Source of the DNA: Naegleria lovaniensis
Lineage: Eukaryota; Heterolobosea; Eutetramitea; Acrasida; Naegleriidae
NCBI RefSeq assembly: GCF_003324165.1
Contig: NW_025407892.1
Location: 1 to 62,571, forward strand
Length of the DNA: 62,571 nt
Direction of reading: 5' to 3'
A program made the position numbers and the translations under genes. This document shows positions 1 through 62,571 of this stretch, in pieces. The first letter of the stretch is position 1, and each line of letters begins with the position of its first letter. Below the pieces are notes generated by a model. It was given only the letters and a program-made list of their open reading frames with translations, ran no database searches and was not told where the DNA came from.

Positions 1-294
1 CATCATCAACAACAGGAGCTTTGAACCAAAGAGATTCCTCTGTGCATTGTGTTTTTTTATTACCAGAACAATAACAAGTTATTAGAAACAAGAAGACCTT
101 GTAAAAATCCGAGAAGAATCAATTCTCTTTGAAGGATATATTTGAAAGTTTTAATTCATCTTCAATAACAACAACTCTTCATACACAGGAGACTATTGGA
201 AAATGACGGACGAGAGGACCAAGCCGGGGCTTCTTCCTGTTCGTTAGCAACCTCATCATCTATAATAACCACAACCATAACAACAACGACCGAG
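1..294 (+). promoter_or_regulatory. 5' flank and leader of first gene, with a short uORF
   Basis: No ORF of note lies here. An ATG at 203 opens a 14-codon upstream ORF (203-247), out of frame with the main gene and ending 47 bases before its ATG at 295. The main frame has stops at 130 and 166 and no ATG between them and 295. Whether the uORF is translated is unknown. Confidence 0.4.
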
Positions 295-3200
295 ATGTCC
301 AATCACTCCTCTAACCTGAATCATCATAAAAACAACAACAACAACAACTCTTTAACGCCTAGTTTGAATCATCAAGTTGATTTACCAATTTTAACGACAT
401 TGGGAGATTTGGAGAACAAACGGCCGTCCAACTCTCATCAAGCCTCTTCTTCTTCATGTTCCAACATTCCCTCAGCTTTTGATCGTGTGGATTCTCTTCT
501 TCTTTCTCGAGAAGAATCACTCCATTCCACTCTACCTTCTGATCATCCACATGATGACAAACAATCAAATCATCCTCATCATCATCATCATCATCATCAT
601 CATGCGAAGAACACTTCTTCCATAACATCTTCTTCATGTACGACCACCCTCATAACAGCAACAACGACTTCACCCACCACCACGCATCAGTCCTTGGAAT
701 CCCTTTCCAACACATCTTCCATGTCCTCTCCACCCTGTCTTGATCAGCAGCTCAGCAGTACAGAAGAAGAAGAAGCACACACCACAATGTCCATCATGAT
801 GGAAACAAACCAAGCAGCAACCAGGACACCACTCGAAACGACCACCACGATTGAACGAGAGCCCGAATTGACTGCGAGTACGGCCACGACGACAAAACCT
901 CACACCAGAGTTCCTTCTCATTCCACATCCTCTCTTGTTGCATTGATGCCATCATCCCATAATGATGATAATACTGATCTCTGCGCAGTTTCCATGAGAA
1001 CTTGTCTGGAAATCAATCGAATGCATGATGAAACTCCCAATCAGCGCCATACAACGTCGCCACTACATGATGATTCATCCGTAGCTACTCAAACTTTGAC
1101 GTTAAACACAACACTTTCATCCACTCTTCCTTCCAATCACAACTCAACAACATTGGTAGAAGCTTCATGCAACAGTTCTTCTACTAGCGCCAACATGGAT
1201 CACAAAACGACCATTCACGAAAACAGTGAATGGTCACCTCTAGTCTTTTCAGAAGAGACAACACCCGTAACCAACACTTCTCCATTCACAACTAGTTTAT
1301 TCGAAGATCTTCCTCGATTCATTCAGACCAAGTCGAGGACAAAATTGACACAACTCGAAGATGACATGCTGGGATTGATACTCACCTACTGCGATATTTC
1401 TCAATTTGAGAGTTTGGCATCGACATGCCGATTGTTTTACCACAAATTTTCTCTGAGCTACATGTTTCAAGATGTTTTCACAAAAGTGACAAAACCTTCG
1501 AGGAGAAATGTTTCATCTATACCTTCAGACCTGACACATGTAAGCCCTTTCCTGAAACAAGTTCTACGCCAAATGTATCATCCAGTGATATTTGTTCCAC
1601 TTCGATGCATGCAATTTAATGCATACACTCTCTTTAAGGACGCAATTATTGATTATTGGGTGAAAGAGTATGGCTTTAGACGTTTAAATGATGCTGAGGT
1701 CGAGGTCGATGTGGATCTTTCCAAACCTATTCCTTGGCTTGATGAATTGGAAAAGATTATTAACAGACCTCAAGAATCGCTATCTGCTCAAAAACAACAA
1801 GAATCTACGGTCATTATTGAGACCATTGAGAACAGTACTGGTAGTAGCAGTTTTGGTGGTGCTCGCAACACGGCCAATTCCAAACCATTTGTGAACGTTA
1901 TGGAACCTTCTCAAACATTGTCAAGGGGAAGAAGAGGAAGTCAACAGGTGCAACAACGTACTGTTAGTAGTGACGACAGCAACAAGTCAAACACCACACA
2001 AACAAACAACACTGCAAATATTCTTCTCGAACGTTTAAAGACAATTCTTGAGGTCAGAAATTCTGCACCACTCTTCAAGTATCAAACTGTGAGCAACAAG
2101 TTTACAGATGCCAATGAGATAGATGCCACAGATACACAGAGAAATGTTCTCAATAATAGTACTCGCCATCTCATTGTAGTCAATCATTGGAAAGCCTTTG
2201 ACAAGTTTACACTTCATATTGACTTTCAGTTTCCCACTCATGAACGCAATTTCAGCTTTGTGGAAATGCCTGAAATTACTCTCTATTATCACAACTTTAG
2301 ATCACTCGATGGTAATCCAAGAAAGGACCTTATTGAGATCTCGTCAGGCTCTGTTTTCAAAGACGGTGTGAATGGAAAGGTCTACCAATTTGATGCTTCG
2401 AAAGAGTCATCATCTTTACCCACTCATCAACATTCTGCCACTCCTCTCGAATGCAAAAATCAGTCGTCGTTGTCGACTAGTCACGCCTCAATTCATAACC
2501 GATCGATTCATTCCCCCAAATCTCGTTATTCCAACAATAACGCGCCTAACAACAACAACAAACCATCCTCAGCATCTCTTCATTCCACCACTACCATTTC
2601 CAATGCTACCATTTCCCAGACAACTGTCACCTCTCCCTCTCCTGCCAATACTTCCAATAATCTAAGTAATTCTAATCCTCAGAGGTCTGCACCATCACCA
2701 CCAGCCAGCAATCGAAAGTCGTCCCTCCTGCGTTGGTCTTTGAAATCTTCAACCCCCAACAATAATCAAAGCGCTACAAGTGTCACGAATAGTAACCCCA
2801 CACATTCCATCGACAATCGCAAAAGAGATTTGGAAATGAGGAATGAGATTGCTCAAATTATTATGAACTCTTATGAAACCTCGCAGCACTTTGATTATGA
2901 TGTTTCAAAGGTTTCTCGAATGCTACTCTATTTCATTTTGCATGATTTCACTCCAAGATTCTTTTCTGATTACTTTTCTCCAAAGATTGCCGCATTGGAA
3001 TCCAAAACACAGCAAGCAAAATTGCAACATTTGATGGACAATTACGAAAAAACAGACCCTGAGCTTGCAATGGACTTTTTAACAATCAACAAGAACCAAC
3101 TCAAGAGCTATAGAAATAAGATGGTCAAGCGACATACGCACCGAGTGGCTAAACAGCACACGGTTAAAGATAATTGTATTTCACTGGTGAGAAATCTTAC

Positions 3201-3798
3201 CAAACTGATGCCCTACGTGAATTACAATAGATTGAGCTTGCAACAGAGAGAAGCTATTTTGAGAACTTTTCTTCTCAATCATGTGAACCCAAACGATTTT
3301 CTTGCAACGAGCGATCAACTATTCATGAGCAGTTCATTTTCTGGACTTCCATCGCTCACAACAGAAAAACCTTTCCATGTTCAGGTCATGAATAGAACAT
3401 GTCGCATGAGAGACGATCAACATGCACTTCCATTCTCTCGATATCTTGCAAACTTTATTGATTTTGAGGAACTTCAATTACTGGGTGCCATGAATGCCTC
3501 TCCAGAAATGCCCTTCTCTGTTTTTCATATTTATTTCGATGTTCTTTTTAATGAGAAAATTGCACACCATTCGATTGCTTCCGACTTTCCTCAACATCCT
3601 GTCAACACAGACAAGATTGTTATTCAGAGACATATTTTAGAAATACCAACAGAGTTTTCTTTGCGATGGACAACCTATCAAACACCCAAAGAATCCAAAG
3701 ATACTTCTAATCTGAGTACAGCATCTTCGAGATCGGTGTGGAATCCTTTGTGGAAGTTTATATCCCTCTTCACATTTTGCTCTTGTACTTCAGCTTAA
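295..3798 (+). CDS. F-box-like large low-complexity protein
   Basis: This is a single-exon reading frame of 1167 residues from the first in-frame ATG (295). The first ~330 residues are Ser/Thr/Asn/His-rich, with poly-Asn near residues 10-16 and a run of about nine His, and look disordered. Residues ~345-390 (LEDDMLGLILTYCDISQFES, then LASTCRLF) have the shape of an F-box helix set, suggesting an SCF ubiquitin-ligase adaptor. The C-terminal half is conserved-looking globular sequence broken by a second Asn/Ser-rich linker (~residues 730-870), and I cannot assign it. The last residues read CSCTSA, a weak CAAX-like prenylation end. The F-box call is an inference from pattern; the open frame is clear. 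Confidence 0.7.
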   Translation: MSNHSSNLNHHKNNNNNNSLTPSLNHQVDLPILTTLGDLENKRPSNSHQASSSSCSNIPSAFDRVDSLLLSREESLHSTLPSDHPHDDKQSNHPHHHHHHHHHAKNTSSITSSSCTTTLITATTTSPTTTHQSLESLSNTSSMSSPPCLDQQLSSTEEEEAHTTMSIMMETNQAATRTPLETTTTIEREPELTASTATTTKPHTRVPSHSTSSLVALMPSSHNDDNTDLCAVSMRTCLEINRMHDETPNQRHTTSPLHDDSSVATQTLTLNTTLSSTLPSNHNSTTLVEASCNSSSTSANMDHKTTIHENSEWSPLVFSEETTPVTNTSPFTTSLFEDLPRFIQTKSRTKLTQLEDDMLGLILTYCDISQFESLASTCRLFYHKFSLSYMFQDVFTKVTKPSRRNVSSIPSDLTHVSPFLKQVLRQMYHPVIFVPLRCMQFNAYTLFKDAIIDYWVKEYGFRRLNDAEVEVDVDLSKPIPWLDELEKIINRPQESLSAQKQQESTVIIETIENSTGSSSFGGARNTANSKPFVNVMEPSQTLSRGRRGSQQVQQRTVSSDDSNKSNTTQTNNTANILLERLKTILEVRNSAPLFKYQTVSNKFTDANEIDATDTQRNVLNNSTRHLIVVNHWKAFDKFTLHIDFQFPTHERNFSFVEMPEITLYYHNFRSLDGNPRKDLIEISSGSVFKDGVNGKVYQFDASKESSSLPTHQHSATPLECKNQSSLSTSHASIHNRSIHSPKSRYSNNNAPNNNNKPSSASLHSTTTISNATISQTTVTSPSPANTSNNLSNSNPQRSAPSPPASNRKSSLLRWSLKSSTPNNNQSATSVTNSNPTHSIDNRKRDLEMRNEIAQIIMNSYETSQHFDYDVSKVSRMLLYFILHDFTPRFFSDYFSPKIAALESKTQQAKLQHLMDNYEKTDPELAMDFLTINKNQLKSYRNKMVKRHTHRVAKQHTVKDNCISLVRNLTKLMPYVNYNRLSLQQREAILRTFLLNHVNPNDFLATSDQLFMSSSFSGLPSLTTEKPFHVQVMNRTCRMRDDQHALPFSRYLANFIDFEELQLLGAMNASPEMPFSVFHIYFDVLFNEKIAHHSIASDFPQHPVNTDKIVIQRHILEIPTEFSLRWTTYQTPKESKDTSNLSTASSRSVWNPLWKFISLFTFCSCTSA

Positions 3799-3939
3799 TT
3801 CAAGAGCTGTTTTAAACGTCAAGAGTTGCAGCTCTTGTTGATAATAAAAGTACATGTTGCATCAGTGAACATGACATGCTAATCTTCTTTGAATGGCACT
3901 TGAACAATTGATTTGCCCTTTCATTTCGGTGCAAAACTC

Positions 3940-4581
3940 ATGTTGTATTCTGCAACTTCAGATAAACTGATTAAAGCTTTGAGGTCCTTAAAGCTCGCAA
4001 TCACAAAGTCAATCACTTTCATTGAGGACGAATTCAACCCCATGATTCAAAAAATGAGCTTTTGTTATGACATGGTACTTGTCTATGGTTGCGTACGTGG
4101 ATGGCAAAGACCTGAATTCATTCAAAGGATCAAGAGATTCATTCCAAGAGACTTGGTTCATACCAAGCTTGGTATTGCTTTTAATGATGATTTTGATTTT
4201 GAAAAACAGAGAAAGAAATGGAGACCAATAAAATTTGATGACGATGAAATTTATGAGGAGCTCTTGGAGAAGGGGCAACAGAATCATCTATTAGAACTAT
4301 TGAACATTGATTCAAAGAAATTCATGTTCGTCTACGACGCCGGTGATAAGGAACTCCATTTAATCCTTAGAAGGATTCACATTGAAATGTGGAAGAAAAT
4401 TAATTTTGATTTTAAGGATGGAAATGTTTTGTACAATGAATTTGCTGACGATGACGGAAAATCATTTTACCGTTCGGTGGATGCACCAACTCTTGAAGAA
4501 ATTGAATTGCTTCGAAAATACTCTGAGAAACTGGGTAAAGAGAGTATTTCTTCTTACATGTGTCTTCGTTACGAAAATTAA
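3940..4581 (+). CDS. Hypothetical protein, 213 aa
   Basis: An ORF of 213 residues begins at the first in-frame ATG (3940), only 141 bp after the previous stop on the same strand. The sequence is charged, mostly alpha/beta-like, with no signal peptide or membrane segment. It contains clusters such as WRPIKFDDDEIYEELLEKG and ends MCLRYEN. I do not recognise a family. It could be an independent short gene or a diverged partial copy of a longer gene. Codon composition is like the neighbouring genes, which supports real coding, but no domain evidence backs it. Confidence 0.5.
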   Translation: MLYSATSDKLIKALRSLKLAITKSITFIEDEFNPMIQKMSFCYDMVLVYGCVRGWQRPEFIQRIKRFIPRDLVHTKLGIAFNDDFDFEKQRKKWRPIKFDDDEIYEELLEKGQQNHLLELLNIDSKKFMFVYDAGDKELHLILRRIHIEMWKKINFDFKDGNVLYNEFADDDGKSFYRSVDAPTLEEIELLRKYSEKLGKESISSYMCLRYEN

Positions 4582-5113
4582 TAAAATAGTTTCTGTGAGA
4601 TTAAGGGATATACTTTCAACTAAATATTTATTCCCTCAATTCAAAACATTTTGAAAGGCAACAATAGAACAGCAGCAGTTGAACTAACGCAAAATTTCGT
4701 GTTGCGCTTATTTTTCATCAACTCTTGAGCCAATCTCGGGTATTTTCCTCCAACACAAAAAGACTTCTTTTGTTGTTCGTGGTTGCTGTTGGTGCACCAA
4801 TTAACACACATCATACGAAAAAACAGAACCAACCTCGCTTGCACCTACTGCTGAAAATTTCCGTTCAAAAGTTTGAACCACCACAAGCACATTCCGTGTA
4901 GAGTTCATAACTTTTGTGCAATAGTATTAATAATAATCATAATAGTAATAGACATCATAACAAGTACGGGTTGGCTCAATTTCTGCTACTGCAATTCTGA
5001 GTTTGTTGAAATAATTTCCGAGAAAGAACACACGTTGCACAGTCTTCACAAGAGCTATTCGAGAATAACAACAACAGCAATAATTCGTCCATCATCTCTC
5101 TACGGAACGCGTA
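4582..5113. other. Intergenic region, no gene seen
   Basis: This is AT-rich spacer and the leader of the next gene. The longest open stretch (from 4873) has no ATG. I see no RNA gene or repeat in it. Confidence 0.5.
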
Positions 5114-7195
5114 ATGAATGAGAAGGAAGAAGTAAACCTTTCAACCGAAACCAAGCACAAGCCTGTTCCGATAAAACCCAAAGAAGAAACACACAATGGC
5201 TGGATGAAGAATGTACAGAAACACACAACAATCCCAATCTCAGAAAGAGCTCATCCAACAGTTCCATCCCCTAGTTTAAACCGACCCGTAGAGAAACAAC
5301 GTGTTAATTTTCATCCACAACACATTCATGATGATGAGGAACCGCCATCATATAAGGCTCTTTGGTTCAATAATGAATATAGTATTAGCAGTAGCGAGAG
5401 TGAGCATGCCGATGAAGAAACATTCACTTCAAGTACTTCAAGCTCTACTGCCGACAACTTCTTGTTTGATGAAATGGATGATGAACATTCTCCCGATTTG
5501 GCATCTAGTATCTCTGAGCGAGATAATAACAACAGAAATGACAAGGGTCATCAACAGCAGCATTCACAAAATAATCTCAACAACAAAAGAAACACTTCTG
5601 CTTCAGCTGGTGCTGGCACAACTAGTACTACAACAACAACTGCTGGTTTGAAGACTCACACACGACACCACCGAATGTGTTCCTTATCATCCCCAATGAC
5701 CACAATGACGCCATTGCACAAATCTCAATCGTTGACCACACATTCCAAGAATTCATTCTTGGCGACTAATAGTAGTGGGGATCCTCTTGAGGAAGACAGT
5801 AGCCCTGCTCTCTCAGAAATTGTGTCACGACGAAGAAATTCCATTGATGAGACGCAACTATTTACTTCGTCGTCATCCAATAAGTTAAAATGCAAACAAA
5901 AGACGAAAAGGAGAAGAAAGAGTTCAAAGAAGATGCAATCGCCACCCTTATCATCTTCGTCACAGCCTCGATCTCTCACGATCGCTGCTGAGATGGCCTG
6001 TTCTCCAGTCAAGTCCTCTCTCTATGAACTGCACGATGAGTCATTTCAAATCTCAATTAACATTCATCATATGGAAGAAGCATTTGAATCGATTTTACAA
6101 ATTGCTCCCTCAATCGAGAGCATGAGAGAAATGAAACGAGAGCTATTTCTCTCAGCCTATGGCGTCTACTTGTTTTTGTATGATCGTTTACTGGATCCCA
6201 ATCTCGATATGAGTGGAGAAAATCATGAGGCACAAATGGAGAGGTTAAATTTGGTGAGAATTACAAAACTAATGATGCGACTAGTGATGAAAAATTTTGT
6301 CAATCTTGTGGCTTCGAATTCAAACGAGTCTAATATTGGATTGGAATTGAACATTTTCAACGAATGCTTGGCTCCAACCAACATCAAAAAACAAACTGAG
6401 GAGTTTTTAGAAAATCCTCTCGAATCGGCAAATATAATTAATTTTCAACTACTTGCCACATCCCCAGATAAAACAATGAGGGAGAAAATATTGAACACAA
6501 TATTTAGAAATCTAAAACAGACAGGTTTTGTTGCATGTCTAAGACTAGGGCCTGATATTGTGGGCATTGATTATTTCATTTTTGCTTTTTACTTTGTAGA
6601 ACATGTCTTCTACTCTAGAGATATTAATCACTTGGAATCCTTCTCAGAAGAATTACTGGAATGTATTCGACTGTTCGAAAATATGACCCATCGAAATGGT
6701 GATTCTTTCTCCCATCAAGAAGGTATTCGCATTGCTGAGAAAGGATTGCATGCCAAGGATTTTTTTGGAAGTTCAAACGACAATATTATTTTAACGTTTA
6801 AGGATTGGGAAACGGGTGTGGAAATTTCTCTCAATGCTTGCATGACACTTGTGCAGTCCATGTTGCTCTACTTATTCGATCAAGATCGAAGGCATGAAGC
6901 GTTTTTATTAGCGCTTCATGCTGTGGACATGGATCCTAAAAACATTTATGCTCTTCTCTTGTTGTACTATTACATGACGGAGGATGGATTTACAAGCAAT
7001 AATACGCCATCGTCACCACCAACGTCCCCCAAGAACGCCACCTCTCCCATGAAAGGTATTGACATGATTGAACGTATGGAAACAATCATTAAGGAACACG
7101 GTCAATTGCCCTGTGAACATCCACATTTTTTCCCGTTGTTGGATGTGAAAGAGCATGCACAGTTGTTATGGAATAAAAAGTCGAATGGACGCTAG
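5114..7195 (+). CDS. Conserved-looking protein with disordered N-terminus, function unknown
   Basis: Single-exon ORF of 693 residues from ATG 5114. Residues 1-~300 are low complexity: Ser clusters, an acidic stretch, poly-Thr (~180-185), and a basic KCKQKTKRRRKSSKK patch (~258-272) that could act as a nuclear-localisation signal. From about residue 305 the protein is helical and ordered: ESILQIAPSIESMREMKREL, then MMRLVMKNFVNLVAS, then VEISLNACMTLVQSMLLYL, then HEAFLLALHAVDMDPKNIYA. The last piece reads like a TPR helix pair. A Pro/Ser loop follows near residue 635. I do not recognise the family; a helical-repeat scaffold is the best guess. Confidence 0.65.
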   Translation: MNEKEEVNLSTETKHKPVPIKPKEETHNGWMKNVQKHTTIPISERAHPTVPSPSLNRPVEKQRVNFHPQHIHDDEEPPSYKALWFNNEYSISSSESEHADEETFTSSTSSSTADNFLFDEMDDEHSPDLASSISERDNNNRNDKGHQQQHSQNNLNNKRNTSASAGAGTTSTTTTTAGLKTHTRHHRMCSLSSPMTTMTPLHKSQSLTTHSKNSFLATNSSGDPLEEDSSPALSEIVSRRRNSIDETQLFTSSSSNKLKCKQKTKRRRKSSKKMQSPPLSSSSQPRSLTIAAEMACSPVKSSLYELHDESFQISINIHHMEEAFESILQIAPSIESMREMKRELFLSAYGVYLFLYDRLLDPNLDMSGENHEAQMERLNLVRITKLMMRLVMKNFVNLVASNSNESNIGLELNIFNECLAPTNIKKQTEEFLENPLESANIINFQLLATSPDKTMREKILNTIFRNLKQTGFVACLRLGPDIVGIDYFIFAFYFVEHVFYSRDINHLESFSEELLECIRLFENMTHRNGDSFSHQEGIRIAEKGLHAKDFFGSSNDNIILTFKDWETGVEISLNACMTLVQSMLLYLFDQDRRHEAFLLALHAVDMDPKNIYALLLLYYYMTEDGFTSNNTPSSPPTSPKNATSPMKGIDMIERMETIIKEHGQLPCEHPHFFPLLDVKEHAQLLWNKKSNGR

Positions 7196-7220
7196 TTGTG
7201 TGTGGTGAAACGGTACTTCT

Positions 7221-7360
7221 GCACTGTCATCATCTAGTTCTTCCTTACCACCGGAACATTGAGACGAAACTGAGCGAAAAAGGAACTTGACAAGCATGAG
7301 TAGGGAATGGAGTGAGATGGGAAGTCACCTCGCAAAAAGCACTGAGTATCACGCTCGTGA
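7221..7360. repeat. Leader segment duplicated near the telomere (copy A)
   Basis: This stretch in front of the DUF4116 gene matches 60531-60677 on the same strand. Shared blocks in the same order include GCACTGTCAT, CTTCCTTACCAC, GAACATT, CGAAAAAGGAACTTGA, AAGCAT and GGGAAGTCAC, with small indels between them. Confidence 0.7.
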
Positions 7361-7374
7361 TAAACAACAAACAA

Positions 7375-9492
7375 ATGAAACGAGCAGCTCCTTGCCATTA
7401 CAACTCGGTCTTGAAACACAAATCTCCAAAACTCAACAATCACTTGGTTACAATTAATTTAATTGATTTTCATCATCTTGTGGAATCATCACCGAACACC
7501 ATTTCTTGTGCTTTCCTTAATTTTTTATATCAACGTTTGAAAACAAAATTTGAAAATCAATCGAAAGGTTTCAGTAAATATTTACAGACAAGACACCAGT
7601 GGATACAACAAAACCGTGATATTCCCATTGAATTCATGAACGATCGGGAGTATGTGGAAAATTATGGCGCGACCCGTTCTAGTTTTGGGCATGAGGTCCA
7701 ATGGTTGACACAACGAATGGGCGTTTCAGAATTGTTTGAAAATAATCAAAAACAAGCCGAAGTTATTGGAAATATTGAATTTTGGAGACCTTTTAAAATT
7801 GGAATCTTGCAACTTGTTGCTTCAGAGCGATTAACAATCCTGAAATTCGTTCCAAAAGCACTTTTACTTGAATGGAAAGTAGAATTGTCAATAATCTTTC
7901 CAAGATATTATGATTTCAACTTTTTATTTGATTTGGATGATTTTGATCAAGCAAAGTTAGCATTGGGAGATGGTCGTTGCTTATTAGCTCAGCTATCCGA
8001 AAGATTGAGAGACAATGAAGAAATGGTCATGCATGCAATCCGTTGTAATCCTTCAAAGAACTGCACGTTATATGCTTCTGAAAGATTGAAACAAGATCGA
8101 AGATTCAGTATGCAATCACTTCGATTTTACGCAGACAATGATTCATGGTTGCCAATTGAATTGGAAAATGATAAAGAATTCATTCTTGAATTACTGAATA
8201 CTCCAATCACTGACATGTATGGGAATATTCAAGAAGACATGATCCAATCATGTGTTCCTCAACTCATAGACAAGCTACCAACAAGTATTCTCAATGAACT
8301 ACCTGTAAATGTCAAGTTGCATGTTTTTCTACAATCATTTCTCAAAGATGTCTGGTGTCAGAGCCTTAAAGATGTATGGAAAGAAGGTTTACAAATACTG
8401 TATGAATTACCTGACGAATATTATCGAGTACACACGAATTATCAACAACGAAAACAATTGAGGAGAGGTCGGTTTGCAACCTCAATGAACAATGTACTCG
8501 AAAACGATCCTTTGAAAACGTTATGGGAACAAGTACTGACACGAATGTACAAGTATGATTGTGCTGCGGAAGACTTTTTGGATGAAGAATGTTTTTGGAG
8601 ACGAGAGGATTGGGAGCTGTTTTTTCAATTTGCTCCACTTGAGATGAGAAATGATAGAAACTTTGCGATCCAAGCTGTCAAGGCACACGGATTATTCTTT
8701 CACCATATTTTGCCCAAATTCCAAAACGACAGACAATTTGTTTTAAAAGTACTTGACGCGCATGGGAATCTATTGAATGACGTTTTGGAACATTTTTTAA
8801 ATGACAAGCAAGTCATTTTAACAGCATTGCAAAGTAGAAACCCATGCTCATTTTCTGACATTCCAACACAATTTCATGACGATAGGGATTGTTTTTGGGC
8901 AGCCATTGAAAACAATGCTTGTTATGTGAGTGATGCACTCGAAATATTTCAAAGATTTTTTGAACCGAGTGATCGAGAAGGAATAATTGATATCATCAAG
9001 AGAAATGGAAAGGTTTTCATGCATGTACCAGGTCATTTATTAATGGATGCTGACTTTATCTTGCAATGTGTGAAAGCAAATCCCACCATAGTTGACCGTA
9101 TTCTCTCCGCTAAAGTTTTGTTAACCTCTGAAATTGTAACAGAATGTATGAAGTATTGTGGAACAATCACAGAAAAACTCACTCTCTTTCTTAAAAAGAG
9201 TCATAAAGTTCAACTCGTTCAAAAGTTGACGTTCCATGAAGCGGTAACGTTGTTCAAGGATTTGAAAAAGAAGAGATTGGAATTGGAATATTGTGGATGC
9301 GACATTCCTGAATCTTACTTGTTAAAAGAGCCAATCCAAGTTTTAGATGTGCCAGAAGTAAGTCTAAGGTTAGATTTGGGACGTGTATGGGACCCGCTTT
9401 CGAGAGGAAGGACGTATCTCAAGTGGAAAGATTACTTGTTTGGAAATGCAACTTGGGAAAGTTTTTTTGAAAGAAATGATCCTTCAGTGTGA
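7375..9492 (+). CDS. DUF4116 repeat protein
   Basis: A 705-residue ORF from the first in-frame ATG (7375). It consists largely of degenerate ~45-50 residue repeats of the DUF4116 type, in which a phrase like 'NDRxFVLxAVxxxG..LxxxLxxF' recurs. Examples are MRNDRNFAIQAVKAHG, FQNDRQFVLKVLDAHG, FLNDKQVILTALQS and FHDDRDCFWAAIENN, with weaker copies toward both ends. DUF4116 proteins are expanded in amoebae and other protists, and their biochemical role is not established. No signal peptide or membrane segment is seen. A different open frame starts at ATG 7295 but ends within ~165 bases, so I chose 7375. Part of the upstream leader is duplicated near the telomere. Confidence 0.8.
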   Translation: MKRAAPCHYNSVLKHKSPKLNNHLVTINLIDFHHLVESSPNTISCAFLNFLYQRLKTKFENQSKGFSKYLQTRHQWIQQNRDIPIEFMNDREYVENYGATRSSFGHEVQWLTQRMGVSELFENNQKQAEVIGNIEFWRPFKIGILQLVASERLTILKFVPKALLLEWKVELSIIFPRYYDFNFLFDLDDFDQAKLALGDGRCLLAQLSERLRDNEEMVMHAIRCNPSKNCTLYASERLKQDRRFSMQSLRFYADNDSWLPIELENDKEFILELLNTPITDMYGNIQEDMIQSCVPQLIDKLPTSILNELPVNVKLHVFLQSFLKDVWCQSLKDVWKEGLQILYELPDEYYRVHTNYQQRKQLRRGRFATSMNNVLENDPLKTLWEQVLTRMYKYDCAAEDFLDEECFWRREDWELFFQFAPLEMRNDRNFAIQAVKAHGLFFHHILPKFQNDRQFVLKVLDAHGNLLNDVLEHFLNDKQVILTALQSRNPCSFSDIPTQFHDDRDCFWAAIENNACYVSDALEIFQRFFEPSDREGIIDIIKRNGKVFMHVPGHLLMDADFILQCVKANPTIVDRILSAKVLLTSEIVTECMKYCGTITEKLTLFLKKSHKVQLVQKLTFHEAVTLFKDLKKKRLELEYCGCDIPESYLLKEPIQVLDVPEVSLRLDLGRVWDPLSRGRTYLKWKDYLFGNATWESFFERNDPSV

Positions 9493-9593
9493 AAAAAGTC
9501 TTTTTCGAAATTCTTAATGATTTAATTTTGATGCAATGGAATAAACTCTGAAGTAATTACTTTTGTGGTTCTCTTCTACAGGACCGAGCTTAT

Positions 9594-11714
9594 TTACAGC
9601 AATCTCTGTAATGCCTTTGAGATCAATTCATGATATAAACCCTTAGGATCAATCCTTTCATGACAATCTCCATATGGTTCGGAGTGAACTCGTGCGGTCA
9701 CCTTAAATCCTGGTTCTTCATCAGAATTTCCCTTCACACACTCCAACAAATGAGTATAGTGAATCAAGGAAACAATTTTCACCTCAGTCGCCCAAGTCTC
9801 ATGAATTTTCAAGTTCAAATCCGAACAAGTCAAAGTGTGTCTAAAACACATGGGTACATAAAACATGACTGCATTTGGTTTCGTCATGAAGAGTGACATG
9901 TACGAAGCAGCTCCCTGTGTGGAAATATAAACATCTAAATCTCCAAAAAATTGTACTTGTTCCTCAAACGACATTCTCTCCAATTTCAAATTCACAATTT
10001 CCACACGTTCATATTTGGGTTCATGTTTCCCTCGAACACTATTGGCCAATTCCAACATTTCACTTTCCGTGACATTCTGTCTTAAATAATTGACAATCTT
10101 GTCGACATTAATAATAGCATCTCGATTGATCGAATGCAATGGTTTGTTCTGAATCGCAATTCTGAACACTTTTGAAAACTTCTTCTGAGGTTTTACATTC
10201 AATTGTCTCAACAAGTACTTTCGAAATAAGGTAATGACAGATTCTCGTCCCTCAATAAAGCTATACATGGAACCAGTCGATCCAACAATGAAACTCGAAA
10301 AACAAGTATCCATTTCATGTGCATGTGCATCATTGGGATTCATTCCATGAAATTCACATGGAGCTTTCTTAATAAAAGATCCTTCGACATGATTGGAACC
10401 TTGTTGTAATGGTTCTAAATTGGTCATTCTTCGAGCCCATTCTAGAGAACTATTCGTTGCTAAATCTCCGTGTAATTTTACAAGTTCAGGTGTTCGAGTG
10501 TCTCCTGGAATTTTAGGATACATGTCATCCATAAAGAGTAAATGACTGTCAGGACTCACATAATCAAAATTAATCATCGAGTTGAAGACGAGAGCAAAAT
10601 TATCCAAAATTGCATGACCAATATTACTCGTGGCATGTCTCGAAGTACCAAATGTTGGTTTTTCAATCCATTTGAAATTTTTTGACAACTCCATGACATT
10701 TGAATTTCCCAAATTAGGAACAGTTCCATTCACTCCTCGAACTAACACTGCACTTGGAGGATCCAACACTTTGATTCTCACTCGATGAATATCTCCAGTC
10801 AACGCATGATACGAATTGGTTTGTACCCAAACTTTTTCACTCTTCTCTTTCGCATGTGGAGATTTTGAAAATAAAATCCATTCGCCTTTTCGATTGAAAC
10901 AAATATTTTCAAATAAACAAGTGGTGAATAGATGAGCAAAATGTTTTCGTTCCAAATCGAGTCGATATCGAATGCATCGATAAGAACTTTGAAAGGTCGA
11001 AGTGAAATTTTCAAATAAACCAAATTCCTCAATTACCTTTTTAGGAAGGTGTTGTTGTTCCAAAGATTTTTTCAATGATGATGATGATGATACTGATACC
11101 ATATCCTTGAGAATGAATGGTTGGAAAACTTCCAGAACCGACGGTGGTCGATATCCTTTTAAAAAAGAAAATCCAGAAAATACATGTTTTTGTATTCGCC
11201 ATGAAGTTTCATTCCAATGGCCATTGGTTGAATTTTGTTCAAGAAGTGTTTGATTTTGATGATGAATGAACATTTGTGATGGAAATGATCCATGATGATT
11301 TTGAATCTTTTTCAACAAGAACAAGTTCAAAAACAATGCACTCGTTCCCAACCATACAATCCACAAGATTTTGGATGTTAGAAATCGAAAGGAATGTATG
11401 AAGGAAGTGGTCGTATTGGGACATGCGTTAGAGAGGAGGGTTGTTGTTGTTGTTGTTGTTGTAGTGGAGGTGATGGAAGGATTTGAAAAGTTTGTTACAA
11501 GCTTGGATTTTAATTGGGAATATACAAAATGACATGTTGAGAGAAGATTGGAAAAGATGACAACAAGAATAACACGTATGGATGAGAGCCACGATTGCAA
11601 TTGATAGGAAGAGGATTGAAGCAAAGAGAGGATGAGTGGTAGTATATTGTTGTTGTTGTTGTTGGGATTATTCATGTTGGGATGATTGTTGTTGCAAGGA
11701 TTGGGTGGGTTCAT
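9594..11714 (-). CDS. GT61-like (EOGT/DUF563-type) type II membrane glycosyltransferase, copy 1
   Basis: 706 residues from ATG 11714. A poly-Asn start and hydrophobic stretches precede a convincing signal-anchor at ~115-135 (ILWIVWLGTSALFLNLFLL), followed by a Ser/Thr stem, so a Golgi/ER lumenal enzyme is likely. The catalytic half carries GT61-type landmarks. One is TSNIGHAILDNFALVF, the G-H-x-x-x-D block. The other is LDVYISTQGAASYMSLFMT, the 'D.yI...GAa' block near the end, followed by a Cys-rich FRHTLTCSDL segment. GT61 enzymes transfer pentoses or GlcNAc to proteins or glycans; the donor here cannot be read from sequence. A clear paralog lies at 49004-50746, and the two share block order and spacing. 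Confidence 0.75.
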   Translation of the reverse strand: MNPPNPCNNNHPNMNNPNNNNNNILPLILSLLQSSSYQLQSWLSSIRVILVVIFSNLLSTCHFVYSQLKSKLVTNFSNPSITSTTTTTTTTTLLSNACPNTTTSFIHSFRFLTSKILWIVWLGTSALFLNLFLLKKIQNHHGSFPSQMFIHHQNQTLLEQNSTNGHWNETSWRIQKHVFSGFSFLKGYRPPSVLEVFQPFILKDMVSVSSSSSLKKSLEQQHLPKKVIEEFGLFENFTSTFQSSYRCIRYRLDLERKHFAHLFTTCLFENICFNRKGEWILFSKSPHAKEKSEKVWVQTNSYHALTGDIHRVRIKVLDPPSAVLVRGVNGTVPNLGNSNVMELSKNFKWIEKPTFGTSRHATSNIGHAILDNFALVFNSMINFDYVSPDSHLLFMDDMYPKIPGDTRTPELVKLHGDLATNSSLEWARRMTNLEPLQQGSNHVEGSFIKKAPCEFHGMNPNDAHAHEMDTCFSSFIVGSTGSMYSFIEGRESVITLFRKYLLRQLNVKPQKKFSKVFRIAIQNKPLHSINRDAIINVDKIVNYLRQNVTESEMLELANSVRGKHEPKYERVEIVNLKLERMSFEEQVQFFGDLDVYISTQGAASYMSLFMTKPNAVMFYVPMCFRHTLTCSDLNLKIHETWATEVKIVSLIHYTHLLECVKGNSDEEPGFKVTARVHSEPYGDCHERIDPKGLYHELISKALQRLL

Positions 11715-12287
11715 TGTTGAGAACTATGATTCGAATGTGATTGTGTTGTTGTGATTCGTGTGATTGTGTTATTATGATTCGTGTTGTTGAGATTGCAATG
11801 ACACCGAGTTTGTTTTTTTAGAATGTTTCTGTTTGCATGAAGGAGTTGAATTGGAAAAAGGTTTTTTCCGCGAAAGCTGTCATCCATCTCGGCGGCTGTG
11901 TTGCTTTTGGGAGAGTTCAAAACATCGAATGAACTAGGTAGATCTACAACACAAATGAGCGCCGTTCATGGTCAGGTTTACGAATACTAACAGGTGTTGA
12001 CAACACCGTTGAATGGTGAGGAATTCTTGTTATTATTCCATTGGTTCGACCTTTAGACAATAATTTACAACGAACAACTCCGAATTCTTTGATACGATGT
12101 CACGGACATTTTCTTCGAAAAAATACTTCATTACCATTTAGCATCCAAGAGATACACTTAGAACCTTACAATTGTAGGAGAGAAGTGACTCAGTGGTGTT
12201 TCTTAATTTCGTAAAGAAGTGTTTCGAAATGCGAGAATTCTTGTTGTCAAAGGTTGGCAATTAAGTCGTCACCATGAAATGATATCC
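11715..12287. other. Upstream region of GT61-like gene; uORF overlapping its start
   Basis: No independent gene is seen. On the minus strand an ATG at 11887 opens a 58-codon ORF whose TGA (11713-11711) overlaps the GT61-like ATG in the arrangement ATGA. It is His/Asn/Thr-rich and may simply be leader. The remainder, next to the HPPD stop, is AT-rich spacer. Confidence 0.35.
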
Positions 12288-13916
12288 CTATTTACTTTCA
12301 TTTGAATCGATAAACAAATTCCCTCGTTCGAGTTGTAATCGTTCAATGGCATCGAAGAGTGCCTTGATGTTTCCTTTACCAAAGCCACTGTTTCCTCTTC
12401 GTGAAATTATTTCAAAATAGAAGGTTGGTCTGTCTTCGATTGGTTTGGTAAATGTTTGTAAAAGATAACGGAAATTATTACTGTGTGAAGAGGAATTCTC
12501 GGCAGTGTCTTCTAAATCTTGATCTTTTGGAAATACAATGCCATCCACAAGAATGGTATTCTCTTCTAAGAGAGCCCAATCTTCAACAACCATGTTATAG
12601 AGCTCTGCTTTCTCTTCTCTCCATGTCTTGTAATATGTGGGAGGTACAGATATGTAATCAACTCCAACCTTTCTTGATTTGGACACGGCATTGATAATAT
12701 CTTCTGTGTGAACAGCCAAATGTGCCACACCAGGTCCGTCATGATAATCCAAAAATTCCTGAATTTGACTCTTTGAGTGTTTGGTGTTCACTGGTTCTAT
12801 CAAGACAAATTTAATCATTTTCTTCATGACCTTCGAAGCAATAAGTTCTCTTCTTTCGTGTAATTCCTTCTCACTGATGGTGTTTCTGTCATCTTCTCCG
12901 AGTCCGTGTAGCTCAATATGTCTATTCAGAGAGGAAAGTAATGAGGGTGCCACAACCATGGTTGTTAAGCCACCCAAATCCTTTTCTGAACTCTTAATTT
13001 GAATTCCTTTTTGTTGATCCTCATCATCATTATTGTAGAAACGTTCAAATCCTAAAGCTTGTGAATACCATCCAATTAATTCAACCAAAGTTCCCTTAGG
13101 AATGGCAATTGCAAAATGATCCAAATATTCCAAATAATTACCAATGCTCGACACGTTTCGTTTACAAGTATTCTTAAAGGAAGGTAAAAAGACACCCTGT
13201 TGTTCCTCCTCATAATGTTGATGATTGGAATGTCCATTACAATGAGCTTGATGCGAAAATGGTGAAGCTTTTTGATGATCTCGATTGATGAGTGTATGAA
13301 TCCAAGCCTTCTCTCCGAACTGAGTCGCCACACAAGCAAACTCTATATAATCCTCATCATCGGAATGATTACAGTAAATTCTTGTAGGAGGAGAAAGTGG
13401 AATGGTTTTTGGATGTTTGCAAGCTTGTTCAAAAGCCTTCTCAACATTGCTCACTAACAAGGCCAAGTCATGAGCATGATTACTTCCGTGGGATTGAATA
13501 GATTCATAGAATTTGTAAATGGGATCATTCTGTATGTATGGAGAATCACTCGTGGTGGTGGTTGAATTGTTATGAATTGTATTGTAGTTGTTATCGTGAT
13601 GATGATGATGGTTGGTGGATGAGCCAATCCTATGATGTCGGCAATGACTCAAATTCGTATATAAATAGGGATGTAATTGGGTGTTCAATTCCAATCTACA
13701 GGGAGCCTTATGAAGAGCCGATGTAAAGGCCAGTATAATTTCATTCTGTCTTACCACATGAGTACAAAAATCCTTGTTTCCAGTTTCAAGACCTTCATAG
13801 GCCATCGGAGTGAATCCGAGATGAGAGCAATAATAGGCCGAGGATTGAAGAGCGTTATCGACATGGAAACGAACGTGGTCGACTCCAATCACATAACTAT
13901 TTAAATTTCCGTTCAT
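12288..13916 (-). CDS. hpd: 4-hydroxyphenylpyruvate dioxygenase
   Basis: 542 residues from ATG 13916. HPPD converts 4-hydroxyphenylpyruvate to homogentisate, the second step of tyrosine catabolism, using non-haem Fe(II) and O2. The two vicinal-oxygen-chelate halves are visible. The N-terminal half (GVDHVRFHVDNALQSSAYYC) is cofactor-free. The C-terminal half carries the 2-His-1-Glu ligands: His in YLDHFAIAI (~267), His in GPGVAHLAVHTED (~397) and Glu in FYFEIISRRG (~502). The family signature KSQIQEFLDY and the C-terminal GNIKALFDAIERLQLERGN match closely. The enzyme is usually 360-430 residues; the excess here is mainly a His/Asn/Thr-rich insert at about residues 92-125 and a His-rich loop (~215-235) in the N-terminal half, probably surface loops. 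Single exon. Confidence 0.95.
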   Translation of the reverse strand: MNGNLNSYVIGVDHVRFHVDNALQSSAYYCSHLGFTPMAYEGLETGNKDFCTHVVRQNEIILAFTSALHKAPCRLELNTQLHPYLYTNLSHCRHHRIGSSTNHHHHHDNNYNTIHNNSTTTTSDSPYIQNDPIYKFYESIQSHGSNHAHDLALLVSNVEKAFEQACKHPKTIPLSPPTRIYCNHSDDEDYIEFACVATQFGEKAWIHTLINRDHQKASPFSHQAHCNGHSNHQHYEEEQQGVFLPSFKNTCKRNVSSIGNYLEYLDHFAIAIPKGTLVELIGWYSQALGFERFYNNDDEDQQKGIQIKSSEKDLGGLTTMVVAPSLLSSLNRHIELHGLGEDDRNTISEKELHERRELIASKVMKKMIKFVLIEPVNTKHSKSQIQEFLDYHDGPGVAHLAVHTEDIINAVSKSRKVGVDYISVPPTYYKTWREEKAELYNMVVEDWALLEENTILVDGIVFPKDQDLEDTAENSSSHSNNFRYLLQTFTKPIEDRPTFYFEIISRRGNSGFGKGNIKALFDAIERLQLERGNLFIDSNESK

Positions 13917-14263
13917 TAGTCAGCAATAATTGTTGTTCGGATGTTGTTGAAAGATGTCAGTGTTGTTCTTCTTCTTGTTGTTGGTTCACAATGAAATCAA
14001 AATTACGGAAAAAACTAATGAAATCCCAAGTGTTCACGACGACTATTAATTTGTTTTGTTTTTAAGTTCCAATCTACTACTACTACTAGGAGCTCTCACA
14101 CTTGGCAAACTCACGAATTTTGATTGAAGTAACAAAGCGGAGGTTGAAAATGATCGGATGTTCGTTCAATTTTTTCAATGCAACACTAAAATCCTCCGAA
14201 AAAGAATCACAGTGATGATCCCAACATCGATCAATATACTCGCTTTATTTACATGCAAATCTC
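13917..14263. promoter_or_regulatory. Intergenic region upstream of HPPD
   Basis: Spacer of about 350 bp between the HPPD start and the stop of the next minus-strand gene. It contains CTACTACTACTAG and AT-rich stretches. No gene or clear promoter motif is seen. Confidence 0.4.
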
Positions 14264-17200
14264 CTAGTCAAAGTATTCATCTGCAGGTTTTTCTTCTCCC
14301 TCAATCAATGGTTTGGTGGTCTCTTTTCCTGCCTTAAGGTGAGTAAGGTTCTTGAAGAATGAATCTTTGATTGTGTCTTTAATTCCAGTCAAACCGCCAG
14401 GGCTTAGACTGAATCGACTCGTTTTCTTGTTGTGTTCGGCAGATTCTGGGTGGTCATGAGTGCCATTAGATGCAGTTGATGAAGTGGTCGAAGATGTGGT
14501 CGTACTCGAAACTCGGTCCAAGCTCGTTCGTGAGGAAAGGTTCTTTTTCAAAATTTCAATAAATTCGAATTTTCTCTTCTTGTTTTGTTGACACACCATA
14601 CTCAATTCGAATAACATGCACAAATTTTGTAAAATCACTTGTTTCTCAGCGGAACTTGTTGAGGTCTTTGCAAGTTGTTCATAAGTGAACAATGGCTTGA
14701 CGTTCAACACTGTACAAAACTTCATATATTGTGCAACGTTTTCCTGTTCAATTTGCTTGTTCACTGGTAACTTGAAAAGGCACACTGGAGTGTTGTTGTT
14801 GGATGGGCTAGAGTACTCTGGGAAGATGTAATTATTCACTATTTTACAAAATAGTCCACCATCTTTCAAATTATCGTATAATGTCCAAGTAGTGTCGTAT
14901 TCTTCTTTACAAATTGTTGAGATCCATTTACCGATGGCCTTCTCAGTGTAGTAATACAAATCTTTTGGATCTAAATCACCAGGCATAGCTTGTTGTGCTC
15001 TTCTGAATAGGGCCATTACTGACTTGCCTTTCATTGTTTCCATGAGTTCGGAATAGTATGGCTTTTCCTCAAGTTTGAAACCTTCTTGCTTCATTCTGAG
15101 AAGGAATTGGATGGCTGGAGAGAGAGCAACAGGAGGTGTGGATGTTGTGGTAGAGTTTGGTGTAGATGGAGTGTTTACATTGGGAGTGACAGGAGTGGAG
15201 ATTTGCTTTGGAGGTGTTTCTGGAGCGTCGTGGCTTGATGCATTGGTTTTGGAAATTGGAGTTCCAATTGGATTGAAAATATGTACGGCAGGTACTTCAG
15301 GAGTGACAACGTTTGGTTTTGTTGCAGTTCCATTGGTTGTTGTGACTGTTTGTTTGTTGAGCTCGGTTTGCATCGTGTACTTCTCTTTGACGAGTCTCGT
15401 GACCTTTTCTTGGTACAATTTTTGAACCTTTGTAAGAGTATTTGATAGTTCCTTGATTTTTTCATCATACGCTTGAATCTTGTTGTTGATTGTAGAATTA
15501 AGAGTTGTTTCATGAGCATGATTATTGTTGCTACTCGTGAGTAGTGACATAGCCTTCTTGACATCATTTTCAAGCTTAGTCTTCTCATTGCTTAGCTTCA
15601 CCTTATCTTCACGCTCCTTATCTAACAAGGATTGCAATCTGGTGACATTTCTTGAGGCTTCGTCGAGCTTTTCTTTCAATGAGTTCTCCTCCTTTTTGTT
15701 TTTGTTTTCTTCCTTGGTAGCCATGCTCTCTTTCTCAGTGTTGAGCTTGGAAATTTCCATTGTCAACTGATTAATGGTCTCTTCTCGTTGAAGATCTTTC
15801 TCTTTGAGAGTCAATATTTCTGATCTGAGCTGTGAGATGATATCATTGAGTGTATCCACTTCCTTTTTGTGTTCCTCTTCAAGTCTCTTGTATTCTGTGT
15901 CCTTGTTAGTGATGGTATTTCGTAGGTCATTAATAATCTTATTTAACCCTTCGATATATGAGGTAGCTTCCTCTTCTTTTTCATGAAGCCCTTCCTCCTT
16001 TTTGCTCAGAATGTTTCTCATGTGATCAAGAGTGTTATTGAGCTCTGCAATTTCTTGTGTTTTTTCTTGCTCTTTTCGAGAGAGCTCGAGTTCCTTCTTG
16101 GCAAGATTCTTCTTTAACTCTTCAATTTGGTTATTCAGTGTATCAGTTTGAGATTCAAATGAAACACGTTGACGTGATATTTCTGTCTCTTTCTGTGACA
16201 AAGTTTGAGTTAAGGTGTTAATAGAGAGTTGAAGTTCTTCCACTTTTTCGTGATGATCCTCGCTGGCCTTTTGAATCTCTTCTTCTCGTTTCATTATGGT
16301 ATTTTGTAATTCAGATATTGTATGTTCGAGATTTTCTTTCAAAAAGTTGCTCTGCTCCTTTTGCAATTTGAGATCATGCTCCTGTGCAGAAATACGACTG
16401 TTCAATGTCTCTGTTGTTTGTTTCATATCGTGTAAGATTTGTTCTTTCTCTCTTTCCAATTCTTCAATGTTCTTTTGTTTTTGAGAAATATTAGATTGAA
16501 GCAGAGTAATTTCCTGTTCTTTTTCCTCTTGCAGATTTTGCTTGGCTTTCTCGAGACTTTCGAGTTGTGACTTTAAGTTAGAAACTAGTGTGTTAAGAGA
16601 TGATGCCTCTTGTCTGAGAGAATTTTCCAGAGCACGAAATTCGCTTTCTTCCTTTTGTATTTGGCTCTCTTTTTGAAGGAGTGTCTCTCTGAGTTCTGAC
16701 AGAGAGTTTTCTGAACGTTGTAACTCGGATTCCTTATTGGAAAGTGATTTTTGAATTTCGTTGAGCTGATCTTGATTTTCTCGCAACTGTTTTGTGAGTG
16801 AAGCCACTGTTTTTTCTGTTGCTTCTAATTTGTTCTTTGTCGTTAAAGCTTCATTTTGCAATCTAGATACTTCCGACTGTGATGTCGACAGTTGGGAGTT
16901 AATGGCGCTGATTTCTTCACTCTTTCCCTCTAACTGTTGCGTGATATTGTGTAAATCTTGGAGAGTAGAGTTATAGGTTGATTGAAGAGATGAATGTTCT
17001 TGCTGTGCCATAATTAATTGAGATTCGGTATCTGAAATTTGTTTCATCAAATTTTCTTTTTCAGTCACGAACGATAATTTCAATTCTCCAAGCTCAGAAT
17101 GAAGTGTGGCAGTTTGGTGCTCCAATGTCTCAATTTCATGCTTGCTTGTTGTAATTGTTTCTTGAAGCTTTTCTTGTAGGGAAAGAATCTCAGAACTGAG

Positions 17201-17662
17201 AGACTCTATTTTCTTCTCCTTCTCAGATATTTGCCTTTTTAGTTCTTCGATGGTTTGCTCTAAATCTTTCTTCAAGATAGAATGTTGCTTGGCCTCAATA
17301 TCCATTCTAGATCTTAAATTTTCAATATCTCCATCTTTTTGCTTGGTGAGCAATGCAAAATTTTGTTCCATAGTTTTGCCATCCTTAATGAGGTTCTCAA
17401 TTTTGCTGTTTAAATCGATTTTCATTTGCTCATGCTCACGTTGTTGTGTTTGCAATTTTTGTTGCAAGACTCTGTACCTAGTTTGCAATTCTTCTTGATA
17501 ACTTTGAAGCGACTGTTTTTGTTTGACAAGTTCTAGATGATCATTTCTAGCTTGTTTTTCAGTTCGCTGAAGTTGTCGTTTAGTTAAAACACTTTCCGTT
17601 TCGGAAGTTTGAGATTGATTCTTGAGTGCGTGGTAAGCGTTCAAGTGAAGTAGAAAGTCCAT
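14264..17662 (-). CDS. Long coiled-coil protein with C-terminal calponin-homology-like domain
   Basis: 1132 residues from ATG 17662 (MDFLLHLNAYHALKN). Residues ~20-760 form near-continuous heptad coiled coil rich in Glu/Gln/Lys/Leu, with phrases such as LSKKEEGLHEKEEEATSYIE. A Thr/Pro-rich linker (~770-860) follows. Residues ~880-1010 look like a calponin-homology fold: KWISTICKEEYDTTW, then LKDGGLFCKIVNNYIFPE, then ENVAQYMKFCTVLNVKP, then LQNLCMLFELSM. This is the 'DG..LC.l.N...P' and 'eNi..fl..c' pattern of actin- or microtubule-binding CH domains. A Ser/Thr-rich tail ends ADEYFD. I infer a cytoskeletal linker or tether. The C-terminal placement of CH after a long coil is the reverse of the usual spectrin/actinin order. 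Confidence 0.75.
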   Translation of the reverse strand: MDFLLHLNAYHALKNQSQTSETESVLTKRQLQRTEKQARNDHLELVKQKQSLQSYQEELQTRYRVLQQKLQTQQREHEQMKIDLNSKIENLIKDGKTMEQNFALLTKQKDGDIENLRSRMDIEAKQHSILKKDLEQTIEELKRQISEKEKKIESLSSEILSLQEKLQETITTSKHEIETLEHQTATLHSELGELKLSFVTEKENLMKQISDTESQLIMAQQEHSSLQSTYNSTLQDLHNITQQLEGKSEEISAINSQLSTSQSEVSRLQNEALTTKNKLEATEKTVASLTKQLRENQDQLNEIQKSLSNKESELQRSENSLSELRETLLQKESQIQKEESEFRALENSLRQEASSLNTLVSNLKSQLESLEKAKQNLQEEKEQEITLLQSNISQKQKNIEELEREKEQILHDMKQTTETLNSRISAQEHDLKLQKEQSNFLKENLEHTISELQNTIMKREEEIQKASEDHHEKVEELQLSINTLTQTLSQKETEISRQRVSFESQTDTLNNQIEELKKNLAKKELELSRKEQEKTQEIAELNNTLDHMRNILSKKEEGLHEKEEEATSYIEGLNKIINDLRNTITNKDTEYKRLEEEHKKEVDTLNDIISQLRSEILTLKEKDLQREETINQLTMEISKLNTEKESMATKEENKNKKEENSLKEKLDEASRNVTRLQSLLDKEREDKVKLSNEKTKLENDVKKAMSLLTSSNNNHAHETTLNSTINNKIQAYDEKIKELSNTLTKVQKLYQEKVTRLVKEKYTMQTELNKQTVTTTNGTATKPNVVTPEVPAVHIFNPIGTPISKTNASSHDAPETPPKQISTPVTPNVNTPSTPNSTTTSTPPVALSPAIQFLLRMKQEGFKLEEKPYYSELMETMKGKSVMALFRRAQQAMPGDLDPKDLYYYTEKAIGKWISTICKEEYDTTWTLYDNLKDGGLFCKIVNNYIFPEYSSPSNNNTPVCLFKLPVNKQIEQENVAQYMKFCTVLNVKPLFTYEQLAKTSTSSAEKQVILQNLCMLFELSMVCQQNKKRKFEFIEILKKNLSSRTSLDRVSSTTTSSTTSSTASNGTHDHPESAEHNKKTSRFSLSPGGLTGIKDTIKDSFFKNLTHLKAGKETTKPLIEGEEKPADEYFD

Positions 17663-18366
17663 GATGATGGCACGAGTTGTGGTGGTTTTTGTTTGTTGGA
17701 TGATGATGATGTGTTGTATGGAATCGAATTTGAACACAATAAATTATTTTTGTCTCAATGTGTAGGTGCAATGAATAAATATAGAAATAATTAGTGGTTT
17801 CGAAAGGCTCGACAACCTCCTTCACTCAAAATTAATAGCAACGACGATGAAATCGAAAATATCTCTCCGATGATGGTGGCTCTTCAATTGTATATTTTAA
17901 ATGAGAGCTAGCTGTTCATAGTCAATCATCATCCATTCGGAGTGAAGTACATCATCATTGCAACACAACAAAACGATAAAAGTATCATCACCACCATTGT
18001 TTTAAAACAATGAGATGATATGATCATGAGGACGCGGATGCTTAATGGACATACTTACCGTTGGGCAAGTTCGTTGCCGACTGTTGGTTGTTTGTAACGG
18101 TAAATTTTTTACACAGCTTTCGCAAACCGCTGCTTGTTGTTTTTTCAGTTTTTTTTGGTGTCGAAATGGAATTTGGCAAACAAACCAAAATCGAACAAAT
18201 TCAATAATTCACAATATCACTTCATAATCCAAAATATAAATATGGATGTGAAATGAGAGGACCATTTTTTCACTATTTTTAAAAGGAGAGATGAAAAAGA
18301 TGTGTGGTTGAGTGATTTGACCATTCTATTGTTTATTAGCACATGTTGGAAATGTAAAATCACAGT
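17663..18366. other. Intergenic region, nothing identified
   Basis: About 700 bp between two minus-strand genes. It holds His/Thr-coding-like CA repeats next to the coiled-coil gene start and AT-rich DNA elsewhere. Short ORFs lack family resemblance. No RNA gene was recognised. Confidence 0.4.
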
Positions 18367-21300
18367 CTACATGATCCAATTTAGCAAAACCAATAGCAGG
18401 GTGGACACAACAACCACAGACCATCCATGAGAAAGTTTTGCATTTCCACTCGAGACAGTTCTATTATGAGCCATACTACGTGAAGGTTCAACAGGTGGCA
18501 GAGGTGAAGAAGAACTCAATTCTGGAGGTAACACAGCAGTTCTCATTCCAAATGGATCATAGTCTGGATCTTGAGACACTTTGTTTCCACAAAATGTCGA
18601 ATCAGTCAAGTATGCAATTTCATTTGAGGTGATTGGAATGTGGGTAGGTTCTGGGGAGCCAGCTTCCTTAATGAAACGAATATTCTCGAAAATCATTTCG
18701 TAAAAGTTTGAGGTATGAGTCGATGCCAATTTGAACAACAATCTTGTGATATTGGCTTCGAGTTTGGAAGTAGTGGCAAGTTCTGCAAGCGGAATTCGAA
18801 CTCTTGAAAAACGAGTGTCATCAATCACATAATTGTCAATGTGCCTTGGCTGAATTGGATACGAGGGTAAATCGACAACGGCATTGTTCACTGTCTCTGA
18901 TGGATAAAGCACTAATTTGACAGCCCCTGTCAATGATTTAACATAAAATTCCAAATACTTGTACTGTGTTAAATCCACTCGTGCTGCATTCTTATCCACA
19001 CGATTCATAGCAACAGCACCGTTTTGGAATCCAACTCGTAAGGATGAAGTTCCACAACCATCTGCATGGACATGAGAAGAATTCAAATACGCAGTTCTCG
19101 AATCTAGAGCATGGCTAAAGACAGAATAGGTCCAAAGGGATTTAGTTTTCTCAAAATCTGTATAGACATCAATGGTTGGGCTCGATACAGCAGCACACAT
19201 ATCTACTTTAGCGATGGGTGATGGAAGAGAACATCCGTTTGTCTTTCCATTATTACACAACACCTGAGCTCTCAAATGGCCATTTGGATTTGCAAGAGAA
19301 GACACTTTAACAAACATTTCTCCTCTCAACAAGCTTACATAATCATTGTAACTCAAATCCACAATGAATCTTGCCACTGAATGAGGCGAGATGTAGTATG
19401 GGACTTTAAGGAAGCGCTTTTCTTGACCTTCATTTCCAAATCCAACCTCAATTTCTGTGGCAGTTCCTACCAAGTCGTGATGCACGACAAAATCCATTTG
19501 TAATCGATCTGGTGATGTGAAGGCAAAGACTACACCACTTCCTTGTTTTGGTACGAATTTCACAGGAGAGACTAATGATTGCTGACAGCTTTGAAGAATT
19601 CCAGCATAACGCTCTTCCTTGTTGTACATCTTATGGAAGAGGTTTGCATTTGGTGGAAGCTCGAATGAGGATGGAGAACACTTATCATTGGGACATGAGG
19701 CATCAATCGTCACTTGTGAAAAATCAGAAATTGGATCTGTTTTCATAGAGGTTGGATCGAATTTTGCAATTTAGATCTAAAGTTATAAGGATCATGAACA
19801 CAAAACATACCTGTGAAATTCCAATTTTCTCTATAATATTTTCCATAATCAGGTCTATTTTGCATTTTGATGAATAAATGCTCTGACTTTTCATCAAAGA
19901 AATACTTCATTGGGTCATTCATGATCTCTTCCATGGAATTTCCTTTTTGCATTGTGGTGGGGTTACCAAATCTTGATTTTGTTATGGTGAAAGTTGTTCC
20001 TTTTGCGTATTGCACGGACATGACCAGCCAGTCATTGAGGGCTGTTCCTTGATGAATAAACTTGAGCGCTCTTGGAGTTGGTGTATTATGGACCCATCTC
20101 ACTGTATAAAATCCTCTATTAATTAAATTTACATCCATAATGAACTCAATGACTCCATTCGAGCGACTGATCGAAGCACCATTGCCAACAGTCTCTCTGT
20201 TTCTCACCATGTCAATATATCGAATTCTAGGAACTCTCTTCAATGGATCTGCAACGTCAGGATAAGGCACACCATTGGAACCGGTGGTATCACTTCCGGT
20301 AATATTTGGATTCACAGTCACAATTTGAGAGTATCCTTCAGCAAAGAGAGGACACATTCCTCCTTGCCATTCCTGTTTGAAAATACACTCTTTAAAAGCA
20401 ACAACCGAATCATTACTAATGAGCCAACCACCTGATTTGAATTTCACAGGATCCACAGATTTGATAGAATTATCAGTCACGAGAATGACCGAACCCTTAT
20501 TACCATCGTAATCTCCATTCAGTAAGAAAAATTCATTGGCATTGATGAACTTTAAATTTTGATAACGGTTTCTGTTCGTAGGTGGCATGAAAGACTCATA
20601 TAATTCTGCATGTTAAAGAAAATTCACGTACCTTGATTCATGTTTGAAAGGAGCATTCGATAAAGCACCCAAAGCACCAGCTGGCATGCTTGGAGTCGAA
20701 GTAAAATTGATAAAAGTAATCGAGTCGAGAACTTGTGGACCACCATTATCATAGGTCTCAAATCCTTTGGTGATTTGATCTGCCATGGCATATGGAATGG
20801 ATCGTGTTCTACCATCTGTATCAAGTCCTGGACGCATGGATTTCAAATCTCCAACATTTTCTGAATCGCCAATTAAGGTTGAATCGAAAATTCCAACAGG
20901 TCCCTAAAGATTTTAACAAAAAAAGTAACATGGAATAAAAACCAATAATGATGTAATATACACAAATACCTACTGGTGGACATCCCATTTGAATTCTATT
21001 ATCACTAGCGATAATGTTTGAAAACAACACTGGACCTCCTTCGGACCAAATTCCATATCTTCGATTCTTATACGAAATTACACGTTTGAAATAAGCCACG
21101 ACCGGCTTTCCAAAGGGATCTGCAGGTCGATACAAGGCTGCTTCAGTCTTACCATTTGGCATGACCATATCATCGATATGAATACCTTTTAGGACCAATC
21201 ATATGCATTCAACATGAATACAAAATGATAAAATTGGCTGATGAAAAGACTTACCATTTTGATTTCCGCTGTGAGCAATGTTATCTTCGAATACTTTCAA

Positions 21301-23158
21301 AGGAATGGTTCTTGGAGTCATGAGTGGATTATTGGCATATTTCGAGGAACTCAATCCCGTTGGTTTTAATGGCATTGAAAACCAATAATTGAACTATTTT
21401 GCCGAGATGATGAATAACATGAGAGAATTAATCAATTATTATTCATCTCAATATGACATCATCTTCTAAATAACAACTAAAACGTACCTTTGAACCAACG
21501 GCACTATTTCCAATCCATGTATTATTTGGATTAGTAATCCAAAACACGCTCACATCTGCGTCAGAGGGGAGGATCTGAGTTGGATCGTTATTACCAACAG
21601 CAATCGGATCAATACCCAAATTTCTATATTATGATCGTTTTTTCAACAATGATTGAATGATTTCATGGAAAAAAGAAAATGGTACCAATTATGATGCATG
21701 GAATAGGTCAGAAAAATCATTACATGAGCAATTATACGTACTTGATGAATTTGTTTCCCATTTCACCACCATCTTCTAAAAAGAATTGATGTCCCACATT
21801 CTTGTAGCATACATTTCCTTGAATCAAAATATTATTCGAGTCATGAATGACCACACATCTCTGGAAACCATGATGAACTACGGACGACTTGATATAATAC
21901 GAATCATTTTCTGGAGCTTTATCGCCAAGGATGTGCCAATGGATGGCATATCTTCCCATGAAACCTCTTTGACCCATTCGTGTCATTTCAATACCTTCTA
22001 AGGTTGCTTTTTCAACGACACGAATCATCATGTGACCACCAAATGAATCTTTCACCGAGTTGGCATCTCCCTGAAACACAATGTTTCGATTCAAAACTCC
22101 AACTTCAGCTTTCATGTGAGCATTACCCCAATGAGTGTAATTCAGAGGTTTGTTTAACACGAGCGTTGAACCACCATCCAGAACGCTCACCACTGTACAT
22201 GTTCAGATCAACAATGATCATCGCGTAACAAATGTCAGTGATGTTTAAACCAGTGGTGAATCAAACATGTGTTGACTTTAAAAACTTACCTGTTCTCTCT
22301 TCAGTTTGAGCAGGAAAAGGAACACCATTCATCCATCCTAAACCTTCAGAGTATGGCACCTTTCTAGTCTCTACCAACTCTCCATAATCTGTATTGGCGA
22401 TCACGAGAGAGTCTCCTACTTTCCATGAGGTCTTTTCGGTTAACTTGATCACATTCTCTCCGTCCTTGACAGTCTTTGCCAGGAATGTCCATGTAGGTGT
22501 TGGAACTTGTCCATGGATTTGAACCATAGATCCACTTTGAAAGACAATTCCCTTAGAACCTGTTTCATTGGTGATCGTATCCACAATACATGAAGTTTGG
22601 ACATCCGCCAGTATTAATGTCGTGTGTGACCAATTTAGGAATGTGGTCATGCAATGATGTGACCATTCATAACATTTGTTAAAAAGCATGAAACAACAAG
22701 TACAACTTACCACCAGGTGTGTTATCATATGGATCCACTCCAATCACGTCGTCTGCTGTTCGGTTACCATAAAACGTGACCACAATTTTGTGTTGGATTG
22801 GACATGAAGGAGAACCCATAATGAAGGAAGCACCAGACGCCACTCGAATCCATTCAACATCAAGAGCGATATCAGCCACATCATTGAATACAAGGGAAGC
22901 ACCGCTCAAGACCTGAATGGATCTCAATTTCACACCAGGAGACTTGTCCACAAGTGTTCGTTGAGTAATAGTCAAATCTGCATTCAGCACATTGTAATTG
23001 GGGAGAGTTGAGAATTTGATAAGCCCTGAATCCAGGTGAGGACACGAGGATTGTGCATGGGTCATGCTGGCCATCCACAGGACATGCATGAAGACACACA
23101 TGCCAATGGATAGTAGTAACGATGACATGTAAAGGTTGGGAATAACCTCTACTTTCAT
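18367..23158 (-). CDS. GPI-anchored G8-domain / right-handed beta-helix surface protein (9 exons)
   Basis: Spliced by hand into nine exons: 23158-22711, 22559-22290, 22192-21742, 21623-21488, 21393-21255, 21185-20974, 20903-20632, 20571-19811, 19736-18367. They sum to 4059 nt, 1352 residues. Most donors are GTAAGT, GTACGT or GTATGT; exon 6 uses GTAGGT. The order is: signal peptide (~1-36); G8 domain with VEWIRVASGASFIMGS and later GIVFQSGSMVQIHG; beta-helix (PbH1-type) core with YAIHWHILGD and NNILIQGNVCYKNVGHQFFL; a CHRD-like segment (NPNGHLRAQVLC); a jelly-roll, carbohydrate-binding-like segment; Ser/Pro stalk; and a C-terminal hydrophobic tail (WSVVVVSTLLLVLLNWIM) typical of GPI attachment. 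G8/PbH1 proteins such as CEMIP act on or bind polysaccharides. The role here is inferred as cell-surface glycan binding or cleavage. The junctions at exons 7/8 and 8/9 remove an in-frame TAA and an apparent frameshift. Confidence 0.85.
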
Positions 23159-23497
23159 GTTTTGGATTGGTTTTTTTTTTGATGAATCTCACAGCTGTGC
23201 CTGACTTGAAGCCTCTTAAACGAGAACTAGTTGATTGGTGATTGGTGCTAGGTTTTTCCAAAGAAATTAGGAGCTTGGACTTTTCGAACCAACAAGAAAG
23301 CGCTAGTGCAGGTAGTAACACACATTGAAGAAATCATTAAATGGATTGCTCGTTTCCTTGGAATTTGGAAGGCTTACTGAAGCACACACAGCCAAACTTG
23401 TTGTACCAAGGATAAAGTTGGAAATCTCTGAGTGGTGTTACAACTATTTGTTGTTAAATTAATTGTGACAGCTGGCTTGAATGTATTCGCTAATTTC
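23159..23497. other. Intergenic / promoter region of the G8 gene
   Basis: About 340 bp with no convincing coding sequence. An open frame continues upstream of the G8 start in another phase but has no family resemblance. Confidence 0.4.
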
Positions 23498-24622
23498 CTA
23501 TTTGTAAATTTGTACTTGACAACCAGATGAATTGCATACAAGAAGCTCTCCAGATATTTCATTGAGACACAAACTTTTGATGTCGTGAAATTGGTCTCGA
23601 CCTGATCCCTTGGAACCGAATGATTTTACAACGTGACCATCCAACGTAAATATTTGAATTCGATGTAACTTTGAATCTCCTACAATTACGTGGTTTGATG
23701 TTTTGTCAAATACCAAAGAAGTAGGACAAAGAACTTCTCCAACTTCTTTTCCATTCGATCCAAATTGTCTGATAAATTCCAATGAAACATGTTGCTCCAA
23801 AATATAATGTTTGAATACTCTAATTGTACCATCAGAAAAGAATTAAATAATTACAATATCGTCTTTTGCAAGATCGATTGCAAAAGGAACATTTGTAAAT
23901 TGAATTTTGTGAAGAAATTCACCATTTTCTGAATTCAAAATTTTCAGACAGCTCTCTCCAAAATCACAGCCCATTACTCTCTTAAGTGCAGTATTCACAA
24001 CAAATGCTTGCATACTGCAATTAGTGGTTTTCCAAATAAATCCGCTTGAATGAATTGAATTCCTTTCCTCATCATCCCTCAATGATTTTGCTTTCAAAAA
24101 GAGCTCTAAATCATATTTCATTAACATAACTATTGATCCATTTCTACACATCAAATATAAGGCATCTCTTTGTTTTTCATAATTTTTTTCAATATACATT
24201 CGAGTAGGAAAATCGCTCGGAGCGTCGATGTATGCTTTAGGAGAGTAATTCATTAAATCACATACGAGCAATTGATGAGTGAGAAAGTCAGTGATTAAAA
24301 TACATTGGTGATTGTAACTGATTTTGACATCATACGGAAATTCTAGATACGCATGCGTTTCGAAATTGTTTTGAAAATCGTTCTGTGATGATTCTACTGT
24401 TGTCCCGATTGAATGAACCCAATCAAAATTTGTAGAAAAACCTCGTGATAACCATCGAGTTCCTGCTTCCATCTTGTTCTTGAGTTTAATAAACAAGGAA
24501 TTATTTGCTAGTAGTTGACCATGGGTTAAAAAATCAATTAACATTAGGTTCGTTTCATTTTCATTTGTTTCTGAGAGTAACGTGTCTTCTCGTGATCTTT
24601 TGTGCCTCCTAACTCCTTTCAT
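23498..24622 (-). pseudogene. Beta-propeller (NHL-like) protein interrupted by an in-frame stop
   Basis: The reading frame opens at ATG 24622 and runs in one frame to 23498, except for a TAA at 23845-23843. Both sides are clearly coding and colinear with the intact paralog at 52396-53535. Matching blocks are ETHAYLEFPYDVKISYNHQC against QPFDVKISYNHEYI, and SGELLVCNSSGCQVQIYK against SGELLVCERGANRIRIYQ. The paralog reads through smoothly at the equivalent point (NHYLIVGGWKKIEFF). No GT-AG intron removes the stop in phase; the nearest candidate would be ~35 nt and shifts frame. The protein repeats resemble NHL/beta-propeller blades with unknown ligand. It may be a recent nonsense pseudogene, a truncated 259-residue product, or a base-call error. 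Confidence 0.7.
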
Positions 24623-24783
24623 ACGAAGGTCCAAGCTAACATACGTAAGGAAAGTAGATGCATGAGATTAAATCATGCCTTTTTTTTTGTTTGATAGATT
24701 CGTTATTGACCTTTTTATATGAACACGAAGTAGAATGGTTAGGTTCACAAACTAGTACCTCCATTTCAATCAACATCCATTTC
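24623..24783. other. Spacer before the repeat cluster
   Basis: AT-rich DNA upstream of the broken propeller gene. An ATG at 24660 begins an open frame into the repeat cluster, which I regard as chance. Confidence 0.4.
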
Positions 24784-25318
24784 GCACCTTACACTCAAGT
24801 GTCAAATACAAATAGCACCTTACACTCAAGTGTCAAATACAAATCACACTTCATTCATTTGGCACTCAAGTGTCAAATGAAAACAGCACTGACACTAAGT
24901 GTAAGGTGTAAGGTGCCAAAATATAACAACTCGATTATTTGAACCACTGCCTCACAACGCTTCACCTTAGAAAATGAGCGTGAGTCTATTCTTCCCTCCA
25001 TAAACTAAATTTCGTAGATGATCATTTGGTATTGTCGTTGTCAGACGAATTGTCCAAAAATTGCGTTCGTGATACTCGATGATGATTGTGTAGTGAAGAG
25101 AATTTTGAGGCCCGTTGCTCACAACCGTGAAGACGGAGGTTTGTAATTTCAAAATAATATTTAAATAAATTAAAAAATATACAGGTGCTGATGACACTCG
25201 GCACTCAAGTGTCAGGTGCTGTTTGCATTTGGCACTCCAGTGTTAAGTGCTATTTGTATCTCCTTTTTGGGACTACGTGCCATTGCAAACGGCACTAAAG
25301 TGTAAGGTGTAAGGTGCT
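24784..25318. repeat. Palindromic short-repeat cluster, MITE-like
   Basis: The cluster begins with two tandem 31-bp units (24784-24814 and 24815-24845) starting GCACCTTACACTCAAGTGTC. A third partial unit lies at 24861-24884. The left block ends at 24897-24916 and the right block at 25298-25317 with the same 19-mer AGTGTAAGGTGTAAGGTGC. The outer ends, GCACCTTACAC and GTGTAAGGTGC, are inverted. The 12-mer ACTCAAGTGTCA occurs at 24793, 24824, 24864 and 25203. About 280 bp of unique DNA lies between the two blocks. No target duplication is obvious. It could be a non-autonomous element or a regulatory array. Confidence 0.7.
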
Positions 25319-25809
25319 AAAAGGTATGTCCTCTCTTCTCGTTGCATTTTTAAATGAAAAAGCGCGAAGAGAAGGATGCATCCGTATTCTAAGCAAATGC
25401 AATGACGTTGATGTAAGATTACAAAGTTTGCATCATCACAATGTAAAAAAAATAATAATGTTCAGTAAGGCTTGGCAAAACAGAAGACAGATTCCGTCTG
25501 AATGAGAATTGAGAGTTCAATTCTAAAAAACTTGATCCTCTCGGAGAAGGTTACACGTGTCCGTGATGAAAACGGTTGAATTCCATCATTTTCCGAGAGA
25601 GGTGTTGTGGTATTTACCTGAAGTACAAATTCAAATTTATTAATAATCATTGGACTCTCAATCATTTAGAAGGAAATTTAGAAAGTTGGAAAAATTTGTG
25701 AGCACCTTCATCACGCACACCGGAGCATGATTCTTTTCCGTTGCAGCAACTCCATTTCAACACCAAGTATTGTTAAACAAATTGAACAACAACCTCTCAC
25801 AGTGCAAAG
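25319..25809. other. Intergenic region upstream of membrane-protein gene
   Basis: About 490 bp of AT-rich sequence after the repeat cluster. Only short ORFs without recognisable similarity are present. Confidence 0.4.
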
Positions 25810-27483
25810 ATGATACCGGCGTCGTTTCGTTGCACGAACAGAATTTCAACTATTGCAATTTTGGCTTCGTTGATGATCATTGCAATTTTTGGAAAAATTG
25901 AATTTGTGGCGTCATCATTGGCAACAAAACATCATGCTGATGGATTGCAAACGAACTCTCCATCGTCAACCCTAAATTCCAATTGTCAGATATCTGTGGC
26001 TGATCGTTACGAGACAGCATGGAATGATTTCATTCCCTTTTCAACTTTGGAAAATAACAATTCATCTCCTATTGTGAATGGAACAAGAGATTCCTTTTTA
26101 GATGAATGGGTCTGGCCCATTGTTCAATCTCTCTATTTCAATTCATTCATGAGCGGATTATTTGCGGGAGTTATTGCAATTCTTGTGACGGTGATTATCG
26201 AAAAATTTGGACCTCAAATCGGTGGAGTGATTGGAACATTGCCAACCACCATTGTACCTGCTGCTATTGGGTTTGTTATTGAGGCAAATAAGCGAAATTT
26301 GGAGTGGGAAGAGAAAAAGCATGTATTGGTTCAGCAATTTTTTGTCATACCTTGGGCTCTTTTTTGCAACGGCTTGTTCTTACTTGTGTGGAAGGTATTT
26401 CCTGACATGTTTGAAAAGCTTAAATCACTACTTTGGAAAGATAAGAAAATAACAACAGAATCAATAGAATCAATTGAGAAAATGAAAGAAACTCCCACAA
26501 AAGAGTCACTTGAAACAACTCATGAATTGTCTGTTCAAGATGAAACTAGTTTCGAATCAACGGTAGTCGACAATGATGAATTACCAGTACCCTCGCCCTC
26601 GGAGATGAAAGAAGTCGAAGAAGATTTATCACGCGAGTCAACGAAAGAAAATTTATTGCAACCCTCAGAAGTGATTCATAGTTCAGGAATGAGCCAAGAT
26701 AATTCACACCATGATGTAGCCAATGGTGTGGCAGAAGCTTCAGAAACAGTAGTACAAGCAGAAGTACAGATACAACCCCACAGTAGGAGATATGTTATTT
26801 TGAAAATGTGTCTTGTGATATTTCTGTCACTGTTGGTTTGGTTCGTTCTTGCAAGTGTTTTTGTTATCATTACTCGAACGGTGACATTGTCTGATGAAGT
26901 ATTGATTGGATTGGGTTGCTCTTTTTATGTTCTCTTGTTGATCATTAGCATTCCATTCAATTGGACCATCACCATTCCAAAAAACCCCATACCACCCAAA
27001 AAAGCAGCATGGTGGATGATTTTATCAAGAGGAATTTTTGCATTTATCATTATTGCAATTTCTGTTATCTTGAGTGGATTGAAATTAACCATTATTTCTG
27101 GGCTACTTACAGCATTCCCTGCTATTTTTCTGACTGCCATGGTGACACTATGGCTCACTCAGGTAAGCAAGAACATACATCATGGTTCATAATTTATATT
27201 TTACCCAAAATGAAACGACAAATGAAATGGTTGAAAAACAATTCCATAGGGAGAGCAAGCAAGTGTTCGTGCTGCCTCTGCCATGATGTTAGGCTCCACA
27301 AGTATTCCAGTGTTTGCCATTTCTGCATGTGTAGCATTGCTATACATGAACATGTTTGTAGCCATCGCTGTCGCGTATGTGGCAAGTGTGGCTTTCGGTA
27401 GTGTTCCTGCCTATGCATTCTTGTGGTGGCGGAAGAGAGTTGCTGTAAAGAAAAACTTACTGGCCTCGCCACAGAAATTGTAA
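25810..27483 (+). CDS. Polytopic membrane protein with two internally similar halves
   Basis: Two exons, 25810-27162 and 27250-27483, joined in phase 0 across an 87-bp intron (CAG|GTAAGC ... CATAG|GGA). The product is 528 residues. An N-terminal signal or anchor helix is followed by membrane segments LFAGVIAILVTVIIEKFG and GVIGTLPTTIVPAAIGFV, then a helix near WALFCNGLFLLVW. A ~120-residue acidic, Ser/Thr-rich cytosolic-like loop separates these from a second helix set containing LTIISGLLTAFPAIFLTAMV and MLGSTSIPVFAISACVALL. The 'G.iGTLPtTIVPAA' and 'sGLLTAFPAIFLTAM' blocks look like repeats of one unit, as in small inverted-repeat transporters. The substrate is unknown and the family is not recognised with confidence. 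Confidence 0.75.
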
Positions 27484-27734
27484 GAATTTGACATTTGTCA
27501 GAAGAGAATTTAACACTCATCATAACGAAAATTAAGGGTCTTAATATCTGCACGATCAAAATGGCCGCTTGCTTGGATTAATTTCCTAAATTCTCTCTAA
27601 ACATATGAGGCAATCTTGGATGCACGATACATTTTTAAATAAAATCTAATTAATAATAAATATCATTTTACTTCCAAATAATGCAAGTAATGATGTGTTA
27701 AATTTTAATTCTTGCGCTGAATGATTCATCACGT

Positions 27735-28139
27735 TTACATCAACTTTCCAGACATAATTCTACTCATCACCCAAGCCAAAGATGAACCTGCAAAGAAGAA
27801 CATTGGACTAGCATTCACGAAGGACATGGTTTTGAAATATCCAAATTCCAACAAGGCATGTCCTAAAGCAATAGCAAATGCACATAAATTCATGTAATGC
27901 ATTGGAAGTGATTGTGGATATAAAGCCAAGATTAAACAAGCACAAATACTTCCTCCGGTCCAATTTGCAAACATTCTTCCAAATAACGGATCCAGTGGTT
28001 CCTTCTTTTTAGAATACACATTCTTGGTAATAATTTGTGGTCGGATGTATCCCGTTACAATAGAAAAGCCTCGGAAGAGAGCCACAAACGTTAGCCAATA
28101 TGAAAAATATTTGTCGTTGTGAATCAGCGATGCGTCCAT
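27735..28139 (-). CDS. erg28: ERG28 family sterol-biosynthesis scaffold protein
   Basis: 134 residues from ATG 28139, close to the usual 135-150. ERG28 is an ER membrane protein that tethers the C-4 demethylation enzymes of sterol synthesis. Family landmarks are KYFSYWLTFVALFRGFS at the start, PLFGRMFANWTGGSICACL, the core helix CAFAIALGHALLEFGYF (family pattern 'FaiAl.HF..E...y.t'), and the closing SPMFFFAGSSLAWVM. Four hydrophobic segments fit the family topology. An open frame extends 24 codons upstream but without ATG, so 28139 is chosen. It lies tail-to-tail with the membrane-protein gene (251 bp between stops). Confidence 0.85.
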   Translation of the reverse strand: MDASLIHNDKYFSYWLTFVALFRGFSIVTGYIRPQIITKNVYSKKKEPLDPLFGRMFANWTGGSICACLILALYPQSLPMHYMNLCAFAIALGHALLEFGYFKTMSFVNASPMFFFAGSSLAWVMSRIMSGKLM

Positions 28140-28632
28140 TTTTTTTGTGTGACGTGGTGTGCAAAGAGCGACGACTTGAATTATGAAACTGAGCGGAAAC
28201 TTTATCCTCAAGCTTTCATATTCACACTAATTCGAAAATTGCTGTTGAAGCAATTGAGCAAGTCTTTGTCTTGCATTCTTGTTTCCTTGCAGTGCTGCTT
28301 GCTCATGCCATTCTCAAATGTTTCATACCTCATGGTACTAGACCTTGTTCATAGATATTCAAATGTCTGTTCTGGGCAGCTTTTTCTATCCAACAAAATG
28401 AAGATAATCGTATGTCTTAATGAATTCATAATTGTTGCCCATGAACAACACTGTTGTTGAATAATCATACAATTTGTTTCTCATTTCTAGTAACCTTTTA
28501 TTTAAAGAGCTCGAGCAAGCATGACGCACAATATTCTTTTTCGTCACACATCATATGTTCGACGTACCTTGTCCGTTCTTCATGTTTCAATTTTCTAACA
28601 ATGCTCGAACTTTGTCATATGTTACCATTCGA
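28140..28632. other. Intergenic region, nothing identified
   Basis: About 490 bp between two minus-strand genes. The open frames present start with non-ATG codons and show no domain resemblance. Confidence 0.4.
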
Positions 28633-29868
28633 TCAGCTCAAACTCACCAACTGCACTGCACACTTTTTGTTATAATAACCATTCAAGAGATGTGAATTCA
28701 AGCAGAAAAAGAAGGAAATTCCACATGTCGCCAACGTGAAGCAATTCACCACACAGTGCTTGTAGAAGAGCTTGGCGAGTGAACCTGAAAAGCCCAATTT
28801 CATTTCATAGAGAGGTAAATACGAGTCATTGCTAGTTTTTGTTGCTCCACTTGGATCGCTATTACTATTCGATCGAATGACATCTTGACCTAGAACTGGG
28901 TAGTCACATTTGTAAATGGGTGTTGGTTCTTGTGATGACTCATCTTGCACAGACGTGTTGTTGCAGCTGTTTCTACTAGTATTCTGTTTGAGTAATGGTT
29001 GTGCCAATGTTGGAGGAAGTACCATAAATCTACCTTTTCCTAGATACATTTTTCCTAGAGAGTGGTACATCCAAAAGTAATCAGCGAAAGGACTTGTGAT
29101 ACCCAGCGTGAGTATGGAAAGGAGTTTTAACAGGAAATAAATGAGTTCGTTCTTAAAGCCCATGTGAATGTTGAAAATTCGAAGTTCTCCCTTGTAGTCA
29201 TGTGGATGGGGTTGCCACACGACAAACTCATTGAGAGGAACTGGAAAGATGTCAGCTTTTGAATGCTTGAGAAGTATTTTTCGAGGTCTATCAACCTCTC
29301 CCCATGATAGTCTCATGTCAATCACGCTATAGAAGTGTGTATGCATGACCCCCATGAAATACCAAATTCCACATGTTAATATTGAGAGTAGAAGATTCCA
29401 CATGTATGTTATTTTCACTCGATGACCATCTGTCGAATTATATACAATTTTTCGATTTCCAATTCTTAAACTATCCACAATAAGCGATATTTCCCAGTTC
29501 TTGAGAGCCACATCGAGAATGCCTAGCGTCAAAATGCCTAGAATTCTCACAAAAATCAAGGTTATACGATGCTTTTTCGGTAAAATATCATTCTGTACAT
29601 GATGCTCTGCATTGAGTTGATGAAAGTTAAATTCTTGCTTGGTAAGAGGTGGAAATGAAGAGTGCTTTCTCAATGACTTGTTGCTACCATTACTACTACT
29701 GCTACTATGCTTGAGCTTATAGCTAGCCCTTTCGGGGTGTGGAATTGTTGACGTACTGGCAACATTTGTCGCACCGTTATAATTGCCATTCTTGTCACCT
29801 GCCAACGTGATCATGCCTATGGGAGAAGTAGGTGTGCCGTGAAATGAGGGTGATGAAGAGGCAGACAT
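28633..29868 (-). CDS. DUF898-like multi-pass membrane protein
   Basis: 411 residues from ATG 29868. A Ser/Asn-rich N-terminus (~1-95) precedes four or five membrane segments: FVRILGILTLGILDVALK, WNLLLSILTCGIWYFMGV, LLKLLSILTLGITSPFAD, and a C-terminal CVVNCFTLATCGISFFFC. The repeated 'iLtlGI..P/W' phrase, followed by a short polar segment such as YFWMYHSLGKMYLGKGRF, resembles the DUF898 (YjgN-like) repeat, where a helix ending LGIy.PW is followed by an 'r...h..i.g..f' strand. This assignment is by eye. Function in that family is not established. A Ser/Asn-rich loop (~300-360) separates the last segments. Confidence 0.65.
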   Translation of the reverse strand: MSASSSPSFHGTPTSPIGMITLAGDKNGNYNGATNVASTSTIPHPERASYKLKHSSSSSNGSNKSLRKHSSFPPLTKQEFNFHQLNAEHHVQNDILPKKHRITLIFVRILGILTLGILDVALKNWEISLIVDSLRIGNRKIVYNSTDGHRVKITYMWNLLLSILTCGIWYFMGVMHTHFYSVIDMRLSWGEVDRPRKILLKHSKADIFPVPLNEFVVWQPHPHDYKGELRIFNIHMGFKNELIYFLLKLLSILTLGITSPFADYFWMYHSLGKMYLGKGRFMVLPPTLAQPLLKQNTSRNSCNNTSVQDESSQEPTPIYKCDYPVLGQDVIRSNSNSDPSGATKTSNDSYLPLYEMKLGFSGSLAKLFYKHCVVNCFTLATCGISFFFCLNSHLLNGYYNKKCAVQLVSLS

Positions 29869-30161
29869 TTTTTTTCTTGCATACTAACGACATGGTTTGC
29901 AGTCGCATTTGTTTGCAGAGAGCCAAAATGCGCTTCGCCCGAATTTTTTTGCTAAACCTTCCAAAAGAATTTTAGAACCCAAACTCGACCTGAGCCAAAG
30001 CGCTGGAACCAAATTGGAGAAAAACCAAGTTCACAAAACTGGGTGCAACAATCTCAGAGAGATTCGTGAAGTGGAAAACTACGACACCTATTACTATCAA
30101 TATCCGAGGGTCACGCATACTTTACCGCCATTCGAGTTGATGTTAATTAATCAATGCCGCT

Positions 30162-31402
30162 TTACAGTGAAATGGAAAGACCTCTATCCTCAAAGAAGTC
30201 TAAAATTGAGGCGACACTGGTGCAATTACTAAACTCAATAATATCATTGGATAGAAATTGGTGATGCGAGTACAGCATAAACATTACGTGGTGGTGAAGC
30301 AACTGGAAAGGAATACCTCCGACTTGAATTGAAATTTGAAGGTATCGCTCAATGCATTCGAAAGGAACTTGGTTGAATCCAGCAAAAAGTGCAGGATTGC
30401 TTAACAGACCTCGTGCGCTCATGATTCCATCACAGCCAGTATATGAAGCTAAATCATTTGCGTCTTTCAATGAAAAAACGTCTCCATTATGCATGACAGG
30501 GATCTGTAGCGCTTGTTTCACAATTTTTGGACCATCTGGATTGACCTTTGTGTTTTTTGTTCGTTGTTTGTGAGTTCGACCGTGAACAGTGACCCAACTA
30601 GCACCAGCTTTTTCAATTTGTCTTGCTAAATCAATAGTTTTTCTAAACTCTAAGGAATCATCGTCTGGATGAATTCGAATTTTCACACCAATTGGTCGAA
30701 AAGTTCCAGATATAAACTTGTTGTTCGCTTCATGGACCATGTCAAAAATCTTTTGTGGTTGTGTCACTAAGGCTGCACCTAAATTTTCTTTCATGACATA
30801 GGGTTGAGGACAGCCACAGTTGATATCAATTCCATCACAAAAAGGTGCAATATATTGACAAGCCAAACTAAAATCTGTTGGATTATTGGCTGTAGTGGTG
30901 AAAGAGCGAGATATAATATTAAATGATGGTAATTTACACATTCAATAGTTAACAATAATTTGAAAATAATATTTCATCAATGTCAAATAAATTGATGAAA
31001 AAGTTTGTCAAATTTAAAACAACAACAAATCATACCTGCAAATTGTACCACGAGAGGTTTATCGTGAACGTGTGTTGCAAAATCTGAGTCTCTGGCCTTT
31101 TGTGATTTACTGAAACTATCGGCCATCATCATTGGTGTATACACGACGTCACAATTATACTCCAAACACAATAATCGAAACGCTAATTTTGAATAGCGAA
31201 CCATCGGAGCTTGTACTTTCAAATAAGTATTATTTTGTTTGGCATCTCGAAACATTTGCATAATATCTTGATGAGGTTTCATTTCATCTATCGGAATATA
31301 TTCATCTGAAGAGTGATTATTTGTGTTTAGAAGAGCATAATTCTCAGCCAAATTGAACCTCTTTTGTGGGGTTCTGGTGTGTTGTTCTGTGAGGGGAAGC
31401 AT
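30162..31402 (-). CDS. dus4: tRNA-dihydrouridine synthase 4 (Dus4/DUS4L type)
   Basis: Exons 31402-31036 and 30889-30162 flank a 146-bp intron (GCAG|GTATGA ... TACAG|CC, phase 1), giving 364 residues. The enzyme reduces uridine to dihydrouridine in the tRNA D-loop with FMN and NAD(P)H; eukaryotic Dus4 modifies U20a/b. Visible landmarks: VQAPMVRYSKLAFRLLC at the FMN barrel start; GIDINCGCPQPYVMKENLGA, with the catalytic-loop Cys; GVKIRIHPDDD; WVTVHGRTHKQR; PVMHNGDVFSLKDA; and GIMSARGLLSNPALFAGF. The order and spacing match Dus4 rather than Dus1-3. The splice restores VVQFAANNPTDF, the usual 'QFaanDp..f' phrase. It is divergent from the small gene at 31430 with only 27 bp between start codons, implying a shared promoter. 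Confidence 0.92.
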
Positions 31403-31429
31403 TTTTAATTAAAAATTTATTTCATCATC

Positions 31430-31912
31430 ATGACTTCACATCATCCGAAACGAGTGTTGGAAGGCTTGAGCCAAAATCTAGACATGTTTGAGAAAATGTT
31501 TGAAAAGTATTTTGATAAAGTGTAGGTTGAATTGGATGAATCAGAAATGAAATATAATCATCATCATTTGATGTATTCAATATTATTTCAAAATTCAAAT
31601 TTCCATCATCACTATAATTGACTACTTCTTATACTCACCACCAGAGAAAACTCTCTAGATGAACCCTTCTCAAAAGAGGAAGCCCTCTCCGAATTATCCA
31701 AAATACAAAAACATTTCTACACTTTGACCTCTGTCTTTGATAAATTCGATTTGAATGCCATGTTTGGATCTCTTCAAGAATGTACACCAGAAGCAGCCAC
31801 CAAACGAGAAAAGGACATTGAGGAAAAGAAACAACTCCTAAAGACAATTGCCAACAACACAGCAACCGTTCAAGGATTAATTTCAAAATTTGATTTGGTG
31901 ATGAAGGAGTGA
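31430..31912 (+). CDS. Small coiled-coil protein, 119 aa
   Basis: Exon 1 is 31430-31521 and exon 2 is 31645-31912, split by a 123-bp intron (AAAGT|GTAGGT ... CCACCAG|A, phase 2). They sum to 360 nt. The spliced product is entirely helical: MFEKMFEKYFDKV, then EALSELSKIQKHFYTLTSVF, then KREKDIEEKKQLLKTIANN. It looks like a small subunit of a coiled-coil complex, for example a kinetochore, BLOC or Mediator-type component, but I cannot assign it. The start is 27 bp from the divergent Dus4 start. The transposon at 32029 inserted 117 bp beyond its stop. Confidence 0.65.
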
Positions 31913-32020
31913 ATCTTTTCAATCTTCCAAATGACACTCTCAACTTTTGCACCTGTAAAACCTCTGAAGCTAGCTATCAAAGAATTGAAATCCGAACAAA
32001 AGCCTTTCTGGAGGCCCCTA

Positions 32021-32028
32021 GAGAATAT
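32021..32028. repeat. Target-site duplication, left (GAGAATAT)
   Basis: The eight bases GAGAATAT directly abut the left transposon tip and are repeated exactly at 35440-35447. Confidence 0.9.
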
Positions 32029-32191
32029 CAGGGAGGGTGAGCCAAAGCGTAGGCAACCAGCCTATACCCAACCATTCTTGGCGACGTTGACGAACTCAAG
32101 TGTCATCACGAAAATAAACATCTCCAACCAAAAAAAATGCCTACAGCAAACAAAACGTTCTGGCAGAAGCTGAGTGATCAACACAACCACA
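32029..32191. repeat. Left terminal inverted repeat
   Basis: It starts CAGGGAGGGTGAGCCAAAGC and is nearly identical to the reverse complement of 35266-35439. The main difference is an ~11-bp deletion just inside the tip (after GAGCCA). It contains the motif ACTCAAGTGTCA at 32094-32105. Confidence 0.92.
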
Positions 32192-32238
32192 TCAGCAAGT
32201 TTCTTCACTTCAACAAAACAACACGCAAACCAGAGTAG
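32137..32238 (+). CDS. 33-codon mini-ORF created by the left TIR
   Basis: Because the transposase start codon lies inside the right repeat, the left repeat carries a mirror copy of the first 18 codons (MPTANKTFWQKLSDQHNH). This frame runs inward, diverges after the repeat ends, and stops at TAG 32236-32238. It converges on the transposase gene. Expression is unproven; it is probably a by-product of the repeat. Confidence 0.35.
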   Translation: MPTANKTFWQKLSDQHNHISKFLHFNKTTRKPE

Positions 32239-32287
32239 GAAACAGAGAAAACAATTCATCGAACTGAACAAACCATCAGTGGAATTC

Positions 32288-35200
32288 CTAGTCGTCTATT
32301 GTTGTACATTCTGCTTTTCCGATGGCCTTCACAATTTCTTGATCGTTCCCAAACTTCGACAACAGCAAATCATACAACATAAGCACATCCACAACGGCAT
32401 TATGTGCTATTCCGGGAAGAGAGTCACATACTTTTTCTCTAAAGTGGTTTTCTAATCCCTTTTTTCCAAGCAAGTTTTTTTGCATAGTAGAACAATAGTA
32501 AATTGTTGATCGGAGTTTAAGTGGTGCAATTGCAGCACTAAAGAAAGCCTTGTCCAAACCAGTTGAATGAACCAACAACATCACATCAGCAGTGTCATTC
32601 CTAGTCAAATAATTACAAATTTTAGGAATCATGTTTTGCAATGTTTCACTTTCATCCAAAATCTGAAATTTAGTTTCGTGCATTTGTAATGCAATAGAAC
32701 TCCACACACCACTAGGGGATACAAATATGGAATGTAATTCATTACTAAATAATGATAACATTGCAAATTGAATTATGGAGTTGCATTTTGGAGAAAATCC
32801 TGTTGTTTCTAAATCTAGCACAAAGAAGTTCAATGGTCGTCTTGTCTCTTGATTGATACAGTGAGGCGTGGGAATTGATTTAAGAGGTGCAAAATTATAT
32901 TGAATAGTCAACCTGTTTTTGAATTTTGAAATCAGGTAAGGTGGTTTGTGTTGTACAATAATATTCTCATTGTTTTTGCAACTTTGTTTCCTAAAAGCAA
33001 CATCTTTTTCTAATTGAGCAGAAAATTGCAAACATTCTAATTGAGCAACTGTTGCTTCTGCTTCTTCGTCTGAAAATTGATGTTTAGCTTTCAAATGATT
33101 TGTAAAAGACCCTTTGATAATATATGGTTTTTGTTTTTTACATCCAGAAACAGGGCAGCATAAATATATACATTTAGGAGCACACACTTCAGCCCTCAAC
33201 GTAGTTTTTCTTGAGTAAGTGGCTACGTTTTGATTAATAATTTGTAATTCTTTGCAAGTTTTTTTCTTGACATTTCTATCAAGTACAATTCGACCAGGAA
33301 GAGTTGGTAAAATCTTGATAACCAATTTCATACCAAAATAATGATCAGTTAATGGAATATCTGGGAGTGAGAACCCACGAACATCGTCAGTGGAATGTAA
33401 TATTAAAAATATATAGAATGAAAATAGTGCGCTTTGGCAAAATTGTTTGGTTGTTGGCTTGGGAAACATTCCTCGAATTATTGAAAAGAGTAGCTCTTCA
33501 TAATTTGTTGTAATGCAACTGGGTTTGAAATTTGGAAACCGAGACGCTAATGCAAGAAATCCTTCAAGTGTGTGAACACATATTTTCTTCGTTTTTTTGG
33601 GATAATTGGGTAATTTTTCGAAAATTGTTTTGCTTTCACTCAAAATATCAATTATATCCGGACTGTTATCATTAATGCAGTCATAAATATCACGAATTAA
33701 TTCAAGGTAACCAGCAACACTATTTGCCTCTATAGTGCCAATTTTACGTAATTCTTGCAATACAGGTCGTTCTGTTAAATTTAGACATGATTTCAAATTC
33801 ATAATATCCGTAGGATCAACTTCTTCTCTGTCGAGTAATCGATACAATGTCCTATGTTGTATCATGTAATAAATTATGGTCTGCATTGAGATTTTCTCGT
33901 GCAATATTGTTCCATTAAATAATACATTTCGTTGATTTTTGAAATTGTGAACGTAATCATTGACGAAAATGAAGTCTTTGTGTTTTTTTCTAACAATTGT
34001 TTGCACAGCATGTGCATCAATTTCTGCATCAGAACATCCACACACAATTGTTACAGATTCTTGGAGCAACTCTTTGAAATAAAGTATTTTGCTAGTGACA
34101 AATTCAAGTACGTCTGTTTCAGAACTAACTCCAAACCAACCCAGCGGTAAATGCCATGAATTATCGATGGCATTAATAGAAAATAAAATCATTTGGTCTA
34201 TTAGATGTTTAACACCAAATTGTTTCACGTCTTCAACAGTGTAACAATATTTTTCACTTCCAACAATTTGATCTCCCAAAACATCAAAATGTTTAAACAC
34301 TTTCATTCCATCAAACGAGATACATGTATCTTTACAAGAGTCAGGCAGTAACATGTTCTTTAGGGTAAGTGTGATGTCGGGAATCATACCATAACAACCA
34401 GCAGGTGTCCATTGTTTAACAGTATTCCAACTTGGTATAATTAGATTATATTTTAAATGATTAAAATTATTCCGTTCAATATTTTGATTGCGCTCTCCTC
34501 CCATTCTGATGAAAAATTGTTTTCCACAATAATATTTCATCACAACCCAATATCTTCTTTCAACCTCTGAATATTTGTGATGAAATGGATTCTTTGCATA
34601 ATTTTGCAACTGATTGAATATAAAGGATCCAAAAAATGTCTCTAAGAATGGAGTAAAGCTTGACCTTGGAACCTTCAAAGCTTGTGTATCACGGTGTTCA
34701 TTGTTCGTAATTTGTTTGTTGTTGTATTGTGTCGACAATGCTTCATTGTATGAAGTTTGAGCTTTTCTAAACACTGTTAAAAGTTTGTGTTCATCTTGGC
34801 TGACTGGTATAAATGGCACAAGTTTACACAATAACTCATACATCAATAATGGAAATGATATTAATTGCTTGGGTTGTGGTAAAATTCCTTTCAATAGCAT
34901 TTCAAATATATCATGCCTATTTTCCATGATTGAAACTAGGTGTTTTTCCAATTCACTACATTGACGACACTGATTTTGAAAAATACTACAATATTTTGAA
35001 CAACATGCTGATTCTAAGGTGAGTTCGTCTCGAATAACGCCAATTATGTCATAATCGCAATTATAAATTTGTTTTCCTGTTAATAATTTAGAATAATTGT
35101 TCCGATTTATACCTCTGCAAACGTATTTCAGTTCGGAATAGCACTCTTCATAACTAACATTAGTAGCTGGTGTAATATTTTCAACCATGAACGGTTGATC

Positions 35201-35320
35201 TTCAAAATAAACTCTTTTCTTTACTGACGGCATTATTGAAGCAGTTGAACGAATATCGGGAGCATTGTGGTTGTGTTGATCACTCAGCTTCTGCCAGAAC
35301 GTTTTGTTTGCTGTAGGCAT
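32288..35320 (-). CDS. P-element-like transposase fused to a DEDDh exonuclease
   Basis: 1010 residues from ATG 35320, which lies inside the right TIR. Order: a Cys-rich patch (~100-118, CCSKYC and CRQC); then an RNase H-like transposase core. The core has CISFDGMKVFKHF with IVGSE (~330-350), resembling the 'iSfDEM.i' first catalytic Asp block of P/THAP9 transposases, and VNDYVHNFKNQRNVLF (~450-466), resembling 'DppHliKniRN'. A C2H2-type finger CPVSGC...FTNHLKAKH (~720-746) follows. A C-terminal DnaQ-like 3'-5' exonuclease (~830-990) has all motifs: ExoI VLDLETTG, ExoII STGLDKAFF, ExoIII AHNAVVD (H-x4-D). All four acidic residues plus the His are present, so nuclease activity is plausible. The transposase call is by pattern; the exonuclease call is firm. 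I know of no standard P-type element with this fusion. Confidence 0.8.
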   Translation of the reverse strand: MPTANKTFWQKLSDQHNHNAPDIRSTASIMPSVKKRVYFEDQPFMVENITPATNVSYEECYSELKYVCRGINRNNYSKLLTGKQIYNCDYDIIGVIRDELTLESACCSKYCSIFQNQCRQCSELEKHLVSIMENRHDIFEMLLKGILPQPKQLISFPLLMYELLCKLVPFIPVSQDEHKLLTVFRKAQTSYNEALSTQYNNKQITNNEHRDTQALKVPRSSFTPFLETFFGSFIFNQLQNYAKNPFHHKYSEVERRYWVVMKYYCGKQFFIRMGGERNQNIERNNFNHLKYNLIIPSWNTVKQWTPAGCYGMIPDITLTLKNMLLPDSCKDTCISFDGMKVFKHFDVLGDQIVGSEKYCYTVEDVKQFGVKHLIDQMILFSINAIDNSWHLPLGWFGVSSETDVLEFVTSKILYFKELLQESVTIVCGCSDAEIDAHAVQTIVRKKHKDFIFVNDYVHNFKNQRNVLFNGTILHEKISMQTIIYYMIQHRTLYRLLDREEVDPTDIMNLKSCLNLTERPVLQELRKIGTIEANSVAGYLELIRDIYDCINDNSPDIIDILSESKTIFEKLPNYPKKTKKICVHTLEGFLALASRFPNFKPSCITTNYEELLFSIIRGMFPKPTTKQFCQSALFSFYIFLILHSTDDVRGFSLPDIPLTDHYFGMKLVIKILPTLPGRIVLDRNVKKKTCKELQIINQNVATYSRKTTLRAEVCAPKCIYLCCPVSGCKKQKPYIIKGSFTNHLKAKHQFSDEEAEATVAQLECLQFSAQLEKDVAFRKQSCKNNENIIVQHKPPYLISKFKNRLTIQYNFAPLKSIPTPHCINQETRRPLNFFVLDLETTGFSPKCNSIIQFAMLSLFSNELHSIFVSPSGVWSSIALQMHETKFQILDESETLQNMIPKICNYLTRNDTADVMLLVHSTGLDKAFFSAAIAPLKLRSTIYYCSTMQKNLLGKKGLENHFREKVCDSLPGIAHNAVVDVLMLYDLLLSKFGNDQEIVKAIGKAECTTIDD

Positions 35321-35439
35321 TTTTTTTGGTTGGAGATGTTTATTTTCGTGATGACACTTGAGTTCGTCAACGTCGCCAAGAATGGTTGGGTATAGGCTGG
35401 TTGCCTACGAAGCTTTTTCTATCTGGCTCACCCTCCCTG
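35266..35439. repeat. Right terminal inverted repeat
   Basis: Reverse complement of the left repeat, with 11 extra bases near the tip (GATAGAAAAAGCTTC where the left has AAGC). It contains the transposase ATG (35320-35318) and the inverted motif TGACACTTGAGT at 35352-35363. Confidence 0.92.
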
Positions 35440-35447
35440 GAGAATAT
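35440..35447. repeat. Target-site duplication, right (GAGAATAT)
   Basis: Exact copy of 32021-32028. Removing the element and one copy gives a continuous AT-rich upstream region for the next gene. Confidence 0.9.
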
Positions 35448-35494
35448 GAGACTTGCAAGAACACGCACGATCCATAGAGAACCATCAAATAAAA

Positions 35495-36421
35495 ATGGCC
35501 CAAACATCAAAGTGTCTTTTTGTGTTTCTGGAAGGAGTGCTGATGAATAATCATAATTCATCGTCTTCAGAAAGTTTCTTGCTGGAACAATCCAAACATG
35601 AGGAAATGGATCGTATTTGTAGATTGGGTGGCACAACACTCATTCATACTCGGAAATTAACCCATTCCGATTTCAACAATAGTTTGATGAATACAGACAC
35701 AGCTTACATGATGCAATTGTTTGATTATTATGATCCTATACAGCCCGAAGATGATGAGGAAGAGGAGTCTTGGAAAAAACACAACGAACTCCGATTAGAA
35801 AAACAAAGTTTATTTTGTAAATACAAGAAATTGAAAGTTCAAACATGGACCACCAACGCAAGTGTTTTACAAATTTTTTGTAACAGAAAGGACAAGGTGA
35901 AATTAGTTAGCGATCTATTCAGCAGCGATCAAGAGGACGCATTAGTGGAGAATGCTGCTTCAGCCATGTTAGAAAATGACATTTTGTTATTGCATGATAA
36001 TGTATCGAAATTGGAAACATCTCAAAAAGTGCTAAGAATCGAACATGCGGATCAATTGATCAAGAAAATTACAGAAAAATTTTCACAGATGCAACAAACA
36101 ACACCTGCCTTGAAGGTCTATCATGTGCTACTTTTTAGCTGCCCATTTAATGAGACCATGACCTCGCAGCATACAAAATCTCTTTTCAAACCATTACAAA
36201 GTTATCAACAAAAGAATGGACAAAATATTTCACACCTCGTTTTTGATGAGCCATCGATGATTTGCGTCCAATATTGTGAAGAAGAAACCAGAAGAGACAA
36301 CAATGAACATCTCACAGAAAAATCATGCTTGGAAAATGCTGGAAATTCATCCATACTTGTTGATTTTATACTAGCTGAAGTAGCTTATAAGTTACGAAAG
36401 AGTCCAAAATATGGAGCATAA
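35495..36421 (+). CDS. Hypothetical protein, 308 aa, just downstream of the transposon
   Basis: Single-exon ORF from ATG 35495. It starts MAQTSKCLFVFLEGVL, has an acidic stretch QPEDDEEEESWKK (~85-97) and a helical middle (VLRIEHADQLIKKITEKF), and ends KLRKSPKYGA. A TGA lies just upstream in frame, so the start is well bounded. There is no membrane segment and I do not recognise a family. The transposon sits 55 bp before the start codon and must occupy or replace the gene's promoter or leader. Expression may therefore now depend on the element's terminal repeat. Confidence 0.65.
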   Translation: MAQTSKCLFVFLEGVLMNNHNSSSSESFLLEQSKHEEMDRICRLGGTTLIHTRKLTHSDFNNSLMNTDTAYMMQLFDYYDPIQPEDDEEEESWKKHNELRLEKQSLFCKYKKLKVQTWTTNASVLQIFCNRKDKVKLVSDLFSSDQEDALVENAASAMLENDILLLHDNVSKLETSQKVLRIEHADQLIKKITEKFSQMQQTTPALKVYHVLLFSCPFNETMTSQHTKSLFKPLQSYQQKNGQNISHLVFDEPSMICVQYCEEETRRDNNEHLTEKSCLENAGNSSILVDFILAEVAYKLRKSPKYGA

Positions 36422-36769
36422 ATATTTACAGTGTTAACACAACATGTTTTGAAAAGAACAATTCGATATTCTTGAATTTCAGCATAATGAGCAGTTTCTT
36501 ATCGGGAAAGAGTGCACGACTGCGTGAGATTTGAGACACATTATTCATCTCATGAATGAGAAGGCACAGCTTACATTCTGATGACGAAAGATTTGCTCAC
36601 AATACTCAGTAATTGAAGACCGTTCAACATTCACCAGCTGGGGTATACAATGAATTTGGTCCAGGATTAGATGGTTCTTTAATCATAGAACAAAGTCTTC
36701 CGCAACATCAAAAAAGCCACCGTTCGCCAAATTTGCGCTTTACACTGTCAGCCGTCATTCTCAAAAAAA
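36422..36769. other. Intergenic region, nothing identified
   Basis: About 350 bp between two plus-strand genes, with an A-rich run directly before the next ATG. No RNA gene or repeat was recognised. Confidence 0.4.
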
Positions 36770-39700
36770 ATGTCATCACAGGTCATTCCACCAGCTCAAA
36801 AGGAAGAGAGTCCCATGCGTGTGGGTGTTAGGTTTCGACCCTTCCTCAAGTCAGAAGTCGAAAGCTGTGGCAGTGAAAAACCAAAGTGTTGTGCAGCTTT
36901 TCACAAAGTATGTGACTCGTGTTACATTTTTCAACAATATCTCACATCATTTTCAATAGAACGGAAAAAACATTTTGATCAAAGTAAGTTGTTATTTTCC
37001 TTCGATTTTGTTTGGAATCACCATTCTCATCATGGTCGTCATCATCGTCAACATTCGACTGGATTCAATTACAATATTGTTTTGATTTTCATTAAAAATC
37101 TTTGACATCAACCATTTTTGGCAATTGACTCAACACCATCATCAACACGACCGTAATCATCTCTGCACCATCGACACAACCCCATCAACATGCCCGCTCT
37201 TCTCTCCTTTATACCCATTTCTCAAATACATTAGCACGGAGTTTCCAATAGTGTCGAATTCACATTTGAAAGAATTTTAAAAACGACCAACACTCAGGAA
37301 GATGTCTTTGCAACGTGTGGCCATGAAATGATGCAACGAGTGTTGAAGGGTCAACATTGTACCTTGTTTTCGTTTGGTGCTTATCAAACAGGTAAAACTT
37401 TCACACTTTTCGGAAATACAACCAAAGCTTCGAATTGGGCCTCCGAGAGTGAGCCTCAAAAGTTTGATGGAATTGTTCCTCGATTTATTCGATCAATTTT
37501 TAATTATATTATGAATGAGTCGCCTGAGAATATTGAATTTTCAGTGTCGTTGAATGCTTTTGAAATTTGTGGAATGGAAAATGGAATGGATGCTTTGATG
37601 AATGATTTGTTGAAAAATTCAAATGTTGAAAGCAAGTTGGACGTGTTGGTGGAGGAGGAAACCAATGTTGTGGAAATTGTTGGACTGACGGAAGTGTTTG
37701 TGACAAGTGACGTTGAATTGTTTGAATCCGTGGCAGGTGCTTTGGCGAAACGATCCAAAAGTAAGTGACTTGTAAATTTATTCAAATTTAACACATGGTC
37801 CTTGTCTTCAATATATTTCACGTTGATTATTGAATTGGATAAATACACCTTCTAATCGTTCACACACTTCACACAGAACATAGTTCGGCCTTCTTTGAAA
37901 TTAAATTTGTACAACACGACACTCAAACTAATTTAACCAAAGAAAGTCGATTTACTGTCATTGATTTAGATGCAGAAAGACCTTCCGATCCACATCGTAC
38001 CATTCGTCAAAACGGTTGTAAAGTATTCCAAGATGTTGCTGAAGCTCTCTATTCCGAATCGGATGAATACGATTACTTCTCAACTACTCTCAAATGTTTA
38101 CTCTTTTCCAGAGTTTTTGTGAACACGGCGAGTTTTGCATTTGTGACCTTGTCACCCATGACCAATGTTGTGGAAGAACAAACTATTCCATTCTTGCAAT
38201 TGGCTTCCAAGATTAATGAACTTTCGAGTGATGTCACTGTGAATTATATTCAGGAACAAGAATTGTTGACGGAAGAGGAAATTTCACAACAAGAACTGGT
38301 ACCACAACAACAAGCTCAACAAACCATTTCACAACCAGAAATTCAAGAAATTCCAAAAACTCAGCCAGTCATTGAAGAACAACCACTATCATCCTCAACA
38401 ATTCAAGAAAAACCTCAAACAGTGGTGGTAGAAGATGAAAAAATTCCTTCTGTTCAAGAAACGGCTCCAAAAGAAGAGTCTCATCCTCAACCATCCACTC
38501 TGAAAGAAGCAACACCCAAAGAATTGAACCAATCATTAGAAACTTCAAATACTGGTACAATCAAGGCATCTTCTCAAACTAGTAGTGAGAAGATTAAAGA
38601 AATTCCTCAACCACAAGTTGTCATCACTCCTTCCGTGAGCGTTGTGGATGTGAAAACGTCTGACGATTATCAAAAATTAATGAATGAGGAATTACTCTTG
38701 GTTCCTTCATTAGAAAGTAAAATTTCATCTCTGAAAGAACAGTTAGAACATGAAGAAGAGAAAACGGCACAACTCGAAAGAAAGATTCTCAAACACGAGA
38801 CACAATCCAAGGAAACCAAAAAGCAATTGAAAGAAAGTCAATCATTGTTAGAGCAAGCTCAAAAAGAAAGAGATCGATTTGAAAAACAATTTAAGGAATC
38901 TCAAGAAGAATTGCAACAGTTGAAGGAGAAGTTGATCAATGAAGAATCGAACAGGGATGAACTTGCTGAAAAATTAGCAGAATTTGAAAAGAATAATCAA
39001 CTTGGCAAAAACATTGAAGAAGATTACAAGTCACAAATTCAAAAACTTCAAAAGGAAGTTCAAGAATTGAAAGAAAGTTCTAAAAAAGCCAAACCATCGG
39101 TATCCACTCCTCTCGATAAAAAATCAGAAGAAATCGAACAGGAAACTATTTCACACTTGAAAGCTCAATTCGAAGAATTGAAATCCATCAATGCAGAACT
39201 CTCTTCCAAATTAGATCAAGTTGAAAAGAAGAACATTGAACTCGAAGAAGAATTAGTCGAAGCAGAGAAAAAAGCTCTCGAAGCGGACGATCCTTCTCAT
39301 CAACTCATTGAAAAGTTAAAATCCAAAAACAAGCTCTTATTGGAACAACTCAATGCTGCTAAAAGAGAAAATTTGAAAGCACGTGAAAAGACCTCTGAAA
39401 CTTCAATGAAAACACTCGAAGTGAAAATTTCAGAATTTCAACAATTGGTGTCACAATTTAGTAGTGGCTCACCTTCCATAGAACAAACAGTCATCAAATC
39501 AACCACTGCTACAGATTCACAACAAGCTTCATCCAATGCAGAAGAAGATGATCTTTCATTGAATCCACAAGAAAAGTTGAACATGCAAAAATTGAAAGAA
39601 AAAGTTACTGACCTCACCAACAAACTCAGTGCAGCTCGAAAGAAGTCAACAGAAATGGAAATTGCAAGAATGAAATGGCAAGAAGGTGAAAAAACATTTA

Positions 39701-40809
39701 AACAAAAAATTACTCATCTCGAAAATGAAATGGAAGAATTACGACAAAAATTTGTATCCAAAGAAAATTCACTCAAAGAAGAAATTGACCAACTTCATAT
39801 GGAAATTAACACACTCAAAGAAAATGAACAAAAACTTCGAAATGAAACTAGAAAACTCGAAAAGGAAAAGAAGGATCTCGAACAAACCATCAAGACTGAA
39901 AATGCCAATCGTAAAAAGAGTGTCATGGTGTTACAACAAGTGCATGAAAGTAATAATGGAATTTTACGAAATGAACTCGTTCAAGCGAAAGAAAAAATTG
40001 AAATGTTAGAACGTGAATTGAAGAAACAAGGAATTTTATTTAACACTGGCTCTGCATTGATGAGATCTCAATCCATTTCACCTACTCAATCCAATGATAC
40101 CTTGAATAGTACCAATAATGAAACTGCAGTGGTCACACCTCCTAAAACAGTGAATGAAAATTCAGAGAAAAAAGACAAAATACCAAAACAGCAAAATATG
40201 AATTCAAAAAGAATTTCAGTAAGAATTAACAAGAATACAATGCAACAAGTTCGTTCTGAATTGGAATCAAATCGTACACAACAACAACAGCAGTTGAAGA
40301 GTCCATCCAAGAGTCCAGCAAAGAGTCCAGCACTTTCAACCTCTTCATTGGATTCCATGGAAGATGTCAAACATGTGGTCGATGAAGATGACGAGGAATA
40401 TGACGCTGCTGAGCCCACAAATTCTGCCGCTTCAGACTATAATCCACAACTGACTGAAGGCACCATTTCCGAAAATGTAAAACCCAAATTCGACAAGAAT
40501 GGAAATCTTTACAAGAAGGGACCCAAAATTAACATTTTCAAAAAGAGATTTTTCAAAATTGATGGACATCACTTGTATTATTTCCATGATGCCAAAGATC
40601 TCTCGAAACCTTTAGGTGTTATTGATTTACGAGTGGCTCTTTCAGAAATTGCTCCAGAAAAATCGAGTAATAAGAGAAGATTTGTATTCAAAGTGGAAAT
40701 ACCGGGAAAGATTTATTACATGTCGGCTCCATCCAAGGAAGATCGAGATGAATGGGTTGTTTCTTTGCAACAATTGATTCAAAAACTCAAAGATGAAAAT
40801 TCTTTTTAA
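36770..40809 (+). CDS. Divergent kinesin-like motor with coiled coil and C-terminal PH domain
   Basis: Exons 36770-36907, 36960-36983 (24 nt), 37235-37760 and 37877-40809 sum to 3621 nt (1206 residues). Start MRVGVRFRPFL matches the kinesin beta-1 strand; FTFERILKTTNTQEDVFATCG matches 'FtFDrVF...tQ.evy'; the P-loop GAYQTGKT (~102) is intact. The later motor motifs are altered: KHSSAFFEI replaces the 'NxxSSRSH..F' switch I, and VIDLDAERPS replaces 'DLAGSE' switch II. ATP hydrolysis or force generation may thus be lost. Residues ~315-480 are Gln/Glu/Pro-rich, then a long coiled coil (~480-960), a Ser/Pro linker, and a PH domain (~1095-1200) with GNLYKKGPKINIFKKRFFKI and DRDEWVVSLQQLI. PH tails bind phosphoinositides and carry cargo in KIF1-type kinesins, so membrane tethering is inferred. 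The 24-nt microexon is in phase but could be skipped. Confidence 0.8.
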
Positions 40810-41145
40810 CTAGTAAAGACTCCACAGAAACGATAATATTTCGTCGCAAGTAATAGTCTGTCCACCATAATTAAACTCTAAAAACAACAACTACTCTTGC
40901 ACTTGCCTGTGCCATCTCTTTATCGTACCTTTCTTTCTTTCTTTGTTCTTCATTTTGATGAGTCAGTCCTGGTGTAATGTACATGAATTCAATGAAGGGC
41001 AAATGATTGGTTCGCTTGCTTGTTGAGAAGTATAGTATTTTAAATATTAACATGACGTTTATGTTAAATTCAAGAAAAGCTTATGTTTGTTTTCCTCATC
41101 CTTCAAACGTTCTTAGATGTCCTCCGTTGGATGCATGTCTTCAAA
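40810..41145. other. Convergent intergenic region
   Basis: About 340 bp between the convergent stops of the kinesin-like and ubiquitin-like genes. The short plus-strand ORFs here are antisense to the latter. Nothing else was seen. Confidence 0.4.
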
Positions 41146-41493
41146 CTATCCTCCTCTCAAAGAAACGACTACATGAAATTCCAATTCCTTCTGATCATCA
41201 GGAGGAGAGTAATTCAACAGCAAATCACTCACATGATAATCTCCTTCCCACACTCGATGATTGAACACCACTCTCAGCATGCAATTTAATGTCTCATCAT
41301 CCAATGAATTTCCTTGATGTTGAGCCCATGCTCGTTTAATTTCCATGATCGAGGTGGAATCGGAAATGGTGATTGGAAATTTGCCAGTCACAGTTTTAAT
41401 GATGGCATTCCTTGTGGGTGCTTGGAAAGATGGTTCTTTGTGCTTCGTGATGGTGTTAGTAGTGGTTGATGATGAAGGGGAGTGCTGAGTCAT
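41146..41493 (-). CDS. Ubiquitin-like protein ending in Leu-Arg-Gly-Gly
   Basis: 115 residues from ATG 41493. A Ser/Thr-rich N-terminal extension (~1-28) precedes a single ubiquitin fold. IIKTVTGKFPITISDSTSIM aligns with ubiquitin strand beta-1/beta-2 (IFVKTLTGKTITLEV); MEIKRAWAQHQG with helix alpha-1; LRVVFNHRVWEGDYHVSDL with 'RLIFAGKQLEDGRTLSDY'. It closes with FHVVVSLRGG and then the stop. The exposed di-glycine means no processing protease would be needed for E1 activation, so a conjugatable modifier is plausible. Lys48/63 equivalents are not evident, and the loop between helix and beta-3 is longer than in ubiquitin. It is not ubiquitin itself, nor clearly SUMO, NEDD8, URM1 or UFM1. Confidence 0.8.
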   Translation of the reverse strand: MTQHSPSSSTTTNTITKHKEPSFQAPTRNAIIKTVTGKFPITISDSTSIMEIKRAWAQHQGNSLDDETLNCMLRVVFNHRVWEGDYHVSDLLLNYSPPDDQKELEFHVVVSLRGG

Positions 41494-41694
41494 GACAGAT
41501 TGTTTGTTATTTTCTTGTTAACAGTGGAAATGAAGGCAAAATTGCGTCATTGGATGACTTGAACGTTTATTCAATTTCCAAGTTTACAAATGAGTTGTTC
41601 AATTTCAAATAGAACAAGATGATATTGTCGAAATACATGATATGAACTCAAAACATAAACTGTTCATCATATAGTTCTTTCACAATGTTATGAC

Positions 41695-42839
41695 TTATAA
41701 TGAATAACTGAATGGTTTTTGGGAATCTTTCTTATTGGAATACTTGTTTTTAAGATTTTCGAAATACTCGTTCAAATAACCATCGTCGTAATTATAGGTC
41801 AGCATGTGAGGCTTGTTTAAGTATTCACTCAGCATTGATTGAGCCCGCTCCTGAATCGTCTTATAGTCTGGTCTGTTTGATTTAATTCTATTACACAATC
41901 CAGTAGTAACAAATTGCTGCAACTGATCTGAAAAAAGAATTTTGTCCTTCATAACGTATCGTGTACCTTCAATAACTTTTACAATAGTTCGACCAAGAGC
42001 ATAGATATCTGTTTTGGGAGATGGGTCTTCGTGCCATGGAGTTTTATAGCCTTCTGTCCCAATGGCACATCTGCCTTCAGTAATTGTTAATTCTCCACGA
42101 GCAAGTCCTAAATCTGCCAAAACTACTTTGAATTCATCTTGCTTGAAGTTTTCAACCAAAATGTTATGCACTTTTACATCCCTATGGAGAACTTGACCAC
42201 ACTCTTCATATAAATACATTAACGCCTGGCTGATCTGAATGAGTACACGGTAAATCATGGTTTCTGTAATGGGATATTTACCTAAATGGTGTTGGTAAAT
42301 CTTCATTTCCAAAAAAAGTCTACCATCAATTTCTTCGCAACTGTAGCATTCTGCAATATGGGCATGTTTAAAGGTTTTGGTAGACCTGCCAGTTGAGATT
42401 CTTTGCTTTTGGTTGCAATGGACACAACTTTCACGGCCGTTTCTTCATTACCAACCCAAGTAACTTTGAACACACTGCCTTGTCCTCCTTTACTCAAGAA
42501 TGCTACTCTGGCTATGGTTCTTTTAATCTTTGCTGCAAACACTTCAAGATGACTGTTATAAAGTTCCAGTGAAACTATTTGGTTAGAATCGGTATCGCTC
42601 TTCTTTTTTTTACTTTGGTCCCAATCTTCAGGTTCTGTTTCGTCATTGTCTTCACTGGTTCTCTTTTTTGAATGTTGATTAGAAGGAACACGATGGAACC
42701 TGTTCGAAGAAGAAGCAGATCGGTTATGTTCTGGTTCTCTTTCAGTGGACCCATCGCACGATAAGTCAAGACGACCATGAGACAGGCTATTGGGTGATGT
42801 TTTGTTTTTGCCAGAGGATGATGAGTGTTGTCTTGACAT
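41695..42839 (-). pseudogene. Serine/threonine-type protein kinase gene with a single frameshift
   Basis: From ATG 42839 a Ser-rich, basic N-terminus leads to a kinase N-lobe: LSKGGQGSVFKVTW glycine loop and TAVKVV with the ATP-binding Lys. Near 42371-42380 the frame changes by one base. The second frame then gives HAHIAECYSCEEIDGRLFLEM, the C-lobe HRDVKVHNILVE catalytic loop, ADLGLAR (DLG in place of DFG), a GTEGYKTPW activation end and DIYALGRTI. The shift falls at a CCAAAACC run, and one extra A would join the frames. No in-phase intron fits without deleting core kinase sequence. Either this is a young pseudogene or the base is missing through error. The product family looks NEK/CMGC-unlike and unplaced. 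The start is 59 bp from a divergent kinase-like gene. Confidence 0.65.
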
Positions 42840-42898
42840 TTTTTTCTTGATCAAGTGTCAAATTCGAACATCGTTCGAGAACTCGTCAAGTAAAAAAA
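42840..42898. promoter_or_regulatory. 59-bp shared promoter between two kinase-like genes
   Basis: The two ATGs point away from each other with only 59 bp between them. It contains TCAAGTGTCAAAT at 42851-42863, a 13-mer also present in the tandem units of the 24.8 kb repeat cluster, and poly-A runs before both start codons. Confidence 0.55.
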
Positions 42899-44704
42899 AT
42901 GGAAAATCGATGGCAAAACATGTATTCATCTGGACAGCCTCAAGAACGTGATTACTCAAGCCATTCTACGTACAACACTTCTCATGCTTTCAATAACCAG
43001 CCAGGACTGAACCATACGGCTTCTCATTCTACTTACAATAACTCTCGTCGGGTCTCTTCGAATAATTTGAGTGATCAAGGCTTTCCACCCACCATAGGAT
43101 CCTCCAATTCTTCGAATTACATACACAGCAACCCACAAACGATGATCTATAATCGTCATCGAGAACCGTCTACCATCACTCGTATGAGCAATATTGATCA
43201 TACAAACAATCCACATGATCCATTGATCGTACACGGTTATCAAGGTCAGGAAGAAATGAACACTTCTCCAAGTCGTAGCCCACAAAATTCGTACCGAAAC
43301 ACGATGGACAATGGGCAGCCTCCAAAGGTTGCCGTTGTTGCCAATACCGTCAGACAACATATTTCCGCTAATCAAGCCAGCAATAATCACGTTGGAAATC
43401 CAAGACGAAACGATTCGAACGGATCTTTACCCTCAATTCCTTCTCAGTTTTACCGAGGTGGTAACTCTCAAAGAAACGAACAAGATATCATTGAGAGTTA
43501 TCTGGAATATCTCACGACCAAGTACAAGACTCCTGATAACATTGTACGATTGGAATACATGGATAAAGGTGCCTTTGGTAAGGTGTTTAAAGTACGAATT
43601 GAACAACCAGGAGAGGAACCTTTGGAGTTTGCTGTGAAGATGATTCAAAAAAACTCGGGAAATAATTATGTGAAGGAAAAGATTCCATTGCAGCTTAACC
43701 ATGATAACATTATTACGATTTATGACGTGTTTGAAACAAGAATTGGAAATGATGAAGTACTTGGTCTAAAGATGAAACTCTACTTGGGCACTTTGAACGA
43801 CAGGTATGGGACAGATAGGAATATGCCTCAAATTATTGCTGTTCAAGTACTTTGCCAAATGGGAAACGCTATTTGCATTGTCCACCAACATTCTCTTCTT
43901 CATCATGATATTTCTGGAAATAACGTTTTAATTGAAGAGTTTGATGCCCGTTCTCAGCAAATTAAAGTTGTGCTTGCAGATTTCTCTTTATGTAGGGAGG
44001 TTGATTCGGTGAGAGAAGGAACCGTAGAAACCATGGCACCTGAGGTTGACAAACCGTATGTGAATGACATTTATAGTTTAGGACAAATGATTTCGAATTT
44101 GACAGTTAATTCACACCTTAGCAGACCCATGAGAGAGTATTTAAGCCTAATGACCAGTAATGATGTGTTAAAACGTCCTTCCGCTGAAACCATTGAGCAA
44201 GATGTTACAGAAAGAGTGTTGTCACCTGGACCAGATTTACAAATTGTTGAAAGTTTCTACAAAACACTCAGAGCCGAGCGACTGGAGGAGGGTTTGAATA
44301 ACCTGAAAAAAGAAATGAAGCAAAGAGCAACAGAAATTAATGAACAACGAACAGCTGTTGTGAAAGAAAGAGAAATAGCGGGACAAACACTCGTGACAAT
44401 TGCTAAATTTTTATTCGCCGTTCCTGCTACCTTACTGTTCACAGTTCCAGAATACTATTTGATCGTGATATTGATACTGATGCTTGTTGGATGGAATTAT
44501 TGGCGTCTATTTAAACAACAAAACCAAATATTGAAAGAATTGGAAAAGGTTAAGCTAGAACAGAATGTTAGCGAGAACAGTAAGATTTCTTTTATTTTGA
44601 GAGATTTAGACAAGGCAGTTGGTGATTATGTTCATTCAATAAGGTCCCAAACAGACGCAAGTCCAAGAAATCAATTCGAAAGATTTTGGTTTGTTATGGA
44701 ATGA
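42899..44704 (+). CDS. Membrane-anchored protein kinase-like protein (atypical catalytic loop)
   Basis: 601 residues from ATG 42899. Residues 1-~200 are Asn/Ser/His-rich and look disordered. The kinase fold follows: MDKGAFGKVFKVR glycine loop (~221), EFAVKMIQK Lys (~245), LLHHDISGNNVLIEE in place of HRDxKxxN (Asp and Asn kept; the Lys is Ser), LADFSLCRE in place of DFG, EGTVETMAPE and NDIYSLGQM. The catalytic Asp and metal Asp survive, so weak activity is possible, but it may be a pseudokinase. After a short coil, LFAVPATLLFTVPEYYLIVILILMLVGW (split by a turn, ~500-530) forms one or two membrane helices near the C-terminus, tail-anchor-like. It is head-to-head with the frameshifted kinase, and the two may be diverged duplicates. 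Confidence 0.75.
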   Translation: MENRWQNMYSSGQPQERDYSSHSTYNTSHAFNNQPGLNHTASHSTYNNSRRVSSNNLSDQGFPPTIGSSNSSNYIHSNPQTMIYNRHREPSTITRMSNIDHTNNPHDPLIVHGYQGQEEMNTSPSRSPQNSYRNTMDNGQPPKVAVVANTVRQHISANQASNNHVGNPRRNDSNGSLPSIPSQFYRGGNSQRNEQDIIESYLEYLTTKYKTPDNIVRLEYMDKGAFGKVFKVRIEQPGEEPLEFAVKMIQKNSGNNYVKEKIPLQLNHDNIITIYDVFETRIGNDEVLGLKMKLYLGTLNDRYGTDRNMPQIIAVQVLCQMGNAICIVHQHSLLHHDISGNNVLIEEFDARSQQIKVVLADFSLCREVDSVREGTVETMAPEVDKPYVNDIYSLGQMISNLTVNSHLSRPMREYLSLMTSNDVLKRPSAETIEQDVTERVLSPGPDLQIVESFYKTLRAERLEEGLNNLKKEMKQRATEINEQRTAVVKEREIAGQTLVTIAKFLFAVPATLLFTVPEYYLIVILILMLVGWNYWRLFKQQNQILKELEKVKLEQNVSENSKISFILRDLDKAVGDYVHSIRSQTDASPRNQFERFWFVME

Positions 44705-44994
44705 AATTCGTTCGATGTTACCAATCACAGTATTGCAAATGCAATGATTAAACACACAAATCTTAACAAACGACTCTGCACTCTTCCTAGATCATTTTGA
44801 ATTCTCCAACCATGTTGTTCTTTTGGTGTTGTCATGACATTGTTTATTTTTGTGATTGGCACTTATTTTCCAATTCGATTCATAAAGTGAATTGCAAAGT
44901 ACATTAAGATAAATTTTATACAAGTTTAAGGGTTACAGTAGATCATGATTTCTCACACATGCTGACGTCGATTTCAATTTTGTAACACACAAAA

Positions 44995-46386
44995 TTAATT
45001 CTTCTTGCATTTTTGAAGCTTGTTCAATCTTCTGATAAGTCTAACAATAACGCTTCCCTTATTCTTCTTGGAAACCTTTCTGAGGACCTTCTTGGCTTGC
45101 TTCTTAACCTTCTTTGCCTTCTTAATGGTCTTCTTTGCCTTCTTGGTAATCTTCTTGAGTCTCTTCACAGCCTTCTTGACCTTCTTGTTCAACTTCTTCA
45201 ACAACTTTCTGAATTTCTTAATCTTCTTTTGGCACTTTTTGATGAGAACTCTCTTGTTGCGACGAATGGCCTTTCTGACCTTCTTGACCTCTCGATCGAG
45301 TTTCTTTTCAACCTTTCTCTTAATTTGCTTGACCTTCTTCACTGCCTTCTTTGCACTCTTCACAGCTTTCTTGGCTCTCTTGATTGCCTTCTTGGCCGTC
45401 TTAATTGCCTTCTTGATGACCTTCTTGACAATCTTCTTATTGCCCTTCTTGATCAACTTCTTGGCCTTCTTGATAATGTTCTTGGCTTTTCGGACAGACT
45501 TGTTAGCCTTCTTTTCTTGCTTTTTAGCTTGTTTGGTGCACTTCTTTCCAACCTTCTTGACCTTCTTGGCAGTCTTTCTGGCCTTCTTTTGTTGCTTCTT
45601 CTTTTGAATCTTTCTCTTGATAGAGCACTTTCCTCGCACAATCTTCAACTTGCCAGCTAAAAGTTTGATCTTGTCTGGAATGGATTTCAAAGACCATTGC
45701 TTGCCTAATTTCTTCTTCAATACCAACAACTTTTTCACAACCTTGTTGAGTTTCTTCACTTGCTTCTTCTTGAGACCCAATCGACGAGCAGCCTTCTTTT
45801 GAATCTTCTTGATGGCCTTCTTGGCAGCCTTCTTCACTGCCTTCTTTGCCTTCTTGACTTGTTTCTTCAATTTTCTTGCCTTTCGTTGACACTTCTTGGC
45901 CTTTCTCTTCAATGCTCTTGCTGTTCTTCTGTACTTCTTGGCAATGATTCCTCCAACCTTGCGAGTGAAACGACGAGCCTTCTTATATGCCTTCTTATAC
46001 TTGGTCATGAATCTCTTGGAGAGTCTCTTCCATTTCAAGTATTTAGAAGTGAGCTTTTTCAAGATCTTTTTGGCCTTCTTGGTTGCTTTTCGTTGAGCCT
46101 TCTTGATGGCCTTCTTTGCCTTTTTAGATGCCTTCTTGACTGCCTTCTTGATCTTTCTTGAAGTCTTGTTGAAATTCTTGGTGAGAGAACTACTCTTGAA
46201 CACTCTCCATTTCTTCAATGGTTTTGGAACGGTGATTTTCACTCCGGTTGGTTTTGGAGATTTCTTGCTGTTGACAGTAGGTTTTCCTCCTTTCACTGCT
46301 TCAGTGTCAGCAGCAGCGAATACAATTGCAGCACTGAGTAACAATGCGAGAAGTGTATAAAGCAATACAGATTTGGACAACTTCAT
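44995..46386 (-). CDS. Secreted lysine-rich polycationic protein
   Basis: 463 residues from ATG 46386. A clean signal peptide (MKLSKSVLLYTLLALLLSAA, then IVFAAADTEA, cleavage ~28-30) leads to a mature chain made almost wholly of Lys, with Ala, Arg, Val, Ile and Leu. It repeats short phrases like KKAKKAIKKA, KKVKKVGKK and KKLNKKVKKAVKRLKK, and very few acidic residues occur. The pattern resembles histone H1 tails and cationic amphipathic helices, but secretion points elsewhere. Possible roles are binding of polyanions (DNA, polyphosphate, acidic glycans), cyst-wall matrix, or membrane-active defence. Arg is scarce in much of the chain and AAG is the main Lys codon, which suggests high expression. 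Large open frames on the opposite strand are composition artefacts. Confidence 0.8.
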   Translation of the reverse strand: MKLSKSVLLYTLLALLLSAAIVFAAADTEAVKGGKPTVNSKKSPKPTGVKITVPKPLKKWRVFKSSSLTKNFNKTSRKIKKAVKKASKKAKKAIKKAQRKATKKAKKILKKLTSKYLKWKRLSKRFMTKYKKAYKKARRFTRKVGGIIAKKYRRTARALKRKAKKCQRKARKLKKQVKKAKKAVKKAAKKAIKKIQKKAARRLGLKKKQVKKLNKVVKKLLVLKKKLGKQWSLKSIPDKIKLLAGKLKIVRGKCSIKRKIQKKKQQKKARKTAKKVKKVGKKCTKQAKKQEKKANKSVRKAKNIIKKAKKLIKKGNKKIVKKVIKKAIKTAKKAIKRAKKAVKSAKKAVKKVKQIKRKVEKKLDREVKKVRKAIRRNKRVLIKKCQKKIKKFRKLLKKLNKKVKKAVKRLKKITKKAKKTIKKAKKVKKQAKKVLRKVSKKNKGSVIVRLIRRLNKLQKCKKN

Positions 46387-46893
46387 TGTTGAGAAAAAGT
46401 TGTTGTTGTTTTGTTTTTTTCTGTTGATGTTTTGAAAGTTGTAGTACAAGTGGCGAGAATTTATAGAAGTGATTGGAGTGATGATGGGAGATGAGTGTAA
46501 ATACTTGTTGTATGAGGGTGCAGTAAAGCAGGAAGAGACACGGCGGGTTCATGATGAAGGTTGTATTCGGGTAGTTAAATGTGACATGATTGAATTTACA
46601 AGTCGAAAATTGACGATTAATTGTGTGAAAAAGGATGATGGCAGGTGACAGCAGGTATTGTTTTGAACTCTACTAAAATTGATGTTGTTCATTGGAATAT
46701 TGAATGTGATACAAGCAGGACGATACAACGAATCCTTGACATTTCTCACACATGAATCAATCTGTACTCAATCTTCTCTTGTTGAAACTTACTTGTGAAA
46801 GCAACACTTTGGGTAGAGTAGAGTAAGTACTGTAAATTCAGGTATTTTAAAATATTAAAAATTGTGTGAGACAGTTTAATACAACCATGTCAA
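46387..46893. other. Promoter region of Lys-rich gene and intergenic spacer
   Basis: The divergence between the Lys-rich gene and the carboxypeptidase 3' end leaves ~500 bp. Apart from the TATA-like site at 46460-46465 and a poly-Asn-like AAC leader, I see no gene. Confidence 0.4.
46460..46465 (-). promoter_or_regulatory. TATA-box-like element of the Lys-rich gene
   Basis: On the minus strand CTATAAATTC places TATAAA ~75 bp before the ATG at 46386, followed by a C/A-rich leader. Position and sequence fit a TATA box; no other gene in the window shows one so clearly. Confidence 0.45.
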
Positions 46894-48809
46894 TTAATAC
46901 TTAATGTCGTAACCTTTCTTGAGTGCAAACTCGTTGAGCCATGTGGCAATTTCCTTGACTTCTAAGGCTCTGGCAATTTTAACACTTTGAGGATCCAAAG
47001 GATTGGAGCTTCTTAAATCCAAGTGGTGAGCTCCTTTTTCAATGTACACTAATTTAACTTTGCTATTTGTTTTAGTTGGTGCTAGTACACCTCCTGTTGT
47101 GATGTTTCAACCATATTTTAAAAAGCAAATAGGTAAGAAATCAATGATAAAAACCATTTCAATACCATCAATATTGCCAATTTTTGTGTGATTGTCATCC
47201 ACAATAAATATTCAATAACATACCTCCATGCCAAGGATCTAAATCTCCGTTGGAAAATACAATATTAGTTGCATCTAGGACTGCTCGTTTACCACCATAA
47301 TTTGTAAGTATCCAATTGGTTCTTGGAGTTGTCTGCCACTTTTGTTGGCAGTATGCAATAAATGCATCAAGATTCCATGGTGAAGAGATGAACATATCAG
47401 TTGCAGGGTATTGACCAATTGGCATAACCATTTCAGTACATGTTTGATATTCCCATGCATTGTCTCCAAGTGATGGACTATCTGGTTGAGTTAAATTATT
47501 ACAAAAGCCAGCACTTCCACTGTAATTGTAGTAAACTGAGGCACCTTCAAGAATAGCTTTAAGGTAGCTATCAGTTGTAATGACAGATTCCTTGCTCATC
47601 AACGTAGCAATACGATTACAAATTTCATTGATTGGGAAACCTGGTAAAGGTTGTAAGAAGCTGTTTGGATAAGGATAATCAACCATTGGTAAAGTTTGAT
47701 ATGCTTGATTCAACCATCCAATCAATTGATTGACATCATTAGAAGTTCTAATACCTGGAGAACAGACCTTAAATTGCATGGTAAGCTTTTGCAACATGGT
47801 TGGAGTATTATCTTGAGATATCTTTTGCAAGGCATTGAAGGCTGTTTTGATGACAGAGTCACAAGTCTCGCGGTAGACAGCTAAATTACTGGCCTTATTG
47901 AAATCTTGAGTACAGATTTGATTGTAAACATTGGGAGGAGTGAGACCAGTAAATTGGAAAATAGGAGCACTTGCTGCTATTGCTCCATCGACAATGTGTG
48001 GATATTTAAAGCGAATCCAAGAAGCTAACATTCCACCATAGGATCCTATTTTGAAGAGTCATTTCATCAAAGAAATTTTAAAAAGTATATGAACTTACCA
48101 CCAAATGCACTATGCGTTCATGTTGGGTTGTGAATGATGATATGTTAAACACACACGTGGGTTTAAGCACAAAAATAAATGGTAGTACTTATGATACTAC
48201 TTACATGACAGGATTTGTTCTCTTTTCATCCAATCCAAATGTTTCAGTAATGAAATAGGCATAATCCGCAAGTGCTTGCTCGCTAGTCAACCATTTAATT
48301 TTATCAGGTTTGAATGAATCCACGGGTCCAAAAGGATTGCTGACACCATAATAACGGTGCTCAATAAATATGATCAATGCTCTAAATTGTGGTGCGATAT
48401 CAAACATTAGACCAGTATTTTCATAAAAGTTAACAATATCTCCTTCATTTCCAGTGTAGAGAAATACGGGAGTATTAGGCTTGATTCCTCCACTTCCAAC
48501 AAATTGATCACAAATCAAATATCGTTGTGGGAAGGTTTTATCATTGGTAAAATCAAAATGATCTAATTTTTGTTGGAAGAATTTGGTAATATATGGAGGC
48601 AGAGAAGATGATCTAACCTTTTCCGATGTTCGCGATGATGAATAGGCTGCAGGATCTCTCATTCTTCTCATAAAAGCTTGAACAGAATTAAATGCTGATG
48701 ATGGTTGTGCCAATGCCAATTCATGATGAGCTATTCCTGTCATCATCATGATGAAAAATAAATTCATCACAATGATGCCGAAAAATGAACAAGTTCGATG
48801 TTGCACCAT
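46894..48809 (-). CDS. Serine carboxypeptidase S28 (lysosomal Pro-X carboxypeptidase / DPP7 type)
   Basis: Exons 48809-48205, 48109-48099 (11 nt), 48045-47224 and 47093-46894 sum to 1638 nt, 545 residues. Peptidase family S28 cleaves C-terminal to proline or removes N-terminal dipeptides in lysosomes or outside the cell. A signal peptide covers ~1-34. Landmarks: FFQQKLDHFDFTNDKTFPQR; FLYTGNEGDI; LIIFIEHRYYGVSNPFG; the nucleophile elbow AFGGSYGGMLASW with Ser ~207; SNGDLDPWHGG (Asp ~476); and EKGAHHLDLR (His ~500). The 11-nt microexon supplies IAFG plus the first base of the next Gly and is flanked by GCATAG and GTAAGT. Without it the catalytic elbow cannot be read. Introns are 95, 53 and 130 bp. 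The protein probably serves digestion of phagocytosed protein. Confidence 0.92.
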
Positions 48810-49003
48810 TTTTTTTGTTGACAGATTTTTTCGGAGTTAACAATTCTTTACAAGATTAAGAAAACTCAAACACCTCTCAGAAGAGATTTTGTAAATAATT
48901 TCAATGATACCGGTCATAATTTGTGATTAAATAGCAAGACAATCAGAGGAACAGATTTCGCAATAATTACGGTTGTCAAAGGTTATTGAGTTAACACCAA
49001 AAA

Positions 49004-50746
49004 ATGAAGCGAATCACGACGAGCCGGAACTGTCAACGAAGGTCAACCGTCAGTGTGCTTGGCTTTATCTTCTTGACACTGCTCCTCTACTCATCAATGA
49101 ACCTTGACCGATTCATTGTTCGTGCTTTAAACACCACTCAAAAAAATTCACACAAAATTCATTTCGGAAATTATCAATGCAATAGATATTCCCCAATCGA
49201 TCGACAAGTATTGGTCCCTAACGGTGCCGCGAACATATACACACCTCTTCATACCCAAATGGCCAGTTGTAAACTCGAAAATTTATGTCTCACCCAGAGC
49301 GGAGAGTTTGTGTTATTTCAATCCCATAACAGAATTCTTCATCATGACATGAATGAACTAAATTCACGTCCATTTGTATTTGTACAGGGATCCACTATCG
49401 ATTCAAATCGAGGAAATTTCTACATTCGACACATAAATGGAGATTTGGTTTTTGAAAAGTCACATCCTCACAATCACACCATGGCATTTGTGACAAGAAT
49501 CAAGAAAAAAGAGAGTGAGTGTGGTCAACAAGATTACTTTTGTGAATCTCAAGTTGAAGAAGAATATCATTATGATCCCATTGCACTCTCTCCAAATTTT
49601 ACTTATTATGAAAAACCAGTATACGCACTGCAACGATATGCTGCTGGAAATATAGGTCATATTTTCGCAGAGTCTTTGGCAATGATTATGGGATTAATGA
49701 TGAATTTCAATCATCCTTTTGTTGAAATGGAAACATTACGAGAAAATCATGTCTTGTTTTTAGACGATCTCTTTGATTTGTCTGGAGAAAATTGGAGAGG
49801 AGCTTTTGGTTATGATTCCACTAAAGCAGAACATTATTCGTTACTGACCATGCAACTCATAACTAAAAATCCAATGTTACAGCTCTGTAGTAGAGATGGT
49901 ATTTGGAGAATTGAGAATGCTCCATGTAGAATCATGTCAACACTTGAAAATCCTCGAATGACTGAATCTATTTCGTCCATGACACTTGATTCATGTTTTT
50001 CAAATATTTATATGGGTCACACTATTAGTAATTTAGTATTACATCCATACGGAAAAGAAGGCCTGTTTATGAAATTGCGAGAATTTATTTATCGAAACTT
50101 GAGAATATTTCCATTTGATCAGACGTACAGCATTTCCCAGAAAAAGAAGCAATTTAAAAGATATTTATTGGAAAAAGATATTGTCATTGCATTGCATCAA
50201 AAGGATAAGAAAGGTCGGCACGGACAATCTTTTCACAATTCTGAAGAGTTTCTCAATTACTTGCAACTAGAATTACCAAAACAACCATTCATTCAACAAT
50301 TAATGCAGAAAAACAAGACACTACAACGACGAACATTGAAATTCGATATCATTGATTTCTCTAAATTTCCAAGCATTGCCGATCAAGTCAAATACTTTGC
50401 CAATGTCGATGTTTACATTACCGATCCAGGAAGTGCAGCTTACTACTCTCTCTTCTTTCGTGAAGACACGACTGTGTTTCTCCCACCTACGTGCCATCGA
50501 TTAGGTCGAGAAATTCACTGTTTCACTTCTCATGGTAAGCTTGTGCTCTCTTCATTACCGAATATTCAAATGTTGGACATGATGGAACTGAATGGAAATC
50601 AAGCCCAATGCAATTTTCGACCAGCACCTGACATGTATTTTAATTGTAATTACAAGTTGCCATTGAAACTCATGTTGAATCAAGTCATGAAAGCACTTAA
50701 AAAACGATATCGAATGGTATTAACAGAATTTACAGAACTAGATTGA
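49004..50746 (+). CDS. GT61-like type II membrane glycosyltransferase, copy 2
   Basis: 580 residues from ATG 49004 (A-rich leader). A signal-anchor at ~16-34 (VSVLGFIFLTLLLYSS) implies a Golgi/ER lumenal enzyme. Blocks shared with copy 1 (9594-11714): AAGNIGHIFAESLAMIMGL against TSNIGHAILDNFALVF; NHVLFLDDLFD against SHLLFMDDMYP; VDVYITDPGSAAYYSLFF against LDVYISTQGAASYMSLFM; and TTVFLPPTCHR against AVMFYVPMCFR. GT61/EOGT-like donor and acceptor are unknown. The first G-H block has Glu (AES) where copy 1 has Asp (LDN), a possible specificity change. The protein lacks the long poly-Asn/Thr N-terminus of copy 1. It is divergently arranged from the carboxypeptidase (194 bp between starts). Confidence 0.75.
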   Translation: MKRITTSRNCQRRSTVSVLGFIFLTLLLYSSMNLDRFIVRALNTTQKNSHKIHFGNYQCNRYSPIDRQVLVPNGAANIYTPLHTQMASCKLENLCLTQSGEFVLFQSHNRILHHDMNELNSRPFVFVQGSTIDSNRGNFYIRHINGDLVFEKSHPHNHTMAFVTRIKKKESECGQQDYFCESQVEEEYHYDPIALSPNFTYYEKPVYALQRYAAGNIGHIFAESLAMIMGLMMNFNHPFVEMETLRENHVLFLDDLFDLSGENWRGAFGYDSTKAEHYSLLTMQLITKNPMLQLCSRDGIWRIENAPCRIMSTLENPRMTESISSMTLDSCFSNIYMGHTISNLVLHPYGKEGLFMKLREFIYRNLRIFPFDQTYSISQKKKQFKRYLLEKDIVIALHQKDKKGRHGQSFHNSEEFLNYLQLELPKQPFIQQLMQKNKTLQRRTLKFDIIDFSKFPSIADQVKYFANVDVYITDPGSAAYYSLFFREDTTVFLPPTCHRLGREIHCFTSHGKLVLSSLPNIQMLDMMELNGNQAQCNFRPAPDMYFNCNYKLPLKLMLNQVMKALKKRYRMVLTEFTELD

Positions 50747-50789
50747 AAAGCTCATCATCAATGCAAGCAGAAAAGATCATGAGGAAAAA

Positions 50790-51065
50790 ATGAATCATCC
50801 ACTCCGGTTGATGATGACGATGAGAGAGGTGCGAAGAGTGGCCACCCCGCAAACGTTTAATAATAATCGTTGTTTTTGTTCGGTTTACAACCATCAAATT
50901 ATTGGGATTTTATCCGTACATCCGATCCGAATGAGTGGACGTAATGATGATTTTTATTATCGTAATGAGATGAAGCTTTGGTCAGACCATGATGATGGAA
51001 ATTTCAAGACTCAAATTCAAAGGGCAATTTCAAAATTAATGGGGAATAATATAGTTGTTGATTGA
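50790..51065 (+). CDS. Possible small protein, 91 aa
   Basis: An ORF starts at ATG 50790, 43 bp after the GT61-like stop. The N-terminus is basic and Met/Arg-rich (LMMTMREVRRVATPQTF), compatible with a mitochondrial presequence. The rest includes IIGILSVHPIRMSG and a polar tail ending GNNIVVD. No family is recognised. It may be a real short gene squeezed between two plus-strand genes, or 3' untranslated DNA. Confidence 0.35.
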   Translation: MNHPLRLMMTMREVRRVATPQTFNNNRCFCSVYNHQIIGILSVHPIRMSGRNDDFYYRNEMKLWSDHDDGNFKTQIQRAISKLMGNNIVVD

Positions 51066-51154
51066 ATTGGTCATTTCAAGGAGTCGTTGATATGGTGGAA
51101 AATTAATAATGGAGAAAAACTCTTGCACAAGAGTCGTTGTGTTGAAAAAAAACA

Positions 51155-52375
51155 ATGTTGTCGCCTTCTCCTCTCACAAGAGTCATTGCACTCATACTGT
51201 TGATAGTGGTCACCACTAGTGGTACAATGGTCATTGCTCAAGCTGACAAGAAGAATTGGGAACGAAAAGCTAACATGATAACAAAACGTAGTGATTTATC
51301 TGCTCAAACGATTGGAAATTTAATTTATTTAACGGGAGGCTGTGTTAGCTCTCAATCCATTGCTAAGGATTCTTCATGTCCAAGGTATGTGTTCATATAT
51401 GAGATTTGTGAGACTATTTAACATTGTTACAGCATTACCAATACGATGGAAATTTACAACCCTACAACTAATACATTTTCCTCTGGACCAGTGATGCCCA
51501 GAGCACGATACAGACACACAACTGTTGCTGTTGCTCAGCGATACATGTTCGTCATTGGTGGCAGAGATTTGCAGGATAATATCATTCAACCTGTGGACAT
51601 CTTTGATACTGTCACGTCCAAATGGACAACTCATCCAAATGCTTCCTTAACTTCCGAATGTTGCTCAGATTCAATTGCGTTTGTGTTGAAAGACACTGCC
51701 ACTGGACTTGATAATATTTACCTTCCAGGTGGATACTTTGCTAATTACAGCGCTTCAAATGAAGTGTTAATTTTGAAAACTAGGAATACCAATAATGAAG
51801 GAACATTCCAAAGGGGATTGGTATCAAATATTAATACTAAGAGAGGAGATTCCATGACTCTGACGTATAATAATAGGGGATACGTCATTGGAGGATTTTT
51901 AGAAGGCGATTTTTGCAATCCAACTGGAATTGTTGAAATGTATGACCCTTCACAAAATAAGTGGACCACCCAAAAACCCTTGGCTCATGCTAGAGGAGAT
52001 GGTGCTGCAATCATGATTGACGCAAATTTATTTGTCCTAGGTGGAGAGACGAAGGATAAATCATGCAACTTTTCTGTTCCCGTTGCTGATGTTGAGAAGT
52101 TTGACTTGCGTACTTCGTCATGGAGTGATTTTGTTTCTTTGCCAACAGTACGATTTAGACAAACAGGAGAAATTTTCGGCGAGGTTATGTATGTTTTTGG
52201 AGGTCAAATTGAGAACTCTACTGCTAAGGAATACACTGTTTTGGACTGGGTTTATGCTTTCAATTTCACAAATGTCACATATGCGAGAGTGAGTCAGGCA
52301 AACGTTGCCACTCCGTTTTGGTGGTGTGTGTTTACATTACTGCTCTGTGTAATGGTGAGCTTGTTAGGTTTTTAA
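51155..52375 (+). CDS. Secreted or membrane-anchored kelch-repeat protein
   Basis: Exons 51155-51384 and 51433-52375 surround a 48-bp intron (CCAAG|GTATGT ... TTACAG|C, phase 2), giving 390 residues. A signal peptide spans ~1-28 (VIALILLIVVTTSGTMV). Five or six kelch blades follow, each with a GG doublet and a distal Tyr/Trp: LIYLTGGCVS, MFVIGGRDL, IYLPGGYFA, GYVIGGFLE, LFVLGGETK and MYVFGGQIE, with 'W....' closings such as SKWTTHP and NKWTTQKP. The C-terminal WWCVFTLLLCVMVSLLGF is a membrane helix or GPI signal. Kelch propellers bind partners. An extracellular adhesion or receptor role is inferred. Confidence 0.85.
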
Positions 52376-52395
52376 AGTTTGCAATAACGAAACCT

Positions 52396-53535
52396 TTACT
52401 GATAAATCCGTATTCTGTTAGCACCTCGTTCACATACCAATAATTCTCCACTACGATCGTTTAAACATAAGCCTTGAGGACGTGCAAAATTGTGAACATC
52501 AACCTTGTTAATCAATGTCCACTCCAGATGTGTACTTTCAAATAGACGATAACAAAGGACTGTGTCTTGTGTTGGAACAATTAGGCAGCGAGAAATAGGA
52601 TCAAATACGGTGCCGTATGTATTAGAACCAGATGAATGGATCAGGCCAGCATTATTTTGCAAGCAACTCCATGTTTCCTGGCACACATCAACTTGTTTAA
52701 CAAAAAATTCAATTTTCTTCCATCCTCCAACGATTAGATAATGATTTTTGCCCATTTCAAAAAAATTAATCCCTAACGGTAATGTATTCATCAACGCTAC
52801 CACATCAATCAATGTTCCAGTGTTTGAGTCCAATATCTTGACTGTTCTATCGAAGCATCCGACGAACAGTTTTGATTGAGATTGCATTATTGATATTCCA
52901 GTAGCTCCTTGAACACAAACAGAAGTCCAAATTTTCCCTTGGAGTGGTGACTCTTCATCACAGTCGCTATACTCTTGATCACGTTGCTTATTGAACACAA
53001 AACTTTGTAAATCATACTTGTGGAGACTTTTATCTCCTTTGCAGTCAAAGAACAAAGCATCTGAAAATGCGTTTCTATAGCCTTCTTCAATACATAAAAA
53101 CATGGGACCATAAGATGGGGTGGGTATTGAAAACTGGAATTGCTTAGAGTTCAGGTCGAAAAATAGTATTCTGCCGGGATCTCCGCAATCAGTGCAAATT
53201 ATGTACTCGTGATTGTACGAAATTTTTACATCAAAGGGCTGGGATAAAGGAGCGTTAACTAATTCAATATTGGTCATTGTTGTATGATGGTCATCATGTT
53301 TTCCCAATATTGCTCTCAATCTACAACTGTGTACTGCGAACCCTTTTTTCCATTTACTCCTCATCTTGGTCTTTAATTTTTCAAACAAGATATATCCATA
53401 ACGGTCATCATCACGTATGTATATTTCGGGTGATGATCCAACACAATTTTTTAAAATTAATTTTACAGGATCATCATCGTCATATTGAACAACACTATTA
53501 CTCCGGTTGTAAATCCCCTGGCTAGATTTTAACAT
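52396..53535 (-). CDS. Beta-propeller (NHL-like) protein, intact paralog
   Basis: 379 residues from ATG 53535. Repeating blade phrases are QPFDVKISYNHEYIICTDCG, SKLFVGCFDRTVKILDSNTG, NHYLIVGGWKKIEFF, TYGTVFDPISRCLIVPTQD and the closing RPQGLCLNDRSGELLVCE. The 'G...nd.sGeLlV.....nrI.iy' end is typical of NHL-type blades, while 'vgcfDrtVkILDsnTG' is WD-like. No signal peptide or RING/B-box is present, so this is not a TRIM protein. The broken copy at 23498-24622 matches it over its length. It is tail-to-tail with the kelch gene, with 20 bp between stops, so the two 3' ends probably overlap in mRNA. Confidence 0.75.
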   Translation of the reverse strand: MLKSSQGIYNRSNSVVQYDDDDPVKLILKNCVGSSPEIYIRDDDRYGYILFEKLKTKMRSKWKKGFAVHSCRLRAILGKHDDHHTTMTNIELVNAPLSQPFDVKISYNHEYIICTDCGDPGRILFFDLNSKQFQFSIPTPSYGPMFLCIEEGYRNAFSDALFFDCKGDKSLHKYDLQSFVFNKQRDQEYSDCDEESPLQGKIWTSVCVQGATGISIMQSQSKLFVGCFDRTVKILDSNTGTLIDVVALMNTLPLGINFFEMGKNHYLIVGGWKKIEFFVKQVDVCQETWSCLQNNAGLIHSSGSNTYGTVFDPISRCLIVPTQDTVLCYRLFESTHLEWTLINKVDVHNFARPQGLCLNDRSGELLVCERGANRIRIYQ

Positions 53536-54134
53536 AATTTTTTGTTGTTGGCAGTGGTATTCCGCGGCTTGATTCAAACCTGATTATAAAACCACACGAG
53601 CAGTTTCAGAATGCATTTTTTAAATTTTAGAATTGAATGTTGTTTTGAGGTCTTTTGACTTGATCAAGGCTTCTTCATATTGACATCAAATCTTCTTCTG
53701 AAACAATGACACCTCCCAGTTGTAGGACCCCACACCCACAAAAAAAACAACACAATAACCTCTGGGTTCTAGCAAACTCTCGCTTTTTCGAACCTCAGGT
53801 AACATCATCAAGAATCTTGCTGTCGTCATGCATCATGAACCCTTCAACATCATCACGAATGAATAACATTCCGAGCTCCTCCTCTAAAGCAGCTGCTTCA
53901 AGAAACAGCATACCTGTTGATTCCAGTAGTAAACAAATCTCGAAGGCCATTCTTTGTTGATGAACAAGCAACAGAATAATCTAAACAAGAAGGAGGTGTT
54001 TACCATAATTCATTCAAGCTGTACCTTGAGTTATGCACCATATTGGAGATGTATGTTTTCTTTGCGTTGCCATAGTACCATACAGAAACTTTTAATCTTT
54101 AATATTTACACCTTTCACAATTTCCTCCTACAGA
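53536..54134. other. Intergenic region with a weak ORF
   Basis: About 600 bp. It contains the doubtful ORF at 53706-53960 and otherwise AT-rich DNA. Confidence 0.35.
53706..53960 (+). CDS. Possible short Ser-rich protein, 84 aa
   Basis: ATG 53706 opens 84 codons rich in Ser, Asn and Pro (SSRMNNIPSSSSKAAASRNS). A GTAACA follows CCTCAG inside it, so an intron could change the model. No domain is visible. Coding is uncertain. Confidence 0.25.
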   Translation: MTPPSCRTPHPQKKQHNNLWVLANSRFFEPQVTSSRILLSSCIMNPSTSSRMNNIPSSSSKAAASRNSIPVDSSSKQISKAILC

Positions 54135-55335
54135 TTACACTTTTGTGGATACTTCCTCTTGCTTTTCAGAGTTATTCATGGATTGAATATTGAAGGTGCC
54201 TGGCTCCTTCTTGTCTTGATGTTGAATAGGGCCCTTTTTTGTTCCTGTTTTTCTCACATGATCCTCAGCCTCTTTTTCACACTTTTCATTCCACAATGGG
54301 CTGTACAATAACAATACAAAAACACTAAAAATGACAATTCCCAAAGAATGCAAAAAGTAATCCAACATATGCAAATGACTTGCAAAGGTACTTGTTAAAA
54401 AACCAATAATAGCTGCTACTATCTGTAAAAAGGCGCTCAAAATCATTCCAGACATTAATCCAACTATTTTGGTGAACGGGCGATTCATGAATGGAACTTT
54501 CTCCTTTGTTGTGGATACATGAGAACTTGTTTTGTTGACAACATGAAGCAGTCGAGTACTGACAACCGTGAAAGTCACTAAATTAATGACATTGGCAATA
54601 AAGTAGAAGCATAAAAGCACGATTTGAAACGGGACTGCTAGGGCTTTGTTAAGAAGTGTCATTTTCACCAACAAGTTCAAAATGGCATTAAGAACAATCA
54701 CTAGCCCCAAAGTACCACCCGTGACCATGTTTACGGTGAAGAGTGACCACTTAATGTAGGGATATACTTTCCTTGATATGGCTCTAGCTGCTGCAGCTGT
54801 TGTCAAGCTGTAAGAGGTTGTCAACAATGTTTGCAAGACAAGAGTAATTTGGCGGACATAATAAATGAGTCACCTTTCGAATTTTATCCAAAGTACAATC
54901 TACTTACAACATATCTTGAAGAAATCCAATGATGATCGTAATGGTCATTATGGTAGCAAAAGAAAAGGCATTTTCCAGTACTGCAAATACCCATAACACA
55001 ATTCGAAAATCGAGCAAATTGGGAAGCACAATCCATTTCCTTCCATTCATATAGAGAGATGTTCCATTGTACACAATTCGGAAACACAAAGCAACAATAT
55101 CCACTCCAACCAATAATCCAGTTAGTAAAAAGAGAATCTTTTGCTTTCTTTTCATTTCATCTCGTAATTTGATGGCATAACCAATAAGCACTCCCAACAA
55201 GATGCTCAATACAATGACATAGAACGCAGAATTACTGAGAGAGCTAATGTTTTCAGGGGCTTCGGAAATTTTACCTTGAGTGGCGTTGATGGTTTGGAAT
55301 AGAGTAATGGGAAGGAAATTATATGACTCAGTCAT
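54135..55335 (-). CDS. Seven-transmembrane protein
   Basis: Exons 55335-54908 and 54807-54135 surround a 100-bp intron (ATGTT|GTAAGT ... CTTACAG|C, phase 2), giving 366 residues. The N-terminus carries NATQ and NISS glycosylation sites and no cleaved signal. Helices: FYVIVLSILLGVLIGYAI; ILFLLTGLLVGVDIVALCF; LWVFAVLENAFSFATIMTI; WSLFTVNMVTGGTLGLVIVL; VPFQIVLLCFYFIANVINLV; IVGLMSGMILSAFLQIVAA; and LGIVIFSVFVLLLY. A ~60-residue charged tail follows (KCEKEAEDHVRKTGTKKG). Seven helices with an exterior glycosylated N-terminus fit a GPCR-like or THH1/TOM1-like protein. Classical DRY and NPxxY motifs are absent, so the class is not assigned. Confidence 0.8.
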
Positions 55336-55808
55336 TGGGCCTTGAATTGAAATTCTTTAGTTTTTTTGGTTCAGTTGCGGTTGCTACAAGATTGATTTGA
55401 TTTCGAAAAACATCTCCTTATCTTTGTCTCTTTCATCATTGACAAGATTTGAATTGCATTACAGAGCTATTAGTGAATAAATGCAGAAAGATCTTTTCTG
55501 ATTTGTCTTGATATCTCGTTTAAAACAACAACCGTTGAAAGTTTGGGATATATCTTTCTGAAAACTCCTTTTCTGTTTGAAAATTGTAAAACAGAGAGGT
55601 ATGAACATGTCATGGATGTCTAATGGTAGGTTTAACCTCAATGTTGACTATGTCATGATTGGGATATATTCTCTGAAAAAACATTGTTCTTCCACCACAA
55701 TATTCTATGTATGAACACTGGAATTTGCATGTCGTTCCTGCTGTTGGAAAAGTATGGATATGAAAAACCAAAGACAGTTGATCATTGAGAGATACTACTT
55801 ATTTATCC
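55336..55808. other. Intergenic region, nothing identified
   Basis: About 470 bp upstream of the 7TM gene, with AT-rich promoter-like DNA and a short ORF without similarity. Confidence 0.4.
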
Positions 55809-56045
55809 TTAGTAACTTAGCATATTACCCGCTTTTTTAAAATATGGAAGTGTTTTCGGTTTTCGAAAGATGTGAAACGGAGATATGAACCAGTAGACGC
55901 GAGACAACAATGTTCCAAGAAAGGGAGGCATATTTGTCATCATCAGAAATGTCTTCATTGACATACGTTTTCTTGCTCCACAATCCTCTTCTCCTTCAAC
56001 ATTGTCATCATTGCTGAACGATGAATTTTGGAAATTGGAGTGCAT
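55809..56045 (-). CDS. Doubtful small ORF, 78 aa
   Basis: ATG 56045 opens 78 codons: an acidic N-terminus (DDNVEGEEDCGARKRMSMK), then PPFLGTLLSRVYWFISPFHIF, a possible membrane-associated helix, and a basic end. It may be the first exon of a decayed gene. No family is recognised. Confidence 0.3.
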   Translation of the reverse strand: MHSNFQNSSFSNDDNVEGEEDCGARKRMSMKTFLMMTNMPPFLGTLLSRVYWFISPFHIFRKPKTLPYFKKAGNMLSY

Positions 56046-56117
56046 TGTTGCTTATTCTGCAAGGCAATAATCAATACTTGAGTACATAATTGTCCTTTTG
56101 AAAGAATCTTAACTCCA

Positions 56118-56474
56118 TTAATTCGCTAATAAACACTTGTATTGTTTGAAAATACTCTCATCAATACCAATATTATGTATGTCTAATGTCTTGAGATTAA
56201 TAAGCTCTCCATTTGAAAAATATTTAAGGCCATCATGACCAATCTTGCAAGAAGATGCATTCAAATATGTGAGACTTTGCATTCCAAAGATGTTTTTCGC
56301 TCCTTCAGATCCGAATAAATCAGTAGTAACGTCCAAAGTGATGAATTCTATTTGGTGTAAATCAATAACTGAGAAAGCGGCTATCGAGCCATATCTAATA
56401 AACTTGAAGAGTGTTGATGAAAATCTTCCAAACTTGTCACTTTTTCTTGTGAGGTTGAGTGTTGAGTATATACT
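56118..56474 (-). pseudogene. Leucine-rich-repeat gene remnant
   Basis: An open minus-strand frame from 56474 to the TAA at 56118 lacks an N-terminal ATG but reads as LRRs: FIRYGSIAAFSVIDLHQIEF, IFGMQSLTYLNASSCKIG, and LINLKTLDIHNIGI. The 'LxxLdiswcxi' spacing is ~24 residues. It is the 3' end of an F-box/LRR-type gene whose 5' part is missing. The opposite strand runs to the intact F-box/LRR gene 1.5 kb away. Confidence 0.6.
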
Positions 56475-56564
56475 CTACCAACAGAAAGAAAAATGAGTAG
56501 GTTGTAATTTTAAACACCACAGCAATGATGCATTGGCACCCCAGTCAAGACATTCCTATATTTC

Positions 56565-57803
56565 ATGTGTTGCAATGATGATGATGAAAATAAGGAAAAT
56601 TATAAAAAAATATTTTGCTGTCTAATCAACGTATTGGAATCATTGGAGATCAGAAACGGAATTGCTTACTGTGAAATGAACAACACTACTATCTTACCCA
56701 CTGATCCATTTGTAATTAATGATTTGAAAATGGTTGGACATGTCTCTGATTTGAATGAAAATGGTTGCTTTTGTCTCTATTGCATGTATTGTAAAGAACG
56801 TAGACGTTTCTGGATGAAAAACATACAACTCATACTCTTAAATATTGCATTGATCAAAAAGTGACAATTCATACCATTATTTGCGCCCTTCATATGAAAC
56901 TTAGAATTGTTTCGAATTTGATTTCCCAAGTGCTTCTTCGTATTAACTCGCCTTCATTATGGGAAATAATTGAGACTAGAATTAGCAAGTTATATCATTG
57001 CTCTCAATTTCAATTTAGAAATACTGAGGCTGAAGAAGATGATGAATGCAAAGGAGATCAATTTCTTCCACAACTGCCATATTTAAATGGGAATCAAGCA
57101 AATGTCATCTTATTCAATTTTGAAACTGTGTTTGATGGAATTTTTGATTATATGGAAATCATGATTTGGTTGTTGACAAGAGTTATTTTGTTCCAATATG
57201 TTGAAGGAGTAGATACACTCAAAGGAAATGTGCAAGCTAAGAGTAGATTAGAAATATTATGTAAATGGCTTTGCAAATTGTTGATTGAGAAATATCCAAC
57301 CTCAAAATTTGCTTTCTATTTTCATATTCTTATTGTTCAAATTCCTGAATTAATATTTCTATTCGTCCATTGTGGAGATATGCAAACGAAGGAAGTGAAA
57401 ATATTCATGCTTATCATATTCTCGGATTAGAACGAGCTACTGCAGCAGGTAAAGAAAATTCTCCAATGGTACAATTAGTTTTCCAAGAGCTTGTAGAATC
57501 TATCTTTCAAATACACACAATATTCCATGACAAGCAAAACTTGTTGATGATGGTAGTGATGATGGAATGGTGTTTGAATGGTCCTCCGAAGAACAAAGAA
57601 TTTATACTCTACTCATGAAGTTGGAGGTTGCTAAAGAGCGTCAAATTGGAAGCTGGAAAGGAATGTTGCACGAGTTAATAATGAAAGCAATACTCAGAAC
57701 GCTCATCAAAGTTTTCAACGCCAAACAAGTCCCATTCAATGAAATGATTAAATCCGTCTCCGACCATGATAGATGTTGTTGCTATGGTGTGTACTATCAC
57801 TAA
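56565..57803 (+). pseudogene. Multiply frameshifted gene remnant, helical protein
   Basis: Three frame changes link four overlapping open segments: 56565-56864, 56861-57430, 57370-57618 and 57567-57803. Each carries protein-like sequence: SLWEIIETRISKLYHCSQF, EILCKWLCKLLIEKYPTSKF, HILGLERATAAGKENSPMVQ and YTLLMKLEVAKERQIGSWKG. The joins occur near homopolymers such as CAAAAAG. The phrase 'l..LiekYP.S.f' and the WKG segment recall helical-repeat scaffolds of amoebozoan/heterolobosean signalling proteins, but I cannot name the family. No GT-AG introns fit all joins. A decayed subtelomeric gene is the simplest reading. Confidence 0.55.
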
Positions 57804-57944
57804 ATATTGTTCGATGATTCCATATTCAAGTACGTCTTTAATTCTGATTTGGACATAGGTTACTAGTATGTATGATGATTTGTGTTTTTTTGTTGGTTGA
57901 CATGGGAGTTATCGGTCAACAGCGTCCGTTTGCCATCGAAAAAA

Positions 57945-59600
57945 ATGTTTAATTTCTTCTTTCAACGGAAACCCACTCCGGCTAGAAACGTTGTTGCGGT
58001 TGATCCTTTTGGTGGAGCGCTTTCGCTCATAATTTCTTTCCTTGATCAAAAAACCTTTCTATCTTTTGCTGGCGTTTGTAGTTACATCCGTGATTTCATA
58101 CAATCAACAGAGGTAACTAAAGCATTTGATTCTAACCTTAAGAATACAGATACAGATTGCTTGGCGATGAGACAACTCAATTTTAAAAAAGTTTCCTTCC
58201 ACAAACTGTTCACCGAATTGTCCTTCACAAAAGTATCTGTTTCCAAAAATCAAATGGCGATCCTTTTAGCATCCAACAAAGTTGATACGCTAGTGTTTAA
58301 ACATTCCCAATTAACATTCTCTGATATCACATCCACAATTTCCAATCTTGTTTTTGAAAGTGTTTCAATTAATGCCATTACTATTAACAAAATAGGAAAT
58401 GTGTTCAACAACATTAAGCATTTGTCTTTTAAGCATGTCGGTTTTAATTGGAAATTGATGGAATCATTTTTAAAGTTGAAGTTTAAATGTTTAGAAAGTT
58501 TATATTTCAGAGACGATCAATTGGATACTGATTGTGCCAATATTTTTTTAATGAGTAGTAATTTTAAAACTCTAAAATCTATTGCATTTAAGCATTGCTC
58601 TATACAACACATATCCAAAATAGATAGAAACAACTTTCCACATTTAGAAAAGTTTAGCTTTACGACCGTTTTTATAGATGATGCTATTATTATAAACATT
58701 TTAGAAAGTCAGCTTGATCTTAAAGAGCTCTATGTAAACGCCCACATAACACTATCAGAAAAAATAGCTTTATCTTTATTGAAAAATCCTAAATTAAGTA
58801 TTGTTAAATTGCATTCATATGCTCGTAGTGGTGCTACACGGATAAGTGATGATGTATTTCTTTTGTTGATGAGTGGGCTAAAATATTTAACTGAAATTTC
58901 CTTACAAATACCATCTCGCTTGATGCCTATTTTAACTGCAAATACCAATGTACGACTGATTAGAATTAATATGGTAGACATAGAAAAGGATCCGTCTCTG
59001 ATTCAGTCGCCATTACTCAATTTTAGATTTCAGTCAATGCTTCAAGTATTAGATTTATCCCACTGTTTATTACGAGATTTAGATTGTGCTGCCATCAGTT
59101 CCTCTAATATCAAGGAACTAAGCATCATTTGTTGCAGTTTTGTTGACAATGGATATTCCAGCTTAGCGCATATGACTCAACTGAAAACCTTAGTTCTTTG
59201 TTACCCTAGACTCTTAGGATCCGCTTTCGATACTTTTTTCTGCGGGTCATTAATTTCACTGGAAAATTTTGAATTTTCTCCAAGTTCTAGAGAAACTAAT
59301 TCGACCGAGGATTGTATTAACGTACCAAAATTGACATTTTTTAAATCCAGTCATCCCACTCGTTTTGATATTGAGAAAATTTTACGGAATTCCAGAATAG
59401 TTACTTTGGATCTTTCTGAATGGGGAGGCACTCTAAGTCGTTATGTTGATTTCGAATTCATACATCATCTACTAACAACCAACAAGCATTCCATTTCTCA
59501 ACTAATATTACCTTCAAAGACCAAAGAAAAGAAAGACAAATATTTAACTCAATCATTGAAATTACAAAAACAGTTCAATATTCAAGTTTCATTTAAGTAA
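57945..59600 (+). CDS. F-box / leucine-rich-repeat protein
   Basis: 551 residues from ATG 57945. An F-box-like segment lies at ~17-50 (FGGALSLIISFLDQKTFLSF, then AGVCSYIRDFI). About 15 degenerate LRRs follow, e.g. LKSIAFKHCSIQHIS, FPHLEKFSFTTVFID, LQVLDLSHCLLRDLD and IKELSIICCSFVDNG. The architecture is that of FBXL-type SCF substrate adaptors: the F-box binds Skp1 and the LRR arc binds substrate. It is the last intact gene before the telomere (2.5 kb from the repeats). The LRR remnant at 56118-56474 is a likely broken relative. Lineage-specific expansion of F-box/LRR genes in subtelomeres is an inference. Confidence 0.75.
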   Translation: MFNFFFQRKPTPARNVVAVDPFGGALSLIISFLDQKTFLSFAGVCSYIRDFIQSTEVTKAFDSNLKNTDTDCLAMRQLNFKKVSFHKLFTELSFTKVSVSKNQMAILLASNKVDTLVFKHSQLTFSDITSTISNLVFESVSINAITINKIGNVFNNIKHLSFKHVGFNWKLMESFLKLKFKCLESLYFRDDQLDTDCANIFLMSSNFKTLKSIAFKHCSIQHISKIDRNNFPHLEKFSFTTVFIDDAIIINILESQLDLKELYVNAHITLSEKIALSLLKNPKLSIVKLHSYARSGATRISDDVFLLLMSGLKYLTEISLQIPSRLMPILTANTNVRLIRINMVDIEKDPSLIQSPLLNFRFQSMLQVLDLSHCLLRDLDCAAISSSNIKELSIICCSFVDNGYSSLAHMTQLKTLVLCYPRLLGSAFDTFFCGSLISLENFEFSPSSRETNSTEDCINVPKLTFFKSSHPTRFDIEKILRNSRIVTLDLSEWGGTLSRYVDFEFIHHLLTTNKHSISQLILPSKTKEKKDKYLTQSLKLQKQFNIQVSFK

Positions 59601-59606
59601 AAACAC

Positions 59607-59644
59607 ATGTTTCGATAATATAAACAACAAGAGTTTGGAATTAA
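59607..59644. repeat. 38-bp subtelomeric direct repeat, copy 1
   Basis: Matches 60117-60154 with one mismatch. Both begin ATGTTTCGATAAT and end GAGTTTGGAATTAA. Confidence 0.8.
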
Positions 59645-59800
59645 AAATGCCTACAGGTTTAGCGGGGCGTTTTACCTTTGGAAGTGCATGTTTCTCTCCA
59701 GAGGCTTTTTTCATGATGATCTTTGATTTCTAGGTTACATACTATATCAACAAATAGGTATTTATGATATCTAGATGTACGTTTTGAAAATTTTAATATT

Positions 59801-59820
59801 TGTGAAGTAGTTGTTGAGAT
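59801..59820. repeat. 20-bp dispersed subtelomeric repeat, copy 1
   Basis: TGTGAAGTAGTTGTTGAGAT recurs at 60943-60962 with one change. Looser relatives (AAGTAGTTATTGA near 59967, GGTTCTTGAGATATGAA near 60811) suggest an old repeat family. Confidence 0.55.
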
Positions 59821-60116
59821 ATTAAGGATCAAAATGAGCTTTCCCGGTCAGATCACGTCAAATGTGCCTCTCGACCAAAATATGTAAAATAATGATGCCA
59901 TTTCTTGGACAGATATTAGGTTTTAGTCCATAGAATATAGAGAGAGTTGAATTTTTAGTAGCTACTAAGTAGTTATTGAATTACACTTTAATACTTCTCA
60001 CCAGTCCGAGAGTTGTTATAACAAAGTAACCATTACGATTTAAGGATTACTGTTTTCACGTATTGATAGAGTCTGACATTTAGAACGTAATCCACATCTC
60101 TGTTGAGGAAACTATG

Positions 60117-60154
60117 ATGTTTCGATAATGTAAACAACAAGAGTTTGGAATTAA
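60117..60154. repeat. 38-bp subtelomeric direct repeat, copy 2
   Basis: Second copy, 510 bp from the first in the same orientation. Confidence 0.8.
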
Positions 60155-60530
60155 TTGGAGGAAAACTAATGGGTTTGTAACTCGCCAAACAACCATCCTT
60201 TGAAAAGGATTGGTGTTTGAGGGATTTTCTGCATAATTTGTCATTAGACTTTATTGAGCAGAGTCCCGAGCATTTGAAAAGGGGTGTAGAAGGTAAAAAA
60301 CTCCAAAAACCGCTCAGCGGAAAAAAAGGAGAAAACCAGAGAAACGCAAGGAAGTAAGGAGGAAGTGATGAAGAAGAGATGGATTGTGATCAATTCATAT
60401 TATCATAAATAAACCAGGTGTCAAAGGTGGTGACAATGTCACATTAATGTAAAATTAATAATACAATAAATTAAGGTTATAAAAATAAATATTCAACTAC
60501 TTGTCGAAAAGATTCGAACAAGGCAGTCCC

Positions 60531-60677
60531 GCACTGTCATAATGTCCTTCCTTACCACAAGAACATTAAGGATCAGCGAAAAAGGAACTTGAAAAGCATA
60601 AGAAAGCATGATAAGGGTGGGAGTGCGATGGGTGGGAAGTCACTAAGCAAAGCAATGAGAGACGAAGCTCGAGTATG
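60531..60677. repeat. Decayed copy of the DUF4116-gene leader (copy B)
   Basis: It parallels 7221-7360 in block order but continues into unrelated DNA where the DUF4116 coding region would begin. It therefore looks like the edge of a larger ancient duplication, or a dispersed leader element. Confidence 0.7.
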
Positions 60678-60942
60678 CAGGGTTTGGAAAGAGGCATTCG
60701 GCGATTTTCTCAATAACCAGACATAATCACACTATTTCTTCAAAAGAGACCCCCTAGTCGTTTGAGTTTATCTATCTTTTGATGGTATTCACTTGCTCTA
60801 ACTCGTTGTGGTTCTTGAGATATGAACTCTTAAACTACAGGCGTTTTTCTTCATCGGTGATAGAGTGGTCAGAAAACCACCATCGTTGGGACATGAGATA
60901 TTTGCATTCAGTGGTGACTATTGATCATTAAATATTTCAATT

Positions 60943-60962
60943 CTGTGAAGTAGTTATTGAGA
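60943..60962. repeat. 20-bp dispersed subtelomeric repeat, copy 2
   Basis: TGTGAAGTAGTTATTGAGAT, differing by one base from 59801-59820. Confidence 0.55.
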
Positions 60963-62080
60963 TTATAGACCTTAAAGTTGTGATAGTAATAAAACCTTAG
61001 TTGTAGATTTTTATTAGGGATTTTGAGATGGTTCAAGGACTAGCATCTTATTTCTCGGATTTAAGGAGATAGACCTTCCTAAAGTTTTAAAGATTCATGA
61101 ATATTTTTGACTTTTAAAAATTTTTTAAAAATATTTTTAGCTTTCATGTCAATATCAGTCTCTGGTGTGACTATTTGAATAAATTAAATTGATATCGGCT
61201 CGAAGAGACAATGTCAATCAATGTTTCTGTTTGATATCATTACATCTCTATTGCAATAAATTATATTGTGATGGCCGTCAGTAGTACATTCGTACTAGCG
61301 ACATCATTGGATAGTGAGCTAAGTTGGTTGAATAGTTCAACAAATGGTGACAGGTGTCAAAATGTCGATAGAGTTTAAGCAAAATCTTTTTTGTAGATCT
61401 CACGAAAATAATGGGGGTCATGATAGAGCATTCGATCAGGTTTAGGGTAGTTTTCGAGAAAATCAAGTTTGAAGGAGTTTCATCGAGTTCAAAAATGACA
61501 TGAAAATTTTTCAAAAAAAAATTAAAAAAAAATGAAGCCAAACTTCCCTGCATTTTTGAGGTGATCATCATCAAGATCGGGTCTTGTTTCCATTCATCAT
61601 CATGTCATATTTATATTGATCACATCAAATGTGTACATCATGATCAACATTCATCAGGAATATTTTGTGTGTATGAATACACATGGAAATGATAATTATC
61701 AAATAGTAGCGGTTAGAATTGTAGTGAACTGCTCCCGTTGGATATGATGATCATGGAATGAATCTGATGATCGGAATGTTGTTACAGTGATCAGAAACCA
61801 TAGAATTGATCGTTGATTCAGTTCAAAGTGATGGTCATTTCGTGAATGGTATTCAAGTGAAGTGTGATGGTGGCTCTATGGTAGCGCTGAAAAGTACGAT
61901 CGAGACAAGTACTTCACATAACTTCATGAAATTGATATGGATGGTTGTTCTGATCATTCAAACAACAAATCATCAGTTTTATTCATTGACATGATTGTTT
62001 CATTGAATAGGAGCACTTCGCTTTTCTCGGAAAACATCATTTCTTGAGGAAGGGTACAACTCTCCTCTCTTGTTCATGTC

Positions 62081-62571
62081 TGGGTTTGGGTTTGGGTTTG
62101 GGTTTGGGTTTGGGTTTGGGTTTGGGTTTGGGTTTGGGTTTGGGTTTGGGTTTGGGTTTGGGTTTGGGTTTGGGTTTGGGTTTGGGTTTGGGTTTGGGTT
62201 TGGGTTTGGTTTGGGTTTGGGTTTGGGTTTGGGTTTGGGTTTGGGTTTGGGTTTGGGTTTGGGTTGGGTTTGGGTTTGGGTTTGGGTTTGGGTTTGGGTT
62301 TGGGTTTGGGTTTGGGTTTGGGTTTGGGTTTGGGTTTGGGTTGGTTGGGTTTGGGTTTGGTTTGGGTTTGGGTTTGGGTTTGGGTTTGGGTTTGGGTTTG
62401 GGTTTGGGTTTGGGTTTGGGTTTGGGTTTGGGTTTGGGTTTGGGTTTGGGTTTGGGTTTGGGTTTGGGTTTGGGTTTGGGTTTGGGTTTGGGTTTGGGTT
62501 TGGGTTTGGGTTTGGGTTTGGGTTTGGGTTTGGGTTTGGGTTTGGGTTTGGGTTTGGGTTGGGTTTGGGTT
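62081..62571 (+). repeat. Telomere, (TTTGGG)n
   Basis: About 80 copies of a hexamer TTTGGG run unbroken to the end of the window, with the G-rich strand reading toward the end as expected for a right-hand chromosome terminus. A few variant units occur: TTTGG near 62205 and 62356, TTGGG near 62264 and 62559, and TTGG next to TTGGG at 62341-62349. The border with unique DNA is sharp, with no degenerate zone. Confidence 0.95.

Follow-up and report, generated by a model that had tools for sequence, protein, structure and literature searches.

An uninterrupted open reading frame in the amoeba Naegleria lovaniensis encodes a 1010-amino-acid protein, in which a P-like transposase core is joined to a predicted DEDDh exonuclease. 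The frame does not stand alone, as an earlier reading of the DNA letters without database searches (the sequence-only reading) had left it, and it supplies the coding region of a transposon of 3411 bp, family A, with at least 13 full-length copies in the genome. Judged by domain order, the pairing of transposase and exonuclease is no one-off chimera, since a divergent second family, family B, has the identical order. The window, as the whole stretch of analysed DNA is called here, comprises 62,571 nucleotides of contig NW_025407892.1, and all positions refer to it unless another contig is named.

Organization of the transposon and its insertion site

The frame is read on the minus strand, from 35320 to 32288, and the plus strand over the same interval contains 66 stops. 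The coordinates 32288..35320 had been given correctly in the sequence-only reading, with the strand now corrected to minus, and all of the motifs named there were located within the frame: ISFDGM at residue 334, VNDYVH at 453, DLETTG at 836, GLDKAFF at 921 and HNAVVD at 973. The GC content of the window is 37.2%. The features of the element are as follows.

32021..32028, no strand: left 8-bp target-site duplication GAGAATAT, the same as 35440-35447 and single in the empty site on contig C12
32029..35439, minus strand: whole transposon, family A, 3411 bp, delimited by an identical outer 15-mer at both ends of the 13 full-length copies found
32029..32043, no strand: outer 15-bp terminal inverted repeat CAGGGAGGGTGAGCC on the 3' side of the ORF, from end comparison of the copies
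32044..32047, no strand: short spacer of 4 bp (AAAG) from the outer to the inner repeat, 3' side of the ORF
32048..32191, no strand: inner inverted repeat, 144 bp, perfect
32288..35320, minus strand: ORF of the transposase-exonuclease fusion, 1010 aa, by translation
32312..32836, minus strand: predicted TREX/DnaQ-type DEDDh exonuclease, residues about 829-1003, by PF00929 (E=0.004) and a two-family profile against the PDB
33080..33157, minus strand: C2H2-type zinc finger, residues 722-747, by motif; in family B likewise between core and exonuclease
33371..34330, minus strand: putative P-like RNase H type core, residues about 331-650 (D337, D431, E609; D455-x2-H458), by PF21787 and invariance against family B; fold putative
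35266..35409, no strand: inner inverted repeat, 144 bp, with the start of the ORF inside
35410..35424, no strand: long spacer of 15 bp, 5' side of the ORF
35425..35439, no strand: outer 15-bp terminal inverted repeat, 5' side of the ORF
35440..35447, no strand: right 8-bp target-site duplication GAGAATAT

The spacers at the two ends of family A, 4 and 15 bp, thus differ in length by 11 bp. The insertion site is also found without the element, in a stretch of contig C12 that is 98-99% identical and contains one GAGAATAT. Whether this stretch represents the second allele or a duplicated region, the site in it is empty. On C12, an open frame crosses the empty site without a break and continues into the ORF of 308 aa at 35495.

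Copies of family A in the genome

The genome searched comprises 30.69 Mb in 97 contigs, and the full-length copies of family A, at least 13 in number, lie on 13 contigs. The ORF is uninterrupted in 12 of these 13, the remaining one (L012) having a stop at residue 785, upstream of the exonuclease. The 12 other full-length ORFs differ from that of the window by one to three bases, and dN/dS of the family A copies is uninformative because copies at most three bases from the window ORF are too alike. The near-identical copies, together with the empty site, suggest recent movement.

Exact 8-bp duplications flank nine of the 13 full-length copies and also L018, a deleted copy of 998 bp with a duplication of its own. 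The duplication is missing in L007, L009, L010 and L013, and among the ends compared no partner was found with flanks similar to those of these four. Recombination between copies and joins made in assembly are both possible explanations for the missing duplications. The interior is inverted relative to the outer ends in L009, L011 and L013, L011 having kept its duplication, and the substitution D966G is common to L009, L010, L011 and L013. One end of each spacer kind is present in 12 of the 13 full-length copies, the exception being L010 with the long spacer on both ends, and in all ten of the copies that have a duplication (nine full-length copies and L018).

The outer 15-mer, with at most one mismatch, has 32 matches in the genome, which comprise 14 pairs and four single sites (C27, C33, C48 and C56). 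Partial copies include three that lie at contig ends, a truncated one on C56 and a short piece on C5. The pieces on C33 and C5 were considered as old divergent relatives, with 80% and 83% identity at the protein level, respectively, but this was rejected, their DNA being near-identical to family A (99.6% over 976 bp and 99.4% over 158 bp). No relatives outside this genome were confirmed in the viral contigs or in the bacterial and archaeal genomes scanned.

Transposase core

The Pfam domain TNP-like_RNaseH_N (PF21787) matches residues 325-403 of the family A protein with E=0.0033, which is under the curated cut-off, and a search of the genome with this domain recovered family A alone. The signature string of P transposases consists of a DDE triad with a [C/D](2)H motif after the second D (PMC8230255; for Galileo, PMC4168063). 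At the motif level, this string assigns the triad of family A to D337, D431 and E609 and the D(2)H motif to D455-x2-H458. VNDYVH, named in the sequence-only reading, is by this string the D(2)H motif, and the likelier second catalytic Asp is D431 of GCSD, a residue that A and B share without change. The spacing from the second D to the D(2)H motif is 24 in family A and 22 in family B as against 36 in P (PMC8230255). The stretch from the second D to the E is also shorter in families A and B, 178 and 190 residues, than in P (228) and THAP9 (239).

No Pfam match to a THAP domain was obtained at E<=1 in the protein of either family, and a THAP search of the genome is uninformative, as it returned zero matches in its controls as well. 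Since no THAP was found, the element is named P-like and is not filed as a P element. Pfam domains of hAT transposases were not found at E<=1 in A or B, and both families have D(2)H; hAT transposases have C(2)H. A PDB search with the core profile gave no transposase match, its three weak matches being unrelated (best E=1.1). AlphaFold2 models of the whole family A protein and of the core paired with family B reached pLDDT values of 33.3 and 36.7, respectively, too low to define a fold. The single match of the family A protein in a phmmer search of the PDB is a PolC exonuclease (E=0.015), and a profile of the whole protein matched exonucleases and, weakly, unrelated chains, with the core region left without a match. 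A Pfam match to PTHB1_hp over residues 453-533 (E=0.082) was taken as chance.

The P-type core proposed in the sequence-only reading is thus partly supported: an element of P-like kind is suggested by the 8-bp duplications, the DDE and D(2)H motifs, the weak Pfam matches and the asymmetry of the end spacers, while the lack of a THAP match and of a PDB transposase match for the core speaks against it.

Exonuclease domain

Between the core and the C-terminal domain lies a sequence motif of a C2H2 finger, formed by C722, C727, H742 and H747, to which no Pfam domain matches. The C-terminal domain that follows is, by sequence, a DEDDh exonuclease closest to PolC and TREX1, with predicted catalysis. 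Pfam RNase_T (PF00929) matches residues 834-985 with E=0.004, under the curated cut-off, and a profile made of the exonucleases of families A and B matches PolC in the PDB with E=1.8e-9 and TREX1 from E=4.1e-8. The D-x-E, D and H-x4-D set is complete in family A (D836, E838, D923, H973 and D978); the five catalytic residues and the PolC and TREX1 profile matches bear out the view that the fusion contains a complete DEDDh exonuclease. The third catalytic Asp was assigned by motif, as D923 in GLDKAFF of family A and D1028 in AHNGDRLDF of family B. The latter string corresponds to AHNGDRYDF of a TREX1 chain in the comparison of the whole-protein profile with the PDB, and MAFFT aligns D923 of family A to a different Asp of family B (1046).

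A tree of exonucleases was built from families A and B and eight of the ten host RNase_T matches over the cut-off, the two at C5:567 kb being excluded and L045 entered as one exon. The grouping of A with B is unsupported in this tree (50/40). In BLAST comparisons, the best match of the family A exonuclease is that of family B, while the best match of family B is the host locus L040 (36.2 vs 30.4 bits). The domain order common to both families suggests, but does not prove, a single capture of the exonuclease. Two other RNase_T loci, L048 and L049, lack a transposase core and look by eye like host genes of PAN2-like and REXO-like type, and L052 on C43 is a weak exonuclease match (E=0.209).

A second family and a possible third

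Two long frames found in the genome search with PF00929, one on C24 and one on C5, belong to family B. The C5 protein aligns with that of the window over 885 columns with 20% identity (E=8e-17), and the two families are overall 20-25% identical. The order of core, C2H2 finger and TREX-like exonuclease is as in family A. The cores of A and B align with E=1.6e-16 and 67.4 bits, as compared with 22.7 bits for the best of 100 shuffles, and the exonucleases with E=7.7e-6 and 30.4 bits (best of 100 shuffles, 21.6), while the middle stretch including the finger, with 16.2 bits, stays within the shuffles (up to 21.6). Core and exonuclease are thus each homologous between the families, and the pairing exists in both. 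The DDE and D(2)H residues of family B (D380, D485, E675 and D507-x2-H510) are invariant with respect to family A, and the DEDDh set is present, with the third Asp assigned by motif. Pfam matches in family B are again under the cut-off, at E=0.0086 and 0.0061 for TNP-like domains and likewise for RNase_T.

The ends of family B are 16 bp long and start with CACGGGTGG, and 8-bp duplications flank all four copies with both ends read (L054 and L055 excluded). An inner repeat is absent, and no unequal end spacer was found in this family. Between the C5 and C24 frames, the core shows 3 synonymous and 2 nonsynonymous changes, and the middle and the exonuclease show 1 and 2 each, which is too few for dN/dS. 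A family B derivative on C19, with an 8-bp duplication, has a 777-aa frame that retains the transposase core and has lost finger and exonuclease.

Six weak matches were obtained when the genome was searched with PF21789, and the best three of them (E=0.18) come from copies of one further repeated element. The ends of this third family are 38 bp long, 8-bp duplications flank two of its three copies, and two of its four frames show weak TNP-like matches (E 0.03 to 0.07). BLAST of the third family against A or B gave no alignment beyond chance. Its 352-aa C-terminal frame, which extends from just upstream of the E-helix motif to near the element end, shows no exonuclease; since each of the three copies carries an internal deletion, a stretch may have gone missing from all of them. 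The third family may tentatively be regarded, as a lead from sequence, as kin to the P-like elements. The C19 derivative and the third family, in which no exonuclease was found, suggest that some such elements can do without the exonuclease.

Proposed role of the exonuclease

The exonuclease probably serves as a functional component of the mobility machinery. It is tentatively proposed, at somewhat less than an even chance, that family A is a recently mobile P-like cut-and-paste transposon whose fused exonuclease trims the 3' tails of a staggered cut, chiefly at the donor. P transposase makes staggered cuts, one at the element's 3' end and one on the opposite strand 17 bp further in, which produce 3' extensions of 17 nt (PMC7776569). 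By this model, a single protein would bind the element ends, its DDE core with a putative RNase H-type fold would cut and join DNA with formation of the 8-bp target duplications, and a TREX-like 3'-5' DNA exonuclease, presumed active, would be tethered to it via the C2H2-bearing linker. The staggered P-type cut would leave 3' single-stranded tails, by its geometry also on the donor ends, and the substrate of the exonuclease would chiefly be the tails of element sequence at the broken donor site. Trimming of these tails would allow clean repair of the break and keep the stub safe from being cut or joined again, while the element's own 3'-OH ends would be shielded inside the synaptic complex.

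If the cut is made as in P, a tail would roughly coincide with the outer repeat of 15 bp. A double-tail excision scar of the length expected from a P-type cut was not found, at a detection limit of 15 nt per side, and among the 32 matches of the outer 15-mer no opposite ends lie closer together than those of the 998-bp copy. The lack of closely paired outer ends agrees with tail trimming but is no proof of it, as rare excision or template repair fit equally. A trimming role, likened in the sequence-only reading to that of DnaQ nucleases acting with Cas1-Cas2, can reasonably be inferred.

The exonuclease might instead mature the ends, if the cut fell at or outside the 3' ends of the element and the transferred strand were trimmed to its exact end before integration. 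The natural Cas1-Cas2/DEDDh fusion does trim and integrate (PMC10284694), and the ends are identical and exact in the 13 full-length copies; however, the cut made by P transposase already lies at the element's own 3' end (PMC7776569) and there is no sign of otherwise here, which makes end maturation unlikely. Still somewhat less likely is a role outside the reaction, in the destruction of excess or off-pathway transposon DNA or of host nucleic acids able to set off silencing or DNA sensing. TREX enzymes degrade intermediates of L1 retrotransposition, and degradation of DNA intermediates was suggested for KolobokD by its authors (PMC9587614), but the tether to the transposase would argue for action at the ends. 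The weak Pfam score of the single sequence, and the fact that its end branch is the longest of the exonuclease tree, could point to a fold kept for DNA binding or protein contact without catalysis; this is improbable given that A and B each retain all five catalytic residues (the third Asp by motif) despite 20-25% identity.

The identity of the element could also be questioned, as among the matches listed a TREX-like DEDDh exonuclease is described in print for one lineage of DNA transposons only, KolobokD (PMC9587614). Membership of Kolobok (KolobokD-like) or of another C/DxxH superfamily instead of a P-like one is, if anything, slightly more improbable than a non-catalytic fold, considering that the duplications are 8-bp and not TTAA and that by eye the first D is not followed by a CCHC finger, nor the D(2)H motif by a C/H finger ahead of the E. 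The chance of a chimera or an assembly error is practically nil, this being already refuted by 13 full-length copies on 13 contigs and by a divergent family with the same order. The sequence-only reading had regarded copies without the exonuclease as the sign of a chimera, and the only such copies are the C19 deletion derivative of family B and other deletion or truncated copies. Its main claim, that a P-like transposase and a DEDDh exonuclease are joined, holds in that all 13 full-length family A copies and the divergent second family contain coding sequence for both. With an element that possibly brings its own DNA 3' exonuclease, the fate of the 3' tails becomes testable with one enzyme.

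Comparison with known systems

The P element and THAP9 share with the elements described here the 8-bp duplications, the DDE triad followed by D(2)H, a weak TNP-like RNase H match, here under the cut-off, and, in family A, unequal end spacers. They differ in that no THAP was found here, a C2H2 finger and a TREX-like exonuclease are added and the ends of family A are CAGGGAGGGTGAGCC. The end spacers are 4/15 in family A, 9/21 in P and 12/23 in RAG; in P the 9 and 21 bp separate the terminal repeat from the binding site, and the authors liken them to the 12/23 signal sequences (PMC7776569). Galileo, of the P superfamily, similarly has long inverted repeats, structural variation and ectopic recombination between copies, but its duplications are mostly 7-bp, a THAP is present and an exonuclease is not mentioned in the portion of the paper drawn on here (PMC4168063).

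The sequence-only reading knew of no P-type element with this architecture, and for the P type none was found in the open-licence literature among the matches listed. A transposon-borne TREX-like nuclease is nevertheless not wholly new, although Kolobok is another superfamily: the KolobokD transposons of Kojima and Bao, from molluscs, arthropods and cnidarians, encode a DEDDh exonuclease that resembles exuperantia, TREX and ERI1 and that, as these authors suggest, degrades DNA intermediates from the 3' end (PMC9587614). The likeness to family A is that of a DNA transposon with a TREX-like DEDDh; the same-polypeptide arrangement is known for family A and unstated for KolobokD in the sections of that source used here (PMC9587614). 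The differences are that Kolobok transposons make TTAA duplications and that in KolobokD a CCHC finger follows the first D (PMC9587614), the duplications here being 8-bp and varied, and by eye no CCHC-like Cys/His set is present between D337 and D431 of family A.

TREX1 and PolC, to which the two-family exonuclease profile matches best in the PDB, are not themselves transposase domains. The Cas1-Cas2 integrase has an unrelated fold. Its DEDDh fusion is similar to the present protein in that a DNA-joining enzyme is naturally fused to a DnaQ-like exonuclease, and is different in belonging to prokaryotic CRISPR adaptation (PMC10284694). It is conceivable, though rather doubtful, that the elements of this protist lineage constitute a class of 'trimmer-transposase', in which one polypeptide would make and remove long 3' tails and, in family A, pair unlike ends by the 11-bp spacer difference, as a eukaryotic counterpart of Cas1-Cas2/DEDDh independent of KolobokD. 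KolobokD and the P-like elements, both with a TREX-like domain, and Cas1-Cas2 with a DnaQ-like one would point to repeated recruitment of a DEDDh trimmer by DNA-joining enzymes.

Family A copies and ends

The substitution D966G is common to four full-length copies of the family A transposon (L009, L010, L011 and L013), marking them as a subfamily. In L009, L011 and L013 the interior is inverted relative to the outer ends, and L010 carries the long-spacer type at both ends. This rearranged subfamily probably arose by recombination between the 144-bp inverted repeats. At window positions 32137-32199 the opposite inverted repeat mirrors the start of the family A ORF, with 21 codons matched, so both ends may hold an inward promoter and start.

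Two further sites retain element ends:
C48:233561, lone 48-nt family A element end (L031)
C33:974, family A element end (L032)

The octamer GTAATGTT lies before the former and also after the latter, whose outer flank, past the octamer, matches the C27 flank. Both sites are perhaps pieces of broken or mis-assembled insertions.

Insertion site and neighbouring genes

Comparison of window 31931-36421 with the empty site on C12 (L059) places the family A insertion within an open frame, which at the empty site puts 48 more residues ahead of the 308-aa ORF at 35495; this ORF has no Pfam match at E<=0.01. A host gene lies nearby:
Window 30162-31402, dihydrouridine synthase gene, divided between two ORFs

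The split is probably caused by an intron.

Other families

Family B, the second transposase-exonuclease family, includes two loci:
C24, family B (L050)
C5:686715-690614, family B (L051)

The C-termini of their proteins contain a Cys-rich stretch that by eye resembles a CXC (tesmin) domain, with additional Cys pairs; the stretch is not among the Pfam matches of these proteins. The C19 derivative of this family (L056), at which an 8-bp duplication is present, has lost the finger and exonuclease and retains the transposase core in a 777-aa frame.

The PF21789 search of the genome (G000) gave a weak match (E=0.89) at C5:624708-624773, within an 1811-aa open frame. The same search found three copies of another repeated element (L060, L061 and L062), all with internal deletions, in which the exonuclease was not found. 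Their ends are 38 bp (GAGGGCCCTTTC), two of the three have 8-bp duplications, and they form a third, tentatively P-like family.
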